NCBI GenBank assembly: GCA_902786725.1
Contig: CADADP010000004.1
Coordinates: forward strand, 40,371-104,370
Reading direction: 5' to 3'
DNA: 64,000 nt
From: an uncultured Bacteroidales bacterium
GTDB taxonomy: Bacteria > Bacteroidota > Bacteroidia > Bacteroidales > Muribaculaceae
How positions within the stretch are numbered: position 1 is the first letter of the stretch; each line of letters starts with the position of its first letter. This document shows, piece by piece, positions 1 to 64,000 of the stretch. Under the pieces are notes generated by a model. It did not search any database, was not told where the DNA came from, and was given only the letters and a program-made list of their open reading frames with translations. The translations under genes were made by a program, and so were the position numbers.

Positions 1-1023
1 AAGATGGTGACCGGTGACACCGAGGTTACCGCGCGTGAGATAGGAAGGTTGACAGGCATTTGCGAAGCCGACGAGGGCCCGGAAAGTTTTGTTACCGGAG
101 CTGAATTCGCGGCGATGGACGACGCTGAGGCACGCAAGCGTGTGAGCAAGATAAAGGTTATGTCGCGGGCTCGGCCCGATGACAAGTCGCGACTTGTGCG
201 GCTATTACAGGAGAATGATGAGGTGGTGGCAGTGACCGGCGACGGCACTAACGACGCGCCGGCGCTGAACGCAGCGCAGGTGGGACTGTCGATGGGCTCG
301 GGAACCGCTGTGGCGAAAGAGGCGAGCGATATCACGATAATAGACGATTCGTTCACGAGTATAAACAGGGCCGTGATGTGGGGCCGTTCGCTCTACAAGA
401 ACATCCAGCGATTTCTGGTGTTCCAGCTCACGGTGAACGTGGCGGCGTGCCTGATAGTGACAGTGTGCTCGTTCTTCAGTGAGCAGTCGCCGCTGACGGT
501 GACCCAGATGCTGTGGGTGAATCTGATAATGGACACGCTGGCCGCGCTGGCATTGGCATCGTTGCCGCCACAAGAGAGCGTTATGAGCGATAGTCCGCGC
601 AAGCCGTCGGAGGCAATAATCACCCGCCAGATGAGGCGATTTATAGCGGTGATGAGTGTGCCTATAGCCGTGGTGATGTCGGCACTGTTCTTCTGCTTTT
701 GGCGCACGGCCAACATTAATGCTCACGAAATGAGCATATTCTTCTCTGTGTTTGTGTTTGTGCAGGTGTGGAATATGCTGAATGCCCGCCGATTCGACGG
801 CGGAGCCGGGCTGCTAAGCGACTGGAAGGCGAGCAAGGTGTTTGGCGGCGTGCTGCTGCTGATAGTGGTGTGCCAGATTATGATAGTACAGCTGGGAGGC
901 CAGGTGTTCTCGGTGGTACCGCTTACGCTGAAGGAGTGGCTGATGATAATAGTGGGCACTATGCCGGTGCTGCTTGTGGGAATGCCTCTGACCCTGAAGC
1001 CGGAGAAGAAGCGTGGCCGCTGA
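1..1023 (+). CDS. P-type Ca2+-transporting ATPase, C-terminal part (5' end outside window)
   Basis: This is the C-terminal half of a P-type cation pump; the reading frame is already open at base 1, so the phosphorylation motif DKTGT lies upstream of the window. Counting from the first in-frame Met (base 4), the sequence holds MVTGDT (1-6), the stretch ARPDDKSRLV and the hinge motif TGDGTNDAPAL (78-88), which binds Mg2+/ATP in the P domain. At least five membrane segments follow. The segment containing LWVNLIMDTLAALALA resembles M6 of plasma-membrane-type Ca2+ pumps, where the N and D residues bind Ca2+. Ca2+ export is therefore the best guess, though other cations are possible. Isoleucine is often encoded by ATA, as in the other rightward genes of the first 15 kb. 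The next gene begins 57 bases downstream. Confidence 0.9.
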   Translation, partial: KMVTGDTEVTAREIGRLTGICEADEGPESFVTGAEFAAMDDAEARKRVSKIKVMSRARPDDKSRLVRLLQENDEVVAVTGDGTNDAPALNAAQVGLSMGSGTAVAKEASDITIIDDSFTSINRAVMWGRSLYKNIQRFLVFQLTVNVAACLIVTVCSFFSEQSPLTVTQMLWVNLIMDTLAALALASLPPQESVMSDSPRKPSEAIITRQMRRFIAVMSVPIAVVMSALFFCFWRTANINAHEMSIFFSVFVFVQVWNMLNARRFDGGAGLLSDWKASKVFGGVLLLIVVCQIMIVQLGGQVFSVVPLTLKEWLMIIVGTMPVLLVGMPLTLKPEKKRGR

Positions 1024-1080
1024 ACATGTGCTGAATGTGATGTGAATGAATGTAAACTTAAAAGAAGACTGAATAGAACA

Positions 1081-2163
1081 ATGAAAGTAAGGATTTTTTT
1101 AACAGTGACGTTGCTGATGGGAACTATTATGGCGAGTGCGCAGACCAGAGAAGAACGAGCCAATAGACTGAAGGTTTATGGCTTGGAGACGTGCGTGGAT
1201 AACCCGGTGTTCACCATTCCACCCCATGAGATGAGTGAGGCCGCGCAGGAAGCGGCCGGTCCGGCCGGAGTGTGCCGGAACGATGGAGTGGCATATACAT
1301 CGAAGAGTCTGCAATTCGGCGGTGAGTGGCATTTTGCGCCCAAACTGCCGTACTGTGACGAGGAGAAGAAGGTGCTACCCAAAGTGGTGTGCGTGCCGCA
1401 CATTCAAGAAGCGAGTGCCAACGCTATGGTGCTGAAAGTGATGGCATGGAAGACCCCGACGTGTGGCGCGGTGGTGGTGTACCGCCTGTTTGTATATGGC
1501 GTGGATCACTTTGTGGCGACGTATGACAGCAGTGGCAAGCTTGTGGATGCGATGTACATTAATGGAGACAATGAGGTTGATGAGATGTTCGCTGCGAAGA
1601 ATAATGGCAGTTTCAAGACTTCGAAATTCGGGGCAAGCACTATCCTTGAGCGGAGCGATGACGGCAAGCACTTCTTTGTGCGCCACCGGAAAATCTATGA
1701 TAAGCTGAAAGGAGACGTGAAAGAAACGTCGGCTTGGGCCGAGATAAAGGAATGTTTTAGTGTGGGAGTTGACGGGCTAATCGTTACCGACTCGGTGGTG
1801 ACTAACGATGAATTTCCGGCAGTGAACGCGAAGGCGATGGAATTGTACAAACTGCGAGCCATGCCGCTGAGCGCGAAGGGCTACATGAGTAAGCACTGCA
1901 AGTTGGCGACCACACTGAAAGGGACAGAACTGGAGTTGTCGTTTATGCGCTGGAACTACCTGAAGGTGATAAGTGACGCGGAGGCATTTCTGGGCTGGTG
2001 CAAGCGAAATCCCAAGGCCTCGGTAAATATAGCTTATTACCTGAATCTGGTTAAGGATAACGGCGATGGCGAGATTAAGGCGATGCACTTGCGAAGTAAG
2101 GTTGCCTGTTTGCCACAGGGTTTGCGAACCTACTGGAGCAGGAGACTGAAGCTTGACCAATAA
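1081..2163 (+). CDS. Exported protein of unknown function
   Basis: A 360-residue protein that I do not recognise. I place the start at 1081 because it gives a clean signal peptide (MKVRIF, then a hydrophobic run ending ASAQ); an earlier in-frame ATG at 1042 would add 13 charged residues in front of it. The mature part has several Cys residues, including one near the start of the mature chain (ETCVDNP) and one in LPYCDEEKK, which may form disulfides. No membrane segment or repeat is visible after the signal. It lies 57 bases behind the P-type ATPase on the same strand and may share its transcript. A bidirectional hairpin terminator follows at 2239-2275. Periplasmic or outer-membrane location is inferred from the signal peptide only. 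Confidence 0.6.
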   Translation: MKVRIFLTVTLLMGTIMASAQTREERANRLKVYGLETCVDNPVFTIPPHEMSEAAQEAAGPAGVCRNDGVAYTSKSLQFGGEWHFAPKLPYCDEEKKVLPKVVCVPHIQEASANAMVLKVMAWKTPTCGAVVVYRLFVYGVDHFVATYDSSGKLVDAMYINGDNEVDEMFAAKNNGSFKTSKFGASTILERSDDGKHFFVRHRKIYDKLKGDVKETSAWAEIKECFSVGVDGLIVTDSVVTNDEFPAVNAKAMELYKLRAMPLSAKGYMSKHCKLATTLKGTELELSFMRWNYLKVISDAEAFLGWCKRNPKASVNIAYYLNLVKDNGDGEIKAMHLRSKVACLPQGLRTYWSRRLKLDQ

Positions 2164-2238
2164 GTTGTTTCCGGAGTAAAACAGGAAAGGAAGGAAATGC
2201 GATGCCGGGCAAGCCAAAAGCGAGCTCGAATGAAATAT

Positions 2239-2275
2239 AAGAAGCGGCAGTTCTGTCACAGAATGGCCGCTTCTT
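2239..2275. terminator. Bidirectional hairpin terminator
   Basis: A 10-bp perfect stem (AAGAAGCGGC / GCCGCTTCTT) encloses a second stem (TTCTG / CAGAA). It sits between the convergent ends of the unknown exported gene (stop 2163) and glpC (stop 2414), so it can serve both. Confidence 0.75.
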
Positions 2276-2413
2276 GTGGAATTTATAAAGGGGATATTAT
2301 AAATTGGTTTCTTGTTGATTGCGAAGCAAAGGTAAATTTAATTTTGTAACTGTGCAAGGATGTGTTCAGTTTTTTCTGAATAAATATTCACATTGTAACG
2401 AAGTTGTAATATC

Positions 2414-3652
2414 TTAGTCGTCAAGAGCCATAGCGAGTACTTCGATTGGGTGGAGAACCCGGGCTCCGGTGGCGGCTTCGATCTGTTGTTTGCACATTTC
2501 ACAGTCGGTGACCACGACATCGGCTTCGGCCTCGCGAATGGCTTGAAATAGCGGCTCGCCGATTTTGAGGCTTCGCCGATAGTTCTCTGTTTTGAAGCCA
2601 TAGGTTCCGGCCATTCCGCAGCAAAGCGAGTCGAGCATGATGAGTTGCACGCCCGGAATCATTCTCAGCAGCGACGAGGAGTAGAACGACCATCCCAGTT
2701 TTTCCATGTGGCAAGCCGAGTGGTATGCGATGCGCAATTTAAAGTCGGGCTTGACAGGTGGCAGTATCAGTTCACCGTCTTCGATTTTTTTGTAGATAAA
2801 TCGAGTGGCGAGCGAAATTTTGTCACGCACATCGTGGTTGTCGAGCCCGAGAACGAAGTTGTATTCGTCGCGAATAGTGAAAGTGCACGTGGAACTGGTG
2901 GTGAGCACAATGGGGACTTGCTGCGAGGTGAGACGCAGCTGGTTGAGGTTGTGGAACGCGAGTTTAAGAGCTTTTTGCGGCATGCCATTGGCCATGAAAG
3001 GGTTTCCACAGCATTTCTCGTCGTTGATGAGCGTTACGCCAAATCCGAGTTTGTTCATCACGTTTACGAAGGCGATGCCGGGAGCTGTGTCGTTATAGTT
3101 GACGTGACATCCGTGGAAGTAGGCCACCTGCTGAGAGAATCCGGACTGTTTCTTGGCGGCGTTTTTCTCGAACCACTTTTCGAATGTGACACGGGCGTAG
3201 GTGGGGAATGCGAAGTGCCTGTCGATACCCAGCATTCTGTGCTTGTACTCCTTGGTGGTTTTGAGAGAGAGGATGGTGTTGAATGCCGGGGTGAGTCGGG
3301 TGGCGATTTTGCCCACGAGGTCGGTGCTGGCGAGTAGTCGCGCGCGGATTCCCGGTTTGTGCTTGCTGTTTTGCAGACGCGCGCGCTGAATGATGTCGCC
3401 GATTCTCACGTCGTGAGGACATGCGACTTCGCACCGCTTGCAGTTGAGGCAAAGCTTGAGTGAATCGTCGGTGAAACGCGGGTTTTTAAGTCGGTAACGT
3501 TCGCCGTCGGGACCGGCCTGTTTTGGTCCCGGGAAGAGCGGTTCCACAGCCGAAACCGGGCAGTAAACGGTGCAGATGGAGCACTTGAGGCACTGCTCAA
3601 AATTGTTGTCGCTGATGCTGCTTATGAAGAAGTTATGAGTTGCTTTGCTCAT
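2414..3652 (-). CDS. glpC: Anaerobic glycerol-3-phosphate dehydrogenase subunit C
   Basis: GlpC is the iron-sulfur subunit that carries electrons from GlpAB to the membrane quinone pool. The 412-residue protein has two 4Fe-4S ferredoxin motifs, C21-x2-C-x2-C-x3-CP (CLKCSICTVYCP) and C68-x2-C-x2-C-x3-CP (CLNCKRCEVACP), followed by two cysteine-rich CCG domains with CCGNPFMANG and CCGMAGTYGF, the heterodisulfide-reductase-like fold. Length and domain order match the family. It is the last gene of the leftward glpABC operon and starts 9 bases after the glpB stop. A bidirectional terminator lies downstream. Confidence 0.95.
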   Translation of the reverse strand: MSKATHNFFISSISDNNFEQCLKCSICTVYCPVSAVEPLFPGPKQAGPDGERYRLKNPRFTDDSLKLCLNCKRCEVACPHDVRIGDIIQRARLQNSKHKPGIRARLLASTDLVGKIATRLTPAFNTILSLKTTKEYKHRMLGIDRHFAFPTYARVTFEKWFEKNAAKKQSGFSQQVAYFHGCHVNYNDTAPGIAFVNVMNKLGFGVTLINDEKCCGNPFMANGMPQKALKLAFHNLNQLRLTSQQVPIVLTTSSTCTFTIRDEYNFVLGLDNHDVRDKISLATRFIYKKIEDGELILPPVKPDFKLRIAYHSACHMEKLGWSFYSSSLLRMIPGVQLIMLDSLCCGMAGTYGFKTENYRRSLKIGEPLFQAIREAEADVVVTDCEMCKQQIEAATGARVLHPIEVLAMALDD

Positions 3653-3661
3653 GAGACAGAT

Positions 3662-4915
3662 TTAAATGTTGTGAGAAATAATATCGTTAGCCGCGAAAAG
3701 TGCGGTAATCATATCCACTCCGGTGGAGTCGGCCAGCGAGATGGGGTTGTGTCCGCTTAACACGGCTCCTATGGCCCATAGATTGGGGACGATGTGTCCG
3801 TTGATGGCAGGATGAAGCGAGCTGTCGGTATGCACGCCAAACTCCATGTAGGGTTGTGGGTCGTTGAGCCGAGGCGAAGTCCATGAGTCACGGCCCTGTG
3901 TGGCATCCACGTCGAGGTTCATAATAGGCTCTATTATGCTGTCTTGAGTGGCCACGAGACCATTTCCCATGAATGAGCCTGTGGCGAGGATGAAGTTGTC
4001 GGCGGAGAGTTTCTGGTCGGGGAGGTTAGATGCGGTGACGCTGGCGATACGGTCGGCAGAGAAGTTGGCTTTCCTCACGGTGCTGCCGAGCATGAACGTT
4101 CCACCCAGATTGAGAAATCGCTTGCGAAGTCGTGTCTGAAGCCGCACTCCGGTTACGGCCGGAGGCAGAGTGGATACGCAGAAGAGCGGTCGTGTGACCA
4201 TTCGCCGCAGGTATTTCAGATTGTTGTCGTCGGCGATGCCGATAACCGCGGGTATGAGAATAGCCTCTTCGCCCGAGATGGCACGGTTAATTTCGACCGA
4301 TAGTTGGTCGATGGCCGCTTGTTCCGAGAGGATGCGTGCGATATTTGTTGCCCTCATTTCGGTTTGGCTGGTGCGCAGGTTCTCGATTGCCGGAGTTCTG
4401 ACCTCGGCCACGTTGCACTCAAGTCCGCACTGCTGCAGTCCGTGGCGAAGCAGCGCGATGGGGAAATCGATGTATCCGGCTATGCTCACGAGCAGCACAC
4501 GCCGGAACGGGAATGATAGTTGAGAGTCGGCAGTGATGTAGTCGTCGAGAGTGAGCCATGCCGGCTTGGGGATACCCAGTGGCGAGATGCGGTAGTGGTT
4601 GGCCTCCGCGTTGCCGCGAACCTTGATGCCGGCTGCGGCGAGCAGTTCTTGCGCATGTGGCGCGAATTGCCTAAGGGCCTGAGTGCCAATCACCTGATAG
4701 GGGTGAGAGGCCGGTAGTGACTCGCACTCTTGGAGAGGGGCAGTGACGACCGAGCCGTCGGGGTTGTAACCGAGCAGTTCCAGCGAGCCCGATGTGAAGT
4801 GTAGTCGGCTCTGCCCGGTGGCCAAAATAGCTACTCGCTGGCCTTGCTCGGCCAGAGTGATTCCGGCCGTGAGTCCGCTCAGACCGCCTCCTATTATGAT
4901 GGTGTTAAACTTCAT
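3662..4915 (-). CDS. glpB: Anaerobic glycerol-3-phosphate dehydrogenase subunit B
   Basis: GlpB is a flavin-binding subunit of the anaerobic glycerol-3-phosphate dehydrogenase. The 417-residue protein opens with an FAD-binding Rossmann motif (IIIGGGLSGLTAGITLAEQG, residues 5-24) and ends with the usual flavoprotein segment around SLADSTGVDM. Its start overlaps the end of glpA by 11 bases (4905-4915), which suggests translational coupling, and glpC starts 9 bases after its stop. Operon position and size agree with the E. coli glpABC order. Confidence 0.93.
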   Translation of the reverse strand: MKFNTIIIGGGLSGLTAGITLAEQGQRVAILATGQSRLHFTSGSLELLGYNPDGSVVTAPLQECESLPASHPYQVIGTQALRQFAPHAQELLAAAGIKVRGNAEANHYRISPLGIPKPAWLTLDDYITADSQLSFPFRRVLLVSIAGYIDFPIALLRHGLQQCGLECNVAEVRTPAIENLRTSQTEMRATNIARILSEQAAIDQLSVEINRAISGEEAILIPAVIGIADDNNLKYLRRMVTRPLFCVSTLPPAVTGVRLQTRLRKRFLNLGGTFMLGSTVRKANFSADRIASVTASNLPDQKLSADNFILATGSFMGNGLVATQDSIIEPIMNLDVDATQGRDSWTSPRLNDPQPYMEFGVHTDSSLHPAINGHIVPNLWAIGAVLSGHNPISLADSTGVDMITALFAANDIISHNI

Positions 4916-6557
4916 TCTGAGGGAGAGTAGAAGGTGTGGGTGAAGAAATCAAGTTTGTGCCGCAGAGGGCTTGATAAGTCAAGGCCGAAAGTTGCGCTTC
5001 GCTCAGAGTAGCGCCCCATGCTACGGGTCTAATGCCTTTCCAACGCTCGGAGAGGAAAGTGTTAAGGTCGGCGATGTGCTGCTCCGGTTTCCCATCTCGC
5101 TGGGCCATCATTGCGGCTGCCCGGCATGCGCACATCTTGCCTTGGCATGTGCCCATTCCCAGGCGTGTTCGTCGGCGTAGCCGTGCCAGAGAAGATGCTC
5201 TGAGTTGTGAAATGGCGTAATCAACCTCGGCGGTGCTGACGTGCTCACATTCGCACACGAGGGCGCGTTGCTCCGGTCTCTCGTCGTGAATCATATCGAT
5301 GCGGGAGCCATGCCGTCCTTCGGCCGCGCGGTGCGCGAAGCTGACGGGTTGCAAGAGCTCGTCTTCTTCGTTGGTCTCAGGGCCTGGTTCCGACCCGGGA
5401 AGAGGTGTGTCGGCTGTGGTGCATCGAGCCTTAGAGCCGAGTTTTTTGCAGACAAGGTCGGTGGCTTGCTGCGCCATGAGGCGATAGGTCATCATTTTGC
5501 CACCGGTGATGGTGATGAAGCCTTCTAAACCGTCGCGTAGTGCGTGGTCGATGCAGACGATGCCGCGACTGATGTCGCGTCCGGTTGCGGCTGAGTCGGC
5601 GGCCACAAGCGGCCTGATGCCGGCATAGGCGCGCAGAATGCGCGTTGATGCGAGTCGTGGCACGAGTTTCACGCCTTCTGAGAGAAGCAGATCCACTTCG
5701 TGGTTGGTGACGTGAGTATTGTCGATTTCGGTGAGCGGAACCCTGTCGCTGGTGGTTCCGAGCACGCACACGATGTCGTCCGGGACGAGGATGTCGCCGT
5801 TAGAAGGCTTGCGGCATCGGTTGATAACCATGTTGTTTACCCGGTGTCCGAATATGAGTAGGGCGCCGCGAGCCGGGAACATATTGAGCGTGACACCGGC
5901 AAGCTGTGCTATGTGCTGCCCCCATATTCCGGCGGCATTGACTATTACCGGAGCGTGAAACTCGGCGCGGTTGCCGTTTTCGTCGGTTGCCACTACACCC
6001 ACTGTGGCTGAGCCAGATGTGAGAATCCGGGTAACGGCATGGTGTGTGAGAATGGTGGCTCCGTGAGCCTCGGCGTCGAGCACATTGGCCAGAGTGAGGC
6101 GGAATGGGTCGATTGCGGCGTCGGGCACGCGCACCGCGCCAATTAAGTTGGGGTTCACGGCCGGCTCGAGCGCGATAGCCTCTCGAGTGGAGATAATTTC
6201 GGCATTGATGCCAGCTCCGACGCATGCATCAGCGAACCGGTGTTGATAGTTCAGGTCGTCGCCGGGTAGGGAGATAAACAAGCCGTCGGTTTCTTCAACA
6301 CAGTGGCGTGCGATGCGTCGGAGAATCAGGTTCTCGGCCATGCACTCGGCAGCATTGGCCGGGTCAGAGACGGCGTAGCGTGCTCCGCTATGCATGAGCC
6401 CGTGGTTGCGGCCAGTGGCTCCGTGGGTGATGTCGTATCTCTCAATGAGCAGGACTTTGAGGCCTCGCAGCGCGCAATCGCGCGCCACACCGGTACCGGT
6501 GATGCCACCACCGATGACAATTACGTGGAAAGAGTTGTTGTTGCGAGGGTTGCTCAT
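4905..6557 (-). CDS. glpA: Anaerobic glycerol-3-phosphate dehydrogenase subunit A
   Basis: GlpA is the catalytic FAD subunit oxidising sn-glycerol-3-phosphate to dihydroxyacetone phosphate. The 550-residue protein has the N-terminal FAD motif VIGGGITGTGVARDCALRG, the substrate-side segment GATGRNHGLMHSGARY, and a C-terminal BFD-like [2Fe-2S] domain with CECEHVS and GTCQGKMC. This domain order is typical of GlpA and separates it from the aerobic GlpD. It is the first gene of glpABC, with a well-matched promoter directly upstream (6581-6611). No glycerol kinase or facilitator gene is nearby, so the substrate may come from lipid turnover or from a distant glycerol locus. Confidence 0.95.
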   Translation of the reverse strand: MSNPRNNNSFHVIVIGGGITGTGVARDCALRGLKVLLIERYDITHGATGRNHGLMHSGARYAVSDPANAAECMAENLILRRIARHCVEETDGLFISLPGDDLNYQHRFADACVGAGINAEIISTREAIALEPAVNPNLIGAVRVPDAAIDPFRLTLANVLDAEAHGATILTHHAVTRILTSGSATVGVVATDENGNRAEFHAPVIVNAAGIWGQHIAQLAGVTLNMFPARGALLIFGHRVNNMVINRCRKPSNGDILVPDDIVCVLGTTSDRVPLTEIDNTHVTNHEVDLLLSEGVKLVPRLASTRILRAYAGIRPLVAADSAATGRDISRGIVCIDHALRDGLEGFITITGGKMMTYRLMAQQATDLVCKKLGSKARCTTADTPLPGSEPGPETNEEDELLQPVSFAHRAAEGRHGSRIDMIHDERPEQRALVCECEHVSTAEVDYAISQLRASSLARLRRRTRLGMGTCQGKMCACRAAAMMAQRDGKPEQHIADLNTFLSERWKGIRPVAWGATLSEAQLSALTYQALCGTNLISSPTPSTLPQNEV

Positions 6558-6580
6558 GTGGATAAAATGCTAATGAAAAA

Positions 6581-6611
6581 CAAAGTTAGTAAAGATTTTT
6601 GAGGAATGCAA
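6581..6611 (-). promoter_or_regulatory. Promoter of glpABC
   Basis: On the minus strand a TTG (-33) is followed after 20 bases by TAACTTTG (-7), the Bacteroidetes primary-sigma pattern. The expected transcription start lies about 15-20 bases before the glpA ATG, giving a short leader. Confidence 0.7.
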
Positions 6612-6621
6612 CAAGAAGTGG

Positions 6622-6647
6622 GGGATTCCGCTATGGGATTCCGCTAT
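6622..6647. repeat. Tandem duplication of a 13-base unit
   Basis: The unit GGGATTCCGCTAT occurs twice back to back in the region between glpA and the nuclease gene. No function is apparent. Confidence 0.8.
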
Positions 6648-6680
6648 GTGGCCGTGTGGCGGGAAGTGGTGAAAAGCAGA

Positions 6681-6745
6681 GGCGGCTTTCGGATAGGAAA
6701 GTCGCCCCATTGTCGCGTTAAAGAAGTTAAGCAGTTTCTTAACGC
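6681..6745 (-). terminator. Two hairpins downstream of the nuclease gene
   Basis: Two adjacent inverted repeats lie 3' of the nuclease stop (6776): GCGTTAA.GAA with TTCTTAACGC (6715-6745) and GGCGgCTTTC with GAAAGtCGCC (6681-6706). Neither has a strong T-run, so termination is likely but not certain. Confidence 0.5.
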
Positions 6746-6775
6746 TTTTGAGTGTGAGTTATCGTCAAGGCGGAT

Positions 6776-9172
6776 TTACTTGATAATAACCTTCTTGGAG
6801 TTGTCGTCGGCGCAAACCACGTAGATGCCGGCGGGCAGGGAGATGTTGTCGCGTCCGCTGACAGTGCACTTGTAAACGAGTCGAGCCTCCATGTCATAGA
6901 CTTCGAACTTAGTGGTCTTACCGGCCTCGAATATGAGGTTGTGTCCGCTCACGTATGCGTCCCAAGTCTGTCCGTCGATAACGTTGTCGATAACTGTAGA
7001 TACCTTGTAGTCGGTGATAGAGATGTCGTCCACATTGAAACGTCCACCGGCCGTTTTCTGTATTTTGAGGCGAACCGCTCCCTGAATGTTGACACCGGAG
7101 AAGGAGAGTTTTTCCCAATTCTCGTCGATTTCGAGGTCTTGAGCCACGATTTGCCAAGTGGTTCCGCCGTCGTTAGAGATGAGAACGTTGAACTTGGGAG
7201 TGGCTTCGCTTGCGCTCCACTTGGCGGCGTAGAACGAGATGGTTCCGGCGCCGTTAGGTTTATCGGCGAGCATTTCGATGCTTGAGTCGGCATTCTTGCC
7301 GAGTCGGCACGAGAGGCCACCGTTCTTGTGGCTATCGGCCCAAATGCCGGTATTGTTGAAGCTCCAGTTGCACATATTACCTTCCACTTCCTTAGTCCAG
7401 TAACCTCCGCTTGTGAGGTCTTCCCACTCTTCGAGGAATGTCTGAGGCTCGGCCACGATGCCGGTGATGGAGGCGTTGGTGCCGTCGAGTGTGTAGGTGC
7501 TGGCGGTGATGGTGCCGCTGAAAGTGCCGGCAGTGGCAGTGTTCTTGAGTCGGATGTAGAACGTTTCGCCGTCGGCGGCCATAGTGATGGAATTGCTCCA
7601 ATTGGCTTTGTCGAGGCTGAGTTCGAAGTTGCCGGTCACATCCACATCCACGTCCTCGGTGATATACTCAGTGTAAACCGACGACTCCAGAATGGGCGAA
7701 GCCTCGCCCGGAGCGCAAGAGATAATCATGCCTCCGGTGGGGATGGTGATGCCAATAATGGGTGTGGGCGCCAGTGTGGTAACAGTGATTACGTTCGACT
7801 CTATGGTGCTGTATGTGAGTTTGTAGCGATAAGTGGTGTTTGGCTCCAGCCCAGTAACGGTGTACTTGCCTGTGGAGGCTGTCACGTTCTTGGGATAGCC
7901 GCTTAGCAACTCTTCGGCATTGTCATAAACGTAGAGTTTGTAGGTTGCGCCGGCTCCGCTGACGTTGGTCCAGTTGGCAACGAACGAGGTTTCGGTTACG
8001 TTGGATGCGGCATTGGCGGGTATTCCGTCCACGGCCTGAGCCGACAGATTTACCACTGCGCTAACCTCGCTGCTGCTGATGGTGAGTGTGGCGGTGTTGG
8101 TTCCGGCAACGGTTGTGATGTATTTAACTGTAAGGGTTGTTCCTGCATTGGCGTTGGCAGCGGTGATTGTCGTCACGCCGGAGGTGGAGAAATGGTTGCT
8201 GCCGCTGAGCGAAACAGTGAGGTTTTTAGTAAGGTTGGCTCCCTTGACGGTGATGGTGGAAGTTACCTCAGTGTTGATGGATATAACGCCGAAATTGATT
8301 GCCGATGTGGCACTGGGCGAAGTGAGGACAGGTTCGGTGGAAACTCCGCCGGGTACCCAGCCCACGGTCTTCTGGTTGCCCCAGATGTGCTCGGCCAGTT
8401 CTGGGTAGTCGATAAACGGGTTGCGGTTTTTCTGCTTTGCGTATGCAGCGTCGTTGCGCTTAGTTTCCTTTTCGCTGACAGGGTCGTTGCGGTGCCATTC
8501 CAGGAGCATATTCAGAGCCCAATTGGAGAACACCGGGTACTTGTTGCCGGCGAGCATTTCGCTGTTCCACGACGAGATGAGGTTGTTGTAGCATGTGGCC
8601 ATGTAGAAGTAGGTGCGAGCGAAGTCGCCCTTGAACTCATCGTCGGGTTCCCACACCTTGCCGGAGTATCCGCTGTAGGTGCTGGTTCCAAGTCGTCCGC
8701 GTCCTGTATATCCATTGCTTTTGTTCACGAGTCGTACTCCGTCTGCGCAAACCCCAAACGGGAAATTGCTACGTTGGTTATTGACATAACCGTCGGTGGG
8801 ATAGAGGTGGAATATGTCGGAGTAGCAATCGTTTTTGTTGCCTCCCCACCAGCTCTTGGGGAATGAGTGCTCGCGGTTGACGCAGTCGCCCACGTTGCTA
8901 TAGCTACCGCACTTCTTGAAGCTGGATGCCTTCCATGGTGTGGTGGAATACATGTCGATCAGGTAGCCGTTTTCGACGTCGGTGGTTTGATAGGCGTCCC
9001 AGAGTCCGTCGTAACCGATGTTAGTGTGGCTGTTAATCTTGTTGTAGAGAGCGGTGAGCAGGGTTTGTCCGTACTTGCCTTCGGCTGTGGAGTAGTACCC
9101 TGAAGGAATAGCCGCTTGGATAGCGTTGAACGCGATGAGGCATGCGAAGATGCCGGTTAGATAACGTTTCAT
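6776..9172 (-). CDS. Secreted endonuclease I-family nuclease with FN3 and C-terminal sorting domain
   Basis: A 798-residue secreted nuclease. Residues 1-20 form a signal peptide. The catalytic part carries the endonuclease I signature NREHSFPKSWWGG (99-111, containing the catalytic His) and HLYPTDGYVNNQRSNFPFG, as in periplasmic and extracellular EndA-like DNases. Next come an Ig-like stretch, a fibronectin type III-like module (around NVTETSFVANWTNVSG) and a jelly-roll-like module (TISFYAAKW to FNVDDISITDY). The C-terminus (FEVYDMEARLV to SKKVIIK) resembles a type IX secretion sorting domain. It probably degrades extracellular DNA at the cell surface; that role is inferred. It follows rlmN by 69 bases with no obvious promoter of its own, so it may be cotranscribed. 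Confidence 0.85.
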   Translation of the reverse strand: MKRYLTGIFACLIAFNAIQAAIPSGYYSTAEGKYGQTLLTALYNKINSHTNIGYDGLWDAYQTTDVENGYLIDMYSTTPWKASSFKKCGSYSNVGDCVNREHSFPKSWWGGNKNDCYSDIFHLYPTDGYVNNQRSNFPFGVCADGVRLVNKSNGYTGRGRLGTSTYSGYSGKVWEPDDEFKGDFARTYFYMATCYNNLISSWNSEMLAGNKYPVFSNWALNMLLEWHRNDPVSEKETKRNDAAYAKQKNRNPFIDYPELAEHIWGNQKTVGWVPGGVSTEPVLTSPSATSAINFGVISINTEVTSTITVKGANLTKNLTVSLSGSNHFSTSGVTTITAANANAGTTLTVKYITTVAGTNTATLTISSSEVSAVVNLSAQAVDGIPANAASNVTETSFVANWTNVSGAGATYKLYVYDNAEELLSGYPKNVTASTGKYTVTGLEPNTTYRYKLTYSTIESNVITVTTLAPTPIIGITIPTGGMIISCAPGEASPILESSVYTEYITEDVDVDVTGNFELSLDKANWSNSITMAADGETFYIRLKNTATAGTFSGTITASTYTLDGTNASITGIVAEPQTFLEEWEDLTSGGYWTKEVEGNMCNWSFNNTGIWADSHKNGGLSCRLGKNADSSIEMLADKPNGAGTISFYAAKWSASEATPKFNVLISNDGGTTWQIVAQDLEIDENWEKLSFSGVNIQGAVRLKIQKTAGGRFNVDDISITDYKVSTVIDNVIDGQTWDAYVSGHNLIFEAGKTTKFEVYDMEARLVYKCTVSGRDNISLPAGIYVVCADDNSKKVIIK

Positions 9173-9241
9173 CAGTTGATAATAGTTTTTTGAATTTTTA
9201 AGTATGTTAATGTTTGTTTTGAATTGCGGATTGAAGTGTCG

Positions 9242-10336
9242 TTATTGTTTGCGCGCCTGTGGCCTTGTGGCCTTGTTTGCCTTTGCGTTTTCATCGTCGT
9301 CCTTGCGGACTTTTCCGGCGAGCATTCCGCAAGCCGCCGCGATGTCTTCGCCACGGCTGCGGCGTATGGTGCATGTGATGCCGTGTCCGTTGAGATAGTC
9401 GCGGAACATGGCCATGCGTTCGTCGCCTGAAGTTCGCAACTTGGGCGCATCGGGAATCATGTGGTAGCGAATGAGGTTGACACGGATGTCGGTGTTAGGC
9501 AGAATTTCGCGCAGTCGCTCGGCGTGAGGCACGTCATCGTTGAACCACTGCCACATGATGTATTCCACTGAGAGACGTCGCTGGTGCGCGAAGTCGTATT
9601 TGCCGAGCATTTCCAGCACGTCCTTGACGGGATAGAGTTTCTGTATGGGCATGAGCGACTGACGTTCCTCGGGGATGGCATTGTGGACGCTGAGCGCGAT
9701 GTGTACTTGCGTTTGTTCCACGAGCTGCTTCAGAGCCGGTTTGACACCGACTGTGGAGACGGTGACACGTTTTGGGCTCCAAGCGAATCCCCAGTCGGAG
9801 GTCATGATTTCGATGACCTTGAGTACGGGTTCGATATTGTCGAGCGGTTCGCCCATTCCCATGAAGACGACGTTGGTTATCGAGTCGCTTTCTGGAATGC
9901 TGAGCACTTGATTGATGATTTCGTTTGCGGTGAGATTACCGTGCCAGCCCTGCCTGCCGGTCATGCAGAAGTAGCAGTTCATGCGGCATCCCTTTTGCGA
10001 TGAGATGCAGAGCGTGTTCCGGTCTTCGTCGGGTATAAGCACTGCTTCCACGGCCTTGTTGTCGCCCACGGGGAAGAGGTATTTTACGGTTCCGTCCTGG
10101 CTGTGCTGCGCGTTGGCCGGAGGGGTGAGTCCCACGCAGTATCTCTCGGCGAGTGCGGCCCGGTTCTGCTTGGAAATGTTGGTCATTTCGTCGAATGATG
10201 CAACACGCTTAACGTAGAGCCATTGCGCGAGTTGCGACGCCACGAACCGAGGCATTTGCATGCTTGCGGTGACGCCGCGGAGGTCGTCGAGCGTCATGCC
10301 GGCGAGCGGCTTAAGTTGTTTGTTTGTAATCTCCAT
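9242..10336 (-). CDS. rlmN: 23S rRNA (adenine-2503-C2)-methyltransferase RlmN
   Basis: A radical-SAM dual-specificity methyltransferase that methylates A2503 of 23S rRNA, and in many species A37 of some tRNAs. It has the radical-SAM cluster motif GCRMNCYFC (C-x3-C-x2-C) followed by MTGRQGW, and the C-terminal RGEDIAAACGML, whose Cys matches the one that forms the covalent RNA intermediate in E. coli RlmN. The start at 10336 (MEITNKQLKPL) fits family length, giving 364 residues; an in-frame start 30 bases upstream would overlap the promoter-like box. The tail is Lys/Arg/Ala-rich (NANKATRPQARKQ). A TACCTTTG -7 box lies at 10364-10371. Confidence 0.95.
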   Translation of the reverse strand: MEITNKQLKPLAGMTLDDLRGVTASMQMPRFVASQLAQWLYVKRVASFDEMTNISKQNRAALAERYCVGLTPPANAQHSQDGTVKYLFPVGDNKAVEAVLIPDEDRNTLCISSQKGCRMNCYFCMTGRQGWHGNLTANEIINQVLSIPESDSITNVVFMGMGEPLDNIEPVLKVIEIMTSDWGFAWSPKRVTVSTVGVKPALKQLVEQTQVHIALSVHNAIPEERQSLMPIQKLYPVKDVLEMLGKYDFAHQRRLSVEYIMWQWFNDDVPHAERLREILPNTDIRVNLIRYHMIPDAPKLRTSGDERMAMFRDYLNGHGITCTIRRSRGEDIAAACGMLAGKVRKDDDENAKANKATRPQARKQ

Positions 10337-10363
10337 TATTGTCTTGAAAAGATGAAAAGGACA

Positions 10364-10371
10364 CAAAGGTA
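10364..10371 (-). promoter_or_regulatory. Candidate -7 box for rlmN
   Basis: TACCTTTG on the minus strand fits TAnnTTTG and lies 28 bases before the chosen rlmN start. I see no convincing TTTG at the -33 position. Confidence 0.4.
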
Positions 10372-10487
10372 CTTATTTATTTTGTAAAAGCGCCATAAAA
10401 TAGCGATTTTTAACGTTTGGCGAGTGATTTTCGAGATGTGAGAGGATGCCGATGGGCAGACCGCCGGAGTGAAATGCAGAAAATGAC

Positions 10488-10519
10488 CTTGACAAAAAGA
10501 TGAAAAAAACGTAAATTTG
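10488..10519 (+). promoter_or_regulatory. Promoter of the GH92 gene
   Basis: TTG at 10489-10491, a 20-base spacer, then TAAATTTG at 10512-10519. Predicted transcription begins about 40 bases before the GH92 ATG. The rest of the 229-base rlmN-GH92 gap shows nothing else. Confidence 0.65.
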
Positions 10520-10565
10520 CGGTGAGAATTATTTAGGCTTTAACAGACAGAAAAGAAATAGAATT

Positions 10566-12779
10566 ATGACGATGATGACCAAAAAGGGAATATGGGCGAG
10601 GATAATGGTTGCGGCACTTGCTGTGGCCGGATGTTTTGTGTCGGAGGGCGCGAATTACACTCAGTGGGTGAACCCGCTGATAGGCAGTGCCGGAGACGGG
10701 AATGTGTGGGTAGGCGCGAGTGTGCCGTTCGGCATGGTGCAGTTGGGTCCCACCAGTGTGCCCATGGAGTGGCATTTCTGCTCGGGCTATAACCGTAGCG
10801 ACTCGACGGTTATAGGTTTCAGTCAAAACCACCTGAGCGGAACCGGCAGTAGCGACCTGATGGACGTGAACGTGATGCCCGTGACCGGCGAGGTGAAGTA
10901 TGCCCGTGGCACTGTGGACGACCCGCAGAGTGGGATGTGGAGCCTGAGTGACCGCCGTCGTGAGGTGGCTGAGCCAGGCTACTACAAGACGTATCTGAGT
11001 CGCTACGGCATCATGGCCGAGATGACTGCAACGTGCCGTGTGGGCCTGCATCGCTACACATTCCCGGCCAGTGATGACGCCGCGATAGTGGTGGACCTGG
11101 AGAGTGGGCAGTTTGACCACGCCACAGCCGGTTATATCCGCGTAATAGACGAGTGCACAATAGAAGGATTTCGCTTCTCGGACGGATGGGCTCAGGGTCA
11201 GCGCGTGTATTTCGCGGCTCAGTTCTCCAAGCCGTTTAGGTCAGTGCGACTGATAGCCGACGGCAAGGAAGTGCCCGGCGCGAAAGAATTGAAAGCCATG
11301 AGCACGTATGGCCGATTTGACTTTGTTACGGCCGAGGGCGAGCAAGTGCTGATGAAGGTGGGCCTGTCGTGCACATCGATGCAGGCTGCTCGGATGAATC
11401 TGGCGGCCGAAATGCCCGGCTGGGACTTTGATGGAGTGCGCGCCGCGGCCCGGAAGCAGTGGAACGACGCGCTGGGCCGGATAGAGATAAAGACAGCCGA
11501 CGATAGTGTGAAGCGCATTTTCTACACAGCGATGTATCACGCGATGATAGCGCCATTTACCGTGAGCGACGTGAGCGGGAGTTATCGCGGTCACGACGGC
11601 AAGGTGCACGGCAATCCCGGCCACCGCACGTTCACGGCGCTGAGCCTGTGGGATACCTACCGCGCGTGGCATCCGCTGATGACCTTGATACGTCCCGAGA
11701 TGGTGCCCGAGATGGTGAACACGATGCTCGACATCTGCGATGAGCAGGGCCGCTTGCCCATTTGGCCCCTCTACGGCTGTGAAACAGAGGGAATGATAGG
11801 ATACCCCGCAGTGCCGGTGGTGGCCGACGCGGTGCTAAAAGGCATAAAGGGCGTTGACCCCGAGCGCGCCTATGCCGCGATGCGAAAGACTGCTATGGGC
11901 AACGACCGCGGGCTGCGCGCAAGGCGCGAGTATGGTTACATACCGTGCGACTCGATGATGCGCAGTGTGGCGTTTGAACTGGAGTATGACTTGGCCGACT
12001 GGGCCATAGCGCAGGTGGCGCGAAAACTGGGCAAGGAAGCCGATTACGACTACTTTATGGAGCGTAGCCGAGGGTATAAGAAAGTGTTTGACAAGAGCAT
12101 AAACCTGATGCGCGGCAAGGACTCGAAAGGCGAGTGGAACAAGGCGTTCGATCCGATAAAGCAGATACACTTTGGAGATGAGTTCTGCGAGGGCAACGCG
12201 TGGCAATACACATGGCTCGTGCCACACGACATAGAGGGGCTGACCGAGTGTTTCGGAAGTCGTGAGGCTACGATAGCGAAACTGGACTCGCTGTTTGAGA
12301 TAACCGGTGACCTGGGCGAGGAGGCTGCGCCCGACATATCGGGACTTATAGGGATGTATGCCCATGGCAATGAACCGAGCCACCACGTGTTGTATCTCTA
12401 CAACTTACTGGGCGAGCCGTGGAAGACAGCCGAACGAGTGCGCCAAGTTCTGGGTACGATGTATCACGACGACCCGGTGGGTATGGAGGGCAACGAAGAT
12501 ATGGGCCAGATGTCGGCCTGGTACATTATGAGCGCGATGGGTCTGTATCAGGTGGAGCCTGCCGGCGGAAAATATGTGTTCGGCAGCCCCATTCTGGACG
12601 AGGCGGTGCTGAAGATAGGCAAGAAAAAATTCAGGATAGTGGCCCATAATGTGAGCGCTGAGAATAAGTATATCAAGAGCGTGAAACTCAACGGTCGCGC
12701 CTACGACAAGTGGTATATTACCCATGAGGATATGGCTCGCGGCGGCACGCTTGAGTTCTTTATGGGAGGAGAACGGTAG
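10566..12779 (+). CDS. Glycoside hydrolase family 92, alpha-1,2-mannosidase-like lipoprotein
   Basis: GH92 enzymes are Ca2+-dependent exo-alpha-mannosidases that trim mannose from host or yeast N-glycans. This 737-residue protein starts with a signal sequence ending in a lipobox-like VAGC, so it is probably lipid-anchored. Family landmarks include YTQWVNPLIG and GMVQLGPTS near the start, the HFCSGY/NHLSGTG region, and GNEDMGQMSAWYIMSAMG near the C-terminus, which contributes catalytic and Ca2+-binding residues. There is no SusC/SusD pair or other mannan gene beside it, so it is not in a classic polysaccharide-utilisation locus. It has its own promoter at 10488-10519, and a perfect 30-base palindrome follows its stop. 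Confidence 0.95.
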   Translation: MTMMTKKGIWARIMVAALAVAGCFVSEGANYTQWVNPLIGSAGDGNVWVGASVPFGMVQLGPTSVPMEWHFCSGYNRSDSTVIGFSQNHLSGTGSSDLMDVNVMPVTGEVKYARGTVDDPQSGMWSLSDRRREVAEPGYYKTYLSRYGIMAEMTATCRVGLHRYTFPASDDAAIVVDLESGQFDHATAGYIRVIDECTIEGFRFSDGWAQGQRVYFAAQFSKPFRSVRLIADGKEVPGAKELKAMSTYGRFDFVTAEGEQVLMKVGLSCTSMQAARMNLAAEMPGWDFDGVRAAARKQWNDALGRIEIKTADDSVKRIFYTAMYHAMIAPFTVSDVSGSYRGHDGKVHGNPGHRTFTALSLWDTYRAWHPLMTLIRPEMVPEMVNTMLDICDEQGRLPIWPLYGCETEGMIGYPAVPVVADAVLKGIKGVDPERAYAAMRKTAMGNDRGLRARREYGYIPCDSMMRSVAFELEYDLADWAIAQVARKLGKEADYDYFMERSRGYKKVFDKSINLMRGKDSKGEWNKAFDPIKQIHFGDEFCEGNAWQYTWLVPHDIEGLTECFGSREATIAKLDSLFEITGDLGEEAAPDISGLIGMYAHGNEPSHHVLYLYNLLGEPWKTAERVRQVLGTMYHDDPVGMEGNEDMGQMSAWYIMSAMGLYQVEPAGGKYVFGSPILDEAVLKIGKKKFRIVAHNVSAENKYIKSVKLNGRAYDKWYITHEDMARGGTLEFFMGGER

Positions 12780-12782
12780 AGT

Positions 12783-12812
12783 TCAGGTTTTGCAACGCGT
12801 TGCAAAACCTGA
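12783..12812. other. Perfect 30-base palindrome
   Basis: TCAGGTTTTGCAACG is followed immediately by its exact reverse complement, four bases after the GH92 stop and 28 bases before mltG. RNA from either strand would form a near-loopless hairpin. No T-run follows, so it could be a terminator, a processing site between GH92 and mltG, or a protein-binding site. Confidence 0.9.
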
Positions 12813-12840
12813 GGAGTAGGGAGTGGTTTAAAATGAGGCA

Positions 12841-13863
12841 ATGAATATGACGAAGAAGAAAATACTGACGGCTGTGGCTGTGGTGGCCCTTGCGGGAATA
12901 TGCTACATGGCCTATGTGGGGCGCGTGTTGTTGGGCGGAGCTCCGGCCGATGCCGAGATACGCCTGCGCAAGGGATGCACGGTGGAGATGGTGACCGACT
13001 CGATAGCGCGAGTGCTGGATGCCGACTATGCCGCTAAGGTGGGCGAGGCGTTGCGGATACTGAAGGCCAATGTGGAGGACAGGCAGGGCGCTTATCGCAT
13101 AATGAGCGGAGAGAGCGCGATGTCGGTGGCCCGCAAGATAAGGAGCGGTGCAGAGAGCGGCGTGAAGTTCACGTTCAATAATGTGCGCACCAAGCAGGAC
13201 TGGGCTCGGCGAGTGGGGGCCACGTTTGCGATGGACGCCGACTCGATGCTGGCCGTGCTCAACGATACAGCCGAGTGTGCAAAGTATGGGTTTACGCCCG
13301 ACAATATCACAGCGATGTTGCTGCCCGATACCTACGAGTTCTACTGGTGTGTGACTCCGCAGAAGCTGCTTGGCAGGTTGCATGACTATTATGAGTATTT
13401 TTGGGATAACGCTCGGCGTAGAAAGGCCGCGGACCTGGGACTGACGCCGGCCGAAGTGAGCGTGGTGGCGTCGATAGTGGAGGAGGAGACGGCCAAAACC
13501 GACGAGCGAGGCAAGGTAGCGCGGTTGTACCTGAATAGACTGGACCGCAAGATGCCATTGCAGGCCGACCCCACGGTGAAGTTCGCTCTGGGGGACTTTG
13601 GGCTACGTCGGATAACGCACGCGATGACGCGAGTTCAGAGCAAGTGGAACACGTATGTGATAGCGGGGTTGCCACCGGGCCCGATACGAGTGGTGGAGAA
13701 GCGCACCCTGGACGCGGTGCTCAACGCGCCAACGCATGATTATCTGTATATGTGCGCTAAGGAGGACTTCTCGGGGTATCACAACTTTGCCGTGAGCCTG
13801 AGCGAGCATAATGCCAACGCCAAGCGATATCAGGCGGCGCTCAACGCGCGAGGGATAAAGTAG
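12841..13863 (+). CDS. mltG: Endolytic murein transglycosylase MltG
   Basis: MltG cleaves nascent peptidoglycan glycan strands and is thought to set where synthesis ends. The 340-residue protein has one N-terminal membrane anchor (ILTAVAVVALAGICYMAYVG), a LysM-like region, and the YceG catalytic domain with MLLPDTYEFYW, ASIVEEETAKTDERGKVA (the Glu of IVEEET is the expected catalytic residue), QADPTVKFAL, YVIAGLPPGPI and the terminal HNFAVSLSEHN. It lies 61 bases behind GH92 across a palindrome and may depend on readthrough. The order mltG, yjbQ-like, miaA is kept on one strand. Confidence 0.95.
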   Translation: MNMTKKKILTAVAVVALAGICYMAYVGRVLLGGAPADAEIRLRKGCTVEMVTDSIARVLDADYAAKVGEALRILKANVEDRQGAYRIMSGESAMSVARKIRSGAESGVKFTFNNVRTKQDWARRVGATFAMDADSMLAVLNDTAECAKYGFTPDNITAMLLPDTYEFYWCVTPQKLLGRLHDYYEYFWDNARRRKAADLGLTPAEVSVVASIVEEETAKTDERGKVARLYLNRLDRKMPLQADPTVKFALGDFGLRRITHAMTRVQSKWNTYVIAGLPPGPIRVVEKRTLDAVLNAPTHDYLYMCAKEDFSGYHNFAVSLSEHNANAKRYQAALNARGIK

Positions 13864-13917
13864 GGGGTGGCTCGGGGTTCGCTTTTATGCTTGTTTCTTA
13901 TCGGTGCAGAAATTAGA

Positions 13918-13946
13918 CAACGATTGACAGCAAGGGACAATTGTTG
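13918..13946. repeat. Short inverted repeat between mltG and the YjbQ-like gene
   Basis: CAACGATTG and CAATTGTTG form an imperfect 9-bp stem with an 11-base loop in the 164-base gap. It could be a weak terminator for mltG. Nothing else is evident in the gap. Confidence 0.35.
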
Positions 13947-14027
13947 AATAGGTCTCGGCAATCGCATTCCATTGTGGCTATTTGGCTTTTTGAATTAGTA
14001 AAGAAAATTAATAAAGAAGTGAGTATT

Positions 14028-14441
14028 ATGATACGACAAGTGGAGATAACGCTGCGGGAGCGAGGGCGCGGATGCCACCTGGTGACTCGTGAGGTGCTGG
14101 AACAGGTGGGGGTGTTGCCGCAAACCGGACTGATGAACGTGATGGTGAAGCACACCTCGTGTGGGCTGTGTATTAACGAGAACGCCGACCCTGACGTGCG
14201 TCGCGACCTGAATGCGATACTGGACCGAATGGTGCCCGAGCGAGAGCCGTACTACCGCCATACGCTGGAGGGCGATGACGACATGCCGGCGCATGCCAAG
14301 AGTGCGCTGACCGGCGTGTCGCTCACGATACCCATTACCGGTGGTCGGCTGAATCTGGGCACGTGGCAGGGCATCTATCTGTGTGAGTTCCGCGACTATG
14401 GCGGTCCACGCCGCATGGTAGTGACGATTATAGGAGAATGA
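14028..14441 (+). CDS. YjbQ/UPF0047 family protein
   Basis: A 137-residue protein of the YjbQ (UPF0047) family, for which some members have a secondary thiamine-phosphate synthase activity; the true cellular role is uncertain. Seen in the sequence are VMVKHTSCGLCINENADPDV, the RHTLEGDDDMPAHAKSAL segment with conserved His/Asp residues, and LNLGTWQGIYLCEFRD, all typical of the family. I chose the ATG at 14028 because it begins directly with the family N-terminus (MIRQVEITLRERG); an upstream in-frame extension to 13941 has no homology-like features. miaA starts 15 bases after its stop. Confidence 0.88.
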   Translation: MIRQVEITLRERGRGCHLVTREVLEQVGVLPQTGLMNVMVKHTSCGLCINENADPDVRRDLNAILDRMVPEREPYYRHTLEGDDDMPAHAKSALTGVSLTIPITGGRLNLGTWQGIYLCEFRDYGGPRRMVVTIIGE

Positions 14442-14456
14442 GACGGCTTGTGTGAA

Positions 14457-15374
14457 ATGGAGCAGGCAAAGAAAAAGACGCTGGTGGTGATAACCGGGCC
14501 CACGGGAGTGGGAAAGACCGGTGTGGCGATAGACGTGGCGCGATGGCTGGGTTGCGAGATAATCAATGCCGACTCGCGGCAGGTGTTCCGTGGTATTCCC
14601 ATAGGCACGGCGGCGCCAACAGCCGAGCAGCAGGCGGCTGTGCGTCATCACTTTGTGGCGGTGAAGAATCTGGATGAATACTACAGCGCCAGTGAGTTTG
14701 AGAGCGATGTGTTGCGGCTATTGGAGACCGAGATGTGGCAACGAGGTGACTATGCGGTGATGTGTGGAGGGTCGATGCTCTATGTGGATGCAGTGTGTAA
14801 TGGGATAGACGAGTTGCCCACGATAAGCGACGCGGTGCGTGCGGCAGTGGCCCTGAAGTGGCGTGACGAGGGTTTGGAATCGCTGCTGGCCGAACTGGCC
14901 GAGCGGGATCCGGCGTATTACAGCCAAGTGGATAAGCGGAACGCGAAGCGCGTGGCGCACGCCGTGGAGATTTGTCGCCAGGCCGGGAGACCATATTCGG
15001 AGTTGCGCACAGGCGCGGTGAAAGAGCGCGACTTCGCGGTGGTGAAAGTGGGGCTGAATGTGCCGCGTGAGGAACTGTTTTCGCGCATCAACGCCCGAGT
15101 GGATGCCATGATGGCGGCAGGCCTGGAAGAAGAGGCGCGCCGAGTGTATGGTCTGCGTCAGCTAAACTCGCTCAATACTGTGGGTTACAAAGAAATGTTT
15201 GCCTACTTCGATGGGGCGATGGACTTGGCGACAGCGCGCGAGCGGATAAAGAAAAACACGCGAGTGTATGCCAAGAAGCAACTCACGTGGTATGCGAAAG
15301 ACCCGGCCATAGTGTGGTGTGAGCCGGAGCGAGCGCAAGAAGTGATAACCGGTCTTATTCAGAGAGCGCCTTGA
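14457..15374 (+). CDS. miaA: tRNA dimethylallyltransferase
   Basis: MiaA transfers a dimethylallyl group to N6 of A37 in tRNAs that read codons starting with U. The 305-residue protein has the P-loop GPTGVGKT (14-21) and the family signatures NADSRQVFRGIPIGTAAP and GGSMLYVDAVCNGID, with the C-terminal NTRVYAKKQLTWYAKD. The ATG at 14457 is preferred over an in-frame TTG at 14448. Its last 20 bases overlap, tail to tail, the end of the small membrane-protein gene on the opposite strand (15355-15374). Cotranscription with the YjbQ-like gene is likely. Confidence 0.95.
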   Translation: MEQAKKKTLVVITGPTGVGKTGVAIDVARWLGCEIINADSRQVFRGIPIGTAAPTAEQQAAVRHHFVAVKNLDEYYSASEFESDVLRLLETEMWQRGDYAVMCGGSMLYVDAVCNGIDELPTISDAVRAAVALKWRDEGLESLLAELAERDPAYYSQVDKRNAKRVAHAVEICRQAGRPYSELRTGAVKERDFAVVKVGLNVPREELFSRINARVDAMMAAGLEEEARRVYGLRQLNSLNTVGYKEMFAYFDGAMDLATARERIKKNTRVYAKKQLTWYAKDPAIVWCEPERAQEVITGLIQRAP

Positions 15375-15663
15375 CCCCCTGCCAGAGCACCGCGACTGTG
15401 ACAGCCACCAAAGCGAAGAAAAACAGCACGTCGGCCACGGTGATAACAGAGTGGTCGGCAAAGAGCGTGGCGTAGGTCCACATTCCCAGGCATCCCAGAA
15501 ATGCGGTGGCATAGACGGTGACCTTGAGCCACAGAAGCGAGTGCGGCTGTTTGTCGGGGAGTTTGTTGAGCACACGACGTGTGAACCACGGGTTTGGCGT
15601 CTCGGGGAAGGAATCCCGCTTGAGTTTGCGTGCTAATTCATTATCTAATGAGTCGTGTTTCAT
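15355..15663 (-). CDS. Small membrane protein, third gene of the sigma-factor operon
   Basis: A 102-residue protein with a charged N-terminal half of about 45 residues (MKHDSLDNELARKLKRDSF) and two predicted membrane segments (VTVYATAFLGCLGMWTYATL and VLFFFALVAVTVAVLWQG). It lies 25 bases after the ECF sigma-factor gene. Small membrane proteins in this position often act as anti-sigma factors or accessory partners, so that role is possible, but no zinc-finger (HxxxCxxC) motif is visible and no family is recognised. The C-terminal 20 bases overlap the end of miaA on the other strand. Confidence 0.6.
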   Translation of the reverse strand: MKHDSLDNELARKLKRDSFPETPNPWFTRRVLNKLPDKQPHSLLWLKVTVYATAFLGCLGMWTYATLFADHSVITVADVLFFFALVAVTVAVLWQGVKALSE

Positions 15664-15688
15664 AACAGTGAATGAGGTTTTCTGAGAG

Positions 15689-16237
15689 TTAACTGAAGTT
15701 GTTGTCGGGGTTGTCGGTGAGAGCGGCGGCCATTTTCTGTTTGGCTCGGTGCAGGTGCGACTTGATGGTGCCTTGAGGCAGTTGCATCACAGACGCTATG
15801 CGCTTGAGAGGCAAGTCGTGGATGTAGAAGAGCGTGACGATGGCCCGCTCGGTGTGGCTGAGGGCGGCCAGGGCCGCTTGCGTGTCGATAGAGGCATCGA
15901 TGGTGTGCGGGGAATCGAGAGGCGCGTCGGCGAGAGTGTTGATGTCGGGGGAGGCGATGTCATGGGTCCGCCTGATGTGGGCGTAGAACTCGTTGTAGGC
16001 GATGCGGAACAGCCAAGTGGAGAAAGATGAAAGCCCCCGGAACGAGCGGATACTGAGATAAGCCTTGATAAACGTTTCTTGCGCGAGGTCGTCGGTTAGG
16101 TCGGCATTGCCCATGGTGAGGTTCATCAGGAATCGCCTCAGCGCGGGTTGATAAGCCTCAACGAGCGTGCCGAAAGCGTTCCTGTCGTCGGCAAGAACGC
16201 ATCGTGAGATAAGTGCTATTTCGTCCAGTTTCCTCAT
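15689..16237 (-). CDS. ECF-type RNA polymerase sigma factor
   Basis: A 182-residue group IV sigma factor. Region 2 is seen in DLAQETFIKAYLSIRSFRG and STWLFRIAYNEFYAHIRR, and region 4 in LPLKRIASVMQLPQGTIKSH, a helix-turn-helix that reads the -35 element. The ATG at 16237 is preferred to an in-frame TTG at 16255. It is the middle gene of a leftward set: membrane protein with Q/P-rich tail, sigma factor, small membrane protein. Extracytoplasmic stress control is inferred from the family; the target genes are not visible. Confidence 0.9.
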   Translation of the reverse strand: MRKLDEIALISRCVLADDRNAFGTLVEAYQPALRRFLMNLTMGNADLTDDLAQETFIKAYLSIRSFRGLSSFSTWLFRIAYNEFYAHIRRTHDIASPDINTLADAPLDSPHTIDASIDTQAALAALSHTERAIVTLFYIHDLPLKRIASVMQLPQGTIKSHLHRAKQKMAAALTDNPDNNFS

Positions 16238-16261
16238 CGCGGACCCTTGTGGCAAGCGACT

Positions 16262-17149
16262 TTATTTGAACGGTGTGAAGACGGGCGGTTGCTGTTGAGG
16301 GGACTCGGGTCGTGCCGGTTGCTGCTGTTGCGGAGAGTCGGGTTGCTGCTGTTGCGAAGCGCGGAATTGCTGTTGCAGGTATGCGGCGTTGCGCTGCTCC
16401 AAGTAGGCTATAACCCCCTTGCTGGCGCCGATGAAAAGCAGGATGCTGCACAGACCCACCATTGGCATCGCGTCGGCGAGGGCAAAGAATAGCATGCCAC
16501 CCAGCCCAACGGCTATAAGGGTGAGAGGTGTCTTATAGGCCTGGACGTTGATGAGCCGGTCGGTGTTGAGAGCGTGCTCCGGGGCTGTGGGTTGACCGTC
16601 GGGTACGACATTGGAGACGGGAGGCGTCGCGAAGGATGGTTGCGCTTGCTGAACCACCACCGTTTGTCGAGGCTCGCGCCCCAGTATGGTGCCGCTGAGC
16701 GGGTAGTTGTTCTCGATGGCGCGTTCCATGACGCGGTACTTGGCGCGGCGATGCAGATACATAAACAGCAATCCCAGGAACACAATGGCAAAGATGGCAG
16801 TAAACACTATGGCGGTGTTTTTCGTGATCATGCCGGTTTCCAACGCTTTTCTGCGGATTCGCTCGGCCGAATTGATTTCCTCTATGCGAATGTCGCCCTC
16901 GGTAACTGAGTCGATTTCTATGGAGGTGTTGGAGTAGTACCCCGAGGGGTGAGTGATGAGCGTGTCGTGCAAGGCGCTTGAGAGCAGCGAGTTGAGCGTG
17001 GCGGTAGAGATAGTTACCGAGTTGTCGCCCGAACGAATCACGATGGCGCTGTCGCCTTGCAGCGAGAGAGTTCCCGAGGGGGTGTTTTGGGAACTCGCCG
17101 CACTGCACGAAATAATGAAGATTGAGAGAAATAAAATAAGTTTTTTCAT
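16262..17149 (-). CDS. Membrane protein with DUF6249-like domain and Q/P-rich tail
   Basis: A 295-residue membrane protein. It starts with a signal peptide containing a possible lipobox (IISC), then an extracytoplasmic part of about 100 residues, a membrane segment (TAIFAIVFLGLLFMYLHRRA) followed by the motif YRVMERAIENNYPLSG, and two more membrane segments (LTLIAVGLGGMLFFALADAM and VGLCSILLFIGASKGVIAYL). The C-terminal 45 residues are low-complexity Gln/Pro (runs such as QQQQP). The middle resembles DUF6249 proteins, which often accompany ECF sigma genes in Bacteroidetes. It ends 24 bases before the sigma-factor ATG, so the three genes look like one operon. Function unknown. Confidence 0.65.
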   Translation of the reverse strand: MKKLILFLSIFIISCSAASSQNTPSGTLSLQGDSAIVIRSGDNSVTISTATLNSLLSSALHDTLITHPSGYYSNTSIEIDSVTEGDIRIEEINSAERIRRKALETGMITKNTAIVFTAIFAIVFLGLLFMYLHRRAKYRVMERAIENNYPLSGTILGREPRQTVVVQQAQPSFATPPVSNVVPDGQPTAPEHALNTDRLINVQAYKTPLTLIAVGLGGMLFFALADAMPMVGLCSILLFIGASKGVIAYLEQRNAAYLQQQFRASQQQQPDSPQQQQPARPESPQQQPPVFTPFK

Positions 17150-17239
17150 AATTCAAATGTTTTTTTCTGTGCATTAGATGCTGTGAAGTTAGTGAAAGGT
17201 TGCAAAAGAAGATGATTTTTTTGGAAAAATATGTGTGAG

Positions 17240-17277
17240 TTTCACCCAAATCGGTCATCAGGCCGATTTGGGTGAAA
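17240..17277 (-). terminator. Terminator of the cyd operon
   Basis: A perfect 15-bp stem (TTTCACCCAAATCGG / CCGATTTGGGTGAAA) with an 8-base loop lies 45 bases after the cydB stop and before the DUF6249-like gene. No strong U-run follows immediately. Confidence 0.8.
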
Positions 17278-17321
17278 GTATGGAATTACATGTCTTATGT
17301 AATGGTGTGTTCCGGGTGGGG

Positions 17322-18461
17322 TTAGTACTTGTCGTCTTCGTCGAGAGCACTGAGTTCGGTTGCGGTGAGCGATTTGCGGTCCATGGCTCGCCAGGCGTAG
17401 AAGATATAGGCCACCACAAACGGCACCATCAGCGAAGCCACGCTCATGGCTGTGAGAGTGAAGTGACTTGACGAGCTGTTGCGTATGGTGAGCGAAGACT
17501 GAGCATCGAGCAGCGACGGATAATAGGCCGTGTCGTTGAATCCCAGTACCCAGAATAGGGCCATCACCACCAGTATGGTGCCGGCGCCGGCAAACCAGAT
17601 GCCACGGCGGAACGCGGGCGCGAGCAGCGACCGGATGATGCCGTAGAGCACGAGCAGAGTGCCCACGAGCAGCGCGCACAAGCACCACCACATCTGCAGA
17701 AAGTTGTGCAGGTATTTCAGTTCCACCCACTGAGCGGGCTGGCCGGGCTTGGCCTCGATGCCTGATGCGGTGAGGATGAGTGCCGCCGAGGCGAGAAACA
17801 GCGCTACGAAAGCGGCACCGTTGATGAGCAGGTGGCGGTGCTGGAGGGGCTGGATGTAGTCGTCGTCGATGTTATTGATAAAGTAGAGCGATGCCAGAGT
17901 GCGAGCCAGCATGAGCACCATCAGGCCGAAGACCAGGTTTTTCCAGCAAATGATGGCTTCGAGTCCGTGTAGCGGTCCCCACTGCGAGATGCCGGCGCCG
18001 TGGTTGAGGATATTGTCTTTCTGAACGGTGAATTCGGCGCCGAAAAACATTCCGGCCACCGCCACCCCGAGCAAGAGCGGCCCCACGATGCCGTTGACGA
18101 AGAGCAGGCAGTCGTAGAATCGCGAGCCATAGACATTGCCATGCTTGGAGCGGTATTCATAGGAAACGGCCTGGATGACGAAACTGAACAGAATCAGCAT
18201 CCACAGCCAGTAGGCGCCGCCGAAGCTGGTGGAATAGAACAGCGGGAACGAGGCGAAGAATGCTCCGCCGAATGTTACCAGAGTGGTGAAAGTGAATTCC
18301 CACTTGCGTCCCAGCGAGTTGATGAGCAGAGATCGCTTGTCGCGGTCGGGAACAGAGATGAGCATGGATTGTCCGCCCTGCACAAAGAGCAGGAACACCA
18401 GCAATGCGCCGAGCAGTGACATTATGAGCCACCAGTAGTTTTGAAGAATATTGTAGTCCAT
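17322..18461 (-). CDS. cydB: Cytochrome bd quinol oxidase subunit II
   Basis: CydB pairs with CydA in the bd-type oxidase that reduces O2 at very low concentrations. The 379-residue, nearly all-helical membrane protein has family segments at the start (NYWWLIMSLLGALLVFLLFVQGGQSM), then FTFTTLVTFGGAFFASFPLFY and YGSRFYDCLLFVNGIVGP. It starts 24 bases after the cydA stop and ends the three-gene operon, with a strong hairpin 45 bases downstream. In anaerobic gut Bacteroidales this enzyme supports nanaerobic respiration and oxygen detoxification; that role is family knowledge. Confidence 0.95.
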   Translation of the reverse strand: MDYNILQNYWWLIMSLLGALLVFLLFVQGGQSMLISVPDRDKRSLLINSLGRKWEFTFTTLVTFGGAFFASFPLFYSTSFGGAYWLWMLILFSFVIQAVSYEYRSKHGNVYGSRFYDCLLFVNGIVGPLLLGVAVAGMFFGAEFTVQKDNILNHGAGISQWGPLHGLEAIICWKNLVFGLMVLMLARTLASLYFINNIDDDYIQPLQHRHLLINGAAFVALFLASAALILTASGIEAKPGQPAQWVELKYLHNFLQMWWCLCALLVGTLLVLYGIIRSLLAPAFRRGIWFAGAGTILVVMALFWVLGFNDTAYYPSLLDAQSSLTIRNSSSSHFTLTAMSVASLMVPFVVAYIFYAWRAMDRKSLTATELSALDEDDKY

Positions 18462-18485
18462 GAGGCTTTTGATAGTTTTTAGAGG

Positions 18486-20066
18486 TTAAAGACTGGCCGA
18501 GTCGAGGTCGGATTGAGATTTCTTGGAGATTTGGCGGCAGATGATGCTTATGTCGGCAATGAGTAGCGCGGTGAAGACCACGGCAAAGATCCAGAAAGTA
18601 GTCTGCACATATCCGGCTGTGATGTCGCTGATAGCCACCTTGTTGGGCATGAGGTCCTGAATGGTCCAGGGCTGTCGGCCCACCTCGGCCACAATCCATC
18701 CGCACATGCCGCAGAGGTAGGTGAGCGGCACGGTGAGCACTGCCAAGCGGTGCCACCACCTGCCCCAGCGAGCCTTGTCGAGGATTTGGCGTTTGTAGGC
18801 CAGCAAGAGCGCTATAAGCATGAATGCCAAGATGTATCCGCCCAGTAGCACCATCAGGTGGAAGGTGTAGAACGTGAGCGGGACGTTGGGCACGGCTTCG
18901 GTGGGTTTTTCCAGGTAGCCGTAGCCCAGATATCGGAAGTCGGTGTTGATAACCTGCCTGAGGCTGTCGATGGTGGCTTTGTCGGCACCTGAGGATGTGG
19001 CGGTGTGGTAGGAGGCCAGTGCTTTTTGCACATCGCGTCCGCGCGCCATACGCTCGGCATAGGAGATGGTGTTGAGCGTGTCGCCGTTCTCGTCGAGTGA
19101 GAAACCGTCGATTATGTCGTTAATTCCCGGCACAAAGGCGTGAGGATTATTGGTGGCCAGGAGCGAGAGACCGTAGGGCAGATCCATCTCGGTGATGAAG
19201 GTGCGCTCGGTGTTCTCGGCAGTTTTTGCGGGGTTCAGCAGGCCCGCAACCACGATGGGCTGTGCCGCGCGTCCGCGATAGAGTCCTTCCATGGCCGCAA
19301 GTTTCATGGGCTGGTGCTTGGCCACTGCCACGGCCGATGAGTGGCCGGTGACCATGGTGAGCAGTATCCCGATTAGCCCAATCCAAGCGCCCACCTTGAG
19401 GCTACGGTAGCAGTGCCGGATATTGCGCTTGCGTAGCATCATCCAGCCGCACACGCCCACCACAAACGCTCCACCCAGCACCCACGCGCTGAGCACGGTG
19501 TGGAAGAACTTGTTGATGGCCATGGGCGAGAGAGCCACGCTCAGGAAGCTGGTCATCTCGTTGCGCATGGTGTCGGGGTTGAAGGTGCAACCTGTGGGAT
19601 ATTGCATCCAGGCGTTAGCCACGAGAATCCAGAGGGCTGAGAGGCTGGCGCCGATAGCGGTGAGCCACGTGGAGGCCAGGTGGAATCGGGGCGATACCTT
19701 ATTCCATCCGAAGAACATCACCGCGATGAAGGTGGATTCCATGAAGAAAGCCAGAATGCCCTCGATGGCGAGAGGGGCCCCGAAAATGTCGCCCACGAAC
19801 CAACTGTAGTTGGACCAGTTGGTGCCGAACTCAAACTCCAGGATTATGCCTGTGGCCACGCCAATGGCGAAGTTCACGCCGAAGAGCGTCATCCAGAACT
19901 TGGTGGTGGCCAGCCACTTGACGTCGCGAGTGCGGTAATAGATGGTTTCCATTATGGCGATAATCACGCCCAGTCCCAGCGTGAGAGGGACAAAAAGCCA
20001 GTGATAGCAGGCGGTGAGGGCGAATTGTGCCCGCGACCAGTCCACAACGTTCATTAGTAGTTCCAT
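18486..20066 (-). CDS. cydA: Cytochrome bd quinol oxidase subunit I
   Basis: CydA binds all three hemes and oxidises quinol. In the 526-residue protein, ALTACYHWLFVPLTLG carries the N-terminal heme-ligand His (H22), INKFFHTVLSAWVLGG a second conserved His, and the quinol-site Q-loop lies before the GRQPWTIQDLMPNK segment. The hallmark stretches FEFGTNWSNYSWFVGDIFGA and EGILAFFMESTF are intact. Length is close to E. coli CydA. It is the second gene of the operon, 26 bases downstream of the DUF4492 gene. Its substrate in Bacteroidales is menaquinol rather than ubiquinol, by phylum knowledge. Confidence 0.96.
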   Translation of the reverse strand: MELLMNVVDWSRAQFALTACYHWLFVPLTLGLGVIIAIMETIYYRTRDVKWLATTKFWMTLFGVNFAIGVATGIILEFEFGTNWSNYSWFVGDIFGAPLAIEGILAFFMESTFIAVMFFGWNKVSPRFHLASTWLTAIGASLSALWILVANAWMQYPTGCTFNPDTMRNEMTSFLSVALSPMAINKFFHTVLSAWVLGGAFVVGVCGWMMLRKRNIRHCYRSLKVGAWIGLIGILLTMVTGHSSAVAVAKHQPMKLAAMEGLYRGRAAQPIVVAGLLNPAKTAENTERTFITEMDLPYGLSLLATNNPHAFVPGINDIIDGFSLDENGDTLNTISYAERMARGRDVQKALASYHTATSSGADKATIDSLRQVINTDFRYLGYGYLEKPTEAVPNVPLTFYTFHLMVLLGGYILAFMLIALLLAYKRQILDKARWGRWWHRLAVLTVPLTYLCGMCGWIVAEVGRQPWTIQDLMPNKVAISDITAGYVQTTFWIFAVVFTALLIADISIICRQISKKSQSDLDSASL

Positions 20067-20092
20067 GCTTGCAGAAGTTATTAGTTTGATTG

Positions 20093-20350
20093 TTAATTAC
20101 GGTGATTGGTGAGTTGTTCTCTTACGTACTGCGCTTTACCCTCGTCGGTGTCGCTCTTGGAGTTGAGGAAGTTGGGGAAAAAGAGCAGTTTTATCACTAT
20201 GAAGAATATGAACAGTTTTATGCCGATGATGGCCCATAGCGTCTTGCCCACAGTCATGGAGCGAAATCCCTCGACGTAGAAGTTGACCACGCGCCTAATC
20301 CAGCATATACGCTTGGGGCTGACCTGATGAGTGATATCGGATGAGTGCAT
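20093..20350 (-). CDS. DUF4492 family small membrane protein, cyd operon
   Basis: An 85-residue protein with one membrane segment (AIIGIKLFIFFIVIKLLFFP) after the motif RVVNFYVEGFRSMTVGKTLW, the pattern I know as DUF4492. Genes of this family commonly sit directly upstream of cydAB in Bacteroidetes, and here it leads the operon. It may be an assembly or accessory subunit of the bd oxidase, comparable in position to CydX-type small proteins; that is inference. The start at 20350 places the promoter box (20387-20394) 37 bases upstream; an earlier in-frame start at 20389 would overlap the box. Confidence 0.8.
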   Translation of the reverse strand: MHSSDITHQVSPKRICWIRRVVNFYVEGFRSMTVGKTLWAIIGIKLFIFFIVIKLLFFPNFLNSKSDTDEGKAQYVREQLTNHRN

Positions 20351-20386
20351 ATCTTGTGAGAGTGGTGTGAAGGTTATTAGTAATCG

Positions 20387-20417
20387 CAAATTTAATAATT
20401 ATGTGACAATTTTGCAA
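20387..20417 (-). promoter_or_regulatory. Promoter of the DUF4492-cydAB operon
   Basis: Minus-strand TTG, 20-base spacer, TAAATTTG (20387-20394). Good fit to the Bacteroidetes pattern, 37 bases before the first start codon of the operon. Confidence 0.7.
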
Positions 20418-20506
20418 GTGGCGTGGGAAATTTGCAGGAGCGGGCCGGACCCGCCGGAATGTGGGGGCGATGGAGGTGTGGAGCGTTGGGGAGAATAAAG
20501 AGACGG

Positions 20507-20538
20507 AGCGCGACTTCCCGCTGTGTGGAAATCGCGCT
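20507..20538 (-). terminator. Hairpin downstream of the DUF4836 gene
   Basis: AGCGCGACTTCC pairs with GGAAATCGCGCT (11 of 12 bp, 8-base loop), about 60 bases after the DUF4836 stop and before the cyd promoter. Confidence 0.6.
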
Positions 20539-20598
20539 TCGCTAATCTTGCGTATCCGGCCTGTGACTGATGCGACAGCCACAAAGGGGGCAGTGGCG

Positions 20599-22056
20599 TT
20601 AATTCTTAAGGTGCTTGAACGCGCCGTAGAGTGCTCCTATGGCCTCGAGTGGGCTAAGTTTCTTGCCATTCTCCTTAATCGTTACCTTGGCGGAACTGCC
20701 TTTAATATCGGCTGCCTCGGCGGCAAATTCAACCTCAACAGCGCCCTGGGTAACAGAGAAATATGCTCCACATACCGACTTGCCGACTATGTCTTTAGCC
20801 GCGCCTACGCTTGCCAGATTCTCAGCGAACGATTTGTCGCCAAACTTGATATAGACTGCTCCGTTCTTCACGCCAATTGCGCCGTCGCGACCGTTGATGG
20901 GCTGGTTTAGCACCAGTTCGTCGCCCTTGCGCGTTACAAGCTCGGCAAGAGAGTTCTCCACGATGCCGAGCAGTTCGCCAGCCTTACCGCACTTGAAAGC
21001 CAGCGCGCCGCAGAAGTTCTGACCGGTAAGTTCATCACTGGCCACTGCCAGCGTGATGGGTCCGTTGATCGACTTGATGATTTCGAAAGCCTTTTCCTTT
21101 TCGGGCGAGCCACTGAGCTGGTTGGTATAGGTTTTCACCATTTCCAAGTTGGCGATGCCTTCGCCATTGAGCGCGAGTGAGAACACAGCCACGTTCTTAG
21201 CTTTAGGCAAAAGCGGGAGCAGGTCAGCACTGGGCTTTGCCACCACTTGAGAGGCGAGTTTGGCCAGGTCGCAATTGGCTTCAATGTCGTTCTCATGCTT
21301 GAATTTCAGTCCGCCATCGGCCAGACTCACATGGTAGGCCGTGCTCTTGATGTCCTTGAGTAGCTCCAGGACAGGCTGTGCCTGAGCCGCCATGCCACCC
21401 ATCCGCGCGCCCCCGGCTGCAATCTTCTGCATGAACGAGTTGTTGAGGTAGATGTTCAAGTCTTCGGAGGCATCGATAGCCTTAACAGCCGCTGCGTTAC
21501 CCGCGATGCTCTTCTCGAGCGAGGAGAGCTGCTTCACGCGGTCTTCGGGGGACGTGGAGCCCAGCCCTGAGAGACAGTAGAGCACGTCGTCGAAGATGGC
21601 GAGGCCGTTGCCGCCACCCACTTTAAGCGCCAGAATGCCGCCCTTGTCTTCCATCTTTGCGCCGGCTTGGTCTTCGATGTAGGCCTGCAGTTTTTTGGCG
21701 TCACTCACAGGGACCAGTGCCACGAGAGCGTCGCTCTTCGCGTCGGCGGGCACAAAACAGTAGATGCTGTTCTGGAAGTCAACTCCCGACTCTACGAACT
21801 TCGCGCCCTCGGCATCGAAATTGCTCAGGTCGGTGCCCATATCACGGAGCATATCCATAAACTTCTGCGGCAGCACTATCTTGCCATCCTTGATGTCGAT
21901 TCCGGAATGCTCGATAAAATTGAGTACATCGAACTTAGCCACCATTACGGCATCGGCCGGAATCTGATTCTCGAGCTTGCTGTCCACATTGCTACACGAT
22001 GTGACAACCAGCAGTGCCATTAGCACCAACAAACAATTCTTTAGTGTTTTCATCAT
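20599..22056 (-). CDS. DUF4836-like lipoprotein
   Basis: A 485-residue lipoprotein: signal sequence MMKTLKNCLLVLMALLVVTS followed by the lipobox Cys (TSCSN). The mature N-terminus IPADAVMVAKFDVLNFIEHS is the pattern I associate with DUF4836, a Bacteroidetes family of unknown role. Several stretches repeat the theme of hydrophobic strand plus DALVAL or NVAVFSLALNG, suggesting a multi-domain beta-rich fold. It is monocistronic, with a well-spaced promoter (22158-22188) and a hairpin after its stop. Two adjacent in-frame ATGs (22056, 22053) are equivalent starts. Periplasmic or outer-membrane face is inferred. Confidence 0.75.
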   Translation of the reverse strand: MMKTLKNCLLVLMALLVVTSCSNVDSKLENQIPADAVMVAKFDVLNFIEHSGIDIKDGKIVLPQKFMDMLRDMGTDLSNFDAEGAKFVESGVDFQNSIYCFVPADAKSDALVALVPVSDAKKLQAYIEDQAGAKMEDKGGILALKVGGGNGLAIFDDVLYCLSGLGSTSPEDRVKQLSSLEKSIAGNAAAVKAIDASEDLNIYLNNSFMQKIAAGGARMGGMAAQAQPVLELLKDIKSTAYHVSLADGGLKFKHENDIEANCDLAKLASQVVAKPSADLLPLLPKAKNVAVFSLALNGEGIANLEMVKTYTNQLSGSPEKEKAFEIIKSINGPITLAVASDELTGQNFCGALAFKCGKAGELLGIVENSLAELVTRKGDELVLNQPINGRDGAIGVKNGAVYIKFGDKSFAENLASVGAAKDIVGKSVCGAYFSVTQGAVEVEFAAEAADIKGSSAKVTIKENGKKLSPLEAIGALYGAFKHLKN

Positions 22057-22157
22057 AACTTTTTTCTATTTGAGCCACATTGTTTTTCTTGGGAAACGGT
22101 TTGGGACAGGCTCATTTCTTCCCTTGCGCCGCTTCCTTAATTCTATACTCAATATCG

Positions 22158-22188
22158 CAAAGGTAATAATTAATTTTAGATTTCCAAA
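22158..22188 (-). promoter_or_regulatory. Promoter of the DUF4836-like gene
   Basis: Minus-strand TTTG (22185-22188), exactly 19 bases, then TACCTTTG (22158-22165). The leader would be about 95 bases. Confidence 0.7.
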
Positions 22189-22330
22189 CCGTTATTCTGA
22201 TTTTAATATATTTCTTTTGGACGAGTATTTGTGAACTGAAAGGATGTGGGCGTTATTCTAAAACCGTATCAACAAACGTTAAATAGTGTTTAAATCATAT
22301 TTTACTATTTCTTTTTCTTTTTCTTTTTTC

Positions 22331-22338
22331 TAACTTTG
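22331..22338 (+). promoter_or_regulatory. Candidate -7 box for nagA
   Basis: TAACTTTG, 80 bases before the nagA ATG, preceded by a pyrimidine-rich CTTTTT tract but no clear TTTG at -33. The 361-base divergent gap between nagA and the DUF4836 gene holds this box, the opposite promoter and nothing else visible. Confidence 0.5.
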
Positions 22339-22417
22339 CATTAGTGCATACGCCACACAGACGTCGGCACGCAGGAAGCAACGTAAAACGCTATTAAAAA
22401 ATGGTTTGGCAAGACAG

Positions 22418-23572
22418 ATGCTGACACAAATCTACAACGGTCATGTGCTCACCCCTAAGGGCTGGATTAACGATGGTTCGGTGGTGATAAACAACGACAA
22501 AATCGTTGACATTAACACTTCGTGTGAGCTTATTCCACAGGCAAAGCAAATCAATGCCCAGGGGAAACATGTGGTTCCGGGCGGCATAGACCTGCACGTG
22601 CACGGCGGTGGCGGCGCCGACTTTATGGAAGGTACCGTCGAGGCGTTCAAGACTGCCGTTGACGCGCACCTGAAACATGGCACTACGGCCATCTTCCCCA
22701 CCTTATCGTCGTCAACACTACCGATGATAGAGGCGTCGGCCGAGGCATGCACAGAACTGATGAAAGACCCGCAAACTCCCATCATGGGGCTACATCTGGA
22801 GGGGCCTTACTTTAATCCTCGCCGTGCGGGAGCGCAGATTCCCGGGTCGATTCGCATGCCCGACCCCGAGGAATACCAATATCTCGTTGGGGCTTATCGC
22901 TGCATCAAGCGGTGGGATTCGGCGCCCGAGCTACCTGGCGCGGCAAAGTTGGGGCGCTTCTTGTCGCACAACGGCGTAATAGCCGCCATAGCTCATACCG
23001 AGGCTGAATACGAAGACGTCCGCATAGCCTACGAGTCGGGCTACAGCCACGCAACTCACTTCTATAACGCTATGCCGGGTTTCCACAATGTGCGCGAATA
23101 CAAGCACGCGGGCACCGTGGAGGCGGTCTATCTTATGGAGAACATGACGGTGGAAATCATTGCCGACGGCATTCACGTACCCGCTCCGATAATGCAACTG
23201 GTGTATAGGGCTAAGGGGCTGGAACGGACCGCGCTGATTACCGATGCGCTTGCTGTGGCCGCAAGCGACAGCACGCAAGCTTTTGACCCGCGCGTGATAA
23301 TCGAGGATGGAGTGTGCAAACTGGCCGACCGCTCGGCGCTGGCCGGCAGTATCGCCACGATGGACCGCCTGATTCGCACAGCGGTGAAGATTGCCGGCAT
23401 ACCGCTCGACGACGCCTGCCGAATGGCTTCGGAGACACCGGCTCGCATCACCGGCATCTACGACCGCAAGGGCACGTTGCAGATAGGCAAGGATGCCGAC
23501 ATAATGATTCTGGACGACGACATCAACTTGACTAACGTCATAGCCATGGGCAAGGAAGTACCGCTCGACTGA
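22418..23572 (+). CDS. nagA: N-acetylglucosamine-6-phosphate deacetylase
   Basis: NagA converts GlcNAc-6-phosphate to glucosamine-6-phosphate and acetate, in amino-sugar use and peptidoglycan recycling. The 384-residue protein shows the amidohydrolase metal motif DLHVHGGGGADFMEG, HLEGPYFNPRRAGAQ, HTEAEY, SHATHFYNAMPGFH, ADGIHVPAP and LITDALAVAA, which hold the metal-binding and substrate residues. I use the ATG at 22418; an in-frame TTG at 22406 adds four residues. No nagB or transporter lies next to it. The gene is rightward, divergent from the DUF4836 gene, and faces the leftward tRNA-His. Confidence 0.95.
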   Translation: MLTQIYNGHVLTPKGWINDGSVVINNDKIVDINTSCELIPQAKQINAQGKHVVPGGIDLHVHGGGGADFMEGTVEAFKTAVDAHLKHGTTAIFPTLSSSTLPMIEASAEACTELMKDPQTPIMGLHLEGPYFNPRRAGAQIPGSIRMPDPEEYQYLVGAYRCIKRWDSAPELPGAAKLGRFLSHNGVIAAIAHTEAEYEDVRIAYESGYSHATHFYNAMPGFHNVREYKHAGTVEAVYLMENMTVEIIADGIHVPAPIMQLVYRAKGLERTALITDALAVAASDSTQAFDPRVIIEDGVCKLADRSALAGSIATMDRLIRTAVKIAGIPLDDACRMASETPARITGIYDRKGTLQIGKDADIMILDDDINLTNVIAMGKEVPLD

Positions 23573-23705
23573 GTCATAAAGGCCACTTGGACGGTAACGG
23601 TTTCACAGCACTTAAGAGTCTATATTTAAGTAATCTGGAATGAGTGGGAGGAGAACCACGGCGTTTTCTTCCCACTTTTCCGCATAACCGTTGCATAGCA
23701 CATAT

Positions 23706-23731
23706 AAAAAGCCTCCCATTATCGGGAGACT
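23706..23731 (-). terminator. Rho-independent terminator of tRNA-His
   Basis: On the minus strand AGTCTCCC-GATAAT-GGGAGGCT forms an 8-bp stem followed directly by TTTTT, 16 bases after the tRNA 3' end. Confidence 0.85.
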
Positions 23732-23746
23732 TTCTACTCGTAGAAG

Positions 23747-23821
23747 GGTGGAATATGGGATTCGAACCCACGACCTTCGGAACCACAATCCGGCACTCTA
23801 ACCAGCTGAGCTAATTCCACC
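23747..23821 (-). tRNA. tRNA-His (anticodon GTG)
   Basis: Cloverleaf read on the minus strand: acceptor GTGGAAT / ATTCCAC, D-arm AGCTCAGCTGGTTAGAGT, anticodon loop TTGTGGT giving GTG, T-arm GTGGGTTCGAATCCCA. The extra G at position -1 opposite C73 is encoded, the identity mark of histidine tRNA. CCA is not encoded. It has its own promoter and terminator. Confidence 0.95.
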
Positions 23822-23838
23822 ATGTCGCATTTGCGGTG

Positions 23839-23868
23839 CAAAGTTACAAAAAAATGGCTAATCCGCAA
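23839..23868 (-). promoter_or_regulatory. Promoter of tRNA-His
   Basis: Minus-strand TTG, 19-base spacer, TAACTTTG (23839-23846), 18 bases before the tRNA. Confidence 0.7.
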
Positions 23869-23980
23869 TAGCAAGCGCAGTTTTTTTTAAAAAATCATAT
23901 CAAAAAGGCTCCGGATGGGCAGAGGCGAAAAGTGGACTTCGCGCCATAAATTTTTAAGAGCTATTGCCACACTAATCGCA

Positions 23981-24015
23981 GAGCCGGCAGCAATGCGAAC
24001 ATGTGCTACCGGCTC
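23981..24015 (-). terminator. Terminator of the bamA-skp cluster
   Basis: GAGCCGGCAGCA pairs with TGCTACCGGCTC (11 of 12 bp) around an 11-base loop, 24 bases after the stop of the last OmpH-family gene. Confidence 0.7.
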
Positions 24016-24038
24016 CGGTTGTGGTTGGCTGGATTGGA

Positions 24039-24545
24039 TTACTCAAGCCCAAGGTGGCGAGCGACTTTGGCGGTGAGGTTAACGGCAGCCGGGCCCTGGT
24101 AAACCACGCCCTGCGCCGTGTCGAGAACGTAGGTCACCCCCTCGGCATCGGCCACAGCCTTAATGGCCTGATTGAGACGCTCGCGGATGGGGGCGAGTAG
24201 TTGTTCACGCTGCGCGTCAATATCGGCGCGCACAGCACCTTCATACTCACTTATCTTGCGGTCGCTCTCGTGGATATCCTGGATGCGGCGTTCCTTAATG
24301 GTCTGCGGCACAGTGGCATCGTTAGCGATAGCCTGATAATCTGTGTATTTCCGACTGAATTCGGCGCGTATTCGCTGATATTCCTCCTGATATCGGTCGG
24401 AAAGATCCTTGAGCTTAGCCTCGGCCTCCACTTTCTCAGGCATGCGGTCGAAGAGTCCCTTGACATCCACGGTGGCCACTGCGGTCTGCGCCCACATTAG
24501 TGCCGGAGCAAGCAGTGCCAGCGAAATAATCCATTTTCTAAGCAT
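24039..24545 (-). CDS. OmpH/Skp family periplasmic chaperone (third of three)
   Basis: A 168-residue OmpH/Skp-like protein: signal peptide MLRKWIISLALLAPALMWAQ, a short beta strand (TAVATVDVKGLFDRMPEK), a long charged helical hairpin (DLSDRYQEEYQRIRAEFSRK through YEGAVRADIDAQREQL) and a closing strand (GVTYVLDTAQGVVYQG). Skp trimers hold unfolded outer-membrane proteins in the periplasm on their way to BamA. This copy is the most distal gene of the bamA cluster, 22 bases after the second OmpH gene, and ends with a hairpin terminator. Confidence 0.85.
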   Translation of the reverse strand: MLRKWIISLALLAPALMWAQTAVATVDVKGLFDRMPEKVEAEAKLKDLSDRYQEEYQRIRAEFSRKYTDYQAIANDATVPQTIKERRIQDIHESDRKISEYEGAVRADIDAQREQLLAPIRERLNQAIKAVADAEGVTYVLDTAQGVVYQGPAAVNLTAKVARHLGLE

Positions 24546-24567
24546 TAGCGCTATCGAGTTTGTTAAA

Positions 24568-25065
24568 TTACTTAATACCGAGTTTAGCCTTCACCTTAGC
24601 GGTTATGTCTTCAATTCCGGTGCCCTGATACAGAAGCACTTCCTTGTAGAGAATGCCGGCGTAGCCACCTTCGGCACCCACTTGCTGGATGGCCTGCTGC
24701 AGTTTTTGCTGGATGGGGGCAAAAAGAGTCTCCTGCTGCTTCTGCAGGTCTTGGCTGGCAGTCTGCTGGAAGTTCTGCATTCTCACCTGCAGGTCCTGGA
24801 TTTCTTTTGCCTTGGCTTCCTGAGCAGTGGCATTATCCTTTGCTATGGCGTTAAACTCATCCACTTTCTTCTGATACTCATCTTGGAGAACCTTGGCCTG
24901 AGCGTCATACTTGTCGGAAGCGGCCTTCAGAGTGTTGTTGGCAGTAGCGGTCTCGGGCATTACAGCCACAATTTCCTGAGGGTTCACAGCGCCAAGTTTC
25001 AATGCTTGTGCCTGGAGGCACATGGGGGCAGCCACTAACGCTGCCAGTAATACTTTCTTAAACAT
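24568..25065 (-). CDS. OmpH/Skp family periplasmic chaperone (second of three)
   Basis: A 165-residue Skp-like chaperone with signal peptide MFKKVLLAALVAAPMCLQAQ, the strand LKLGAVNPQEIVAVMPE, a helical hairpin very rich in Gln and Lys (NFQQTASQDLQKQQETLFAP) and the terminal GGYAGILYKEVLLYQGTGIE with the D/E-I-T-x-K-V-K-x-K-L-G tail. It lies between two paralogues, 68 bases after the first. Sequence identity with the other copies is low outside the fold-defining positions, so this is an old duplication rather than a recent one. Confidence 0.87.
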   Translation of the reverse strand: MFKKVLLAALVAAPMCLQAQALKLGAVNPQEIVAVMPETATANNTLKAASDKYDAQAKVLQDEYQKKVDEFNAIAKDNATAQEAKAKEIQDLQVRMQNFQQTASQDLQKQQETLFAPIQQKLQQAIQQVGAEGGYAGILYKEVLLYQGTGIEDITAKVKAKLGIK

Positions 25066-25133
25066 AGTTCAGTAGTTGTTGTTAATATTATGATTGATTA
25101 TTATTCCTTATTAAAGGCTCGGAGCCGGCGAAA

Positions 25134-25652
25134 TCAGTTCACTGAGTAGCCCAGCTTGCTCAGCACCTCGTTGCTGACGTCGATACGCGGTGATGCGAAT
25201 ATTATGCTTTCGCTGGACGCGCGGTCGAATACGGTCTGAAATCCGCGTTCCTCGCTCACTTTCTTAATGGCGTTGTAGATGTCGTCTTGAATGGGCTTGA
25301 TAAGCGACTGGCGCTTCTTGAACAACTCGCCTTGCGGGCCAAAGTACTTGTACTGCAGCTGGCTGGCTTCCTTTTCTTTAGCCACGATTTCCTCCTGTTT
25401 CTTCTTCTTTTGGTCGTCGGTGAGGAACACCATGTCGCTCTGATAGTTCTTATACATGGTGTCGGCTTCTTTCTTCAGCTCATCCACCTCGCGCTGCCAG
25501 CGTTGCGACACTTGGTTAAGTTGCTCGTTGGCCATCTCGTAGGCTGGGATGTTCTTGAGGATGTATTCCATGTCAACAAGGGCGAATTTCTGCGCATTGG
25601 CCACGCCCATTCCGGCAAGCACTGCCACTAACAAAATCGCTAATTTCTTCAT
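25134..25652 (-). CDS. OmpH/Skp family periplasmic chaperone (first of three)
   Basis: A 172-residue Skp/OmpH-family protein, using the ATG at 25652 that starts the signal peptide MKKLAILLVAVLAGMGVANAQ. The strand KFALVDMEYILKNIPAYEMA, long amphipathic helices (QRWQREVDELKKEADTMYKN; DDQKKKKQEEIVAKEKEASQ) and closing strand RGFQTVFDRASSESIIFASP match the jellyfish-shaped Skp fold. It is the copy nearest bamA, 110 bases downstream, so it is the likeliest partner of outer-membrane protein insertion. Confidence 0.88.
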   Translation of the reverse strand: MKKLAILLVAVLAGMGVANAQKFALVDMEYILKNIPAYEMANEQLNQVSQRWQREVDELKKEADTMYKNYQSDMVFLTDDQKKKKQEEIVAKEKEASQLQYKYFGPQGELFKKRQSLIKPIQDDIYNAIKKVSEERGFQTVFDRASSESIIFASPRIDVSNEVLSKLGYSVN

Positions 25653-25762
25653 ATTCGTCAATTTTAGTTTTAAGTTCATTTTCAGTTTTGTCTTCCTTTT
25701 GACTTGCCATTCGGCGTTTGGTTTATTCCGGATTGAGGGTGAGCCATCGTTTTCACGTTTTT

Positions 25763-28405
25763 TTAGAACTCTTGTCCAAGCACAAAGTGGAAGTTGCTGC
25801 CTCCCTTCTTCCCGAAGACCTCGTCGAATCCGTAGGCCCAGTCGATACCCATCATACCAATCATGGGCAGGAATATACGCACTCCGAATCCGGCCGATTT
25901 CTTTAGGTCGAACGGGTTGAACTTCTTCACACTCGTCCAGGCGTTGCCGGCCTCAAGGAACGCGATAGGATAGATGGTGGCGCTGGGTTGCAACATCAGC
26001 GGGAAGTGTAGCTCCAGCACAAAGCGGTCGTAGGCATAGGCGTCGCTTCCGTAGGGGGTGAAAGCGCCATTCTCATATCCACGCAGAGCTATTGTCTCGG
26101 TGGCATAGGTGTAACTGCCCGACATTCCGTCGCCTCCCACATAGAAGGTCTCGAACGGAGACTTGATATACTTGTTCCAGCTTCCCAGCAGTCCAAAGTC
26201 GGCGCGTGTCATCAGCACCAGCGTCCAGCGGCCGTCGGGGTCGGTTAGCGGCGTGTAGGTGCGAGCCTGGAACTTAAGTTTCCAGTACTCAATCCAGTGG
26301 TAAAGTTCCTTCTTCGCCGCGTCGGTGTTGGTCTGCGAAAGAGTCTTCCAGTCCTTTTTCCCGAACAGGCTTGCCGGCGGTGTGGCGCGGAAACTGAGCG
26401 AGAACGAACTGCCTCGACGGGTGTAGAGCGGGTTGTCGATACTGTTACGCGCCAGTGTGAATCCCAGTGTGAGCGCATGGCTAACGCCGTTCTTCATATA
26501 GTAGAGGTATTCCCAGTTCTTGAGGCTATAGAGCTGATAGCTCAGCTCACCGGTGATGGTGAAGTAGTCGTCGGGCCACTTGAGTCGCTTACCGAAGGCC
26601 ACCGTCACGCCGGCCATCTGCAGGTATTTGTTGGGGTCGTATGCGTTCTCGTAACTGCTGGTGTAGTAGTCGTTACCGTAACCGTAGAGTCCACCCATCA
26701 TGTAGTTGTTATAGTAGTTGTTCATCGCGTTGCGGTACAGGTTGTTGTAGTACGACGAGTTGATACCTGTCTGGCGGCTGTAGAAAGCCGACACCGAGAG
26801 CGAGTTGGGTCGTTTTCCGCCGAACCACGGGTCCAGGAACGAGAGGCTGTAGGCCTGGTAGTACTTGGCGTTGGTCTGCGCGCTGATGGTGAACGTCTGT
26901 CCGTCGCCCTGCGGGATAATGCCCTTGAACGACGACGGGTGGAACAGGTTCTTGATTGAGAAGTTGGTGAACTTGAGGCTGAGTTTACCCAAGATACCGG
27001 TCTGTCCCCAACCGGCCGAGAATTCAATCTGGTCGTTGGCCTTCGACTCCAGGTTCAAGATAATGTCCACCGTTCCGTTCTCCTGATTAGGCTCGGGGCG
27101 GATATCCATCTTCTCGGGGTCGAAATGTCCGGTCTGGGCTATCTCGCGTGCCGAGCGCACAAGGTCGTTCTTTGAGAAGAGTTCGCCGGGGCGCACGCGC
27201 AACTCGCGGCGCACCACCTTCTCGTAGAGCCTGTCGTTACCGTTAATCACCACCTTATTGATACGTGCCTGCTTGCCCTCGTGGATTTGCATCTGCAGGG
27301 CTATGGAGTCTCCTTCCACTTTTGCCTCCAGTGGCACCACGTTGAAGAAGAGGTAACCACGGTCGAGATACAGGTTAGAGACGGCATCGTCGTCGGAACT
27401 GAGGCGCTTATTGAGCAGTTTCTGGTTATACACGTCGCCCTTGCCTAAGCCCAGGATGCGGTTAAGGTCGTCGGTGGCATAAATCGTGTTGCCCACCCAG
27501 GTCACGTCGGAGATGTAGTACTTTTTGCCTTCTTCGATGTTGATATACACATCCACCTTGTCGTCGCTGTAGCTGACCACGCTGTCGCTTACAATGCGCG
27601 CGTCGCGGTAGCCGTTCTCGTTATACTTGTCGATGATTCGCTGCTTGTCCTCCTCATAGTCGGTACGCACAAATTTCTTTTGGCTGAAGAGTTTCAGCAG
27701 GTCGCCTTTCTCGTTGGTCTTCTTCATGGTGCGCTTGAGTTTGCGCGAACTCATCACCTTGTTGCCGGTGAAATAGATTTTGTGCACCTTAATCTTGGAG
27801 TGCTTATCCACGTCGATATCCACTATCACCTCGTTTTTGCGGCTCAGGTCTTCGGTCTGGCGCACGTGGCAGGTGGCCTTGTCGAAACCTTTCTCGTCGT
27901 AGTAGCGCATCACAATCTGCTCGATTCGGCTTGCGATGTGGCGCGAGATTTGACTACCTATGCTCAGGTGCAGTCGTTCTTCGAGGTCTTTACGCTCGCC
28001 TTTTTTCACGCCGTTATAGTTAATCTTGGAGATACGCGGTTGCTGACGCACGGCAATCTCGAGCCAAGCCTTGTCCTGATAGATTTTCTCCACCTTGATT
28101 TGCACGGCCGAGAACAGTCCTTGCCGCCACAGATTCTGCGCGGCGCGCTTGGTGTCCTCGCCGGGGATGCCTATTCGCTGGCCCACGGCAAAACCGGTGT
28201 AGTTAATCACCTGTGTGTCGTCATAGTTTTCGGCGCCGGTCACTTTGATGCCGGCAATCTCATACTGCTGGGGCAACCCCGAGAACACCAGCTTGGGATT
28301 GAACACGGTGTCGTTGACCGTGTAGGACTCTCCGGCGGTGTTCTGAGCGCTCGCCATCAGTGACGCGGCGAGTAGCAGCAGTGTCAGTATTTTGTAACGT
28401 ATCAT
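25763..28405 (-). CDS. bamA: Outer membrane protein assembly factor BamA
   Basis: BamA is the essential Omp85-family barrel that folds proteins into the outer membrane. This 880-residue protein has a signal peptide (ILTLLLLAASLMASAQ), about five POTRA domains (for example ITGVKVTGAENYD-like start at residue 52 and VRRELRVRPGELFSKNDLVR near 400), and a C-terminal 16-strand barrel of the surface-antigen type with the lid-loop region and a final strand ending in Phe (HFVLGQEF). It starts 2 bases after the uppS stop and precedes three Skp-like genes. The barrel has Tyr/Asn-rich loops (YYNNLYRNAMNNYYNNYMMG). Confidence 0.95.
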   Translation of the reverse strand: MIRYKILTLLLLAASLMASAQNTAGESYTVNDTVFNPKLVFSGLPQQYEIAGIKVTGAENYDDTQVINYTGFAVGQRIGIPGEDTKRAAQNLWRQGLFSAVQIKVEKIYQDKAWLEIAVRQQPRISKINYNGVKKGERKDLEERLHLSIGSQISRHIASRIEQIVMRYYDEKGFDKATCHVRQTEDLSRKNEVIVDIDVDKHSKIKVHKIYFTGNKVMSSRKLKRTMKKTNEKGDLLKLFSQKKFVRTDYEEDKQRIIDKYNENGYRDARIVSDSVVSYSDDKVDVYINIEEGKKYYISDVTWVGNTIYATDDLNRILGLGKGDVYNQKLLNKRLSSDDDAVSNLYLDRGYLFFNVVPLEAKVEGDSIALQMQIHEGKQARINKVVINGNDRLYEKVVRRELRVRPGELFSKNDLVRSAREIAQTGHFDPEKMDIRPEPNQENGTVDIILNLESKANDQIEFSAGWGQTGILGKLSLKFTNFSIKNLFHPSSFKGIIPQGDGQTFTISAQTNAKYYQAYSLSFLDPWFGGKRPNSLSVSAFYSRQTGINSSYYNNLYRNAMNNYYNNYMMGGLYGYGNDYYTSSYENAYDPNKYLQMAGVTVAFGKRLKWPDDYFTITGELSYQLYSLKNWEYLYYMKNGVSHALTLGFTLARNSIDNPLYTRRGSSFSLSFRATPPASLFGKKDWKTLSQTNTDAAKKELYHWIEYWKLKFQARTYTPLTDPDGRWTLVLMTRADFGLLGSWNKYIKSPFETFYVGGDGMSGSYTYATETIALRGYENGAFTPYGSDAYAYDRFVLELHFPLMLQPSATIYPIAFLEAGNAWTSVKKFNPFDLKKSAGFGVRIFLPMIGMMGIDWAYGFDEVFGKKGGSNFHFVLGQEF

Positions 28406-28407
28406 CG

Positions 28408-29169
28408 TCAGTTTTGAGATTTTTCTTCTTTGATTTGGTCTCCCGTCTTGCCAAATCTGCGTTCACGCGTCTGGTAAACGCGTATTGCCTCGCAGAAGTC
28501 GGCCGGAGTGAAGTCGGGCCAGTAGGTGGGAGTGAAATATAGTTCGCTGTAGGCAATCTGCCACAGCAGGTAGTTGCTTATACGCAGGTCTCCGGCGGTG
28601 CGAATCAGTAGTTCAGGGTCGGGTTGTCCGCCGGTGGTGAGATGAGCCGAGAACAGGTCGGAATTGATATCCTCCGGCTTCAATTTTCCGTCGCGCACCT
28701 CGATGGCTATGTTGCGGCAAGCCTCCACTATCTCCCAGCGCGAGGAGTAGCTGATGGCCAGGTTTACCACCAAGCCGGTGCAATGGGCGGTGACACGCAT
28801 ACCCTTTTCCAGGCTCTTGCGTGTTCGCTCGGGCAGGCGGCTCATGTCGCCTATCACGTTCATACGCATGTTGTTGTCCAGCATAAAAGGTATTTCGCGC
28901 TCCACGGTGGCCTCTATGAGAGCCATGAGCATGTCCACCTCAAACTTGGGCCGGTTCCAGTTCTCGGTAGAGAAGGCGTAGAGCGTAAGGTACTTAATGC
29001 CAAGCTTGTTGGCAATATCACTCACGTCGTGCACCATGGGGATGCCTCGCTCATGTCCCAGCGAGCGTATTTCGCCACGCTCCTTGGCCCAGCGGCCGTT
29101 ACCGTCCATTATCACCGCCACATGCTTGGGCAATCGGGATAAGTCTATGTTACTGAACATCTCTTGCAT
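28408..29169 (-). CDS. uppS: Isoprenyl transferase (undecaprenyl diphosphate synthase)
   Basis: UppS makes the C55 lipid carrier for peptidoglycan and O-antigen by cis-adding isopentenyl units to farnesyl diphosphate. The protein has the catalytic motif VIMDGNGRWAKERG (Asp), SLGHERG, LTLYAFSTENWNRP and the C-terminal diphosphate-binding LIRTAGDLRISNYLLWQIAY followed by SELYFTPTYWPDF. I take the ATG at 29169 (MQEMFSNID); a longer frame to 29217 would overlap the end of the upstream gene. Its stop is 2 bases from the bamA start, indicating one operon for envelope growth. Confidence 0.95.
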   Translation of the reverse strand: MQEMFSNIDLSRLPKHVAVIMDGNGRWAKERGEIRSLGHERGIPMVHDVSDIANKLGIKYLTLYAFSTENWNRPKFEVDMLMALIEATVEREIPFMLDNNMRMNVIGDMSRLPERTRKSLEKGMRVTAHCTGLVVNLAISYSSRWEIVEACRNIAIEVRDGKLKPEDINSDLFSAHLTTGGQPDPELLIRTAGDLRISNYLLWQIAYSELYFTPTYWPDFTPADFCEAIRVYQTRERRFGKTGDQIKEEKSQN

Positions 29170-29189
29170 TGTTATTTCGGTTTTATTGG

Positions 29190-29855
29190 TTATTCTACGT
29201 AGTGACATTTGGTGCATCGCTTACTGAACTCGTAGGTGATGCTGAAAATAGCGGCCGAGTACCAGTCGGTGCTCTTGGCGAAGGAGTGAGGTATGCCGTT
29301 GAGGTCGCTCAGGCCGTCGAGCCTGTCGCCGAACGCCTTGCGCATGGTGAACTCGAAGCCCAGGTTCAAGCGCTCCTTGAGTTTAAACTTCACTCCGGCC
29401 CCCATTGGCAACACAAACGACATGTGGGTGCCGTTGCACCACGACATGGCAGCGCCAAGCCCTACCGTCATGTAGGGACTCACTCGCTTGTATTTCTTGT
29501 AGGTGGGGCCTATGCCGTAGTTGAGGAAGTTAAATTCCACTTGCGCGCCCAGGTCCACCACCTTGGACTTGAAGCTATATTCCTGACCCAGCGGGAACAC
29601 GTTCGTTCCGTCGGTGCTCTTGCCACTCAGGCCCAGATAGAGCAGATTACCCTTCACTGCCCAGCGGCTATTGGCAATGTAGCGAAACAGCACGCCCCCC
29701 ACAATGCCCGGATGCTTGAACAGGTTGCTCCGGTTCACGTCGCCCAGGTAACCGCTCATGCCTATGGCGGGCCCCACCTCGTAGCGGTACTCTTGCGCCA
29801 CGACACTTGTCACAGCGCTTGCCAGCAGCAGTAATATGAGCATTATTCGCTTCAT
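29190..29855 (-). CDS. Outer membrane beta-barrel protein, DUF6089-like
   Basis: A 221-residue protein with signal peptide MKRIMLILLLLASAVTSVVAQ and an eight-strand-like barrel pattern: alternating strands such as EVGPAIGMSGYLGDVNRSNL, GGVLFRYIANSRWAVKGNLL, GAQVEFNFLNYGIGPTYKKY, and VKFKLKERLNLGFEFTMRKA. The GYLGDVN motif near the N-terminus is characteristic of the DUF6089 group, which regularly precedes uppS-bamA in Bacteroidetes. It ends 20 bases before the chosen uppS start. Its role is unknown; its place suggests a link to outer-membrane biogenesis. The leader carries two copies of CCGAGAGAGA, one next to the start codon. Confidence 0.78.
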   Translation of the reverse strand: MKRIMLILLLLASAVTSVVAQEYRYEVGPAIGMSGYLGDVNRSNLFKHPGIVGGVLFRYIANSRWAVKGNLLYLGLSGKSTDGTNVFPLGQEYSFKSKVVDLGAQVEFNFLNYGIGPTYKKYKRVSPYMTVGLGAAMSWCNGTHMSFVLPMGAGVKFKLKERLNLGFEFTMRKAFGDRLDGLSDLNGIPHSFAKSTDWYSAAIFSITYEFSKRCTKCHYVE

Positions 29856-29911
29856 CTCTCTCTCGGATAGGTAGTCTCTCTCTCGGTGTAATTGTATTAT
29901 CTTAAGCGTTT

Positions 29912-31405
29912 TTAGAAAAGCGGCACAAAGGTGAGTCGGTTAATGGCTCCGCGCCAGATGCTGTTATTCACTCGGCCGTCGGCATCGCGCCCGCCCACCA
30001 GATAGATGTAGGGGCAATCCCACTCGGCACGCACTATCTCGGAGCTTGCGCCGTGCTCGTCAACGCCGAAGTATCGCAGCCGCTCGTTCACCACAAACGC
30101 TTGCGCTCCGCTAAAGAATGGGATATAGGCCGGCTGTTGCACCAGGTCGCTGCCTTCGGCCCAGAGTATGCCATGGTCGAGCGAGACGTAGGTGGCGCCA
30201 CTTAGCGAGCCGTCGGCCTTGGCACCGCCCATCACAAACAGTGTGGGGTGCTCGCTGATGCGGAAGGTGAGTGTGTTGGTGTCGAAACTCTTGTATGCGA
30301 AAAGCGTCGGCGCGTTAACGGCCGGCAGAACCGGCGTCAGACGGGTATCGCTTATGCGGCCCCACACGTTGCCGTCGTAGCCCCAGATGCAGCCGCATGG
30401 CTTGTCGTTGCTCAGCAAACCGCCGGCAATCATGCCCAGGCGCGATATTTGCCAGTCGTTGCTAGTATAAATCATGGGCGAACTGTAGGCAATGGGGAAA
30501 TCGGCGGCAATAGCCTTAGGCTCAAATCCGGCGCGACGCGGATACTCGTCGTGCATATACACTCCATCGGTCTGCGTAACACCCAGCACGCGGTTGTCGT
30601 AGGCGCCCAAAATCCAGCCCCACTTCACTCCGCACTCGTGCCAAGTGGCACCGTCGGTGTTCTCATACAGGTCGCCGTTGTTCATTATCACGTAGAGGGC
30701 GTCGTCGGTGGCGGTAAACGTCTCCACCACAGGCTCCATTGGGAACGAGATTTCGCGCACGTCCCATGAGTTGGAACCGATATTATCCGACACCGCCATC
30801 ATATATTTGCCGTCGGTAGCCACTAAGTGGAAGAATCCGTCGGAGGTCTGCACCATCTTCTGGGCGGTTACCACGTTGCCCGCTCCGGGCAGGTCGCGAC
30901 GGAAAGCCGGATTCCAGTAGAGCGAGTCGGGCTTCATCTTGTGCACGTTCACCTTCACGGTGTAGGTCTTGGTGAGCGTCTTGTCGAGCGAGGTCACCTT
31001 CAGCCTCACGTCGCCGGTGAAGTCGATAGCCGTTTCAGTGTTGGTGTAGGTGAATGTGGTGTCTTTTTTCGACTTGCCGCCGGTAATGGTGAATTCGGCG
31101 TCGCTAACAGCCGAGTCAAACGTCACATTCACACGCAGTGCCGACACATCGGTGCCCACAGGCAGCGAGTCGGCATTATAGATGGTGAAGTTTTTGAGGT
31201 CGATGGTGAAAAACACCGAGTCCAAGTGCTCCATCACATCGCTGTTGGCCACCAGGTTAAACTCATCCACCATCACAGTGGATGTGCTTATCGACTCGTA
31301 AATCACCTGCGAATCTTCCTCTTTGTCTTTCTTGTTACACGACACCACGCACAGCAGTGCCAGCACCATTACAATTACATATATGGGAGACTTCTTTACT
31401 TTCAT
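29912..31405 (-). CDS. DUF6242-like lipoprotein
   Basis: A 497-residue lipoprotein (VIVMVLALLCVVSCNKKDKE, lipobox VVSC). The first 150 residues look like two Ig-like strands-rich modules (for example FNLVANSDVMEHLDSVFFTI and TKTYTVKVNVHKMKPDSLYW), followed by a region with repeated short blades (TSDGFFHLVATDGKYMMAVS; ENTDGATWHECGVKWGWILG; YLVGGRDADGRVNNSIWRGA) that suggests a beta-propeller. I recognise this as DUF6242. It is 56 bases upstream of the DUF6089 gene on the same strand and may start the bamA cluster transcript. Function unknown; surface or periplasmic location inferred. Confidence 0.72.
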   Translation of the reverse strand: MKVKKSPIYVIVMVLALLCVVSCNKKDKEEDSQVIYESISTSTVMVDEFNLVANSDVMEHLDSVFFTIDLKNFTIYNADSLPVGTDVSALRVNVTFDSAVSDAEFTITGGKSKKDTTFTYTNTETAIDFTGDVRLKVTSLDKTLTKTYTVKVNVHKMKPDSLYWNPAFRRDLPGAGNVVTAQKMVQTSDGFFHLVATDGKYMMAVSDNIGSNSWDVREISFPMEPVVETFTATDDALYVIMNNGDLYENTDGATWHECGVKWGWILGAYDNRVLGVTQTDGVYMHDEYPRRAGFEPKAIAADFPIAYSSPMIYTSNDWQISRLGMIAGGLLSNDKPCGCIWGYDGNVWGRISDTRLTPVLPAVNAPTLFAYKSFDTNTLTFRISEHPTLFVMGGAKADGSLSGATYVSLDHGILWAEGSDLVQQPAYIPFFSGAQAFVVNERLRYFGVDEHGASSEIVRAEWDCPYIYLVGGRDADGRVNNSIWRGAINRLTFVPLF

Positions 31406-31525
31406 TACTATTTTTTTGACGTTTCTTTAAAACAACTGACATTCAGAGTGCTATCTGCGCAAAAAGCGCCACACTTCGGTCCGTGTAGGGGCTTAGGCGC
31501 AGTTATCACAATACATATCAAACTG

Positions 31526-31533
31526 CAAATTTA
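31526..31533 (-). promoter_or_regulatory. Candidate -7 box upstream of the DUF6242-like gene
   Basis: TAAATTTG on the minus strand, 121 bases before the start codon; no clear TTTG at -33. Confidence 0.4.
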
Positions 31534-31698
31534 CAATAATTTCCCGAAATTCCATTCCATTTACCCGGTAACATTTCATTTTTACACCTTTTTAACCTAT
31601 ATTCTTAAAATCCTTTTACGTTGCCCTTTCCCCGGTAAAAGCTCGAATGCTACAATTTGTCGCCTTGCCGCCGGCCATCGCCGCCACACGAAAAAAAG

Positions 31699-31731
31699 CG
31701 CGCCACGAGGCTCCGAGTGTCTCGTGGCGCG
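31699..31731 (-). terminator. Strong rho-independent terminator
   Basis: CGCGCCACGAG / CTCGTGGCGCG is a perfect 11-bp stem with an 11-base loop; on the minus strand it is followed after one base by seven Ts. It would end leftward transcripts from the Na/Pi cotransporter gene (stop 31993), beyond the palindromic element. Confidence 0.9.
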
Positions 31732-31759
31732 TCATCGCGTAAACCATAGTATTAGAGGA

Positions 31760-31927
31760 GGCTTCTATAAATTAATAAAAGAAAAGATGAGTTCTTGGCT
31801 GATTTTGTTTTCTGTCGGCATGTGCTGCGTTAAAGTCTTGCAACGTAGCCCGCTACGCTGCTTCTCCTTTAACTTTGCATCTGTTCGATATAAATTCAAA
31901 ATCATCGCAAGTTAATTTATAGAACCC
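31760..31927. repeat. 168-base imperfect palindromic element (MITE-like)
   Basis: The ends are inverted repeats matching at 15 of 16 bases (GGcTTCTATAAATTAA and its complement at 31912-31927). Inside, nested complementary blocks follow in mirror order: CTTG/CAAG, TGATTTTG/CAAAATCA, GTTAAAG/CTTTAAC and a central CGTAGC-CC-GCTACG. The whole can fold into one long hairpin. No ORF of note is inside. It may be a miniature inverted-repeat transposable element or a structured 3' untranslated region of the Na/Pi gene. I saw no second copy in this window. Confidence 0.8.
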
Positions 31928-31992
31928 ACCAAAAAATATCTTTTCGCGGCTACAGCGTTTTTACCATAGCGCCTTTCCGTGGCGCGTGCCCG

Positions 31993-33720
31993 TTACTTGA
32001 TAGCCTCGCGCGCCTCCACCACGTTCACCACATAACCGCCCAGGCGCTTGCAGTCGCGCACCAAGTCCACGAAGATTGTCCCCGACGAGTAGTCGTATTC
32101 GCCATTATTGACCGCCGCCACGTTGTCGGCCTTGAGCTGGTTATATTTCAAGTTGATTTCGTTCTTTATGCGGTAGGTTTCTGCAAGGCCCTCGCTTCCG
32201 GATTGCGCCTCGGCCGCTTCATCCACATCGCCACGGCGCCCGAACGCCACTGCACGCATCTGCGTGAGCGCGCTGTCGCACAGAGCCATCAGGTCGCGCA
32301 ACTGAGCCACTTGGCGCTCACCGAACACATTGCCAGTGGCACGCTTGCGGGCCATTGTGCGGGCCAGACTATAACACACGTCGCCTATGCTCTCCAGTTC
32401 GCTTATTTGTCGCATCATGCGCCGCACCTTCATCTTGGTGCTGTAGCTCAAGTGCCCTTCGCTCACCATCTGCAGGTATTCGGCAATTTCGAGTTCGGTC
32501 TTGTCGGTCGCGTCCTCTTCTTTTTCAATGTCGCTATAAAGTTCGGCAAACGCCTTGCTGTCAGAAGTCTCAAGCAATTGCCCCACCATTGAGAACATCC
32601 ACTGCACTCGCAGCCCAAAGTACTCAGTCTCGCGCTGAGCCTGAAGCACGGCAATCTCGGGCACCTGCACAAGATGACTCTGAATATACTTCAGGTGCGC
32701 ACCGCTCTTCTTCTTGCGCCCTGCGCCGTCGGGTATCAGCCAGCGCACCAGTCGCTCCAGTTGCGGGATGAAGCCTATAAGCAGTGCCGTGTTGGTGACA
32801 TTAAAGCCCGTGTGGAACAAGGCCAGCACCACCGGCAATTTCTCGGTTTGGCCGGCCGCGTTCATGTCGTATCCGGCAACGCCACACACCAGCGACGTGA
32901 ATGGATAGAACACAGCCAAGACCCACAAGACTCCTATCACGTTGAACACCAAGTGGGCCAGCGCGGCGCGTCGGGCCTCCACACCCGCACTGAGCGCGGC
33001 CAGATTGGCGGTGGCGGTGGTGCCTATGTTCTCGCCCATCACCAGGGCTATACCCAGATGAATGGGTAGCACTCCGGTGGAGCATAGCAGGATGGTGATG
33101 GCCATCACCGCGGCCGACGATTGCAGCACGCAAGTGATGAGCGTTCCCAGCCCCAAGAACTGCAGTATCGCCAAGTAACTGCCCGTGTCGAACGACCCGA
33201 AGAAGTCCATCACAGCACGGTTGTGCTCCAAGTCCATCTCGCGCCCCGTGGCGCTAAGCAGCACCAGCGACATGAACAAGAACGCTATGCCAAAGAGGAA
33301 GTCGCCCGCGTAGCGGAAACGCTTGCGGCCTATCAGCACGTATCCCACAAGGAAGCAGGGGAACACCACGGCCGTGAGGTCCACGTTGTAACCGAGCGAC
33401 AGAATCCATGCCGTGAGCGTGGTGCCTATGTTGGCTCCCATTATCACCGAAATGGCCTGCGACAGGGTGAGCAATCCGGCCGAGACAAACGATACGGTCA
33501 TCACCGTCGTGGCCGACGACGACTGCACGGCGCAGGTTACGGCCGTTCCGGTAAGCATCCCCGTAAATCGGTTGGAGGTCATTCGCGAAATAATGTGCCG
33601 TAGCTGGGGACCGGCCATCTTTTGCAGGGCTTCGCTCATCATGTGCATTCCATAGATTAGCAGACCCAAAGCCCCCAGTAGCTTCAGCGCTGCCATAATC
33701 CAGTCTTGTGTTGTTTCCAT
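31993..33720 (-). CDS. Na+/phosphate cotransporter with PhoU-like C-terminal domain
   Basis: A 575-residue NptA/PNaS-type transporter. It has the duplicated QSSS signature that defines the family: CAVQSSSATTVMTVSFVSAG with IMGANIGTT, and CVLQSSAAVMAITILLCSTG with VMGENIGTT. Around nine membrane segments are followed by a soluble PhoU-like helical domain from about residue 350 (RETEYFGLRVQWMFSMVGQL; MKVRRMMRQISELESIGDVC). Phosphate uptake or export coupled to Na+ is expected; in bacteria the direction is often unclear. I use the ATG at 33720 (METTQDWIM), which directly precedes the first membrane helix. It stands alone between a hairpin-rich 3' region and an oppositely oriented lipoprotein gene. 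Confidence 0.92.
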   Translation of the reverse strand: METTQDWIMAALKLLGALGLLIYGMHMMSEALQKMAGPQLRHIISRMTSNRFTGMLTGTAVTCAVQSSSATTVMTVSFVSAGLLTLSQAISVIMGANIGTTLTAWILSLGYNVDLTAVVFPCFLVGYVLIGRKRFRYAGDFLFGIAFLFMSLVLLSATGREMDLEHNRAVMDFFGSFDTGSYLAILQFLGLGTLITCVLQSSAAVMAITILLCSTGVLPIHLGIALVMGENIGTTATANLAALSAGVEARRAALAHLVFNVIGVLWVLAVFYPFTSLVCGVAGYDMNAAGQTEKLPVVLALFHTGFNVTNTALLIGFIPQLERLVRWLIPDGAGRKKKSGAHLKYIQSHLVQVPEIAVLQAQRETEYFGLRVQWMFSMVGQLLETSDSKAFAELYSDIEKEEDATDKTELEIAEYLQMVSEGHLSYSTKMKVRRMMRQISELESIGDVCYSLARTMARKRATGNVFGERQVAQLRDLMALCDSALTQMRAVAFGRRGDVDEAAEAQSGSEGLAETYRIKNEINLKYNQLKADNVAAVNNGEYDYSSGTIFVDLVRDCKRLGGYVVNVVEAREAIK

Positions 33721-33961
33721 AATTGCATTCTCGGTTTTTACCTGCACAAAGTAAAGGCCTTTTGCCGTAGTGGCCAAGCGAAACCGATTACAATAGCGTT
33801 ACGTAACCGCATTGTAACACTGCGACTTATTATGTACGCACACACGGCACATGCGCACGCACGACAAATTGCCCCAAAGCTCGTACCGGAAAACTATAAT
33901 CAGGATTCACGCTCTCAAGTCTCTCGCAGGGCAAGAATCGTAAAAAAATGTACGAATTTGT

Positions 33962-33991
33962 TTTGTTTTCATAAAAAGAGCGTTAACTTTG
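33962..33991 (+). promoter_or_regulatory. Promoter of the small lipoprotein gene
   Basis: TTTG (33962-33965), 18-base spacer, TAACTTTG (33984-33991). Spacer is one base short of the usual range. The 353-base gap to the Na/Pi gene is otherwise featureless apart from AT-rich sequence. Confidence 0.55.
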
Positions 33992-34073
33992 CGAAAAGAA
34001 CTAAACGACAAACCAAGAGTTCAGTTACCGGACGGAAAAGTTTTTATGATATTCATCCAAATAATTAGGCGTT

Positions 34074-34589
34074 ATGGAAAAATCAGTTAAATATGTTTTA
34101 GCTGGAGTGGTTATTTGCTTGGGAATAGTCTTAAGTTCGTGTGGCAAGGACGATAATGAGATTATACCTGGTGGCATCGTGAATGTTGATGGAGAGTGGA
34201 AATGTCGTATGAATGGAGAACCATATGAATTGTTGAACCCTCGCGAGCACGAGGATGCTTTTTGGTCTTGGATTTGCCTTGGAATTGAAGTGCCCAAAGA
34301 GGGAGGAACTTTCGAATTGGAGCATACGAGTGTTGACCCGGCGTTTGTCATAAGGTCACTTAGCTTGGAAAAGCATTATGATCCCAGCGATTTTATCACT
34401 TATCAGTTGCACGAGGGTAATAAGATTACGGTGACGGTAAAGCCTGTGACCGGAGCTCCCATTGGGGTAAGGTACGCTAATATATATGTGAAAGATATTG
34501 GTGACCCCCAAAAAACTTATAAAGATGGCGGAGAACCCCAAAAAACATTTGTAGTGGGAGGATTGTGTTTCTTCCAAGACGGACGATAG
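34074..34589 (+). CDS. Small lipoprotein of unknown function
   Basis: A 171-residue lipoprotein: signal YVLAGVVICLGIVLSS and lipobox SSC followed by GKDDNE. The mature part is beta-rich (EGGTFELEHTSVDPAFVIRS; NKITVTVKPVTGAPIGVRYA). Near the C-terminus a short internal repeat is seen, DPQKTYKDGG then EPQKTFVVGG, mirrored in the DNA by two CCCCAAAAAAC stretches. Codon use is more AT-rich than the neighbours (GAA, AAT, TTG), which hints at acquired sequence. I do not recognise the family. It has its own promoter and faces prmC tail to tail with a 112-base gap that shows nothing distinctive. Confidence 0.6.
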   Translation: MEKSVKYVLAGVVICLGIVLSSCGKDDNEIIPGGIVNVDGEWKCRMNGEPYELLNPREHEDAFWSWICLGIEVPKEGGTFELEHTSVDPAFVIRSLSLEKHYDPSDFITYQLHEGNKITVTVKPVTGAPIGVRYANIYVKDIGDPQKTYKDGGEPQKTFVVGGLCFFQDGR

Positions 34590-34701
34590 CGAAGTGGCGG
34601 CCCATGTGATTATTGGGTGGTAATTGTGAGTGGCGTTCAGCAAAACACTGTGGACGAAAGGACGTTCCTGTCTTTTCTCCGAGAATAGGCGGCGCACCGG
34701 G

Positions 34702-35553
34702 CTAAAGCGGTTTTGTGGCTATGACGAATCGTGGGGCACCGAACTGGTCGGGCTGTTCTGTGGCTGTGAAGCCATGGCTGGTGAGCAGATGGGCCACTTG
34801 GGGCGTGAACCTGCGGTTACATTCGAGGAACAGACGGCCACCCGGAGCGAGAGCTGCGGCGGCGAACCGAGCTATGGGTCGATAGAACAGGAGCGGGTCG
34901 TCGTCGGGGACAAACAGGGCCGAGTGTGGCTCATATTGAAGTACATTGGCCTCGATTTGTGCCTGCTCGCTTGTGCAGACGTAGGGGGGATTGCTCACTA
35001 TTATGTCGAGGCAAGGTGTGGCCGGTGGCGGCATGGTTAGGATGTCGGCCAGAGTGAAGTTGACTCTGGCGCGTAGTGTCACGGCATTTTCACGGGCTAC
35101 GTCGAGTGCCTCGGCCGAAATGTCGATGGCTGTGACCCGGGCGAATTTCAGCGCCAGAGCCAGTGAAATGGCGATGCATCCACTGCCGGTGCCCAAATCG
35201 GCTACGCGCAAGTCGGTGCGCGATGCGTATTGGTCGGTGATAATGTCAACCAGCCTCTCGGTTTCGGGCCGTGGAATCAGTGTGGCCGGTGACACGCGGA
35301 AGCGGTGGCCGTGAAATCGCGCCACGCCCAGAATGTACTGCAGCGGCTCGCCTGCCGTGAGGCGAGCGGTGATTTCGCTGAGTTTCGGCGGGACGAAGTC
35401 GGGCAACAGGCTATCGGCGCGCAGAATCACATCCACGGCACTATAATGCATCACCTCGTCGAAGATGATGGCCGTCATGGCCTTCGCCTCGCGCTTTCCG
35501 TAGATGGGCGTGAGCGAGTGTAGCAGGAATAGGTTAGCTTCACTTGTGGTCAT
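34702..35553 (-). CDS. prmC: Peptide chain release factor N5-glutamine methyltransferase
   Basis: PrmC methylates the GGQ glutamine of release factors RF1 and RF2. The 283-residue protein has the N-terminal helical domain (YILGVARFHGHRFRVSPATL), the substrate entry signature IPRPETERLVD, the SAM-binding motif VADLGTGSGCIAISLAL and the catalytic NPPYV (IIVSNPPYVCTSEQ). It is transcribed leftward, divergent from ribD with starts only 53 bases apart. Its base composition (G-rich plus strand) differs from that of the flanking leftward genes. Confidence 0.95.
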   Translation of the reverse strand: MTTSEANLFLLHSLTPIYGKREAKAMTAIIFDEVMHYSAVDVILRADSLLPDFVPPKLSEITARLTAGEPLQYILGVARFHGHRFRVSPATLIPRPETERLVDIITDQYASRTDLRVADLGTGSGCIAISLALALKFARVTAIDISAEALDVARENAVTLRARVNFTLADILTMPPPATPCLDIIVSNPPYVCTSEQAQIEANVLQYEPHSALFVPDDDPLLFYRPIARFAAAALAPGGRLFLECNRRFTPQVAHLLTSHGFTATEQPDQFGAPRFVIATKPL

Positions 35554-35561
35554 ATCAGACG

Positions 35562-35569
35562 CAAAGTTA
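35562..35569 (-). promoter_or_regulatory. -7 box for prmC
   Basis: TAACTTTG on the minus strand ends 9 bases before the prmC ATG, implying a very short or absent leader. No clear -33 TTTG. Confidence 0.5.
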
Positions 35570-35590
35570 GCAAAATTCGGCGAAAATGCT

Positions 35591-35598
35591 TAATTTTG
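35591..35598 (+). promoter_or_regulatory. -7 box for ribD
   Basis: TAATTTTG lies 8 bases before the ATG at 35607, implying a near-leaderless transcript and supporting that start over the in-frame ATG at 35586, which is upstream of the box. Confidence 0.5.
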
Positions 35599-35606
35599 CC
35601 ACCATA

Positions 35607-36629
35607 ATGCTTGCCGAAGACGAGAAATATATGCGCCGAGCGCTGCAACTGGCCCGTTGCGGAGCATATCACGCGTCGCCCAACCCCATGGTGGGAGCTG
35701 TGGTGGTGTGCGACGGACTGATAGTGGGCGAGGGCTATCACCGGTGCTGCGGCGAGGGTCATGCCGAGGTGAACGCAGTGGCCGGCGTGGCCAATAAGGC
35801 CCTGCTGCTGAGTAGCACGGTGTATGTGACTCTGGAGCCATGCTCGCACTACGGCAAGACGCCGCCGTGCGCTAAGTTGCTAATCGACTGTGGTGTGCGT
35901 CGTGTGGTGGTGGGCACCGAGGACCCGTTTGAGCAGGTGAGCGGACGCGGAATAAAGATGCTTCGCGATGCCGGAATAGACGTGACCGTGGGCGTGCTGG
36001 AGCAGGAGTGCAGGCAGCTGAACAAACGATTTTTTACGGCCCACACACGCCGCCGGCCGTGGGTCACGCTCAAGTGGGCGCAAAGTGCCGATGGATTTAT
36101 GGCCGGCGATGGCGGGCGAGTGACATTCTCCACGCCCATAACCATGCGCCTGATGCACCGCGAGCGTGCCATGGCGGATGCGATTGTGGTGGGGGCCGGC
36201 ACTGTGCTGGCCGACAATCCGTCGCTCACCGTGCGCCGCTGGGCCGGTGAATCGCCACTGCGCGTGGTACTGGATGGGCAGCTGAGTGCGCCGGCCGATG
36301 CCGCAGTGCTGACCGATGGCGGCAAAACGCTGATTTATAACGCCGAAAAAAACCTGGTGGAGGGCTGCGTGGAACTGGTGAGAATGGATGCGCGCGACCC
36401 TGACGCGTGGCTTGGCGACCTCTACAACCGTGGCGTGACCAGTGTGATGGTGGAGGGCGGGGCTACCGTGCTGAGTCGGCTCATCTCCCGCGGCCTCTGG
36501 GACGAGGCCCGTGTGGAAACCGCGCCGACTGTGCTTGGCAGCGGACTGAAAGCGCCCACGCTGAGCGGCTGCGTCGTCAGCCTGAATGTGGTGGACGGCA
36601 ACGAGATAAAGCTTATGGAGCCGCACTGA
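35607..36629 (+). CDS. ribD: Bifunctional riboflavin biosynthesis deaminase/reductase RibD
   Basis: RibD performs two steps of riboflavin synthesis: deamination of the pyrimidine intermediate, then NADPH reduction of the ribose chain. The 340-residue protein has the zinc-deaminase half with HAEVNAVAG and EPCSHYGKTPPCAKLLID (His, Cys, Cys ligands), and the reductase half with WAQSADGFMAGDGG, AIVVGAGTVLADNPSLTVR and VMVEGGATVLSR. No other rib gene is nearby. The gene uses many ATA and G-ending codons, like the rightward genes of the first 15 kb and unlike its immediate neighbours on the right. Confidence 0.95.
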   Translation: MLAEDEKYMRRALQLARCGAYHASPNPMVGAVVVCDGLIVGEGYHRCCGEGHAEVNAVAGVANKALLLSSTVYVTLEPCSHYGKTPPCAKLLIDCGVRRVVVGTEDPFEQVSGRGIKMLRDAGIDVTVGVLEQECRQLNKRFFTAHTRRRPWVTLKWAQSADGFMAGDGGRVTFSTPITMRLMHRERAMADAIVVGAGTVLADNPSLTVRRWAGESPLRVVLDGQLSAPADAAVLTDGGKTLIYNAEKNLVEGCVELVRMDARDPDAWLGDLYNRGVTSVMVEGGATVLSRLISRGLWDEARVETAPTVLGSGLKAPTLSGCVVSLNVVDGNEIKLMEPH

Positions 36630-36669
36630 GAAGTCTAAAATCAGGGGTATATCACAAATGAGATAAAAA

Positions 36670-36710
36670 GCTATGGCCGGTGGGTCTGTTTCAAGCCACT
36701 GAGCCATAGC
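36670..36710. terminator. Bidirectional hairpin terminator
   Basis: GCTATGGC / GCCATAGC (8 bp) with an inner GTGG/CCAC. It lies between ribD (stop 36629) and the Sel1 remnant (stop 36742); on the minus strand it is followed by TTTTTATC. Confidence 0.75.
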
Positions 36711-36741
36711 GCAAGTAATAATCGGCAATTACGTTTTCGTC

Positions 36742-37161
36742 CTACCAACTGATACCCAATTCTTTTTTCCAATCATAGTTAATGAGATACTCACCCTGTT
36801 CAGAATCTGTTTCCTGCAACACATTCATCCAGTGAGCCGCTGCTTGCCTGTCTTTCTTGACACCTTTACCTTTTTCCAGACACTTGCTGTAGCAAAATTG
36901 AGATATAGGGTCGCCGGCTTCAGCCCCTTGGCGGAAAAACTCCGTAGCCGTTTTCCAATCGGGCTTTTTAATTATCTGTTTGGAACAACTCATCGCCCCG
37001 AGAATGTAATAGGCTCCGCTATCCTTGTCACCTTCTTCAAGCGCCTTAAAGCAGAACTCTTTTGCTTTCTCGAAATCAGCCTGAACGACATTGCCATTAA
37101 AGTAGTAATCAGCCAGACCCGCAGCACAGCCAAAGCCACCAACTTCAAGCCCCTTGGCGGC
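36742..37161 (-). pseudogene. 5'-truncated Sel1-repeat protein gene
   Basis: Read on the minus strand, an open frame of 139 codons runs from just after an in-frame stop at 37162-37164 to the stop at 36742, but its first ATG is internal (36993). The translation contains consecutive Sel1-like repeats: GCAAGLADYYFNGNVVQADF then EKAKEFCFKALEEGDKDSGA, and WKTATEFFRQGAEAGDPISQ then FCYSKCLEKGKGVKKDRQAA. Since Sel1 homology begins well before the only ATG and is cut at its left end, this looks like the surviving C-terminal part of a longer gene. Sel1 repeats mediate protein-protein contacts. The break lies right beside the promoter of the next gene. Confidence 0.7.
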
Positions 37162-37192
37162 TTAAAAAATGTGAATATACGACAAGGCCCGA

Positions 37193-37222
37193 TTGCCAAT
37201 TGGAAAATTTTCACTAACTTTG
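37193..37222 (+). promoter_or_regulatory. Promoter of the starch-synthase-like gene
   Basis: TTG (37193-37195), 19 bases, TAACTTTG (37215-37222). Predicted leader about 60 bases. Confidence 0.7.
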
Positions 37223-37289
37223 CAATTAATCTGCGAATTTGGGACGCTATGTTCCTTTCGCTGAAAACGGAAAGAAAACGGAAGCTAAT

Positions 37290-38090
37290 ATGGACGTGAA
37301 CAAAGTTTTATACGTTTCGCAGGAGATTTCTCCTTATCTGCCCGACACCCCAATGTCGGTTGCCGGACTGGAACTGCCCAAGGCCATGCAAGACCGTGGC
37401 GTGGAAGTGCGCACGTTTATGCCTAAGTATGGCTGCATCAACGAGCGCCGTAATCAGTTGCACGAGGTGATCCGACTCAGCGGAATGAACCTCATTATCG
37501 ACGACACCGACCACCCGCTCATCATCAAGGTGGCCACACTCCAGCCATCGCGAATGCAGGTCTATTTCATCTTCAACGAGGACTACTTCACGCGTAATGT
37601 CACTCGCGAGCTGGAAATCGACAGCCACCCCGAGGACAACGATGAGCGAAGCATATTTTTCGTCCGTGGTGTGCTCGAAACAGTGCGAAAACTGCGCTGG
37701 GAGCCCGACATAATTCAGTGTAACGGTTGGGTCACTGCTCTGGCACCGCTCTATATCCGCAAGTTCTATGGCGACGACCCGTCGTTCGTCAACTCCAAGG
37801 TGGTCTATGCTCTGTTCGACAACGACTTTGAAATGCCGTTCAATCGCCGCCTTGCCGAAAAACTTATGATGGACGGAATGAGCGAAGACGACATCAAGCC
37901 GGTAAAGGGAAAGAGAGCGCACAACCTTGAACTCACCAAGTTGGCTCTGCTCCACTGCGATGCCGTGGTGCAATGCAGTCCCGAAATCGACCCCGAGGTG
38001 CTCAAGGCCGTGGCTAAGTCCAAACTGCCGTTCTTGCCCTATACCGATGATATGGTCAACGCCTGTGCCGATTTCTACAAAACCTTGTAA
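37290..38090 (+). CDS. Short glycogen/starch synthase-like protein (GT5 N-terminal domain only)
   Basis: A 266-residue protein resembling only the N-terminal Rossmann domain of GT5 glycogen/starch synthases: VLYVSQEISPYLPDTPMSVA then LELPKAMQDRGVEVRTFMPK, and WEPDIIQCNGWVTALAPLYI, matching the family order. A full glycogen synthase has about 480-550 residues and a second domain with the donor-binding E-x7-E; that half is absent. Proteins of this length are found next to DUF4270 lipoproteins in Bacteroidetes, so it is probably a stable short family rather than a fragment. Whether it is catalytic is doubtful. The start at 37290 is an ATG; an in-frame TTG lies at 37239. Confidence 0.75.
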   Translation: MDVNKVLYVSQEISPYLPDTPMSVAGLELPKAMQDRGVEVRTFMPKYGCINERRNQLHEVIRLSGMNLIIDDTDHPLIIKVATLQPSRMQVYFIFNEDYFTRNVTRELEIDSHPEDNDERSIFFVRGVLETVRKLRWEPDIIQCNGWVTALAPLYIRKFYGDDPSFVNSKVVYALFDNDFEMPFNRRLAEKLMMDGMSEDDIKPVKGKRAHNLELTKLALLHCDAVVQCSPEIDPEVLKAVAKSKLPFLPYTDDMVNACADFYKTL

Positions 38091-38149
38091 CACACCGCCT
38101 CTGGCCCAAGCGCTCCGCAATTCAGCATGAAAAATATTCTATGTGAATT

Positions 38150-39571
38150 ATGATTAACAGACTTTTTAACATCACCATACTACTGGCAGTGCTCGCCTTA
38201 ACGGCCGTTTCGTGCAACGACGAGGTAGTGGGTTCCTCGCTCACCGACACGCAGTCGGTGCTTGAGGCCGATTCCTCATTCACGCTCACGGGCTTGTCGC
38301 TGCTCAACACTCACGTCCAGTCGCGCTCCAGCCGCGAAACCGACGACTCCGATGCCCGACTCATCATGCAACTGCTGGGCGAGCTCAAGTGTAACGGATA
38401 CGGAACTCTCAAGGCCGACGTCGTGACACAATTCATGCCTACGGCTCTCGTTGACACTGTCAACACCTCGGTCGATGCCATCGACTCGTGCCGTCTCGCC
38501 CTCCGAATCCCCACGCAAGGCTTCACAGGCGATTCGCTCGTGCCGATGCGGCTCAATGTCTATCGGCTCAGCAAGCAACTGCCCGACCCAATCTACAGCG
38601 ACTTCGACGTCAACGGGTACTATAACGAGTCCGACCTCCTGGGCTCCGTCTCTTATTCGGCCAACGCACTGATGAAGGGCACGGCTACCAACAGCCTGTC
38701 TTACCGCACCGTGTATGTACCGATGCCGTTGCAACTGGCACGCGAGATATACCTCAAGTTCAAAGCCGACCCGGAAATATTCAAAAACCCCAACGACTTT
38801 GTCAACTTCTTCCCCGGCGTCTATATCAAGAATAGCTTTGGTAGCGGGCGTGTGATGAACTTCTTCGACGCCGAGCTGGAAATGTGGTATAAGAAAACGA
38901 TGAAGGACGAGCAGGGAAAGGTCACCGGCGACACAGTGTTGCAACAGACGCTTCTCTCGGCCACGCCCGAAGTTATTTCTAACAGCAACATCAGCCTCAC
39001 CCCCGATCCCAAAATACAGGCTATGGTCGATGGCGGCGATGCGGTGATTTTAGCACCGGCATGCTACGAAGTGAACGTGCGCTTCCCACTGAGCGAGATA
39101 ATAGCCAAGTATAATCTGGAACTGAGGGGACACTTAGGAGTGGTCAACGCCATGTCGCTCTCAATACCTGCCGAAACTATCGAGAACGATTGCGGAATAG
39201 CTCCGCCCAAGCATCTGCTGCTGGTACGCACCAGCCACAAGGATGACTTCATCGCCGGCGACAGCATCCCCGATAACCGCACATCGTTCTATGCCACATA
39301 CAACGCTTCTACCAAGTCTTACGACTTTTCCGGAATGCGTAACTATGCGCTCGACATCATAAAATATCACGATGGTGAGGTAACCGACGATGATATGCAA
39401 CTCACCATCATGCCGGTGGATATCAACTTCTATGCGCCCACGTCGATCTACGGCACGGTCGAAACCACCACTGTAACCAAGGTGTCGCCGGGAATTTCTG
39501 TACCGGCCGCCGTCAGGCTATTGCTCGATAAGGCCAAGGTGAAAATAGTATTCACCCGCCAGATGATGTAG
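38150..39571 (+). CDS. DUF4270-like lipoprotein
   Basis: A 473-residue lipoprotein: signal LFNITILLAVLALTAVSC with the lipobox Cys, then NDEVVGSSLTDTQSVLEADS, the N-terminal pattern of DUF4270. The body is beta-rich with TYNASTKSYDFSGMRNYALD near the C-terminus. DUF4270 proteins are widespread, surface-exposed or periplasmic, and of unknown role. It is 59 bases downstream of the short starch-synthase-like gene on the same strand, a pairing that recurs in the phylum by my recollection. After its stop comes the duplicated promoter element of tRNA-Thr. Confidence 0.8.
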   Translation: MINRLFNITILLAVLALTAVSCNDEVVGSSLTDTQSVLEADSSFTLTGLSLLNTHVQSRSSRETDDSDARLIMQLLGELKCNGYGTLKADVVTQFMPTALVDTVNTSVDAIDSCRLALRIPTQGFTGDSLVPMRLNVYRLSKQLPDPIYSDFDVNGYYNESDLLGSVSYSANALMKGTATNSLSYRTVYVPMPLQLAREIYLKFKADPEIFKNPNDFVNFFPGVYIKNSFGSGRVMNFFDAELEMWYKKTMKDEQGKVTGDTVLQQTLLSATPEVISNSNISLTPDPKIQAMVDGGDAVILAPACYEVNVRFPLSEIIAKYNLELRGHLGVVNAMSLSIPAETIENDCGIAPPKHLLLVRTSHKDDFIAGDSIPDNRTSFYATYNASTKSYDFSGMRNYALDIIKYHDGEVTDDDMQLTIMPVDINFYAPTSIYGTVETTTVTKVSPGISVPAAVRLLLDKAKVKIVFTRQMM

Positions 39572-39589
39572 CGCATACTTAGCATCTCG

Positions 39590-39653
39590 CATCTCGGCAT
39601 AAAAAAGAAAAAAGAATAAAATTCTTTTTGTTCTGCGCTCGATTTTTTGTAAC
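39590..39653 (+). repeat. Copy 1 of a duplicated promoter segment
   Basis: This 64-base segment is nearly identical to 39679-39736: both begin CATCTCGGCATAAAAAA, contain the palindrome AAGAATAAAATTCTT, then TTTTTGTTCTGCGCTCGATT and GTAAC. Copy 1 has 6 extra bases in its A-rich run, and the -7 box that straddles its end reads TAACGTTG (39650-39657), one base off consensus. Confidence 0.9.
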
Positions 39654-39678
39654 GTTGGCAAAAATGCCCAAGTTACTC

Positions 39679-39736
39679 CATCTCGGCATAAAAAAAGAAT
39701 AAAATTCTTTTTGTTCTGCGCTCGATTTTTCGTAAC
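39679..39736 (+). repeat. Copy 2 of the duplicated promoter segment
   Basis: Second copy, 89 bases after the first. It carries the intact -33 element and most of the -7 box of the tRNA-Thr promoter. The palindrome inside (AAAAAGAAT-AAA-ATTCTTTTT) could also end transcription from the DUF4270 gene. Confidence 0.9.
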
Positions 39737-39740
39737 TTTG
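39710..39740 (+). promoter_or_regulatory. Promoter of tRNA-Thr
   Basis: TTTG (39710-39713), exactly 19 bases, TAACTTTG (39733-39740), 32 bases before the tRNA. It is the best-matching promoter in the window. Confidence 0.8.
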
Positions 39741-39772
39741 CAGCGCTAAAGTCGGAGATACTCCGATATCAA

Positions 39773-39845
39773 GCCAAAATAGCTCAGTCGGTAGAGCATT
39801 TCATTCGTAACGAAAAGGTCGCGGGTTCGAGTCCCGCTTTTGGCT
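39773..39845 (+). tRNA. tRNA-Thr (anticodon CGT)
   Basis: Acceptor GCCAAAA / TTTTGGC, D-arm GCTCAGTCGGTAGAGC, anticodon loop TTCGTAA giving CGT (reads ACG), T-arm GCGGGTTCGAGTCCCGC, discriminator T. CCA is not encoded. The last pair of the anticodon stem is A31-C39, a mismatch where A-U is usual. Confidence 0.93.
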
Positions 39846-39904
39846 CAAGCAGTCGCGTTCCTAACACTGGGGCGCGATTTTTATATCACAAAAAACAAAG
39901 TTTT

Positions 39905-40138
39905 ATGCAGCGCTACGAAGTTCGTTTCGAGGCCGTTCAAGACGGCGACAGTCAGGGTATGGACACCTATCGGTTTACCGACAGAGACCGTGCGGAGCGG
40001 AAATTTGCCGAAATCCGAGAGCAGATTCTCGAGGATGCGCGGGTGATGGGTATGCAAGTAGTGGCCGACGAACCCGATTACTGCGCCGTGCGCATGCCCG
40101 GCGACAGTGTTACCCTTGAGCGGGTGGCGCTGGTGTAG
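39905..40138 (+). CDS. Small hypothetical protein
   Basis: A 77-residue acidic protein (MQRYEVRFEAVQDGD ... VTLERVALV). It starts with a predicted beta strand, has a charged helix (DRDRAERKFAEIREQILEDA), and ends with two strands, an alpha/beta pattern. No signal peptide or membrane segment. It begins 59 bases after tRNA-Thr and is followed by a strong hairpin, so it may share the tRNA transcript. Family not recognised; coding status is supported by clean codon use and the framing by regulatory sites. Confidence 0.55.
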   Translation: MQRYEVRFEAVQDGDSQGMDTYRFTDRDRAERKFAEIREQILEDARVMGMQVVADEPDYCAVRMPGDSVTLERVALV

Positions 40139-40156
40139 GCGCGAATGTTACAAATG

Positions 40157-40196
40157 CTGAGCGGTGGGCGACCGAAACAAGTCTCTCACCGCTCAG
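40157..40196. terminator. Bidirectional hairpin terminator
   Basis: CTGAGCGGTG / CACCGCTCAG, a perfect 10-bp stem with a 20-base loop, between the convergent ends of the 77-residue gene and the GH2 gene. Confidence 0.8.
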
Positions 40197-40218
40197 AGTA
40201 GTGGTATCTATTCGCTAA

Positions 40219-42592
40219 TTACTTAACGCTCAGCGTAATAGTCTGCTTGATTTTCCTTTTGGGCGCTGTCACTGTGAGTGTTATGTCACCGGCATCTTGT
40301 CCGGCCTCCACCACCACCACCAGTTTGCCGCCGAATAGTTTCATCGTTGGCTTGGTGAACGGCTCCAGCGAAGTGGCGTCGCCGTTGCAAACGGCGCGGA
40401 ATTTGCCTGCTCCGCTCACGGTGAACGTCAGCTGGTCGTCGGCATGTGGACACAGATTGCCGTTTTTGTCGGTCATTTCCACTGTCACAAAAGCCAAGTC
40501 TTCGGTGGCGCGGGTAAGCTCAGCGCGGTCGGCTGTGAGGCGCAACTTAGCCGCTTTGCCGGCTGTTCTGAGTGTTTGCTCGCCGGCAGCGTTGCCATTC
40601 TTGTCATACACCACCACTTTCAGTTCGCCCGGCTCATACACCACGTTGCGCCAGCGCAGGCGGTAGCGGTCCAGACGCGAGTCGCGGTTCTTGCTGATGC
40701 GACCCTGGCTGCTCTGCCTCGGGATAGTCGGTGTAGCAATACACCGGTGTCACCTTTCCCTTGCGGTCGGGCCACGTCCAGTGAGGTAGCAGGTGAATTG
40801 TGTGAGCGTTCTTATTCCAGTGGCTACGATACAGGAAGAAACGGTCCTTAGGCAACCCAGCAAGGTCGCTGATGCCGTAATAACTGCTGCGCGATGGCCA
40901 GTATGCGTCGTAGGGAGTGGGCTCGCCCAGATAGTCAAAGCCGGTCCACACAAATTCGCCCACCGTCCAGTTAAAGTCATCCTGCAAACGCCAGTCGTCC
41001 TCAGGCAGATTGCTCCACCAGCAGTGCTCCAAGTCATAGCCAGAGCACTGGCCGTTCTCGTAGGCCTTGCCTATAGCCACCGTGTCGGGGAACATATACA
41101 CGCCGCGGCTACTCACCGTAGAGGCCGTTTCAGAGCCGAGCAAGAAGCCTTGCGGCAGTTGCCCGAACGTGGGCTCATAGCGATGCGTGCGGTAGTTATA
41201 TCCCGGAACGTCGGCCGCGAATGCGAAGCCCGAGGCTATGTCGGCATCGGGGTTATCCATGCCGCATGTCACCGGGCGCGACGGGTCGAGCAGGTGGCAC
41301 AGACCCACCAGGCGGCGATAGCGCTCGGCACCCTCGGTCTTCCACTGCTCGGGTATCTCGTTGCCCACACTCCACATCACTATCGACGGGTGGTTGCGGT
41401 GATTACGTATCAAGTTGGTGATATCGCGCTGCCACCACTCATCCCAGAATCGGCCATAGCCGTTCTTCACCTTGGGGTCTTTCCAGCCGTCGAAACTCTC
41501 GGCCATCACCAGCATTCCCAAGCTGTCGCACAGTTCCATCTGCATCGTTGAGGGCATGTTATGCGATGTGCGGATGGCATCGGCTCCCATATCTTTCAGT
41601 ATCTTTATTTGCCTGATTAGCGCGGCCTTGTTCACGGCGGCTCCTATCGGACCCAGATCGTGATGCAGACACACGCCGCGGAACTTGCGGGTCACGCCAT
41701 TGAGTTGGAAGCCGTGCTCGCGACTGAACGAGATGGTGCGGATGCCAAATCGGGTGCAGGTGTTGTCAAGCACTTCTCCATCGGTGGTTAGCAACTGGGT
41801 CTCAAGGGTGTAGAGGCTGGGACTCTCGGGCGACCATAGCGCCGGTGAACTGATTTTGAATTGAGCCTCGGCCAGCCCAAGCTCTGAGCACGGCACAGTC
41901 TCTTGCGCCACCACGGCTCCAGCGGGCGACTTCACTGTGAGTCGCACCGAGCCGCTTACCGAGATACACTCGGTGCTCACCAGCACTTGCGCCTCCTGCT
42001 TATCGGCTTTCAGAGTGCGCACAAATGTGCCCCATTCGTCGATGTGTCGCTTGCTCGGCGTGGAAATCAGGGTCACGGGGCGGTATATGCCACCACCGGG
42101 ATACCACCGGCTACTCTCCTCCAGGTTGTTGAGCACCACGCGCACCGTGTTGGGAGCGCCATTGGGGTTAAGGAACGGTGTCACATCCACGCGAAACGCG
42201 TTGTATCCGTAGGCCCAACGCCCGGCCTCCTTGCCGTTGACATACACCACCGGCTCGCTCATTGCTCCGTCGAACACCAGAGCGGCAAATTTGTGGCCGG
42301 CAGGAATGCTGAATGTGGTGGTGTACTCGCCACGACCTATCCAGGGCAGGGCACCGCTGCGGCCGGTGTGCTCCGTGGCCGTCTCTTCCCCGTTTTCCTT
42401 AATGGCCACCACCTGCAAGTCGTGCTTCTTGTCGAACGGACCGCCTATAGCCCAGTCGTGGGGCACTGTCACCGGAGTAAAATTCACACCGTCGCGCGAA
42501 AACTGCCACTGGCTCAGTGTGCTCACGTGGCGCTGTGCCGATACCGACAGAGCGGCGACGGCGCAAAGTGTAAAGATAATGGCTTTCTTCAT
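40219..42592 (-). pseudogene. Glycoside hydrolase family 2 (beta-galactosidase-like) gene, frameshifted
   Basis: The minus strand encodes a GH2 enzyme in two frames. Part 1 (42592-40634, 652 codons) has a signal peptide (IIFTLCAVAALSVSAQ), the sugar-binding domain, the Ig-like domain and the TIM barrel with GVCLHHDLGPIGAAVNKAAL, MWSVGNEIPEQW (acid/base Glu) and FLLGSETASTVSSRG (nucleophile Glu). It then runs YTDYPEAE and leaves the frame. The family sequence resumes in another frame at about base 40710 (SQGRISKNRDSRLDRYRLRW) and continues through VVYEPGELKVVVYDKNGNA to the stop at 40219. Compared with the usual PEAELFVNGKSQG, about 17 bases seem lost at 40710/40711, beside two AGAGC-like repeats. 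Either the gene is inactivated or this is a sequencing error. Likely substrate is a beta-galactoside. Confidence 0.85.
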
Positions 42593-42619
42593 ATGATTAT
42601 GTGATTTTGTTCTTTGTCA

Positions 42620-42650
42620 CAAAGTTAACAAATTTTATCAAATCATGCAA
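42620..42650 (-). promoter_or_regulatory. Promoter of the GH2 gene
   Basis: Minus-strand TTG, 20 bases, TAACTTTG (42620-42627), 28 bases before the start codon. It remains intact although the gene is frameshifted. Confidence 0.65.
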
Positions 42651-42734
42651 GGACCACCACTATTCACATTGCCTTTGAGAGGTATATTGGCGCCTGATTT
42701 CCCACATCCTTTCGCCATCTTGCACGCGGAATAT

Positions 42735-42765
42735 TTTGTGGGATAAACTTTTATCATTATCTTTG
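42735..42765 (+). promoter_or_regulatory. Promoter of the small exported protein gene
   Basis: TTTG (42735-42738), 19 bases, TATCTTTG (42758-42765), 33 bases before the ATG at 42799. Confidence 0.72.
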
Positions 42766-42798
42766 CCACGCTAAACCCACTGAAAACTAATTCAAATC

Positions 42799-43182
42799 AT
42801 GAGAAAACTGTTGCTGATAATCGCACTCTCGTTCTTCGCCGTTGCCACGCCGCAGACCCACACTCTGCGTGCCACCAAGTACCATCCGGGGCGCGGCGGG
42901 GCCGGGTGGGTAACGGCCAGTGGCTCGCGTATCGACCCTGCCAAGCTGAAACGCTACGAAATTCGATGGGTCGCGCTCTCACACGATATGTTCCGCAAGC
43001 ATGGTTTCCGTCTCGGCGACTCCATCAAGGTCACTTGCGAGCGTGTTCCGGCTCTTAACGGTATATGGGTTGTGAAGGATAAGATGGGATCGCGACTCAC
43101 CAAGCGCATCGATTTCCTGCTTCCGTATCGCGACACCATCGGCTTCGTGAATCCCACCACAGTGGATATCGAAAAACTCTAA
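42799..43182 (+). CDS. Small exported protein, RlpA/3D-like double-psi beta-barrel fold (tentative)
   Basis: A 127-residue protein with a signal peptide (MRKLLLIIALSFFAVATPQT). The mature 105 residues read like a double-psi beta-barrel: a start TLRATKYHPGRGGAGWVTAS with the Gly-rich turn and Thr/Ser, then ALSHDMFRKHGFRLGDSIKV, and NGIWVVKDKMGSRLTKRIDF ending with the Asp of KRIDFLLP. In RlpA and 3D-domain proteins the comparable Asp residues act in glycan-strand cleavage. The match is by pattern only. It stands alone with a well-matched promoter. The 70-base gap to the ABC transporter holds a short direct repeat, ACCTGCCGGGG twice. Confidence 0.6.
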   Translation: MRKLLLIIALSFFAVATPQTHTLRATKYHPGRGGAGWVTASGSRIDPAKLKRYEIRWVALSHDMFRKHGFRLGDSIKVTCERVPALNGIWVVKDKMGSRLTKRIDFLLPYRDTIGFVNPTTVDIEKL

Positions 43183-43251
43183 CCGTAAATCGGCGATAAT
43201 AGCCTTGTTTTTCACCTGCCGGGGTCTGATTACCTGCCGGGGACAATTCGT

Positions 43252-44034
43252 CTATTCCTCGTAGTCGTAGTCCATCAGTTGCCGGTTGAATCGTATGTGC
43301 CATCCCGGCGCAAACACCTTGTCCATCGCTCCGTGCTCCAGTATCTCGGCCGGCGTGCCGCATTCCACGCGACTGTCGCTTGTCACAAGCCACAGCGAGT
43401 CGGCCAGGCGCAGTGTCTGCGAAATGTCGTGGCTCGACAGTAGCACGGCTTTACCTTGCTCGTGCGCCAGTTGCGACAGCAGTTGCATCGTCCTGATGCG
43501 GTTGGCAACGTCCAGAAATGCCGTGGGCTCATCCAGAATTATCACCGGTGTCTCCTGAGCCAGCGCGCGTGCTATCATCACTTTCTGCCGTTCTCCGTCG
43601 CTCAGTTGCGACATCATCTTCTCCGACATATGCATAATGCGCGTGCTGGCCAGCGCGCGGTTCACCACTTCGCGGTCCTTGGCGTCGAGCCTACCCATAA
43701 AGCCGGTGTGTGGCTGCCGCCCCAGCTCCACCATCTCGCGTACAGTGAGCGCGCCCACCATCAGCCGCTCGGTCGATACCAGCGCTATCATTCTGGCCAC
43801 TTCTGAGTAGGGCAGACGCGACAGGTCCTTGCCGTTCACGATGATGCTGCCTCCCAGCGGTCGCTCCGAACCGCTTACGGCGCGCAGCAAAGTCGATTTG
43901 CCCGCACCGTTGCGCCCTATAAGTGCCGTGAGCGTGCCTTCTTCCAGAGTCAGGTTCATCTGGCTCAGCAAGGTGGTCACTATGCCCCCGTTCTTGAAAC
44001 CTACCGACAGGTTGTGTGTGCTCAGTATCGACAT
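43252..44034 (-). CDS. ABC transporter ATP-binding protein, siderophore/cobalamin type
   Basis: A 260-residue FecE/BtuD-like ATPase: Walker A GRNGAGKST, signature LSDGERQKVMIARALAQ, Walker B VIILDEPTAFLD, and the switch His in LLSSHD. It powers import through the permease encoded 7 bases upstream. The three genes run substrate-binding protein, permease, ATPase in one leftward operon. The class imports iron-siderophores, heme or vitamin B12; the substrate cannot be decided from sequence alone, and no TonB receptor gene is adjacent. Confidence 0.93.
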   Translation of the reverse strand: MSILSTHNLSVGFKNGGIVTTLLSQMNLTLEEGTLTALIGRNGAGKSTLLRAVSGSERPLGGSIIVNGKDLSRLPYSEVARMIALVSTERLMVGALTVREMVELGRQPHTGFMGRLDAKDREVVNRALASTRIMHMSEKMMSQLSDGERQKVMIARALAQETPVIILDEPTAFLDVANRIRTMQLLSQLAHEQGKAVLLSSHDISQTLRLADSLWLVTSDSRVECGTPAEILEHGAMDKVFAPGWHIRFNRQLMDYDYEE

Positions 44035-44041
44035 ATCGCGC

Positions 44042-45079
44042 TCAGTTAAAGTAGTTTATTCGACGCCTGTTAATGATTATATACAGGATTATGGGGATGC
44101 CTATCACCGGCGTTATGGCATTGATGGGGATTATGCCGTGGTTACCGCTCACGCTCAGAAGCGAGCACAGCAGGGCTGTGTCGGCTCCGGCAAGGATGGT
44201 GGCCGGTATCAGGCGGATGTGGTTGCTTGTGCTCAGCGCCAGACGCGCTATGTGGGGCACCACCAGCCCCAGGAATCCTATCGGGCCGCAGAAGGCGGTT
44301 ACCACAGCAGTGAGCACACCGGTGATGAGTAGTAGCCGGTTGCGGGCGCGCTTGGTGTCAACGCCCAGATTTTGTGCGTAACGGGTGCCCAGCAGTAGTG
44401 CGTTCAGTGGCTTCACCATCAGCGCCGATGCCGCAAGACCCAGTATCGTTAATGTGGCGAATATGGGCATCTGCTCCACCGATACGCCCGAGAACGACCC
44501 GAAGCCCCACGCCACATAACTGTGAACTCCCTCTTCCGAGGCTATGGAGTTCAGTAGCGATACTATGCTCGACGTCAGGTAACTGATGAGTATGCCCACT
44601 ATCAGAAGCATGGTGTTGCTTTTCACTATCGTGGCCATTGCCATCAGAACGCCCAGAACAGCGCCGGCTCCGGCCACAGCACCGAGCAGTGTGGCCACAT
44701 AACTGCCTATGCTCACGCCCATCGAGTTGCTGCCTATAACTCCGCCAAACGCCAGCATCACCACGGCCACGCCGAGACCGGCGCCGCTCGACACACCCAG
44801 TATCGACGGACCGGCAAGCGGATTGTTGAATGTGGTCTGCAGAAGCAAGCCACTCACCGCCAGGGCCGCTCCTGCCAGGGCCGCCGTGATTATGGTCGGC
44901 ACTCGGCTCTGAAGCACTATTATTTCCCACGCTTTGTTCTCGGCTCCGCGTCCGCAAATGATGTCCCACACGGCGCCGGCGCTTATGTCCACGCTGCCTA
45001 TGAGCAGACACAGCACCGCCAGCACTATTAGTGCTATGGTCAGCGCTGCGAGCGATATGTGATATCTCAGGTTGGGCAT
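44042..45079 (-). CDS. FecCD-family ABC transporter permease
   Basis: A 345-residue inner-membrane permease with about ten helices. Hallmarks are RVPTIITAALAGAALAVSGL, LAGPSILGVSSGAGLGVAVV, and GPIGFLGLVVPHIARL with the coupling-helix region, then the C-terminal GTRYAQNLGVDTKRARNR before it. It lies 27 bases after the binding-protein gene and 7 bases before the ATPase gene. The protein would work as a homodimer, as in BtuC. Confidence 0.94.
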   Translation of the reverse strand: MPNLRYHISLAALTIALIVLAVLCLLIGSVDISAGAVWDIICGRGAENKAWEIIVLQSRVPTIITAALAGAALAVSGLLLQTTFNNPLAGPSILGVSSGAGLGVAVVMLAFGGVIGSNSMGVSIGSYVATLLGAVAGAGAVLGVLMAMATIVKSNTMLLIVGILISYLTSSIVSLLNSIASEEGVHSYVAWGFGSFSGVSVEQMPIFATLTILGLAASALMVKPLNALLLGTRYAQNLGVDTKRARNRLLLITGVLTAVVTAFCGPIGFLGLVVPHIARLALSTSNHIRLIPATILAGADTALLCSLLSVSGNHGIIPINAITPVIGIPIILYIIINRRRINYFN

Positions 45080-45106
45080 TGTGGTCGCGGGGTAGGGGAG
45101 TGATTA

Positions 45107-46219
45107 TTATTTCAGTGGCTTGAAAAATCGCAGCCCCTCGGGCTTTCCGCCGAATATCGCTATGTAATCGGCAAGCAATCGCTCGGGATGGAACGGAAAT
45201 TCCTCAAAGAGGTGGCTCGCATTGGTGTCGCACGCGTATATCTTGCGCTCCTTAAAGGCCTTGAACTCGCGGTTCAGCGCGTATGCGCCCAGCAGGTCGT
45301 CGTAGCTGTGGATGGCAAACGACTTAATCAGCCACACATCGGCATCCTGAGCCGTGGCAAGCACTTGGTTAAAGTCGAGCGAGAGCGAGCCGGTGTGCTT
45401 GTCGCCGCTCCACGGATAGTTGCCGCCGCCGTCACGAATTATCTGGGCCATGTAGCTGTTGCCGCCGGGCACGTCCCACACGTTGCTAATCACCGTTTCG
45501 GTCAGAACCTTAGGCTTCACCTGCAACGACTGTCCTTGCGCTTTCAGCGCCGTGTAGTCGGCCACAACCTGTGCGAATATCGAGTCGGCTTCTTGCTCTT
45601 TGCCCAGCAGCAGTCCGTAGAATTTTATCCACTCGGCGCGACCCAGCGGCGTGGTCTCCATGTAGTCGGCGCATTCCACTATAGGGATGTCGAGCTTCGT
45701 AATCTGGCCGTAGGTGGCATCCTGATAGGGCGAGAGCATAATGGCGTCGGGCTCGGCTTCTATCACACGCTCCACACTGGGGTTCATCGACGAGCCGCAG
45801 TCGGCTATCTCGCCACGCTCCACACCGGCCACCACTGCCGAGTCACTGAAGAATTGCAAGTCGGTAACGCCTTTCAGTGAGCCGAATGCGCCCAGCTCTT
45901 TCATCAGGCTCGTGTGCACTGATGAGTACACTATAGCCCTTCGTAGCGGTGTCCTAATCACCGTGCCTTGTGGTAGATTTCCGGGCAGTACCGAGTCTGA
46001 CGGTACCAGCACGTAGCTGTGCAGAACCGCGTTCTCCAGCCACGGGTTGGTAATCTTCACAAGCGTGTATTCTGCCGTTTCCTCTATGCTCAGCAGCTCG
46101 GCGTGGGTGATGACGCTGTCGTTCACCGGGGCGTTGCTGTGGGCAGTCTTCACTTTGCCGCATCCGGCCACGGCCGTTAGAATCGCTATCGCAGTCAGTA
46201 TGTAGAGTGTCTTCTTCAT
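45107..46219 (-). CDS. ABC transporter substrate-binding lipoprotein (FepB/BtuF class)
   Basis: A 370-residue periplasmic binding protein, lipid-anchored (MKKTLYILTAIAILTAVAGC, lipobox VAGC). The class III fold is suggested by RAIVYSSVHTSLMKELGAFG, the central IDCG-like GEIADCGSSMNPSVERVIEA, ILLSPYQDATYGQITKLDIP-type strand, and ending EEFPFHPERLLADYIAIFGG. The start is the ATG at 46219, which opens the lipoprotein signal; the promoter's -7 box is 24 bases before it. It is the first gene of the importer operon. Confidence 0.92.
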   Translation of the reverse strand: MKKTLYILTAIAILTAVAGCGKVKTAHSNAPVNDSVITHAELLSIEETAEYTLVKITNPWLENAVLHSYVLVPSDSVLPGNLPQGTVIRTPLRRAIVYSSVHTSLMKELGAFGSLKGVTDLQFFSDSAVVAGVERGEIADCGSSMNPSVERVIEAEPDAIMLSPYQDATYGQITKLDIPIVECADYMETTPLGRAEWIKFYGLLLGKEQEADSIFAQVVADYTALKAQGQSLQVKPKVLTETVISNVWDVPGGNSYMAQIIRDGGGNYPWSGDKHTGSLSLDFNQVLATAQDADVWLIKSFAIHSYDDLLGAYALNREFKAFKERKIYACDTNASHLFEEFPFHPERLLADYIAIFGGKPEGLRFFKPLK

Positions 46220-46242
46220 CGTTCCAAACTTTTTTGTCACTG

Positions 46243-46273
46243 CAAAGTTACGCATTCATTGCCACTAACGCAA
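46243..46273 (-). promoter_or_regulatory. Promoter of the ABC importer operon
   Basis: Minus-strand TTG, 20 bases, TAACTTTG (46243-46250). It falls within the first in-frame codons of a longer reading, which supports the shorter start at 46219. No obvious Fur box or B12 riboswitch is seen. Confidence 0.68.
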
Positions 46274-46421
46274 GGTTATTTTCTGCATTTCTCCACTTCC
46301 CGCGTGGCCACAGCGCTCTAGCCTCGTTATGCACTGCAGCGCCGGCAACGTGCCCACAGCAGTTTGGTGCCGACACATAAATGGCCTTAATCTTTCGCTT
46401 GTTGCGGTCTGTCGGCGGGAA

Positions 46422-46465
46422 AAAACCGGGCGGGAACAGCCATGTGACCGTCCCCGCCGGGTTTT
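46422..46465 (-). terminator. Rho-independent terminator of guaD
   Basis: AAAACCGGGCGGG pairs with the CCCGCCGGGTTTT arm (one mismatch); on the minus strand the stem ends in a TTTTT run. It is 24 bases after the deaminase stop. Confidence 0.88.
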
Positions 46466-46488
46466 AGTTTTTAACATCTCTGAATAAA

Positions 46489-46968
46489 TCAGTATTCGGT
46501 TTTGTCTTCTTTCTCGGCCCACATCCTGAACGCCACCAGCGCCTCATCGCGAAGCATCGGGATGATGGGCGTGCTGCGCTCGGCCATAGGCTTCTCAAGC
46601 TCGCGGTAGATAAAGTCGTCGTCAAAGTCAATCTCTGCCGCGTCCTTGCGGTTGTTGGCGTAGTAGATGCAGTCCAGATGCGCCCAGTAAATTGCCCCTA
46701 AACACATGGGGCACGGCTCGCACGAGGTGTAAATCTTGTAGCCTCTCAGGTCGTAGGTGCCCAACTTGCGGCAAGCCTCGCGAATGCACGACACCTCAGC
46801 GTGAGCCGTCGGGTCGTTATTCAGCGTTACGCAGTTCGATGTCGCGGCCACAATCTCGCCATCTTTGGCTATCACCGCGCCAAACGGACCCCCGCCCTTC
46901 TTCACGCTCTCCACCGAAAGGCGTATCGCCTCTCGCATCATTGTTTTATCTTGCTCCGAAATAGTCAT
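46489..46968 (-). CDS. guaD: Guanine deaminase-like nucleoside deaminase
   Basis: A 159-residue zinc deaminase. HAEVSCIREACRKLGTYDLR carries the zinc His and catalytic Glu, and TSCEPCPMCLGAIYWAHLD the two zinc Cys residues. Beyond the motifs, the C-terminal FDDDFIYRELEKPMAERSTP is the pattern of Bacillus GuaD (guanine to xanthine) rather than of tRNA-adenosine deaminase TadA. So purine salvage is the likely role. It is leftward, with a strong terminator, and starts 50 bases after the HIT gene stop. Confidence 0.85.
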   Translation of the reverse strand: MTISEQDKTMMREAIRLSVESVKKGGGPFGAVIAKDGEIVAATSNCVTLNNDPTAHAEVSCIREACRKLGTYDLRGYKIYTSCEPCPMCLGAIYWAHLDCIYYANNRKDAAEIDFDDDFIYRELEKPMAERSTPIIPMLRDEALVAFRMWAEKEDKTEY

Positions 46969-47018
46969 AAGTTCTGGGTTTATGGGATTTAAGTCTTATT
47001 CCATTGTTGACTCGGTTT

Positions 47019-47408
47019 TCACAACTCGGCTTGTATCAGCCTCGCTAATTCTTCCATTCGCTCAGGAGCCAGGGTCTGCTTGTGACCGAAGTCCATGTCG
47101 CCTTCCTTGTTCATCGGCACCAGGTGGATATGCGCGTGGCGCACCTCCAGACCTATCACGGCCACGCCCACCTTCACGCAACCGGTGGCTCGTTTCAGAG
47201 CGCCGGCCACCTTGCGCGCGAATTGCCACATGGCTTCGTAGTCCTCATCGTCGAGGTCAAAGATGTAGTCTTCCTCGCGCTTGGGCACTATCAGTGTGTG
47301 ACCCTCTGACACGGGGTTGATGTCCAGAAACGCGAAGCAACGCTCGTTCTCCGCTATCTTGTAGCACGGAATTTCTCCCGCTATTATCCTGCTGAATATT
47401 GACGCCAT
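47019..47408 (-). CDS. HIT family (histidine triad) hydrolase
   Basis: A 129-residue HIT protein. The defining triad is HAHIHLVPM (H-x-H-x-H), preceded by IFSRIIAGEIPCYKIAENER and INPVSEGHTLIVPKREE. Such proteins bind nucleotides and hydrolyse AMP-linked substrates such as adenosine phosphoramidates; the substrate here is unknown. It lies 34 bases after the greA stop on the same strand, so cotranscription with greA is likely. Confidence 0.92.
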   Translation of the reverse strand: MASIFSRIIAGEIPCYKIAENERCFAFLDINPVSEGHTLIVPKREEDYIFDLDDEDYEAMWQFARKVAGALKRATGCVKVGVAVIGLEVRHAHIHLVPMNKEGDMDFGHKQTLAPERMEELARLIQAEL

Positions 47409-47442
47409 AATTATAATGCTAAATTTTTTGTTACACTGTTTT

Positions 47443-47913
47443 TCAAATGCCTATCTCCACAATCTTGAACTTCATCTTCCCTGCCGGGGCCGTCACTTCC
47501 ACCTCGTCGCCCACCTTGTGGCCAAGCAGACCCTTGGCAATGGGCGTGGATATCGATATTTTGCCCTCGCGCAGATTAGCCTCGGTCTCGGTCACTATCG
47601 TGTAGGTCATCTTGGCCTTGTTGGCCATGTTCATGATAGTTACCTTGTTCATCAGCTGAACTTCATCTGTCGAGATTTTCGACTCGTCGATGATGCGCGC
47701 CGTAGCCACCAAGTGCTTCAACTCGGCAATCTTTGCCTCAAGCATACCTTGACGCTCCTTCGCCGCGTCATATTCGGCGTTCTCCGAGAGGTCGCCCTTT
47801 TCACGGGCCTCAACTATGGCACGTACCACCTCGGGGCGCTCCACGCTCTCCAAGTGTGCCAACTCTTGCATCTTCTTGTCGTAACCCTCTTGGGTCATGT
47901 ATGTTATAGCCAT
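47443..47913 (-). CDS. greA: Transcription elongation factor GreA
   Basis: GreA rescues backtracked RNA polymerase by stimulating transcript cleavage. The 156-residue protein has the N-terminal coiled coil with the acidic tip GDLSENAEYDAAKERQG and the C-terminal FKBP-like domain (SISTPIAKGLLGHKVGDEVE then APAGKMKFKIVEIGI). Length is standard. It is first in the greA-HIT-guaD run, with a well-matched promoter about 100 bases upstream. Confidence 0.96.
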   Translation of the reverse strand: MAITYMTQEGYDKKMQELAHLESVERPEVVRAIVEAREKGDLSENAEYDAAKERQGMLEAKIAELKHLVATARIIDESKISTDEVQLMNKVTIMNMANKAKMTYTIVTETEANLREGKISISTPIAKGLLGHKVGDEVEVTAPAGKMKFKIVEIGI

Positions 47914-48016
47914 ATTCTATATATAAGTTTTAGTTATTATTCACAGCAAAAAATAAAGAATCTCACTGTTTCGTTAGTGATGAGACTCCAGTTACCTTGT
48001 GTGTATTTCTATGACG

Positions 48017-48048
48017 CAAAGTTACGTAAAAAATTCGTCTTCTACAAA
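48017..48048 (-). promoter_or_regulatory. Promoter of greA
   Basis: Minus-strand TTTG (48045-48048), 20 bases, TAACTTTG (48017-48024); leader about 95 bases. Confidence 0.72.
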
Positions 48049-48129
48049 CTTTTATCCAAAAATCCGCCCTGCGCGTCTTCGCCATGCGGCACCGAATTCC
48101 GCCTCATTTCCCCTCGTGACCGAGGCCCG

Positions 48130-49569
48130 TTATTCTTCCTTATCCTCCTCCTGTGTTTTCCACAATCGGCGTGCCACTATCGACGCCACCGCCACGCTCA
48201 CTGCCGTCACAGCTCCGGCTGCCACAGGCCACCCCATGTCAGTCAGGACCATAACACCGGCTGTAACCGCCACAGCCCATGCCGTGTATCGCGCTATACT
48301 GCCGCTTAGCCCTATCCTGAACACGCGCACCATCACCACAGCCACCACCACCGTGTAGAACGCATACCACGCCATAAACGCTATGCCCAGGCCGGTCAAG
48401 CCCCACAGGCGGTAACCTGCAATATGCAGTGCCAAGTAGGCCACCGCGCTCAGGCTCTCGGTAATCAGGTATATGCGCCCGGCTCCGCGCGCCAGTATCA
48501 CAAACGCTATACACCACGACAACGTGCGCAGCACCGACCCTATCGCACCCCACGACACCATTCCGGCCACAGCATGAAACTCTCCGCTGTAGAGTAGGCT
48601 GATGATGGGCAACCTCAGCACTATAAACAATGCCGCTATGGGTGTCACGGCTGTCAGCGCCACAGCAATTTCCTGCGACACGTTCTGCCGCAATCGGCGC
48701 GCGTCATCGGCCATCCGTGCCAGTCGCGGGTAGTACTCCATGCCCAGTGCGGCCAGTATCAGAGCCGTGTATTTGTTCACCAGCGTGTTGCCGGCTTGGT
48801 ACAGGCCCACCATCTCGGTCCCGGCCTCCTGATTGAGCCACGCGGCAAACACATAGTTGGCCAGCATGGTAACAAACGCGCCGGCCGTCATGTAGATGCC
48901 CAGCTTGATAAAACTTTTCCCGGTTTCAAACGTCTCGCGCCTGCTTATCGACACCTGCCGATAGTCGCGGTTGCGGAAGATGAATGCGAACGTGGCGCAC
49001 GCCAGCGCGTAGGCTACAATCGATGGCACTATGCTGCGCTCGCGCAGCCAGTAGAACAGTGGCACCGACACAGCCAGCCCGGTCAGCGTACCCCATACGG
49101 TCACCGATGCCAGGCGCCGCAATTTCCCCGTGCCTTGCAGAATGGCGTACTCACCGTTAGTGACTGCCATCAGAAGCACAGCCGCCGACAGTGCCACAAA
49201 TCCCCACACATGACCGGCGTCGCCAAAGGTGACACGACTCAGCATCGGAGCCAGCGCCATGGTGATTACGCATCCGCCCAGTGCCAGCCACACCGACCAC
49301 CGGCGCACCACACTCACCACCCGGGTCACGTGACCGGCCAGGCCTTGCTCGCCGGCTTGCGAAATGTCACGAACGCTACTCTGGCGCATGCCCAGATTGG
49401 TGGCGGTGCTCAGCGTCTCCAGCGCCTGATTGAACAGCGCGAACAGACCCACGCCAAGCGGACCTATCCACACCGCTACAAGCTTGGTGCGGATAATCGA
49501 GCACAAGATTGTCACCACCTGCACTCCGCCGAAAAGGCCCATCGCTTTTATCGCTTTCCGTGCGCTCAT
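48130..49569 (-). CDS. Polysaccharide/O-antigen flippase (MATE/MOP superfamily)
   Basis: A 479-residue integral membrane protein with about 12-14 helices, starting MSARKAIKAMGLFGGVQVVT. The N-terminus with FNQALETLSTATNLGMRQSS and the central AGAFVTMLANYVFAAWLNQE then GLYQAGNTLVNKYTALILAA are typical of Wzx-like O-antigen translocases, which flip undecaprenyl-linked sugar units across the inner membrane. The ATG at 49569 is used; an upstream frame to 49683 overlaps the preceding gene. It follows a FemAB-like transferase gene by 37 bases, but no glycosyltransferases are next to the pair. Confidence 0.88.
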   Translation of the reverse strand: MSARKAIKAMGLFGGVQVVTILCSIIRTKLVAVWIGPLGVGLFALFNQALETLSTATNLGMRQSSVRDISQAGEQGLAGHVTRVVSVVRRWSVWLALGGCVITMALAPMLSRVTFGDAGHVWGFVALSAAVLLMAVTNGEYAILQGTGKLRRLASVTVWGTLTGLAVSVPLFYWLRERSIVPSIVAYALACATFAFIFRNRDYRQVSISRRETFETGKSFIKLGIYMTAGAFVTMLANYVFAAWLNQEAGTEMVGLYQAGNTLVNKYTALILAALGMEYYPRLARMADDARRLRQNVSQEIAVALTAVTPIAALFIVLRLPIISLLYSGEFHAVAGMVSWGAIGSVLRTLSWCIAFVILARGAGRIYLITESLSAVAYLALHIAGYRLWGLTGLGIAFMAWYAFYTVVVAVVMVRVFRIGLSGSIARYTAWAVAVTAGVMVLTDMGWPVAAGAVTAVSVAVASIVARRLWKTQEEDKEE

Positions 49570-49606
49570 CTTGTTTCGCTTTTGATTGTGTAGTGTCTTT
49601 GATAAG

Positions 49607-50563
49607 TCAGATAATGATACTGAAAGTGGGGTAGGCGATGGCGCGACCGCCCAGACGGGCCTTCTGCTGCAGCAAACCCTCATTCAGAACGCGTCCGCCG
49701 TCTTCGTTCGATGTCCCGAAGTCGAAGTACCTCAACCCTTGCTCTCTGGCCCATTCCACCGCCTTGTGCAGAAGCAGCGTAAGAGCGCGGTTGTCACGCC
49801 CGCGAGCAGTACTGGCTATGTACTGGCAGTGGGCCACACCGGCTGTCACGTAGAGCACCGCGCCGGCCACTGGCTCTCCGCTCTCATGCGCCGTCACCAG
49901 CTTTATCTCGCCCGGAAAGCGGCTATGGAGCAGTTTTATCTCATCTATCGTGTGCACGGGGCGTGTCCCGTATCTGCTCTCGAGCAACTCAGTCAGCATT
50001 GCCCAGAACTGGTCTATCTCGCCATCGAAGTCGGTGGGCACTTTCGTCTCAATGCCACTGCGCAGGGCGTGTGATATGCCGCTCTTGCATCCGCGGTCGG
50101 GTGGGAGCGCTCGGCTCAAGTCTATCACCGTGCTCACGTTACATCCCGCCGGCCGTGCCCCGTGCCTGAATAGTGCGTATAGGTCTTCCTCGGCTGGATA
50201 GGAGTGGTAGATGTGAGGAACCGGCTTATATATCAACTTTTTCACTCCCTGTCGGCGCAGAAAATCCACCGCGTTGTCCATCACCGCGAGCATCGTCGTG
50301 GCATCGAAGTGGCGCAGTGGCATCACCCATCCGCCATAGGTGAGGCCGCCGTGCGATGTCACCGTCTCATTCTGCCTGCATGCAGGCAGCACGGCCACTA
50401 TCTTACCGCCGTCGTCGCGAGCCACAAGCGAGTAGTCGCTGTAACGGTCGCTGTGATAATCCATGTAGCCACGCCGGTGAAGCATAGTGCCGTTCTTGGC
50501 CGAGGAGCAGAACGTGTCCCACTCATCGCGCATCCCTCTTTCATATAGCGAAATCTCTATCAT
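49607..50563 (-). CDS. FemAB/GNAT-like acyltransferase
   Basis: A 318-residue protein resembling the peptidoglycan-bridge/BioF2-type GNAT fold: MIEISLYERGMRDEWDTFCS and ARDDGGKIVAVLPACRQN in the first half, and the second GNAT-like half with PVAGAVLYVTAGVAHCQYIA and KAVEWAREQGLRYFDFGTSN. Proteins like this commonly accompany flippases in polysaccharide loci and may acylate or aminoacylate a sugar. The ATG at 50563 is preceded by a purine-rich site (AAAGGCTGGAG). It overlaps nothing and probably shares the transcript with the flippase gene. Confidence 0.78.
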   Translation of the reverse strand: MIEISLYERGMRDEWDTFCSSAKNGTMLHRRGYMDYHSDRYSDYSLVARDDGGKIVAVLPACRQNETVTSHGGLTYGGWVMPLRHFDATTMLAVMDNAVDFLRRQGVKKLIYKPVPHIYHSYPAEEDLYALFRHGARPAGCNVSTVIDLSRALPPDRGCKSGISHALRSGIETKVPTDFDGEIDQFWAMLTELLESRYGTRPVHTIDEIKLLHSRFPGEIKLVTAHESGEPVAGAVLYVTAGVAHCQYIASTARGRDNRALTLLLHKAVEWAREQGLRYFDFGTSNEDGGRVLNEGLLQQKARLGGRAIAYPTFSIII

Positions 50564-50650
50564 CTCCAGCCTTTCTCTTTCTTTCTCTTTCTGACATGTC
50601 TGCGTCTTATCCTTAAAACGTATCACTCCCCCTGTTTATTGCAAAAAAGA

Positions 50651-50682
50651 GGTGGCCGAGGGAACAATTTCCCTCGGCCACC
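50651..50682 (-). terminator. Strong terminator after repeat protein A
   Basis: GGTGGCCGAGGG / CCCTCGGCCACC is a perfect 12-bp stem with an 8-base loop; on the minus strand TCTTTTTT follows. It is 37 bases after the stop of the 928-residue gene. Confidence 0.92.
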
Positions 50683-50718
50683 CGAATATCGTTAGTTTTT
50701 ACAAACTAAAGTTCCGGA

Positions 50719-53505
50719 TTATTCACCCATCAGCTGATTTGCCAAGCTGGTTACGTCGGTGATGTCAACCTCGCCGTCGCCGTTCATGTCGGCAGCATCC
50801 TTACTGAATCCGCTGGGAGTGTCACCCATCACGTGATTAGCCAATGCCACCACGTCGCTAACATCCACATTACCGTCACCGTTAGCGTCGCCCTTGGTGA
50901 TGCCGTCTTTCAGCTCGTGGCTGATAGTGTTCTCTGCAAGGTTGAATGCCACATACAGCTTGTACGGACCACCTGCGGGAACTGTCACAACGTAGTTGTT
51001 CTCATAGCCTGCAGGCCATTCGCCTTGTTCCCATGAGTGGTTCTTCACCACCTTGAACTGAATCTCATACTCTTCTTCAGCGCTGAAGTTAGCGGAAGTC
51101 CACTCATACAGACCTGATTCTGCGTTGAGAGCCATTTCTGTTGCAGGATTTGTAGCATCCCACTCATTCTCTCCGAAGATAGCGTCGTTACCTGCAATAG
51201 AGTAAACGTCGGTTACAACGGCACCGTTCAGCACAGCGTTGATTTCCTTAGAATCGGCGTCAAATGTAATAGACAGAGTGTAAGGACCACCTGCGGGAAC
51301 AGCTACATAGTAGTTGTCAGTAGGCCAAGCGCCTTCGTCCCAGTTGTGGTTCTTCACCACCTTGAACTCAATCTTGCTGTCAGCCTCAGAGCTGAACTCA
51401 GCCGAAGTCCAAGTGTAAAGGCCTTCTTCTGTCAGGGTCATGTCGTTAGCAGCCAGTGCCTGGTTCCACCACTCACCGAATACTGCGTCCTCAGTCTTGC
51501 CTTCAACGTAGTCGCCCAGACCACCAGCCACTGTGTAAGTGTCGGCAACAATCGGAGCACCTTCGAGAACGTGAGTTATTTCCTTGGTCTCAGCGTTGAA
51601 TGTAACTGTCAGATAGTAAGGACCGCCTGCAGGAACTGCTACAGAGTAGTTGTCAGTTGGCCATGCGCCTTCGTCCCAACTGTGGTTCTTCACCACCTTG
51701 AACTCAATCTTAGAATCAGCCTCACTGCTGAATGGAACCGAAGACCAAGTGTAAGTTACCTCATCGGTGCCGAGAGTCATCTCGTTATCAGCCAGATTCA
51801 GATTCCACCATTCACCGAATACAGCGTCCTCAGTCTTGCCCTCTACGTAGTCACCGAAGCCACCAACCACTGTGTAAGTGTCAGCTACAACGGGAGCACC
51901 GTTCAGGATGTGACGTATTTGCTTTGTCTCAGCGTTGAATGCAACATACAGAGTGTACGGGCCACCTGCCGGCAGAGCCACTGTGTAGTTGTTCTCATAG
52001 CCCTCGGGGTAAGAAACGTTCCAACTGTGATCCTCAGCGATCTTGAGCTGAATCTCACCAGCCTCAGTTGCGCTGAACTCACCCGAAGTCCACTCATACA
52101 GGCCGGCCTCGGCGTTCAGTGTCATGTCGTTTGCTGCGAGAGTCTCGGCCCACTCAGTGCCGAATACGCTTGCGGGAGCACCCACCACTGTGTAAGTGTG
52201 CTCGCTCGAAGACTCACCATTCAGGTTGGCGCTTATTTCCTTAGAATCGGCGTCAAATGTAATAGACAGAGTGTAAGGTCCACCCACGGGCAGAGCCACC
52301 TCAAAGTTGTTTGCCGGATAAGCCACAGTCCAAGCGTGGTCTTCCACAACCTTGAACTCTATCGTGCCTGGCTCAGTTGCGCTAAACTCACCCGAAGTCC
52401 ACTCATACAGTCCGCTCTCGGCGTTCAGTGTCATGTCGTTTGCTGCGAGGGTCTCGCTCCACTCAGTGCCGAATACGCTCGCGGGAGCTCCGGCCACTGT
52501 GTAAGTGTGCTCGGTAGAAGCCTGGCCATCGTATGCGGCGGTGATTTCCTTTGTCTCGGGGTCAAATGTGATGGTCACTGTGTAAGGACCTCCTGCGGGG
52601 ATGTTCAGTACCCAGTTTTCTGCGGGATAAGCCACATTCCAAGAATGGTCTTCCACCACCTTGAACTCAACTGGCTCGGCATCCTCTAAGCTGAATTCGC
52701 CCGATGTCCAAGTGTAAAGCCCGTTCTCCAGAGTCATGTCTGTGCTGGCGTTTGCTGCGTCCCACTCAGCACCGAAGATTGCGGCGTTGCTACCGGCAAT
52801 CGAATAAGTGTGCTGGATCGGTGTGGCGCTGTTCAGCGTGGCGTTAACGGCCTTAGTCGTAGCGTCGAACGTTATGGTCAGCGTGTACGGGCCACCCACG
52901 GGAGCGGTTACTTGCTTGTCCTGCGACGGATAAGCCTCACCCCATGAGTGGTCAACCACAACCTTGAACATAATTGACATAGCTTCATCAGTCACTTTAA
53001 ATTCGCCCGAAGTCCAAGTGTAAAGCCCGTTTTCCAGCGTCATGTCTGTGCTGGTGTTCGTCGGGTCCCACTCTGCGCCGAAGATGCTCTCGGGTGCTCC
53101 GGCAATCGAGTAAGTGTGAGTCACTTCGCCTGCGGTTCCGGTCTTGGTTACCTCGGCGCTTGCCGTCTCGTTACCGTCGAATGTGTAAACCACCTTGTAC
53201 TTGGCGGTCTCTGTTACGTTGATAACGAAGTTGCTACCCTTGTCGTTGCCACCGGTCTTGATCCAGTTGGAGGTGCCATCAGTGACGAGCCACTCGTAAT
53301 TGGTTCCAACTTCCAGGGTGCAGTCGGTCACCTCCAGTTTGTAGGTGCCGTCCTGCTGCTGTGTCATTTGGTTTACGCTTGCAGTGTGATTCCAAGTCTG
53401 GCCATTCAAAATGGCTCCTGACCCTGAAACATACCATGCAGCGTTAGCATTGAAAGCTGTAACAGCCATCAACACAGCCATGATTGTTGAGAAAAAATGT
53501 TTCAT
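50719..53505 (-). CDS. Secreted modular repeat protein A: seven ~100-residue modules plus dockerin
   Basis: A 928-residue exported protein. Signal peptide (residues 1-22, ending NANA), then a divergent N-terminal module (WYVSGSGAILNGQTWNHTAS). Seven tandem modules of 98-115 residues follow, each starting [HD]TY[ST][IV][AV]G, then FG.EW, GLYEWTSGEF, FKVV.DHSW, YP, [AV]P.GGPYTL.[IV]TF and a K[EA][IV].A.LN end. Modules 5 and 6 carry an insertion (GDYVEGKTEDAVFGEWW). The C-terminus is a two-repeat dockerin-like Ca2+-binding domain (GDANGDGNVDVSDVVALANH and DMNGDGEVDITDVTSLANQL). The module pattern recalls SusE/SusF- or X25-type starch-binding domains, which is inference. First of three paralogues. 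Confidence 0.8.
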   Translation of the reverse strand: MKHFFSTIMAVLMAVTAFNANAAWYVSGSGAILNGQTWNHTASVNQMTQQQDGTYKLEVTDCTLEVGTNYEWLVTDGTSNWIKTGGNDKGSNFVINVTETAKYKVVYTFDGNETASAEVTKTGTAGEVTHTYSIAGAPESIFGAEWDPTNTSTDMTLENGLYTWTSGEFKVTDEAMSIMFKVVVDHSWGEAYPSQDKQVTAPVGGPYTLTITFDATTKAVNATLNSATPIQHTYSIAGSNAAIFGAEWDAANASTDMTLENGLYTWTSGEFSLEDAEPVEFKVVEDHSWNVAYPAENWVLNIPAGGPYTVTITFDPETKEITAAYDGQASTEHTYTVAGAPASVFGTEWSETLAANDMTLNAESGLYEWTSGEFSATEPGTIEFKVVEDHAWTVAYPANNFEVALPVGGPYTLSITFDADSKEISANLNGESSSEHTYTVVGAPASVFGTEWAETLAANDMTLNAEAGLYEWTSGEFSATEAGEIQLKIAEDHSWNVSYPEGYENNYTVALPAGGPYTLYVAFNAETKQIRHILNGAPVVADTYTVVGGFGDYVEGKTEDAVFGEWWNLNLADNEMTLGTDEVTYTWSSVPFSSEADSKIEFKVVKNHSWDEGAWPTDNYSVAVPAGGPYYLTVTFNAETKEITHVLEGAPIVADTYTVAGGLGDYVEGKTEDAVFGEWWNQALAANDMTLTEEGLYTWTSAEFSSEADSKIEFKVVKNHNWDEGAWPTDNYYVAVPAGGPYTLSITFDADSKEINAVLNGAVVTDVYSIAGNDAIFGENEWDATNPATEMALNAESGLYEWTSANFSAEEEYEIQFKVVKNHSWEQGEWPAGYENNYVVTVPAGGPYKLYVAFNLAENTISHELKDGITKGDANGDGNVDVSDVVALANHVMGDTPSGFSKDAADMNGDGEVDITDVTSLANQLMGE

Positions 53506-53634
53506 AAATCTTTTAAGTTTTTAAATAAAGATTGGTTATTGTTTAAGTTATAAAAATGTTTAAAAAGTCAGTGTTAATGCGGTCTTCCGGTGTTTCCCTC
53601 GGTTTTGCCGTTTATGTGCTTCATTAGTAGCATA

Positions 53635-53666
53635 CAAATTTACGAATTTTACGCCGCCTGAACAAA
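53635..53666 (-). promoter_or_regulatory. Promoter of repeat protein A
   Basis: Minus-strand TTTG (53663-53666), 20 bases, TAAATTTG (53635-53642); leader about 125 bases. The 416-base gap between A and B holds this promoter and the terminator of B. Confidence 0.68.
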
Positions 53667-53861
53667 TTTTTTTCAAAAAAACGCACTTTTTCTGCGCAAT
53701 CGTTTGCATCTCGCGCGAACTTATGAATTTTTACAATTCGGATACCTCAACCAGTTAAAGAGAACATTATTATTTGTTCTCTGATTTTTGGTCCATTATC
53801 GATAATTCGGGTGCCATTAGTGACCATTTATATAGAAAGTCCCCTACTCAATACAAGCAGA

Positions 53862-53887
53862 GGAGGCACCACACTTGTGGCACCTCC
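53862..53887 (-). terminator. Hairpin after repeat protein B
   Basis: GGAGG..CCACA pairs with TGTGG..CCTCC; in the leftward RNA two G-U pairs complete a 12-bp stem. It is 35 bases after the stop of B. Confidence 0.65.
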
Positions 53888-53921
53888 CCATTATCATTCA
53901 GCGTCTCTACTGCTGTCTCTC

Positions 53922-55097
53922 TTATTTCACCACCTTTGTGGCCTGCTTGCTGCCGTCGGCATATGTGGTAACCACCACGTTCACGCCTTGGAACGGCTCG
54001 GCGCTCTCCACGCCCAGCAGGTTGTAGTACTTCACGCCGGCCACGGCCTTGTCAGCATTCAGGTCGTTAACGCCCGATGTCTTGATTGAACCGAATACTT
54101 CACCGGTCTCATTATTGAAGTAAACAGTCAGCTCGTAGCTCCCGGCCGACTCCACAGCCACCTGATAGTTCTCTGCGGGCCATGCTGTGCTCCATGCGTG
54201 ATCTTGAACCACCTTGAACTCAATCAGGCCCTCTGCTGCAGCGCTGAACGCCTTCTTGAACTCATACAGGCCACCGCTGTTGAGCGTCATGTCGTTCGCT
54301 GTCTGGCTCGGATCCCACTTCGTGGTGAAGATGTCGTCGGCACTCAGAGCATCGCCCTCGCCCCACGAACCGGCCACAGTGTATGAGTGGTTAATCACAC
54401 CACCCGATTTCAGGTCGGCGCCCACACTCTTCGTGTTGGGGTCGAAAGTGATAACCAGCGTGTAAGGGCCTCCCACAGGTGCGTTGAGCACGTAGTCGCT
54501 TACGGGATATGCCTCACCCCAAGCGTGGTCAACCACAACCTTGAACTTAATCTCCAGGTCGGCGTCGCTCACCGAGAATTCGCTCGAAGTCCACTCATAC
54601 ACACCGCTTGAGTTCTTGCTCATGTTGGTGCTGGTGTTCGTCGGGTCCCACTCTGTGCCGAAGATGCTCGCGGGAGTACCTGCGATAGAGTACTCATGCG
54701 TCACTTCGCCTGCGTCACCTGTCCTTACCACATCGGCCGAGGCCACGGGTGCCTCAAGGCTTCCGTTGAACTTGTAAGTCACGGTGTACTTGGCGGTCTC
54801 TGTAACGTTGATGGTGAAGTTGTCGCCCATGTCGTTGCCACCGGTCTTAATCCATGCGCCACCTTGCCCATCGGTAATCAGCCACTGGTAGGTAACACCG
54901 GTCTCAAGAATACAGTTCTCAACCACCAGCTTGAACGAACCGTCGCCCTGCTGGGTCATCACGTTCACTGTGGATGTGTGATTCCATGTCTCTCCGTTCA
55001 GGATAGCGCCCGAACCCGATACAATCCATGCTGCGTTGGCGTTAAATCCGGCCATTGCCATCAGCACGGTAAGAATTGCTGTGTAGAAATGTTTCAT
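53922..55097 (-). CDS. Secreted modular repeat protein B: two modules and sorting-type tail
   Basis: A 391-residue paralogue of protein A. Signal peptide (ending NANA) and N-terminal module (WIVSGSGAILNGETWNHTST) are nearly identical in plan to A. Two modules follow: HEYSIAGTPASIFGTEW to GGPYTLVITF, and HSYTVAGSWGEGDALSADDI to GSYELTVYF; the second has an insertion at the same place as A modules 5-6. The last 50 residues (GVNDLNADKAVAGVKYYNLL to ATKVVK) resemble a type IX sorting or cell-surface-anchoring tail and are the same as in protein C apart from the last residue. No clear promoter was found; a weak one or readthrough is possible. Confidence 0.78.
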   Translation of the reverse strand: MKHFYTAILTVLMAMAGFNANAAWIVSGSGAILNGETWNHTSTVNVMTQQGDGSFKLVVENCILETGVTYQWLITDGQGGAWIKTGGNDMGDNFTINVTETAKYTVTYKFNGSLEAPVASADVVRTGDAGEVTHEYSIAGTPASIFGTEWDPTNTSTNMSKNSSGVYEWTSSEFSVSDADLEIKFKVVVDHAWGEAYPVSDYVLNAPVGGPYTLVITFDPNTKSVGADLKSGGVINHSYTVAGSWGEGDALSADDIFTTKWDPSQTANDMTLNSGGLYEFKKAFSAAAEGLIEFKVVQDHAWSTAWPAENYQVAVESAGSYELTVYFNNETGEVFGSIKTSGVNDLNADKAVAGVKYYNLLGVESAEPFQGVNVVVTTYADGSKQATKVVK

Positions 55098-55343
55098 AAA
55101 TTCTTAGAGTTTAATTGTTGTTGGTTAATGTTTGATATTTATTTAAAGTTTTGTGTCTTAGCTGGTTAGTGTGTTAGATGCGGCCCACTCGGCCACCATC
55201 TTACTTTTCAAGCTATAAAATTACTGCTTTTTGAATAAGTGGCCAAATTTTTTAAGATTTTTTTATAAAATCATACCCGAAACTAACCTTAATTAAGCAA
55301 CTCTGTCATACACATTTAGTCGCCATCCGGCCTCGCGAAACGT

Positions 55344-55379
55344 AGGCGGGACCGATGCCGCCTCGCGTCAGTCCCGCCT
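55344..55379 (-). terminator. Hairpin after repeat protein C
   Basis: AGGCGGGAC / GTCCCGCCT, perfect 9-bp stem, 18-base loop, about 105 bases after the stop of C. The rest of the 387-base B-C gap is AT-rich and featureless near B. Confidence 0.7.
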
Positions 55380-55484
55380 TGCCTCGGATTCTCCTGCCGT
55401 CATAATGCCGACGGCGTGAGAAATATGGTTTTTGATTGCTTAACTTTTCAGATCTTGGCTCATCTAAGGGCTGTCAATGCCGCT

Positions 55485-57587
55485 TTAGCGAACCACCTTA
55501 GTGGCCTGCTTGCTGCCGTCGGCGTATGTGGTAACCACCACGTTCACGCCCTGGAACGGCTCGGCGCTCTCCACGCCCAGCAGGTTGTAGTACTTCACTC
55601 CGGCCACTGCCTTGTCGGCGTTCAGGTCGTTAACGCCTGTCGCTATCTCCGATGTCGCGCTTATACCCTTGCTTGCGGCGTCGAATGTGATGGCGATGTT
55701 GCTCTTTTGGTCGGTGGGCACTTCCATCGTGTAATTATCGGCGGGATAAGCGTTCTCCCAGTTACCGTCTTCCACCACTTTAAACTTGATGGTGGTCATG
55801 TCACCCTCGGCGCGCTTGCGCACGTTCTGGCCCTTAGCCGGAGCCGAATTGCTGCTTGCCGGTTTGTAGGTGACGTTCAGCGTGTAGATGCCGTTGCCCT
55901 GGTGCACCAGCGCGTTGTTAGTGTCGTTGATGTCCCATTCTGAGCCGAATGCCTCAACCGGTTCGCCGGCCACCACGTATGAGTGCGCGCCGTTGAGTAC
56001 TGCGCCCACCGCGTTGCCGTTGGGGTTGAATGTCACAGTCAGAGTGTAGGGGCCGCCTGCTGGCAGGTTCAGATTGTAGTTGTCGGCGGGATAAGCCTCA
56101 CCCCATGAGAAGTTCTTCGCCACCTTGAACGAGATGCTACCGTCCTCGGCTTGGTTGAACTCGGCCGATGTCCAGCGATATAGTCCGTCGGTGCCCTGAG
56201 TCATCTTGGTGTTGAGGTTCTTCACGTTCCAGTCGCCGCCCAGGATGTCTGTGCTGCCGCCCACCACCGAGTAGGCCACGTCGGCGCCGTTAACTGTTCC
56301 GCTCACTGCGTTGCCGTTGGTGTTGTAGGTAACTGTCAGGGTGTAGGGGCCACCTGCAGGAACAAACACATACTGGTTGTCGCCAGAGGGATATGCGCTG
56401 TCCCATGAGTGGTTCTCTATCACTTTGAACTCGATGAAGCCGTCGGCCGCCTGGTTAAAGTTGCCCGATGTCCACGAATACACGCCGCTCTCGCCCTCGG
56501 TCATCTCGGTAGAGGTTTCGGTAGCGCTCCAGCTTGCGCCGAACAGTGTGGCGTCGCTTCCGGCCACCGAGTAGGTGTTAGTGATAACTGTCTCGGAATT
56601 GAGCTCGGCATTCACCTCCTTCGAATCGGCGTTGAATGTTACCGTCAGTGTATATGGGCCACCCACAGGAGCGGTTAGGGTGTAGTTGTCGCTCGGGTAA
56701 GCCTCGCCCCAAGCGTGGTCAACCACTACTTTAAATCCTATCGCGAGGGCCTGATTCTCAACGCTGAATTCGCCCGATGTCCACTCATAGAGTCCCGTAT
56801 CAGAGTTGAGCGTCATCTCTGTCGATGTGTTGGTCTCACTCCAGCTTGCGCCGAACACGCTCTCGGGGGTACCCGCGATTGAGTAAATGTGAGTGATTGG
56901 GGTGGCGCTGTTCAGCGTGGCGTTAACGGCATTCGTCGTAGCGTCGAACGTGACGGTCAGGGTGTAAGGACCACCCACGGGAGCGGTTACTTGCTTGTTC
57001 TGCGATGGGTAAGACACAGCCCAACCGTGGTCTCGCACTACTTTAAACTCAATTGTCTTGGCTTCACCGCTCACCGAGAATTCGCCCGATGTCCACTCAT
57101 AGAGTCCGGTCTCGGTGTTGAGCGTCATCTCGGTCGATGTGTTGGTCTCACTCCAGCTTGCGCCGAAGATGTCGGCTGGGTTACCGGCAATCGAGTAAGT
57201 GTGAGTCACTTCGCCTGCACTTCCGGTTTTGGTGGTGGTAACCTCGCATTTAGCGGTTGACACAGTGTAGGTGTAAAGGATGTCATACACACCATTCTCG
57301 CTTACCGAGAACGAAGCGTTGCTGCCTGTCTTTGGCCAGTACTCTGTCCAAGAGCCCTTTTCCACTATTTTATACTCGTAGTTTGTGCTTGCTTCCAGTG
57401 TAGCATTGCTCACTGTGAGCGTGTAGGTGACTCCACCATCACTGGTGCTCATCACGTTGGCGGTCGAATTGATGTTCCAATTCTCTTCATTGCAGACAAT
57501 GGGAGAGCCTACCACCAAATAAGTCGCCGCATAACTCGACATCGAGAATGCCACAACCATCATAATCAGTGTAAAGAATTTCTTCAT
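55485..57587 (-). CDS. Secreted modular repeat protein C: five modules and sorting-type tail
   Basis: A 700-residue paralogue of A and B. Signal peptide (MKKFFTLIMMVVAFSMSSYA), a divergent N-terminal module (YLVVGSPIVCNEENWNINST), then five modules beginning HTYSIAGNPADIFGASW, HIYSIAGTPESVFGASW, NTYSVAGSDATLFGASW, VAYSVVGGSTDILGGDW and HSYVVAGEPVEAFGSEW. The fifth is looser and has a basic, low-complexity insertion (NSAPAKGQNVRKRAEGD). The 50-residue C-terminal tail is shared with B nearly letter for letter, at DNA level too. The aromatic pair W (EWTSGEF and DH.W) is kept in almost all modules, as expected for ligand-binding surfaces. Function is not established. Confidence 0.78.
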   Translation of the reverse strand: MKKFFTLIMMVVAFSMSSYAATYLVVGSPIVCNEENWNINSTANVMSTSDGGVTYTLTVSNATLEASTNYEYKIVEKGSWTEYWPKTGSNASFSVSENGVYDILYTYTVSTAKCEVTTTKTGSAGEVTHTYSIAGNPADIFGASWSETNTSTEMTLNTETGLYEWTSGEFSVSGEAKTIEFKVVRDHGWAVSYPSQNKQVTAPVGGPYTLTVTFDATTNAVNATLNSATPITHIYSIAGTPESVFGASWSETNTSTEMTLNSDTGLYEWTSGEFSVENQALAIGFKVVVDHAWGEAYPSDNYTLTAPVGGPYTLTVTFNADSKEVNAELNSETVITNTYSVAGSDATLFGASWSATETSTEMTEGESGVYSWTSGNFNQAADGFIEFKVIENHSWDSAYPSGDNQYVFVPAGGPYTLTVTYNTNGNAVSGTVNGADVAYSVVGGSTDILGGDWNVKNLNTKMTQGTDGLYRWTSAEFNQAEDGSISFKVAKNFSWGEAYPADNYNLNLPAGGPYTLTVTFNPNGNAVGAVLNGAHSYVVAGEPVEAFGSEWDINDTNNALVHQGNGIYTLNVTYKPASSNSAPAKGQNVRKRAEGDMTTIKFKVVEDGNWENAYPADNYTMEVPTDQKSNIAITFDAASKGISATSEIATGVNDLNADKAVAGVKYYNLLGVESAEPFQGVNVVVTTYADGSKQATKVVR

Positions 57588-57718
57588 TTTTTTTGAAAGG
57601 TTTTAGTTAATATAAAGTTTTTTTGTGTCTGGTTTTCGTTCCTTGTGCTTTGTGTATTCACTTTTGTGTGTAGATGCCGTGCCGATGATTCGCTCATCGT
57701 CGCCGCGGAATCCAATCG

Positions 57719-57726
57719 CAAAGTTA
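57719..57726 (-). promoter_or_regulatory. Candidate -7 box for repeat protein C
   Basis: TAACTTTG on the minus strand, about 130 bases before the start; no well-spaced -33 element. With the opposite box below, it is what the 338-base divergent gap holds. Confidence 0.45.
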
Positions 57727-57887
57727 TAATAGAATAAGGCGCAACGGGTTAGAATAGCAAAAGTTTTCAGTAAAAAAAGAACGCAAACGTTTGCAATAGG
57801 CTATTTCGAACTCTATTTTTTCAGCGAAATCCCGGTCCGCTAAACAAGAAAAACTCCGCTAAATTTCGCTTATCTTAAGTTAATTCT

Positions 57888-57895
57888 TAACTTTG
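57888..57895 (+). promoter_or_regulatory. -7 box of the symporter-dgt operon
   Basis: TAACTTTG, 30 bases before the symporter ATG; the -33 region reads TTTCG, a weak match. Confidence 0.5.
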
Positions 57896-57925
57896 TGGCT
57901 GGGAATAAGCAAAATGATACTCTAA

Positions 57926-59113
57926 ATGACTAAGAAGATATTTTTCAAACCGGGATTGCTGTGGCGCGCTGTGATTGCCATCGTGCTGGGAGTTCTGCTC
58001 GGCGGTGTGTCGCCTCAATGGGCCGTGCGCGCTATGCTCACGTTTAATTCGCTCTTTGGCAATCTGCTGCAGTTCTTCATCCCGCTCATCATCGTGGGAC
58101 TGGTCACGCCGGCAATCGCCGAGCTGGGCCGTGGAGCCGGCCGACTGCTGCTTATCACGGTTATTATGGCGTATGGCGACACGGTTTTCGCCGGCTATTT
58201 CTCTTATTTCACCTCTGCCGCTATGTTCCCGAGGCTGGTTGACGTGGGCTCTGGAATGGAGTCTCTTGCATCATCAGCGTCTCTCGAACCGTTTTTCACT
58301 ATCGCCATCCCGCCCATGCTCGATGTGATGTCGGCTCTGGTGTTCTCGTTTCTTGTGGGACTGGGCATCACGCATTTCTCGCTTTCCACGCTCCGTGGGG
58401 TGTTCACTGAGTTTAAGCGGATAATCGCGCAGGCCATCGAGTGGATAATCGTTCCGCTACTGCCTGTCTATATATTCGGCATTTTTCTCAATATGTCGTT
58501 CTCGGGCCAGGCTTGGCGAATGGTAACGCTATTTGTGGAAATAATCGGCGTGATTTTCGCCATGCATGTGCTCTTGCTCCTGCTTCAATTCTGCGTTGCC
58601 GGTGTTGTGACGCGCCGCAATCCGCTTAGGCTGCTGGCCGGGATGATGCCGGCCTACTTCACGGCTCTAGGCACGTCGTCGAGCGCGGCCACCATCCCGG
58701 TTACGCTTCGGCAGACTCTCCGAAACGGCGTTAGTGAGCAGGTGGCAGGCTTTGTGATACCGCTCTGCGCCACCATACACCTCTCGGGGAGCGCGCTGAA
58801 AATAACCGCTTGCGCCGTGGCACTGATGCTCATGCAGGGCGTCCCGTTCGACACAGGGTTGTTCACCGGATTCATTTTGCTACTGGGCGTGATGATGGTG
58901 GCAGCGCCGGGTGTGCCCGGTGGAGCCATTATGGCGGCCTTGGGCGTGCTGTCGTCGGTACTGGGCTTCGACTCGGCGCAGCAGGCGCTGATGATAGCTC
59001 TCTACATCACTATGGACAGCTTTGGCACCGCCTGCAATGTCACCGGTGACGGAGCTATCGCCCTAATTGTGGATAAACTTAAAAATCGGAAAGAAAATGA
59101 TGAACTGGGATAA
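57926..59113 (+). CDS. Dicarboxylate/amino acid:cation symporter
   Basis: A 395-residue DAACS-family carrier for C4-dicarboxylates or acidic amino acids driven by Na+ or H+. It has the family's membrane pattern and signatures: QFFIPLIIVGLVTPAIAELG, the re-entrant serine-rich loop TALGTSSSAATIPVTLRQ, HLSGSALKITACAVALML (usually NMDGTA-like), APGVPGGAIMAALGVL, and DSFGTACNVTGDGAIALIVD in the last helix with the Asp/Asn that bind substrate and ion. The protein is slightly shorter than GltP. Its last 17 bases overlap dgt. Confidence 0.92.
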   Translation: MTKKIFFKPGLLWRAVIAIVLGVLLGGVSPQWAVRAMLTFNSLFGNLLQFFIPLIIVGLVTPAIAELGRGAGRLLLITVIMAYGDTVFAGYFSYFTSAAMFPRLVDVGSGMESLASSASLEPFFTIAIPPMLDVMSALVFSFLVGLGITHFSLSTLRGVFTEFKRIIAQAIEWIIVPLLPVYIFGIFLNMSFSGQAWRMVTLFVEIIGVIFAMHVLLLLLQFCVAGVVTRRNPLRLLAGMMPAYFTALGTSSSAATIPVTLRQTLRNGVSEQVAGFVIPLCATIHLSGSALKITACAVALMLMQGVPFDTGLFTGFILLLGVMMVAAPGVPGGAIMAALGVLSSVLGFDSAQQALMIALYITMDSFGTACNVTGDGAIALIVDKLKNRKENDELG

Positions 59114-60422
59114 ACTGATATGCGATGTGCGCCTGGGTCAGGAAGGGCGTCAGGAACGCAAGGGTGGAGTGAGAAGCGAGTTTGAGCGCGATTACGACCG
59201 ACTGATTTTCTCATCGCCTTTCCGCCGACTCCAGAACAAGACGCAGGTGTTCCCGCTACCGGGTAGCATTTTTGTGCACAACAGGCTCACTCACAGCCTG
59301 GAAGTGGCGTGTGTGGGGCGCTCGCTGGCCAACGAGATTGCACAGCCGCTACTGGAAAAATACAAGGCTGAACCCTGGCGCGACAAGTTGCTGAAAATGG
59401 GAGAAATAGTGGCCGCCGCCTGCCTCGCACACGACTTGGGGAACCCGCCCTTCGGCCATTCGGGCGAAAAAACCATCGGCGCGTTCTTCTCCGAGGGACG
59501 TGGACAGTTGCTTCGCAACAAACTCACCGCGGAACAGTGGGACGACCTCGTGCACTTCGAGGGCAACGCCAACTCGTTCCGCTCGCTTGTGCATCAGTTC
59601 CGTGGCCGCCGCCCCGGTGGCTTTGCCATGACCTATTCCACACTGGCCGCAATCGTTAAGTATCCATATTCATCGGCCTATGCAGGCGAGAAAGGCAAGT
59701 TCGGCTTCTTCACCACCGAGCGCGACGTGTTTGCCCGGATTGCCGACCGCCTGGGTATGATTAAACAGGGCGAGGACCGCTACTGCCGCCATCCGCTGGT
59801 GTATATGGTGGAGGCCGCCGATGATATTTGCTACCAGATAATGGACATTGAGGACGGTCACAAACTGCGCATTATCTCCACCGACGAGACCATAGCACTG
59901 CTTATGCGCTTCTTCGAGCCTGACCGCGCCGCGCACGTGAGCAATGTGATGGCGACCGTTGCCGACCCTAACGAGAAGATAGTGTACCTGCGCTCATGTA
60001 TCGTGGGACTGCTGGTGGATGAATGTGCACGCGTGTTTGTGGAAAACGAGGACGCCATTCTGCGTGGTGAATTTTCAGGGACGCTGATTGAGCACATGAG
60101 CGAGGTCCCGGCCGACGGATACCGCGCTTGTAGCGACCTGGCCTATCATCGCCTCTATCGGGCCGGGTATGTGGTGGACGTGGATTTGGCCGGAAACCGC
60201 ATCATCAATTTCCTGCTTGATAAACTCATTGATGCTGTGCTGCACCCCGAGCACAACTATTCGCAACTGCTGCTCAACAAGTTCCCTGAGCAGTACGACG
60301 TCAGTGCCTCATCGCTCTACGAGAAGATTCAGGCCGTAATCGACCACATCAGCGCCATGACCGACGTGTATGCGCTGAACCTCTATCGCCAGCTCGGAGG
60401 CATCAGCCTGCCCACTGTGTAA
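59097..60422 (+). CDS. dgt: Deoxyguanosinetriphosphate triphosphohydrolase-like protein
   Basis: An HD-domain dNTPase that removes tripolyphosphate from dGTP or other dNTPs. The 441-residue protein has FSSPFRRLQNKTQVFPLPGS, the first metal His in NRLTHSLEVACVGRSLANEI, the HD motif in AACLAHDLGNPPFGHSGE and the final Asp region MVEAADDICYQIMDIEDGH. The start (ATG 59097, with a second ATG at 59100) lies inside the end of the symporter gene, preceded by GGAAAG, so translation is probably coupled. Its 3' end marks the left edge of the AT-rich block. Confidence 0.93.
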   Translation: MMNWDKLICDVRLGQEGRQERKGGVRSEFERDYDRLIFSSPFRRLQNKTQVFPLPGSIFVHNRLTHSLEVACVGRSLANEIAQPLLEKYKAEPWRDKLLKMGEIVAAACLAHDLGNPPFGHSGEKTIGAFFSEGRGQLLRNKLTAEQWDDLVHFEGNANSFRSLVHQFRGRRPGGFAMTYSTLAAIVKYPYSSAYAGEKGKFGFFTTERDVFARIADRLGMIKQGEDRYCRHPLVYMVEAADDICYQIMDIEDGHKLRIISTDETIALLMRFFEPDRAAHVSNVMATVADPNEKIVYLRSCIVGLLVDECARVFVENEDAILRGEFSGTLIEHMSEVPADGYRACSDLAYHRLYRAGYVVDVDLAGNRIINFLLDKLIDAVLHPEHNYSQLLLNKFPEQYDVSASSLYEKIQAVIDHISAMTDVYALNLYRQLGGISLPTV

Positions 60423-60643
60423 ACAAGGCACTCACCGCCTTTCCGATATAAACGCCCATAGTAGTTAAGTAATTGCGTATAGATGTAAATATGCAGAAGA
60501 CTAATCTTATTATATCGTATAACAGCATCTATAAGTTGTGTGTTGTCGTAACCCCAAAACATAGTTTCGTCTTCCACCATCTTATAAATGATGTCCGCAA
60601 ATTCATATACATGATCAAATTTATAAACTTCAAAACTAACCAT
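60383..60643 (-). CDS. Short ORF at the edge of the AT-rich block, doubtful
   Basis: An 86-residue frame, MVSFEVYKFDHVYEFADIIY then KMVEDETMFWGYDNTQLIDA, that overlaps the last 40 bases of dgt on the opposite strand. The first 60 residues have a plausible protein-like composition (acidic, aromatic); the last 25 come from dgt antisense and look accidental, so it may be the surviving start of a gene cut at the island junction. No family is recognised. It begins 65 bases after the 213-residue gene on the same strand. Confidence 0.3.
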   Translation of the reverse strand: MVSFEVYKFDHVYEFADIIYKMVEDETMFWGYDNTQLIDAVIRYNKISLLHIYIYTQLLNYYGRLYRKGGECLVYTVGRLMPPSWR

Positions 60644-60708
60644 ATTTATAAAATAATATTATATTGTCTTCCTAGCGCTATAAGAACCTTATTCGCAAAC
60701 ATTTGCTA

Positions 60709-61350
60709 TTATTTCACAATCTCAACTTTCCAACCCATTTTGAGGGCAGTATTGATTTTGTCCAGAATCTTCTTTTTATCCTTAGTACTACTGTGGGTAA
60801 GGACATATAGACCAGGAGCAGCTTCGCGCTGGGCATGACCATATTTTTTATCTTTGGTTGTGGAAACCACGTTGATGCGACAGAATTTTACATCCAGCTC
60901 TCGAACTTTTAACAAACCAGCCTCAATAATTGCAGAGGTGAATGTGGTGGCAGCATCGTGTTCCTGAAGAATAGAACCGTCTTTTCTACGGATACATAAA
61001 CCTGTTTTGGGAGCAATCTGCGTTCTCTTGGTTTTCCTTGGACCAAACTCCTTGTGTTCCACCTCGGGATCTGCTTCCAGACGCTTGGCATCAATCAATT
61101 CTGTAATGTTAGTCTTACGCGACAATGAAACACTAATAGGCATTCCTGGATGATAGTCAACCACCAGCACCAACTCTCGTTGCACCTGCTTCAATGCAGG
61201 TTCAATGGTTTCTGTTACTACCGGAAGAATCTCTTTCTTGATGATGTCTTCTTCCAGTTCGCTTACTTGTCTCTCCAAGTCTTCATTCAGGGAGAGCCCT
61301 TCTTTCCGCAATGTTTCCATTGCCTTGTATAAATCGCTGAGTCGTGACAT
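60709..61350 (-). CDS. Unknown protein linked to the DNA methyltransferase
   Basis: A 213-residue soluble protein. Residues 1-60 form an amphipathic, coiled-coil-like helix region (LYKAMETLRKEGLSLNEDLE; SELEEDIIKKEILPVVTETI). The middle has strands (ELVLVVDYHPGMPISVSLSR) and a basic segment (GPRKTKRTQIAPKTGL). The C-terminal part (TSAIIEAGLLKVRELDVKFC then YGHAQREAAPGLYVLTHSST) is alpha/beta and Lys-rich (TKDKKKILDKINTALKMGWK), suggesting nucleic-acid contact. I do not recognise the family. It lies 6 bases after the 259-residue gene, so it is the third gene of the methyltransferase operon. It could be a cognate nuclease or specificity partner; that is a guess from position. Confidence 0.6.
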   Translation of the reverse strand: MSRLSDLYKAMETLRKEGLSLNEDLERQVSELEEDIIKKEILPVVTETIEPALKQVQRELVLVVDYHPGMPISVSLSRKTNITELIDAKRLEADPEVEHKEFGPRKTKRTQIAPKTGLCIRRKDGSILQEHDAATTFTSAIIEAGLLKVRELDVKFCRINVVSTTKDKKYGHAQREAAPGLYVLTHSSTKDKKKILDKINTALKMGWKVEIVK

Positions 61351-61356
61351 ATTACA

Positions 61357-62136
61357 TTATTCTTTAATTCTAAAGTATAATTTAAATTCTTCTGTTATCT
61401 TTTTGGAGTATTCAACTATTTCTTTATGATAGTTAATAAACTCTTGTACACATTGGTCTATTGTTATAGATTCTTTAGTATGCGATGAGTCATACCATAC
61501 TTTAGATTCATCATCAACACTATGAACCCTTACTTTAAGTTCAGCAACTGAATTATCAAAATAACTTATATTACCTCTATGCTTAAACGTGTTTGCCCAT
61601 TTATGGATAACAGAAAGATTGTTATGCAATTTATCAAGACCTTCACTTAAAGGAGATTTGTTTGTCGATAACCAATTTTTGACATTATTATAATTGCACA
61701 TACATAGAATTATAGGGAGTGCTTCTGTTGTCAAGGCAACCTCAGAATCATCTAAAATCTTTAATTCTTTCTTCGTTTTGCAATCCTTTCTATATATGCC
61801 ATAGTAGATCCATAGTGACTGTAGCAGAATGTCAAAAGAATTATTGTACCATTGGATAGCATTATTTATAAATTGAATCTGTATCCATAATTCGTCATCT
61901 TTTTCAGTTGTTAAGTCAACAACCACTTTTTTGTTAAATGCTGCAAGCAGATTAAATCTGGCAGATGCAATGGTGTCATAGAGATTATGGAAGCGTGATA
62001 AAGTTTCCTTAATTCTGACGACATTATCATGTCTAAGCGCAGCATGAACGAGCAACTCATCCTCCCTTTCGTAGTATAGCCAATCAGGGAGCGTCAAAAA
62101 CTCATTTAGTTTACTATCATTATTGATTGCTTTCAT
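61357..62136 (-). CDS. Unknown, probably all-helical protein linked to the DNA methyltransferase
   Basis: A 259-residue protein, ATG at 62136. It appears all alpha-helical (RIKETLSRFHNLYDTIASAR; QIQFINNAIQWYNNSFDILL; QSLWIYYGIYRKDCKTKKEL) and ends HKWANTFKHRGNISYFDNSV, a pattern reminiscent of HEPN-like domains, whose members are often RNases in defence loci. No definite R-x4-6-H catalytic motif can be claimed. Its first 17 bases overlap the end of the methyltransferase gene, pointing to coupled translation. Base composition is AT-rich like the rest of the block. Confidence 0.6.
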   Translation of the reverse strand: MKAINNDSKLNEFLTLPDWLYYEREDELLVHAALRHDNVVRIKETLSRFHNLYDTIASARFNLLAAFNKKVVVDLTTEKDDELWIQIQFINNAIQWYNNSFDILLQSLWIYYGIYRKDCKTKKELKILDDSEVALTTEALPIILCMCNYNNVKNWLSTNKSPLSEGLDKLHNNLSVIHKWANTFKHRGNISYFDNSVAELKVRVHSVDDESKVWYDSSHTKESITIDQCVQEFINYHKEIVEYSKKITEEFKLYFRIKE

Positions 62137-64000
62137 AGTCTTCTTTTGTGATGGGAGTATCTGGGTCAACGATGAGGACTTCATCGTAGGTCAGGCCGTA
62201 GAGACGATAGACAAGGAGATCTATTTTTGATTCAAGATGTTTCGTGTCAGCTTTCTCATCTAATGCTTTTGCAGCAACAATTGAAGAAGCAATTGCTCCG
62301 ATTTCTTTAGGAACAGGTGTGACAATAGGTAGGTTATCAACCTCATATCCATTAACATTACTATTTGTGCTAAACTGCTTAAAAATATAATTTAGAAGTT
62401 TACTATTGAATAGCCCTAAATATAAAAATAGATTTGACTCTTTTTTGAAAGAACAATAGTTCACCGAATTAGCACAGAATGAATTCTGGGAGAGCGTCAT
62501 TTTTAGGCGGACTTTTTCATTTACTCCTGTAATACCCTGCATGACGATGCGTGATTCGGAGAAGAGAGAATCGCTTACATCTTTGATTGAATTCAGCTTA
62601 TTTTTGTTCAAAAAGAAGGTTTCGCCTTGACTCATTGTCTCTTTAATAACATATCTATCAAGATTAGCACCACGAATCATCTTTATATCATTTGGATTCT
62701 TCGTAAATGCGTCTTTACAAAAAGTCATATCAATCTCACCGGTATTGCATTTCCCGAAATCACTAAACTTTCGCGACTTAATAAATACATTCCGAATTAT
62801 AGATAAGTCTTTGGGCAATGATAAAGGAATTGTCAAATAGCGACTGTCCATCCTTCTAACATCACTATATGATATTTGACCGGTTTTAATAGCGAAATCA
62901 ACAAATCTATCCGTATTAATTCTTATATCAAACTCACAATTTTTATTGGCTTTTGCTAACATCGTTAATATACAGACAGATATTTTGGCGTTTTCAAACA
63001 CACGTTTCTTAGGATTATCTCTTTCAGGGAAAGCTTCAAGTGAAATAATAGAGCATTCTTTTTGAACAAACTCTCTAAGTTTATATGCACTAACATCACA
63101 AGCAAACGCTAATGGGAAAATTTCAGAGAAGACACCACCTCGTTTCAACAGATAATAACTTTGTACGATAAACAACCTAAATATATTAAGCATTCCCCCT
63201 TGGGCGGGTTTATACTTTGTAAGTTCCTTGTACTTCTTGAATACTTGTGGGGGAACTGTTACAGATTCTCCTTTGTTCTGCTTTTTATTTATAACTCCAT
63301 ATGGTGGATTCCCTATTACAATATCAAATCCATTATTAACGTTAAACATCCATTCGGAGTCATAAAAAGGTGATGTTGCGTTTTGGTCAAACATATCCCA
63401 AGAAGCTAATTGTTTTGCTTCTTCGTTGCCCACTGCTCCAATATCTTCAAGCAACTTAGCAAGTTCATCTCTCAATTCTGTGACACGCTCCTTATATTTT
63501 CTTTTTGTTTTAACAGTCTTTGCTCCGAAAATGCGATGCTTGGCATCTCTCATTTCGTCTTCTTTTTGGATAACAGCATTTGAAGTAAAGAGATCTGGAG
63601 CTTTCTTGTCAATACCAATTAATGTATTAGCTGCCACAAACTTTGCCTCGAGATTTGGCAAAGGACGAATGCCGAAGTTGTCAACAGGGTTGTTATTAGT
63701 CTTTTGGTCAACCACCAAGGAGATAAAGAAACGGAGTTTGCTTATCTGGATGGCAATAGGTTGGATATCTACACCATAGATGCAATTTTCTATAAGGTAG
63801 AGCTTACGAGCATAGTCAGGGCGATTGATGCTCTCATTAAAGCTACGCTCAATATCAGCCACAATTTCTGCACGCTCTTCATCCGTCGCATTGCGGTAGG
63901 CCTCAGATGTTTCACTAATGGCATTGTTGAGCATCATGTCTTTCCATTGCTCGTTGTTGGGGTCAAGCTGCCCTAGAATATGCACCATCTGTTGGAGCAT
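62120..64000 (-). CDS. Eco57I-like N6-adenine DNA methyltransferase, C-terminal part (5' end outside window)
   Basis: At least 627 residues; the open frame reaches the right window edge. The first visible residues (MLQQMVHILGQLDPNNEQWK) normally follow the SAM-binding motif DPACGSGAF, so motif I lies just outside. Visible are CIYGVDIQPIAIQISKLRFF (motif II-III region), the catalytic motif NPPYG (231-235, counting from the last Met) in FDIVIGNPPYGVI, a linker, and a C-terminal TaqI/Eco57I-type target-recognition domain (GEIDMTFCKDAFTKNPNDIK; MIRGANLDRYVIKE). Such proteins are type IIG enzymes or methylase components of larger defence systems. It heads an operon with two unknown genes and is much richer in AT than the genes left of 60.4 kb. 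Confidence 0.9.
   Translation of the reverse strand: MLQQMVHILGQLDPNNEQWKDMMLNNAISETSEAYRNATDEERAEIVADIERSFNESINRPDYARKLYLIENCIYGVDIQPIAIQISKLRFFISLVVDQKTNNNPVDNFGIRPLPNLEAKFVAANTLIGIDKKAPDLFTSNAVIQKEDEMRDAKHRIFGAKTVKTKRKYKERVTELRDELAKLLEDIGAVGNEEAKQLASWDMFDQNATSPFYDSEWMFNVNNGFDIVIGNPPYGVINKKQNKGESVTVPPQVFKKYKELTKYKPAQGGMLNIFRLFIVQSYYLLKRGGVFSEIFPLAFACDVSAYKLREFVQKECSIISLEAFPERDNPKKRVFENAKISVCILTMLAKANKNCEFDIRINTDRFVDFAIKTGQISYSDVRRMDSRYLTIPLSLPKDLSIIRNVFIKSRKFSDFGKCNTGEIDMTFCKDAFTKNPNDIKMIRGANLDRYVIKETMSQGETFFLNKNKLNSIKDVSDSLFSESRIVMQGITGVNEKVRLKMTLSQNSFCANSVNYCSFKKESNLFLYLGLFNSKLLNYIFKQFSTNSNVNGYEVDNLPIVTPVPKEIGAIASSIVAAKALDEKADTKHLESKIDLLVYRLYGLTYDEVLIVDPDTPITKEDYESNQ

Follow-up and report, generated by a model that had tools for sequence, protein, structure and literature searches.

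Tandem X25 modules with a dockerin or T9SS-like tails in three adjacent proteins of an uncultured Muribaculaceae bacterium: candidate alpha-glucan binders at the cell surface

Several described systems come close to the locus reported here. One is that of Ruminococcus bromii, a Gram-positive bacterium whose proteins Sas20 and Sca5 carry non-catalytic X25 modules in tandem, Sas20 with a dockerin at its C-terminus. Sca5 has a terminal sortase sequence (PMC9112005, in excerpt). In the pullulanase of Bacillus acidopullulyticus the X25 module lies within the enzyme. SusE and SusF of Bacteroides are multi-module surface starch-binding proteins of Bacteroidota, lipoproteins with 2 and 3 X25 modules, and they have fold and binding site in common with the X25 modules of Sca5 (PMC9112005, in excerpt). 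Cellulosomes and amylosomes are likewise comparable in their dockerins and cohesins. In a rumen gene catalogue, Bacteroidetes genome bins were found to have dockerins but none a recognisable cohesin; the role of these dockerins was called unclear, and it was suggested that Bacteroidetes cohesins may be too distant for recognition (PMC7260996, in excerpt). Cohesins in certain Bacteroidetes are mentioned elsewhere (PMC6071333, in excerpt).

We analysed a stretch of 64,000 nucleotides (the window) of contig CADADP010000004.1 from an uncultured, gut-type Bacteroidales bacterium. Three minus-strand ORFs without internal stops encode the proteins A, B and C, whose features are as follows.

50719..53505, minus: protein A (928 aa), with a signal peptide judged by eye, 8 X25 modules and a type I dockerin at the C-terminus
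53635..53665, minus: candidate promoter of A, Bacteroidota type: TTG-N20-TAAATTTG (weak)
53122..53445, minus: A, N-terminal divergent X25-like module, residues 21-128 (28.4 bits, 14-module profile)
52810..53121, minus: A, X25 module 2, residues 129-232 (Pfam, module alignment)
52507..52809, minus: A, X25 module 3, residues 233-333 (Pfam genome scan, module alignment)
52198..52506, minus: A, X25 module 4, residues 334-436 (Pfam genome scan, module alignment)
51886..52197, minus: A, X25 module 5, residues 437-540 (Pfam genome scan, module alignment)
51547..51885, minus: A, X25 module 6, residues 541-653, extra loop near start (module alignment; absent from Pfam scan stretches)
51208..51546, minus: A, X25 module 7, residues 654-766, loop as in module 6 (20.7 bits, alone under cut-off; alignment)
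50905..51207, minus: A, X25 module 8, residues 767-867 (module alignment; absent from Pfam scan stretches)
50719..50904, minus: A, C-terminal type I dockerin with two calcium-loop repeats (PF00404; phmmer to solved dockerins)
53922..55097, minus: protein B (391 aa), with a signal peptide judged by eye, 3 X25 modules and a T9SS-CTD-like tail
54702..55037, minus: B, N-terminal divergent X25-like module, residues 21-132 (22.0 bits, 14-module profile)
54384..54701, minus: B, X25 module 2 (Pfam genome scan, module alignment)
54063..54383, minus: B, X25 module 3 (Pfam, module alignment)
53922..54062, minus: B, T9SS-CTD-like tail (tail search: 23 genomic places, those in B and C among them)
55485..57587, minus: protein C (700 aa), with a signal peptide judged by eye, 6 X25 modules and a T9SS-CTD-like tail
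57207..57527, minus: C, N-terminal divergent X25 module, residues 21-127 (27.7 bits Pfam; 50.1 bits profile)
56895..57206, minus: C, X25 module 2 (Pfam genome scan, module alignment)
56583..56894, minus: C, X25 module 3, modelled together with module 2 (Pfam scan, alignment, model)
56280..56582, minus: C, X25 module 4 (Pfam genome scan, module alignment)
55980..56279, minus: C, X25 module 5 (Pfam, module alignment)
55635..55979, minus: C, X25 module 6, the most divergent, with an internal insert (Pfam covers part of the module; alignment)
55485..55634, minus: C, T9SS-CTD-like tail (98% identity with the B tail across 43 aa)

A, B and C are tandem arrays of X25 modules. The Pfam X25 E-values are 8e-40, 2e-17 and 1e-42 for A, B and C, and the scores against PF22058 (X25_BaPul_like) are 135.2, 63.6 and 144.5 bits for a curated cut-off of 27. 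Since all three proteins lie far over this cut-off, the repeat pattern is not due to chance. The initial annotation, made from the sequence alone, had seen three adjacent proteins built of one repeated module, and our count of its 100-115 aa repeats agrees, with 7 in A, 2 in B and 5 in C at pairwise identities of 25-77%. It had also described a tight residue pattern; the conserved Trp and Tyr positions hold, as Y4, G8, W18, Y36, K55, W62 and P67 are invariant in all 14 repeats of the module alignment, but its GLYEWTS motif is not universal. A genome-wide Pfam X25 scan (E<=0.001) gave 16 stretches, 14 of them over the cut-off; 13 lie within the window and three in one other protein. The N-terminal modules, previously set apart from the repeats as divergent, are divergent indeed, but all three are X25-like by the 14-module profile, and that of C also passes the Pfam cut-off. 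The module counts are hence 8, 3 and 6. Two tryptophan positions are retained in all 17 modules (14 repeats and 3 N-terminal) and form the stable X25 signature of A, B and C.

Fold and profile searches place these modules with X25 modules of starch-acting proteins. Among PDB sequences the 14-module profile has two matches at E<=1, namely 7rpy (Sca5 X25-2 in complex with maltotriose) and 2wan (the pullulanase); phmmer of protein C against PDB gave none. A model of modules 2-3 of C reached pLDDT 95.9, while that of B, built from three sequences, had pLDDT 59.3 and was set aside. With the C pair as query, Foldseek found 7rpy (1.3e-8) and 2wan (9.1e-4) and no other structure at E<=0.001. The TM-scores by query are low, 0.37 and 0.38 respectively, which we put down to a probably differing orientation of the module pair. 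SusE and SusF are absent from the profile matches in PDB and from the 50 fold matches listed. The earlier suggestion of SusE/SusF or X25-type modules therefore stands for X25, which sequence, profile and fold agree on, and fails for SusE/SusF membership; the suggestion was sound at the level of the fold, which SusE/SusF and Sca5 X25 are reported to share.

The X25 modules of A, B and C may bind alpha-glucan, which is the best reading of the sequences and the model. Both conserved tryptophans align with tryptophans 41 residues apart in the second repeat of 7rpy; in its first repeat only the first of the two aligns. The residues W620 and W661 of the Sca5 paper have the same spacing as in this second repeat, and mutating the W661 equivalent abolishes binding (PMC9112005, in excerpt).

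At its C-terminus protein A has a type I dockerin, one of 28 dockerins in this genome. The PF00404 match covers residues 871-925 with 44.1 bits for a cut-off of 22.9 (E 2.3e-11 for the protein), the calcium-loop residues are kept, and phmmer finds solved dockerins such as 6kg9, CelS 2mte and 1daq. The dockerins of the genome sit on unrelated proteins, e.g. C10 and M6 peptidases and leucine-rich repeat proteins, mostly with signal-like N-termini as judged by eye; one dockerin ORF (C48_13902) has no clear signal.

B and C instead carry a C-terminal tail that recurs at 23 places in the genome, one of them in a GH13 amylase of 1245 aa that also has three CBM26 stretches, and the T9SS core gene SprA is present (SprA_N, E 7e-194). 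The B and C tails match neither TIGR04183 (NCBIfam) nor any Pfam model, hence we call them only T9SS-like; the best TIGR04183 match in the genome is sub-threshold (E 0.021) and lies in another protein with a different tail variant. The dockerin, these sorting-like tails and the X25 nature of the N-terminal modules had gone unnoticed in the initial annotation, and they change the likely mechanism.

Dockerin and T9SS tail replace one another in relatives. In Prevotella, relatives of these proteins are GH13 amylases to which X25 arrays are joined; seven such amylases of ruminant-gut Prevotella, 55-78% identical between the groups, end in a dockerin (three) or a CTD (four). None of 50 X25 ORFs has both tails by our own profiles.

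Divergent cohesin-like genes are encoded in this genome, next to dockerin genes. Pfam Cohesin has no match here, but the idea of a genome without any cohesin did not hold in that form, as a profile from relatives (A5), which matches solved cohesins, hits three places (E 2.9e-8, 1.5e-5 and 0.048). Three genes, two on contig C18 and one on C57, combine a signal peptide, a cohesin-like domain and a T9SS-like tail, and each adjoins dockerin genes; the second C18 gene was found through similarity to the first. A gene on C32 likewise encodes a cohesin-like domain. Pfam assigns no family to these three small proteins. A profile of four own cohesin-like domains (A7) aligns to A5 with 96.9% hhalign probability (E 1.5e-10), against 0.3% and 0.7% for X25 controls, and matches no cohesin among solved structures. 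No cohesin lies beside A. Outside this genome, a 232-aa Prevotella gene (L241) has a signal, a clear cohesin (1e-29) and a weak tail (2e-3). We found no description of T9SS-tailed cohesins in those parts of the open-access literature that were searched.

Cohesins and dockerins are also combined in congeners. Our own profiles, partly confirmed by Pfam, find proteins in which 3-6 cohesins are followed by a terminal dockerin, as well as small cohesin-dockerin proteins and others with the order cohesin-dockerin-cohesin. Each of the 16 genus genomes sampled has at least 28 dockerin matches, and seven match Pfam Cohesin at E<=0.001, six of them over the cut-off; in this sample the presence of a cohesin does not follow the number of dockerins. 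We had expected mini-cohesin genes to recur beside congener dockerin genes, and this failed, with no stand-alone cohesin-like gene in 20 regions. Two of these regions (L211 and L224) encode proteins with both domains. The own-genome dockerin profile missed the dockerins of another two (L210 and L212), hence it is not very sensitive in congeners, and cohesin-bearing regions added later were picked for their cohesin matches and are thus silent on frequency. Among 15 genomes of relatives, 12 match Pfam Cohesin, 10 over the cut-off. The three genomes with dockerin-tailed amylases have 5, 3 and 6 matches and the four with CTD-tailed ones 4, 0, 2 and 2, a difference from which we draw nothing because the genome sizes are 3.4-4.9 Mb and 2.0-4.4 Mb, respectively.

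Compared with the described systems, A, B and C share non-catalytic tandem X25 modules with Sas20 and Sca5, the terminal dockerin of A with Sas20, and the profile and fold match with X25-2 of Sca5. They differ from R. bromii in the T9SS-like tails of B and C, in having 3-8 X25-type modules in series and in the divergence of the candidate cohesins. They belong to the Pfam family of the pullulanase X25, above the cut-off, whereas the arrays come without a recognised enzyme domain. With cellulosomes and amylosomes the type I dockerin and the cohesin-dockerin proteins of congeners are shared, but the candidate anchoring cohesins here bear T9SS-like tails.

Our analysis suggests, with somewhat more confidence than doubt, that A, B and C are non-catalytic arrays of alpha-glucan-binding X25 modules on an amylosome-like surface, B and C displayed by the T9SS and A docked to a cohesin-like protein. 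The three would be multivalent binders of starch, glycogen or malto-oligosaccharide, with type I signal peptides to take them across the inner membrane. The tail of B and C would lead to export through SprA and fixation on the outer surface, and same-genome amylases with like tails would be displayed in the same way. A, with its dockerin in place of the tail, would reach or stay on the surface most likely bound to a T9SS-displayed cohesin-like protein. The outcome would be starch held next to T9SS-displayed amylases, as in the R. bromii amylosome, with a T9SS anchor instead of sortase. Module identity, the tandem order, the tails, SprA, the cohesin-like genes next to dockerin genes and the exchange of tails in relatives are observed; glucan binding, T9SS export and dockerin-cohesin pairing are what we infer.

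An explanation that we consider unlikely, though the most serious competitor, is that no cohesin binds the dockerin-like tail, which would instead stand in for the T9SS tail as a C-terminal module for sorting, folding or retention, so that A is displayed alone. All 28 dockerins of the genome being at the extreme C-terminus with a nearly constant helix face (DVVxLANxVMG) on unrelated carriers would fit this, as would the direct tail replacement in the Prevotella amylases and a one-contig genome (G173) with at least 30 dockerin matches and no match to the Pfam cohesin model, which is less sensitive than A5. However, cohesin-like genes exist in this genome and in relatives, and congener dockerins are also N-terminal (L213, L214, L216 and L220) or internal (L208 and L222), positions that a C-terminal sorting signal would not allow, which weakens this reading.

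The ligand and the locus type can be questioned as well. X25 modules binding another glycan (of the host or a self exopolysaccharide), or serving mainly as adhesin spacers, seem improbable to us. The X25 assignment comes from sequence and fold, and by eye we saw no starch gene beside A, B and C, where the adjoining genes encode a flippase, a symporter and proteins resembling an acyltransferase and a dGTPase; but the tryptophan pair is kept in every module, both nearest solved relatives come from starch-acting proteins, and Prevotella joins X25 arrays to amylases. The same reading by eye bears out the earlier remark that neither SusC/SusD nor a glycosidase stands in the immediate neighbourhood; the closest glycosidase-looking ORF, GH2-like, lies at 40634-42592, about 8 kb away. 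The promoter candidate of A was discarded as uninformative, given 21 matches across the window to TTG-N20-TAAATTTG, which we take to be the Bacteroidota-type promoter consensus. That A, B and C are SusE/SusF-type lipoproteins of a starch utilisation locus is hardly credible and was rejected: the X25 fold is common to SusE/SusF (PMC9112005, in excerpt), but the signal peptides lack a lipobox cysteine by eye, the neighbours, sequence and fold matches are likewise against it, and the proteins have 8, 3 and 6 modules and end in a dockerin or a T9SS-like tail.

Returning to the docked and T9SS-displayed arrays, dockerin-tailed A and tailed B and C may represent a docking system for capturing starch that has received little notice in this group. 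More broadly, and tentatively, with our doubts slightly the stronger, we speculate that this Bacteroidales lineage has a Gram-negative cellulosome- or amylosome-like surface, in which T9SS-displayed cohesins, small cohesin-dockerin adaptors and multi-cohesin scaffoldins would hold secreted proteins with dockerin tails, X25 arrays included, in numbers of dozens or perhaps hundreds, and a protein could reach this surface equally by a dockerin or by a T9SS tail. With the exchange of tails and the divergent tailed cohesin-like genes beside dockerin genes, the question of the Bacteroidetes dockerins can be put to a direct test on a few small proteins. If true, Bacteroidales would have a further way of holding starch, one that is neither a Sus system nor a plain enzyme-linked binding module.

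A, B and C, the three neighbouring secreted proteins encoded on the minus strand of the window, are most likely arrays of starch-binding modules. A re-reading of the ORFs and an alignment of the repeats confirmed both as the initial annotation had described them, and Pfam assigns X25_BaPul_like (PF22058) to all three proteins alike with high scores. The arrays are real, but the counts of 7, 2 and 5 beside a separate divergent N-terminal module did not hold: the N-terminal region of each protein also matches the profile of the 14 modules, which gives counts of 8, 3 and 6. Among PDB chain sequences this profile has two matches at E<=1, namely 7rpy (R. bromii Sca5, its second X25 unit) and 2wan (an X25-bearing pullulanase). 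We modelled two neighbouring modules of C using 59 aligned module pairs (11 from the window and 48 from relatives). The mean pLDDT of 95.9 with a pTM of 0.65 indicates that the single modules are well predicted and the orientation of the pair less so. Foldseek with this model retrieved the same 7rpy and 2wan and no other entry at E<=0.001, in agreement with the X25-type reading proposed earlier.

In the profile alignment the two invariant tryptophans of the modules fall on both tryptophans of the second 7rpy repeat; for the first repeat this is true of the first tryptophan alone. Judging from their spacing of 41, the aligned residues would be W620 and W661. In the Sas20 paper (PMC9112005), Sca5 X25-2 is reported to bind one maltotriose between its two modules, where tryptophans stack on the sugar; single modules do not bind, and the W661 equivalent is essential. 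Since module pairs form the site in Sca5 X25-2, long arrays could by analogy present several clamp-like sites.

The tails of B and C are near-identical (98% over 43 aa), and a genome search with them gave 23 places, B and C themselves counted. We call the tail T9SS-CTD-like (type IX secretion, C-terminal sorting tail) because of its C-terminal position, its recurrence on secreted-looking proteins where these were read, the presence of SprA and, in part, its resemblance to such tails in general. As the curated model TIGR04183 does not match the B/C tail, we infer the label from these features. At E<=0.001 the whole genome has 16 X25 stretches, of which 13 lie in the window and 3 in one protein on another contig, in which Pfam finds no other family above cut-off. 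By eye, four GH13 proteins of the genome carry tails of the same general kind (two in L132, the others in L156 and L158); one of them, with 1245 aa and three CBM26 stretches, is among the 23 places, and another has a sub-threshold TIGR04183 match. The GH13 amylases of L132 may work together with the X25 proteins. Proteins with such tails include:

Locus L130 (contig C24), 1694-6175: fourth X25 protein of the genome, 1493 aa, five X25 stretches by Pfam, similar T9SS-like tail.
Locus L132 (contig C7), 2184-9977: two GH13 amylases that both end in sorting-like tails; one also has three CBM26 stretches.
Window, 6776-9172: protein resembling a secreted endonuclease I-type nuclease (by eye), tail like the other T9SS-like tails.

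The end of A is different: it is a dockerin, and both calcium loops are present. A public-genome search with six modules gave 38 loci, mostly of Prevotella and other Bacteroidales, many from ruminants, with some of Ruminococcus and Clostridia and one of Cellulomonas. Seven loci of relatives (L105, L109, L113, L119, L123, L126 and L127) encode X25 arrays with a C-terminal dockerin and without a seen enzyme part, and hence the architecture of A recurs; Pfam found X25 and dockerin in all three of these arrays submitted to it, the dockerin over cut-off only in L105. Our own profiles assigned a dockerin to 9 of the 50 X25 ORFs of the 38 loci and a T9SS-like tail to 18. No ORF had both by these profiles, and 23 had neither; this last group includes two that are dockerin-ended by eye (L095, L126), several with other tails, some truncated at contig ends, and further ORFs of Firmicutes or Cellulomonas. 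Seven Prevotella proteins look like orthologous X25-GH13 amylases; all seven match alpha-amylase models of NCBIfam, in each case below the curated cut-off, and Pfam finds GH13 in the two tested. Three of them end in a dockerin (L093, L094, L095) and four in a T9SS-like tail (L096, L098, L099, L100). The two groups are 55-78% identical over 921-963 aligned residues, tails excluded, and diverge directly after a common GGYYDATG segment. In the family sample X25 was matched in 24 of 198 genomes (14 over cut-off), and in 10 of the 16 of the same genus.

The genome has 28 dockerins over cut-off (PF00404), all ending 2-9 residues short of the C-terminus. Their carriers mostly have a signal-like N-terminus by eye (C48_13902 is unclear) and are otherwise unrelated, with LRR_5 in four, M6 peptidases in three, a C10 peptidase in one and X25 in one, which is A. 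Two of the 28 have a lipobox-like string, which in C11_10997 could be a lipoprotein signal. Dockerins were matched in 83 of the 198 genomes. With 30 candidates scored per genome, and up to 299 loose first-look candidates, all 16 sampled genomes of the genus have at least 28 matches each; outside it G001 has at least 30, G042 has 9 and the other genomes listed have 0-4. The congener G122, with 211 loose first-look candidates and no Pfam cohesin found, has an unbroken run of seven dockerin-tailed genes, all on the same strand (L205).

Pfam Cohesin is found at E<=0.001 in 33 of the 198 genomes (29 over cut-off) and in 7 of the 16 congeners (6 over cut-off). A5, a profile of eleven cohesin-like domains from relatives, matches 27 PDB sequences at E<=1. 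Most are cohesins, including 5n5p (4.7e-6) and 3ul4 (2.9e-5, full length), and the few unrelated ones have E above 0.3. The A5 matches in the genome under study, followed by the loci read on C18 and C32, are:

C32:21738-22181: A5 match, E 2.9e-8, A5 positions 1-137 of 139.
C18:29586-29750: A5 match, E 1.5e-5, A5 positions 1-56.
C57:10919-11083: A5 match, E 0.048, A5 positions 1-56.
Locus L133 (contig C18), 1989-12999: two genes (239/244 aa) for signal peptide, cohesin-like domain and T9SS-like tail, lying among the genes of four dockerin proteins.
Locus L236 (contig C32), 5673-6905: longer protein, truncated by the contig end, that begins with a cohesin-like domain and also has chitobiase C-terminal-like domains.

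A5 missed the second C18 gene, which is 72% identical to the first. The two C18 genes and the C57 gene (237-244 aa) share one design, and their tails are also among the matches of the B/C-tail search. Cohesin-like genes alternate with dockerin genes on C18, and the one on C57 comes after a dockerin gene. The three genes are paralogues (70-72% between the two C18 copies and between these and the C57 gene), so that these neighbourhoods amount to two places and perhaps to one old gene pair. In profile-profile comparison A7, a profile of the genome's four domains, matches A5 with a probability of 96.9%, the controls against X25 giving 0.3% and 0.7%. A7 matched no solved cohesin in the PDB, and Pfam gave no family for the three small C18/C57 proteins and no cohesin in the C32 protein. 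We regard the four domains as probable cohesins.

Nineteen stretches were read with our own profiles, 17 of relatives picked for cohesin matches and two of the same genome; the domains of L224, L225, L238, L242 and L243 went into the cohesin profile and match by construction, while L226-L233 and L241 lie outside its training set. At five loci of three congeners (L225, L226, L228, L229, L230) a 220-246-aa cohesin-dockerin gene adjoins a larger cohesin-dockerin(-cohesin) gene, with a T9SS-like tail by profile in L226 and L230, by eye only in L225 and L229, and absent in L228. Proteins of 914 aa that combine six cohesins with one dockerin occur in two congeners (L231, L232), and L233, as well as L224 from a separate set of regions, has three or four cohesins with one dockerin. 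In Prevotella L241, from the same goat abomasum genome as L096, a cohesin-dockerin gene precedes a 232-aa gene for signal, cohesin and tail; the profile match of this tail is weak (2e-3). In nine such proteins of relatives Pfam finds the dockerin in all nine (one below cut-off) and the cohesin at E<=0.01 in five (one below cut-off); it gives no cohesin for both 220-aa proteins tested and for one of two 914-aa proteins.

In the literature, dockerins are known in rumen Bacteroidetes with a role called unclear (PMC7260996), their role in polysaccharide utilisation loci is described as still undefined (PMC7480376), and cohesins are mentioned for certain Bacteroidetes (PMC6071333); searches of open-access papers gave no description of cohesins with T9SS tails or of X25 arrays with exchanged tails. 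We propose that A, B and C would most likely keep starch-type glucan on the cell surface, glucan binding being predicted with high confidence. B and C would probably reach the surface via T9SS, and the putative docking of A, to which we give roughly even chances, would hold it there through its dockerin bound to a T9SS-displayed cohesin-like protein.
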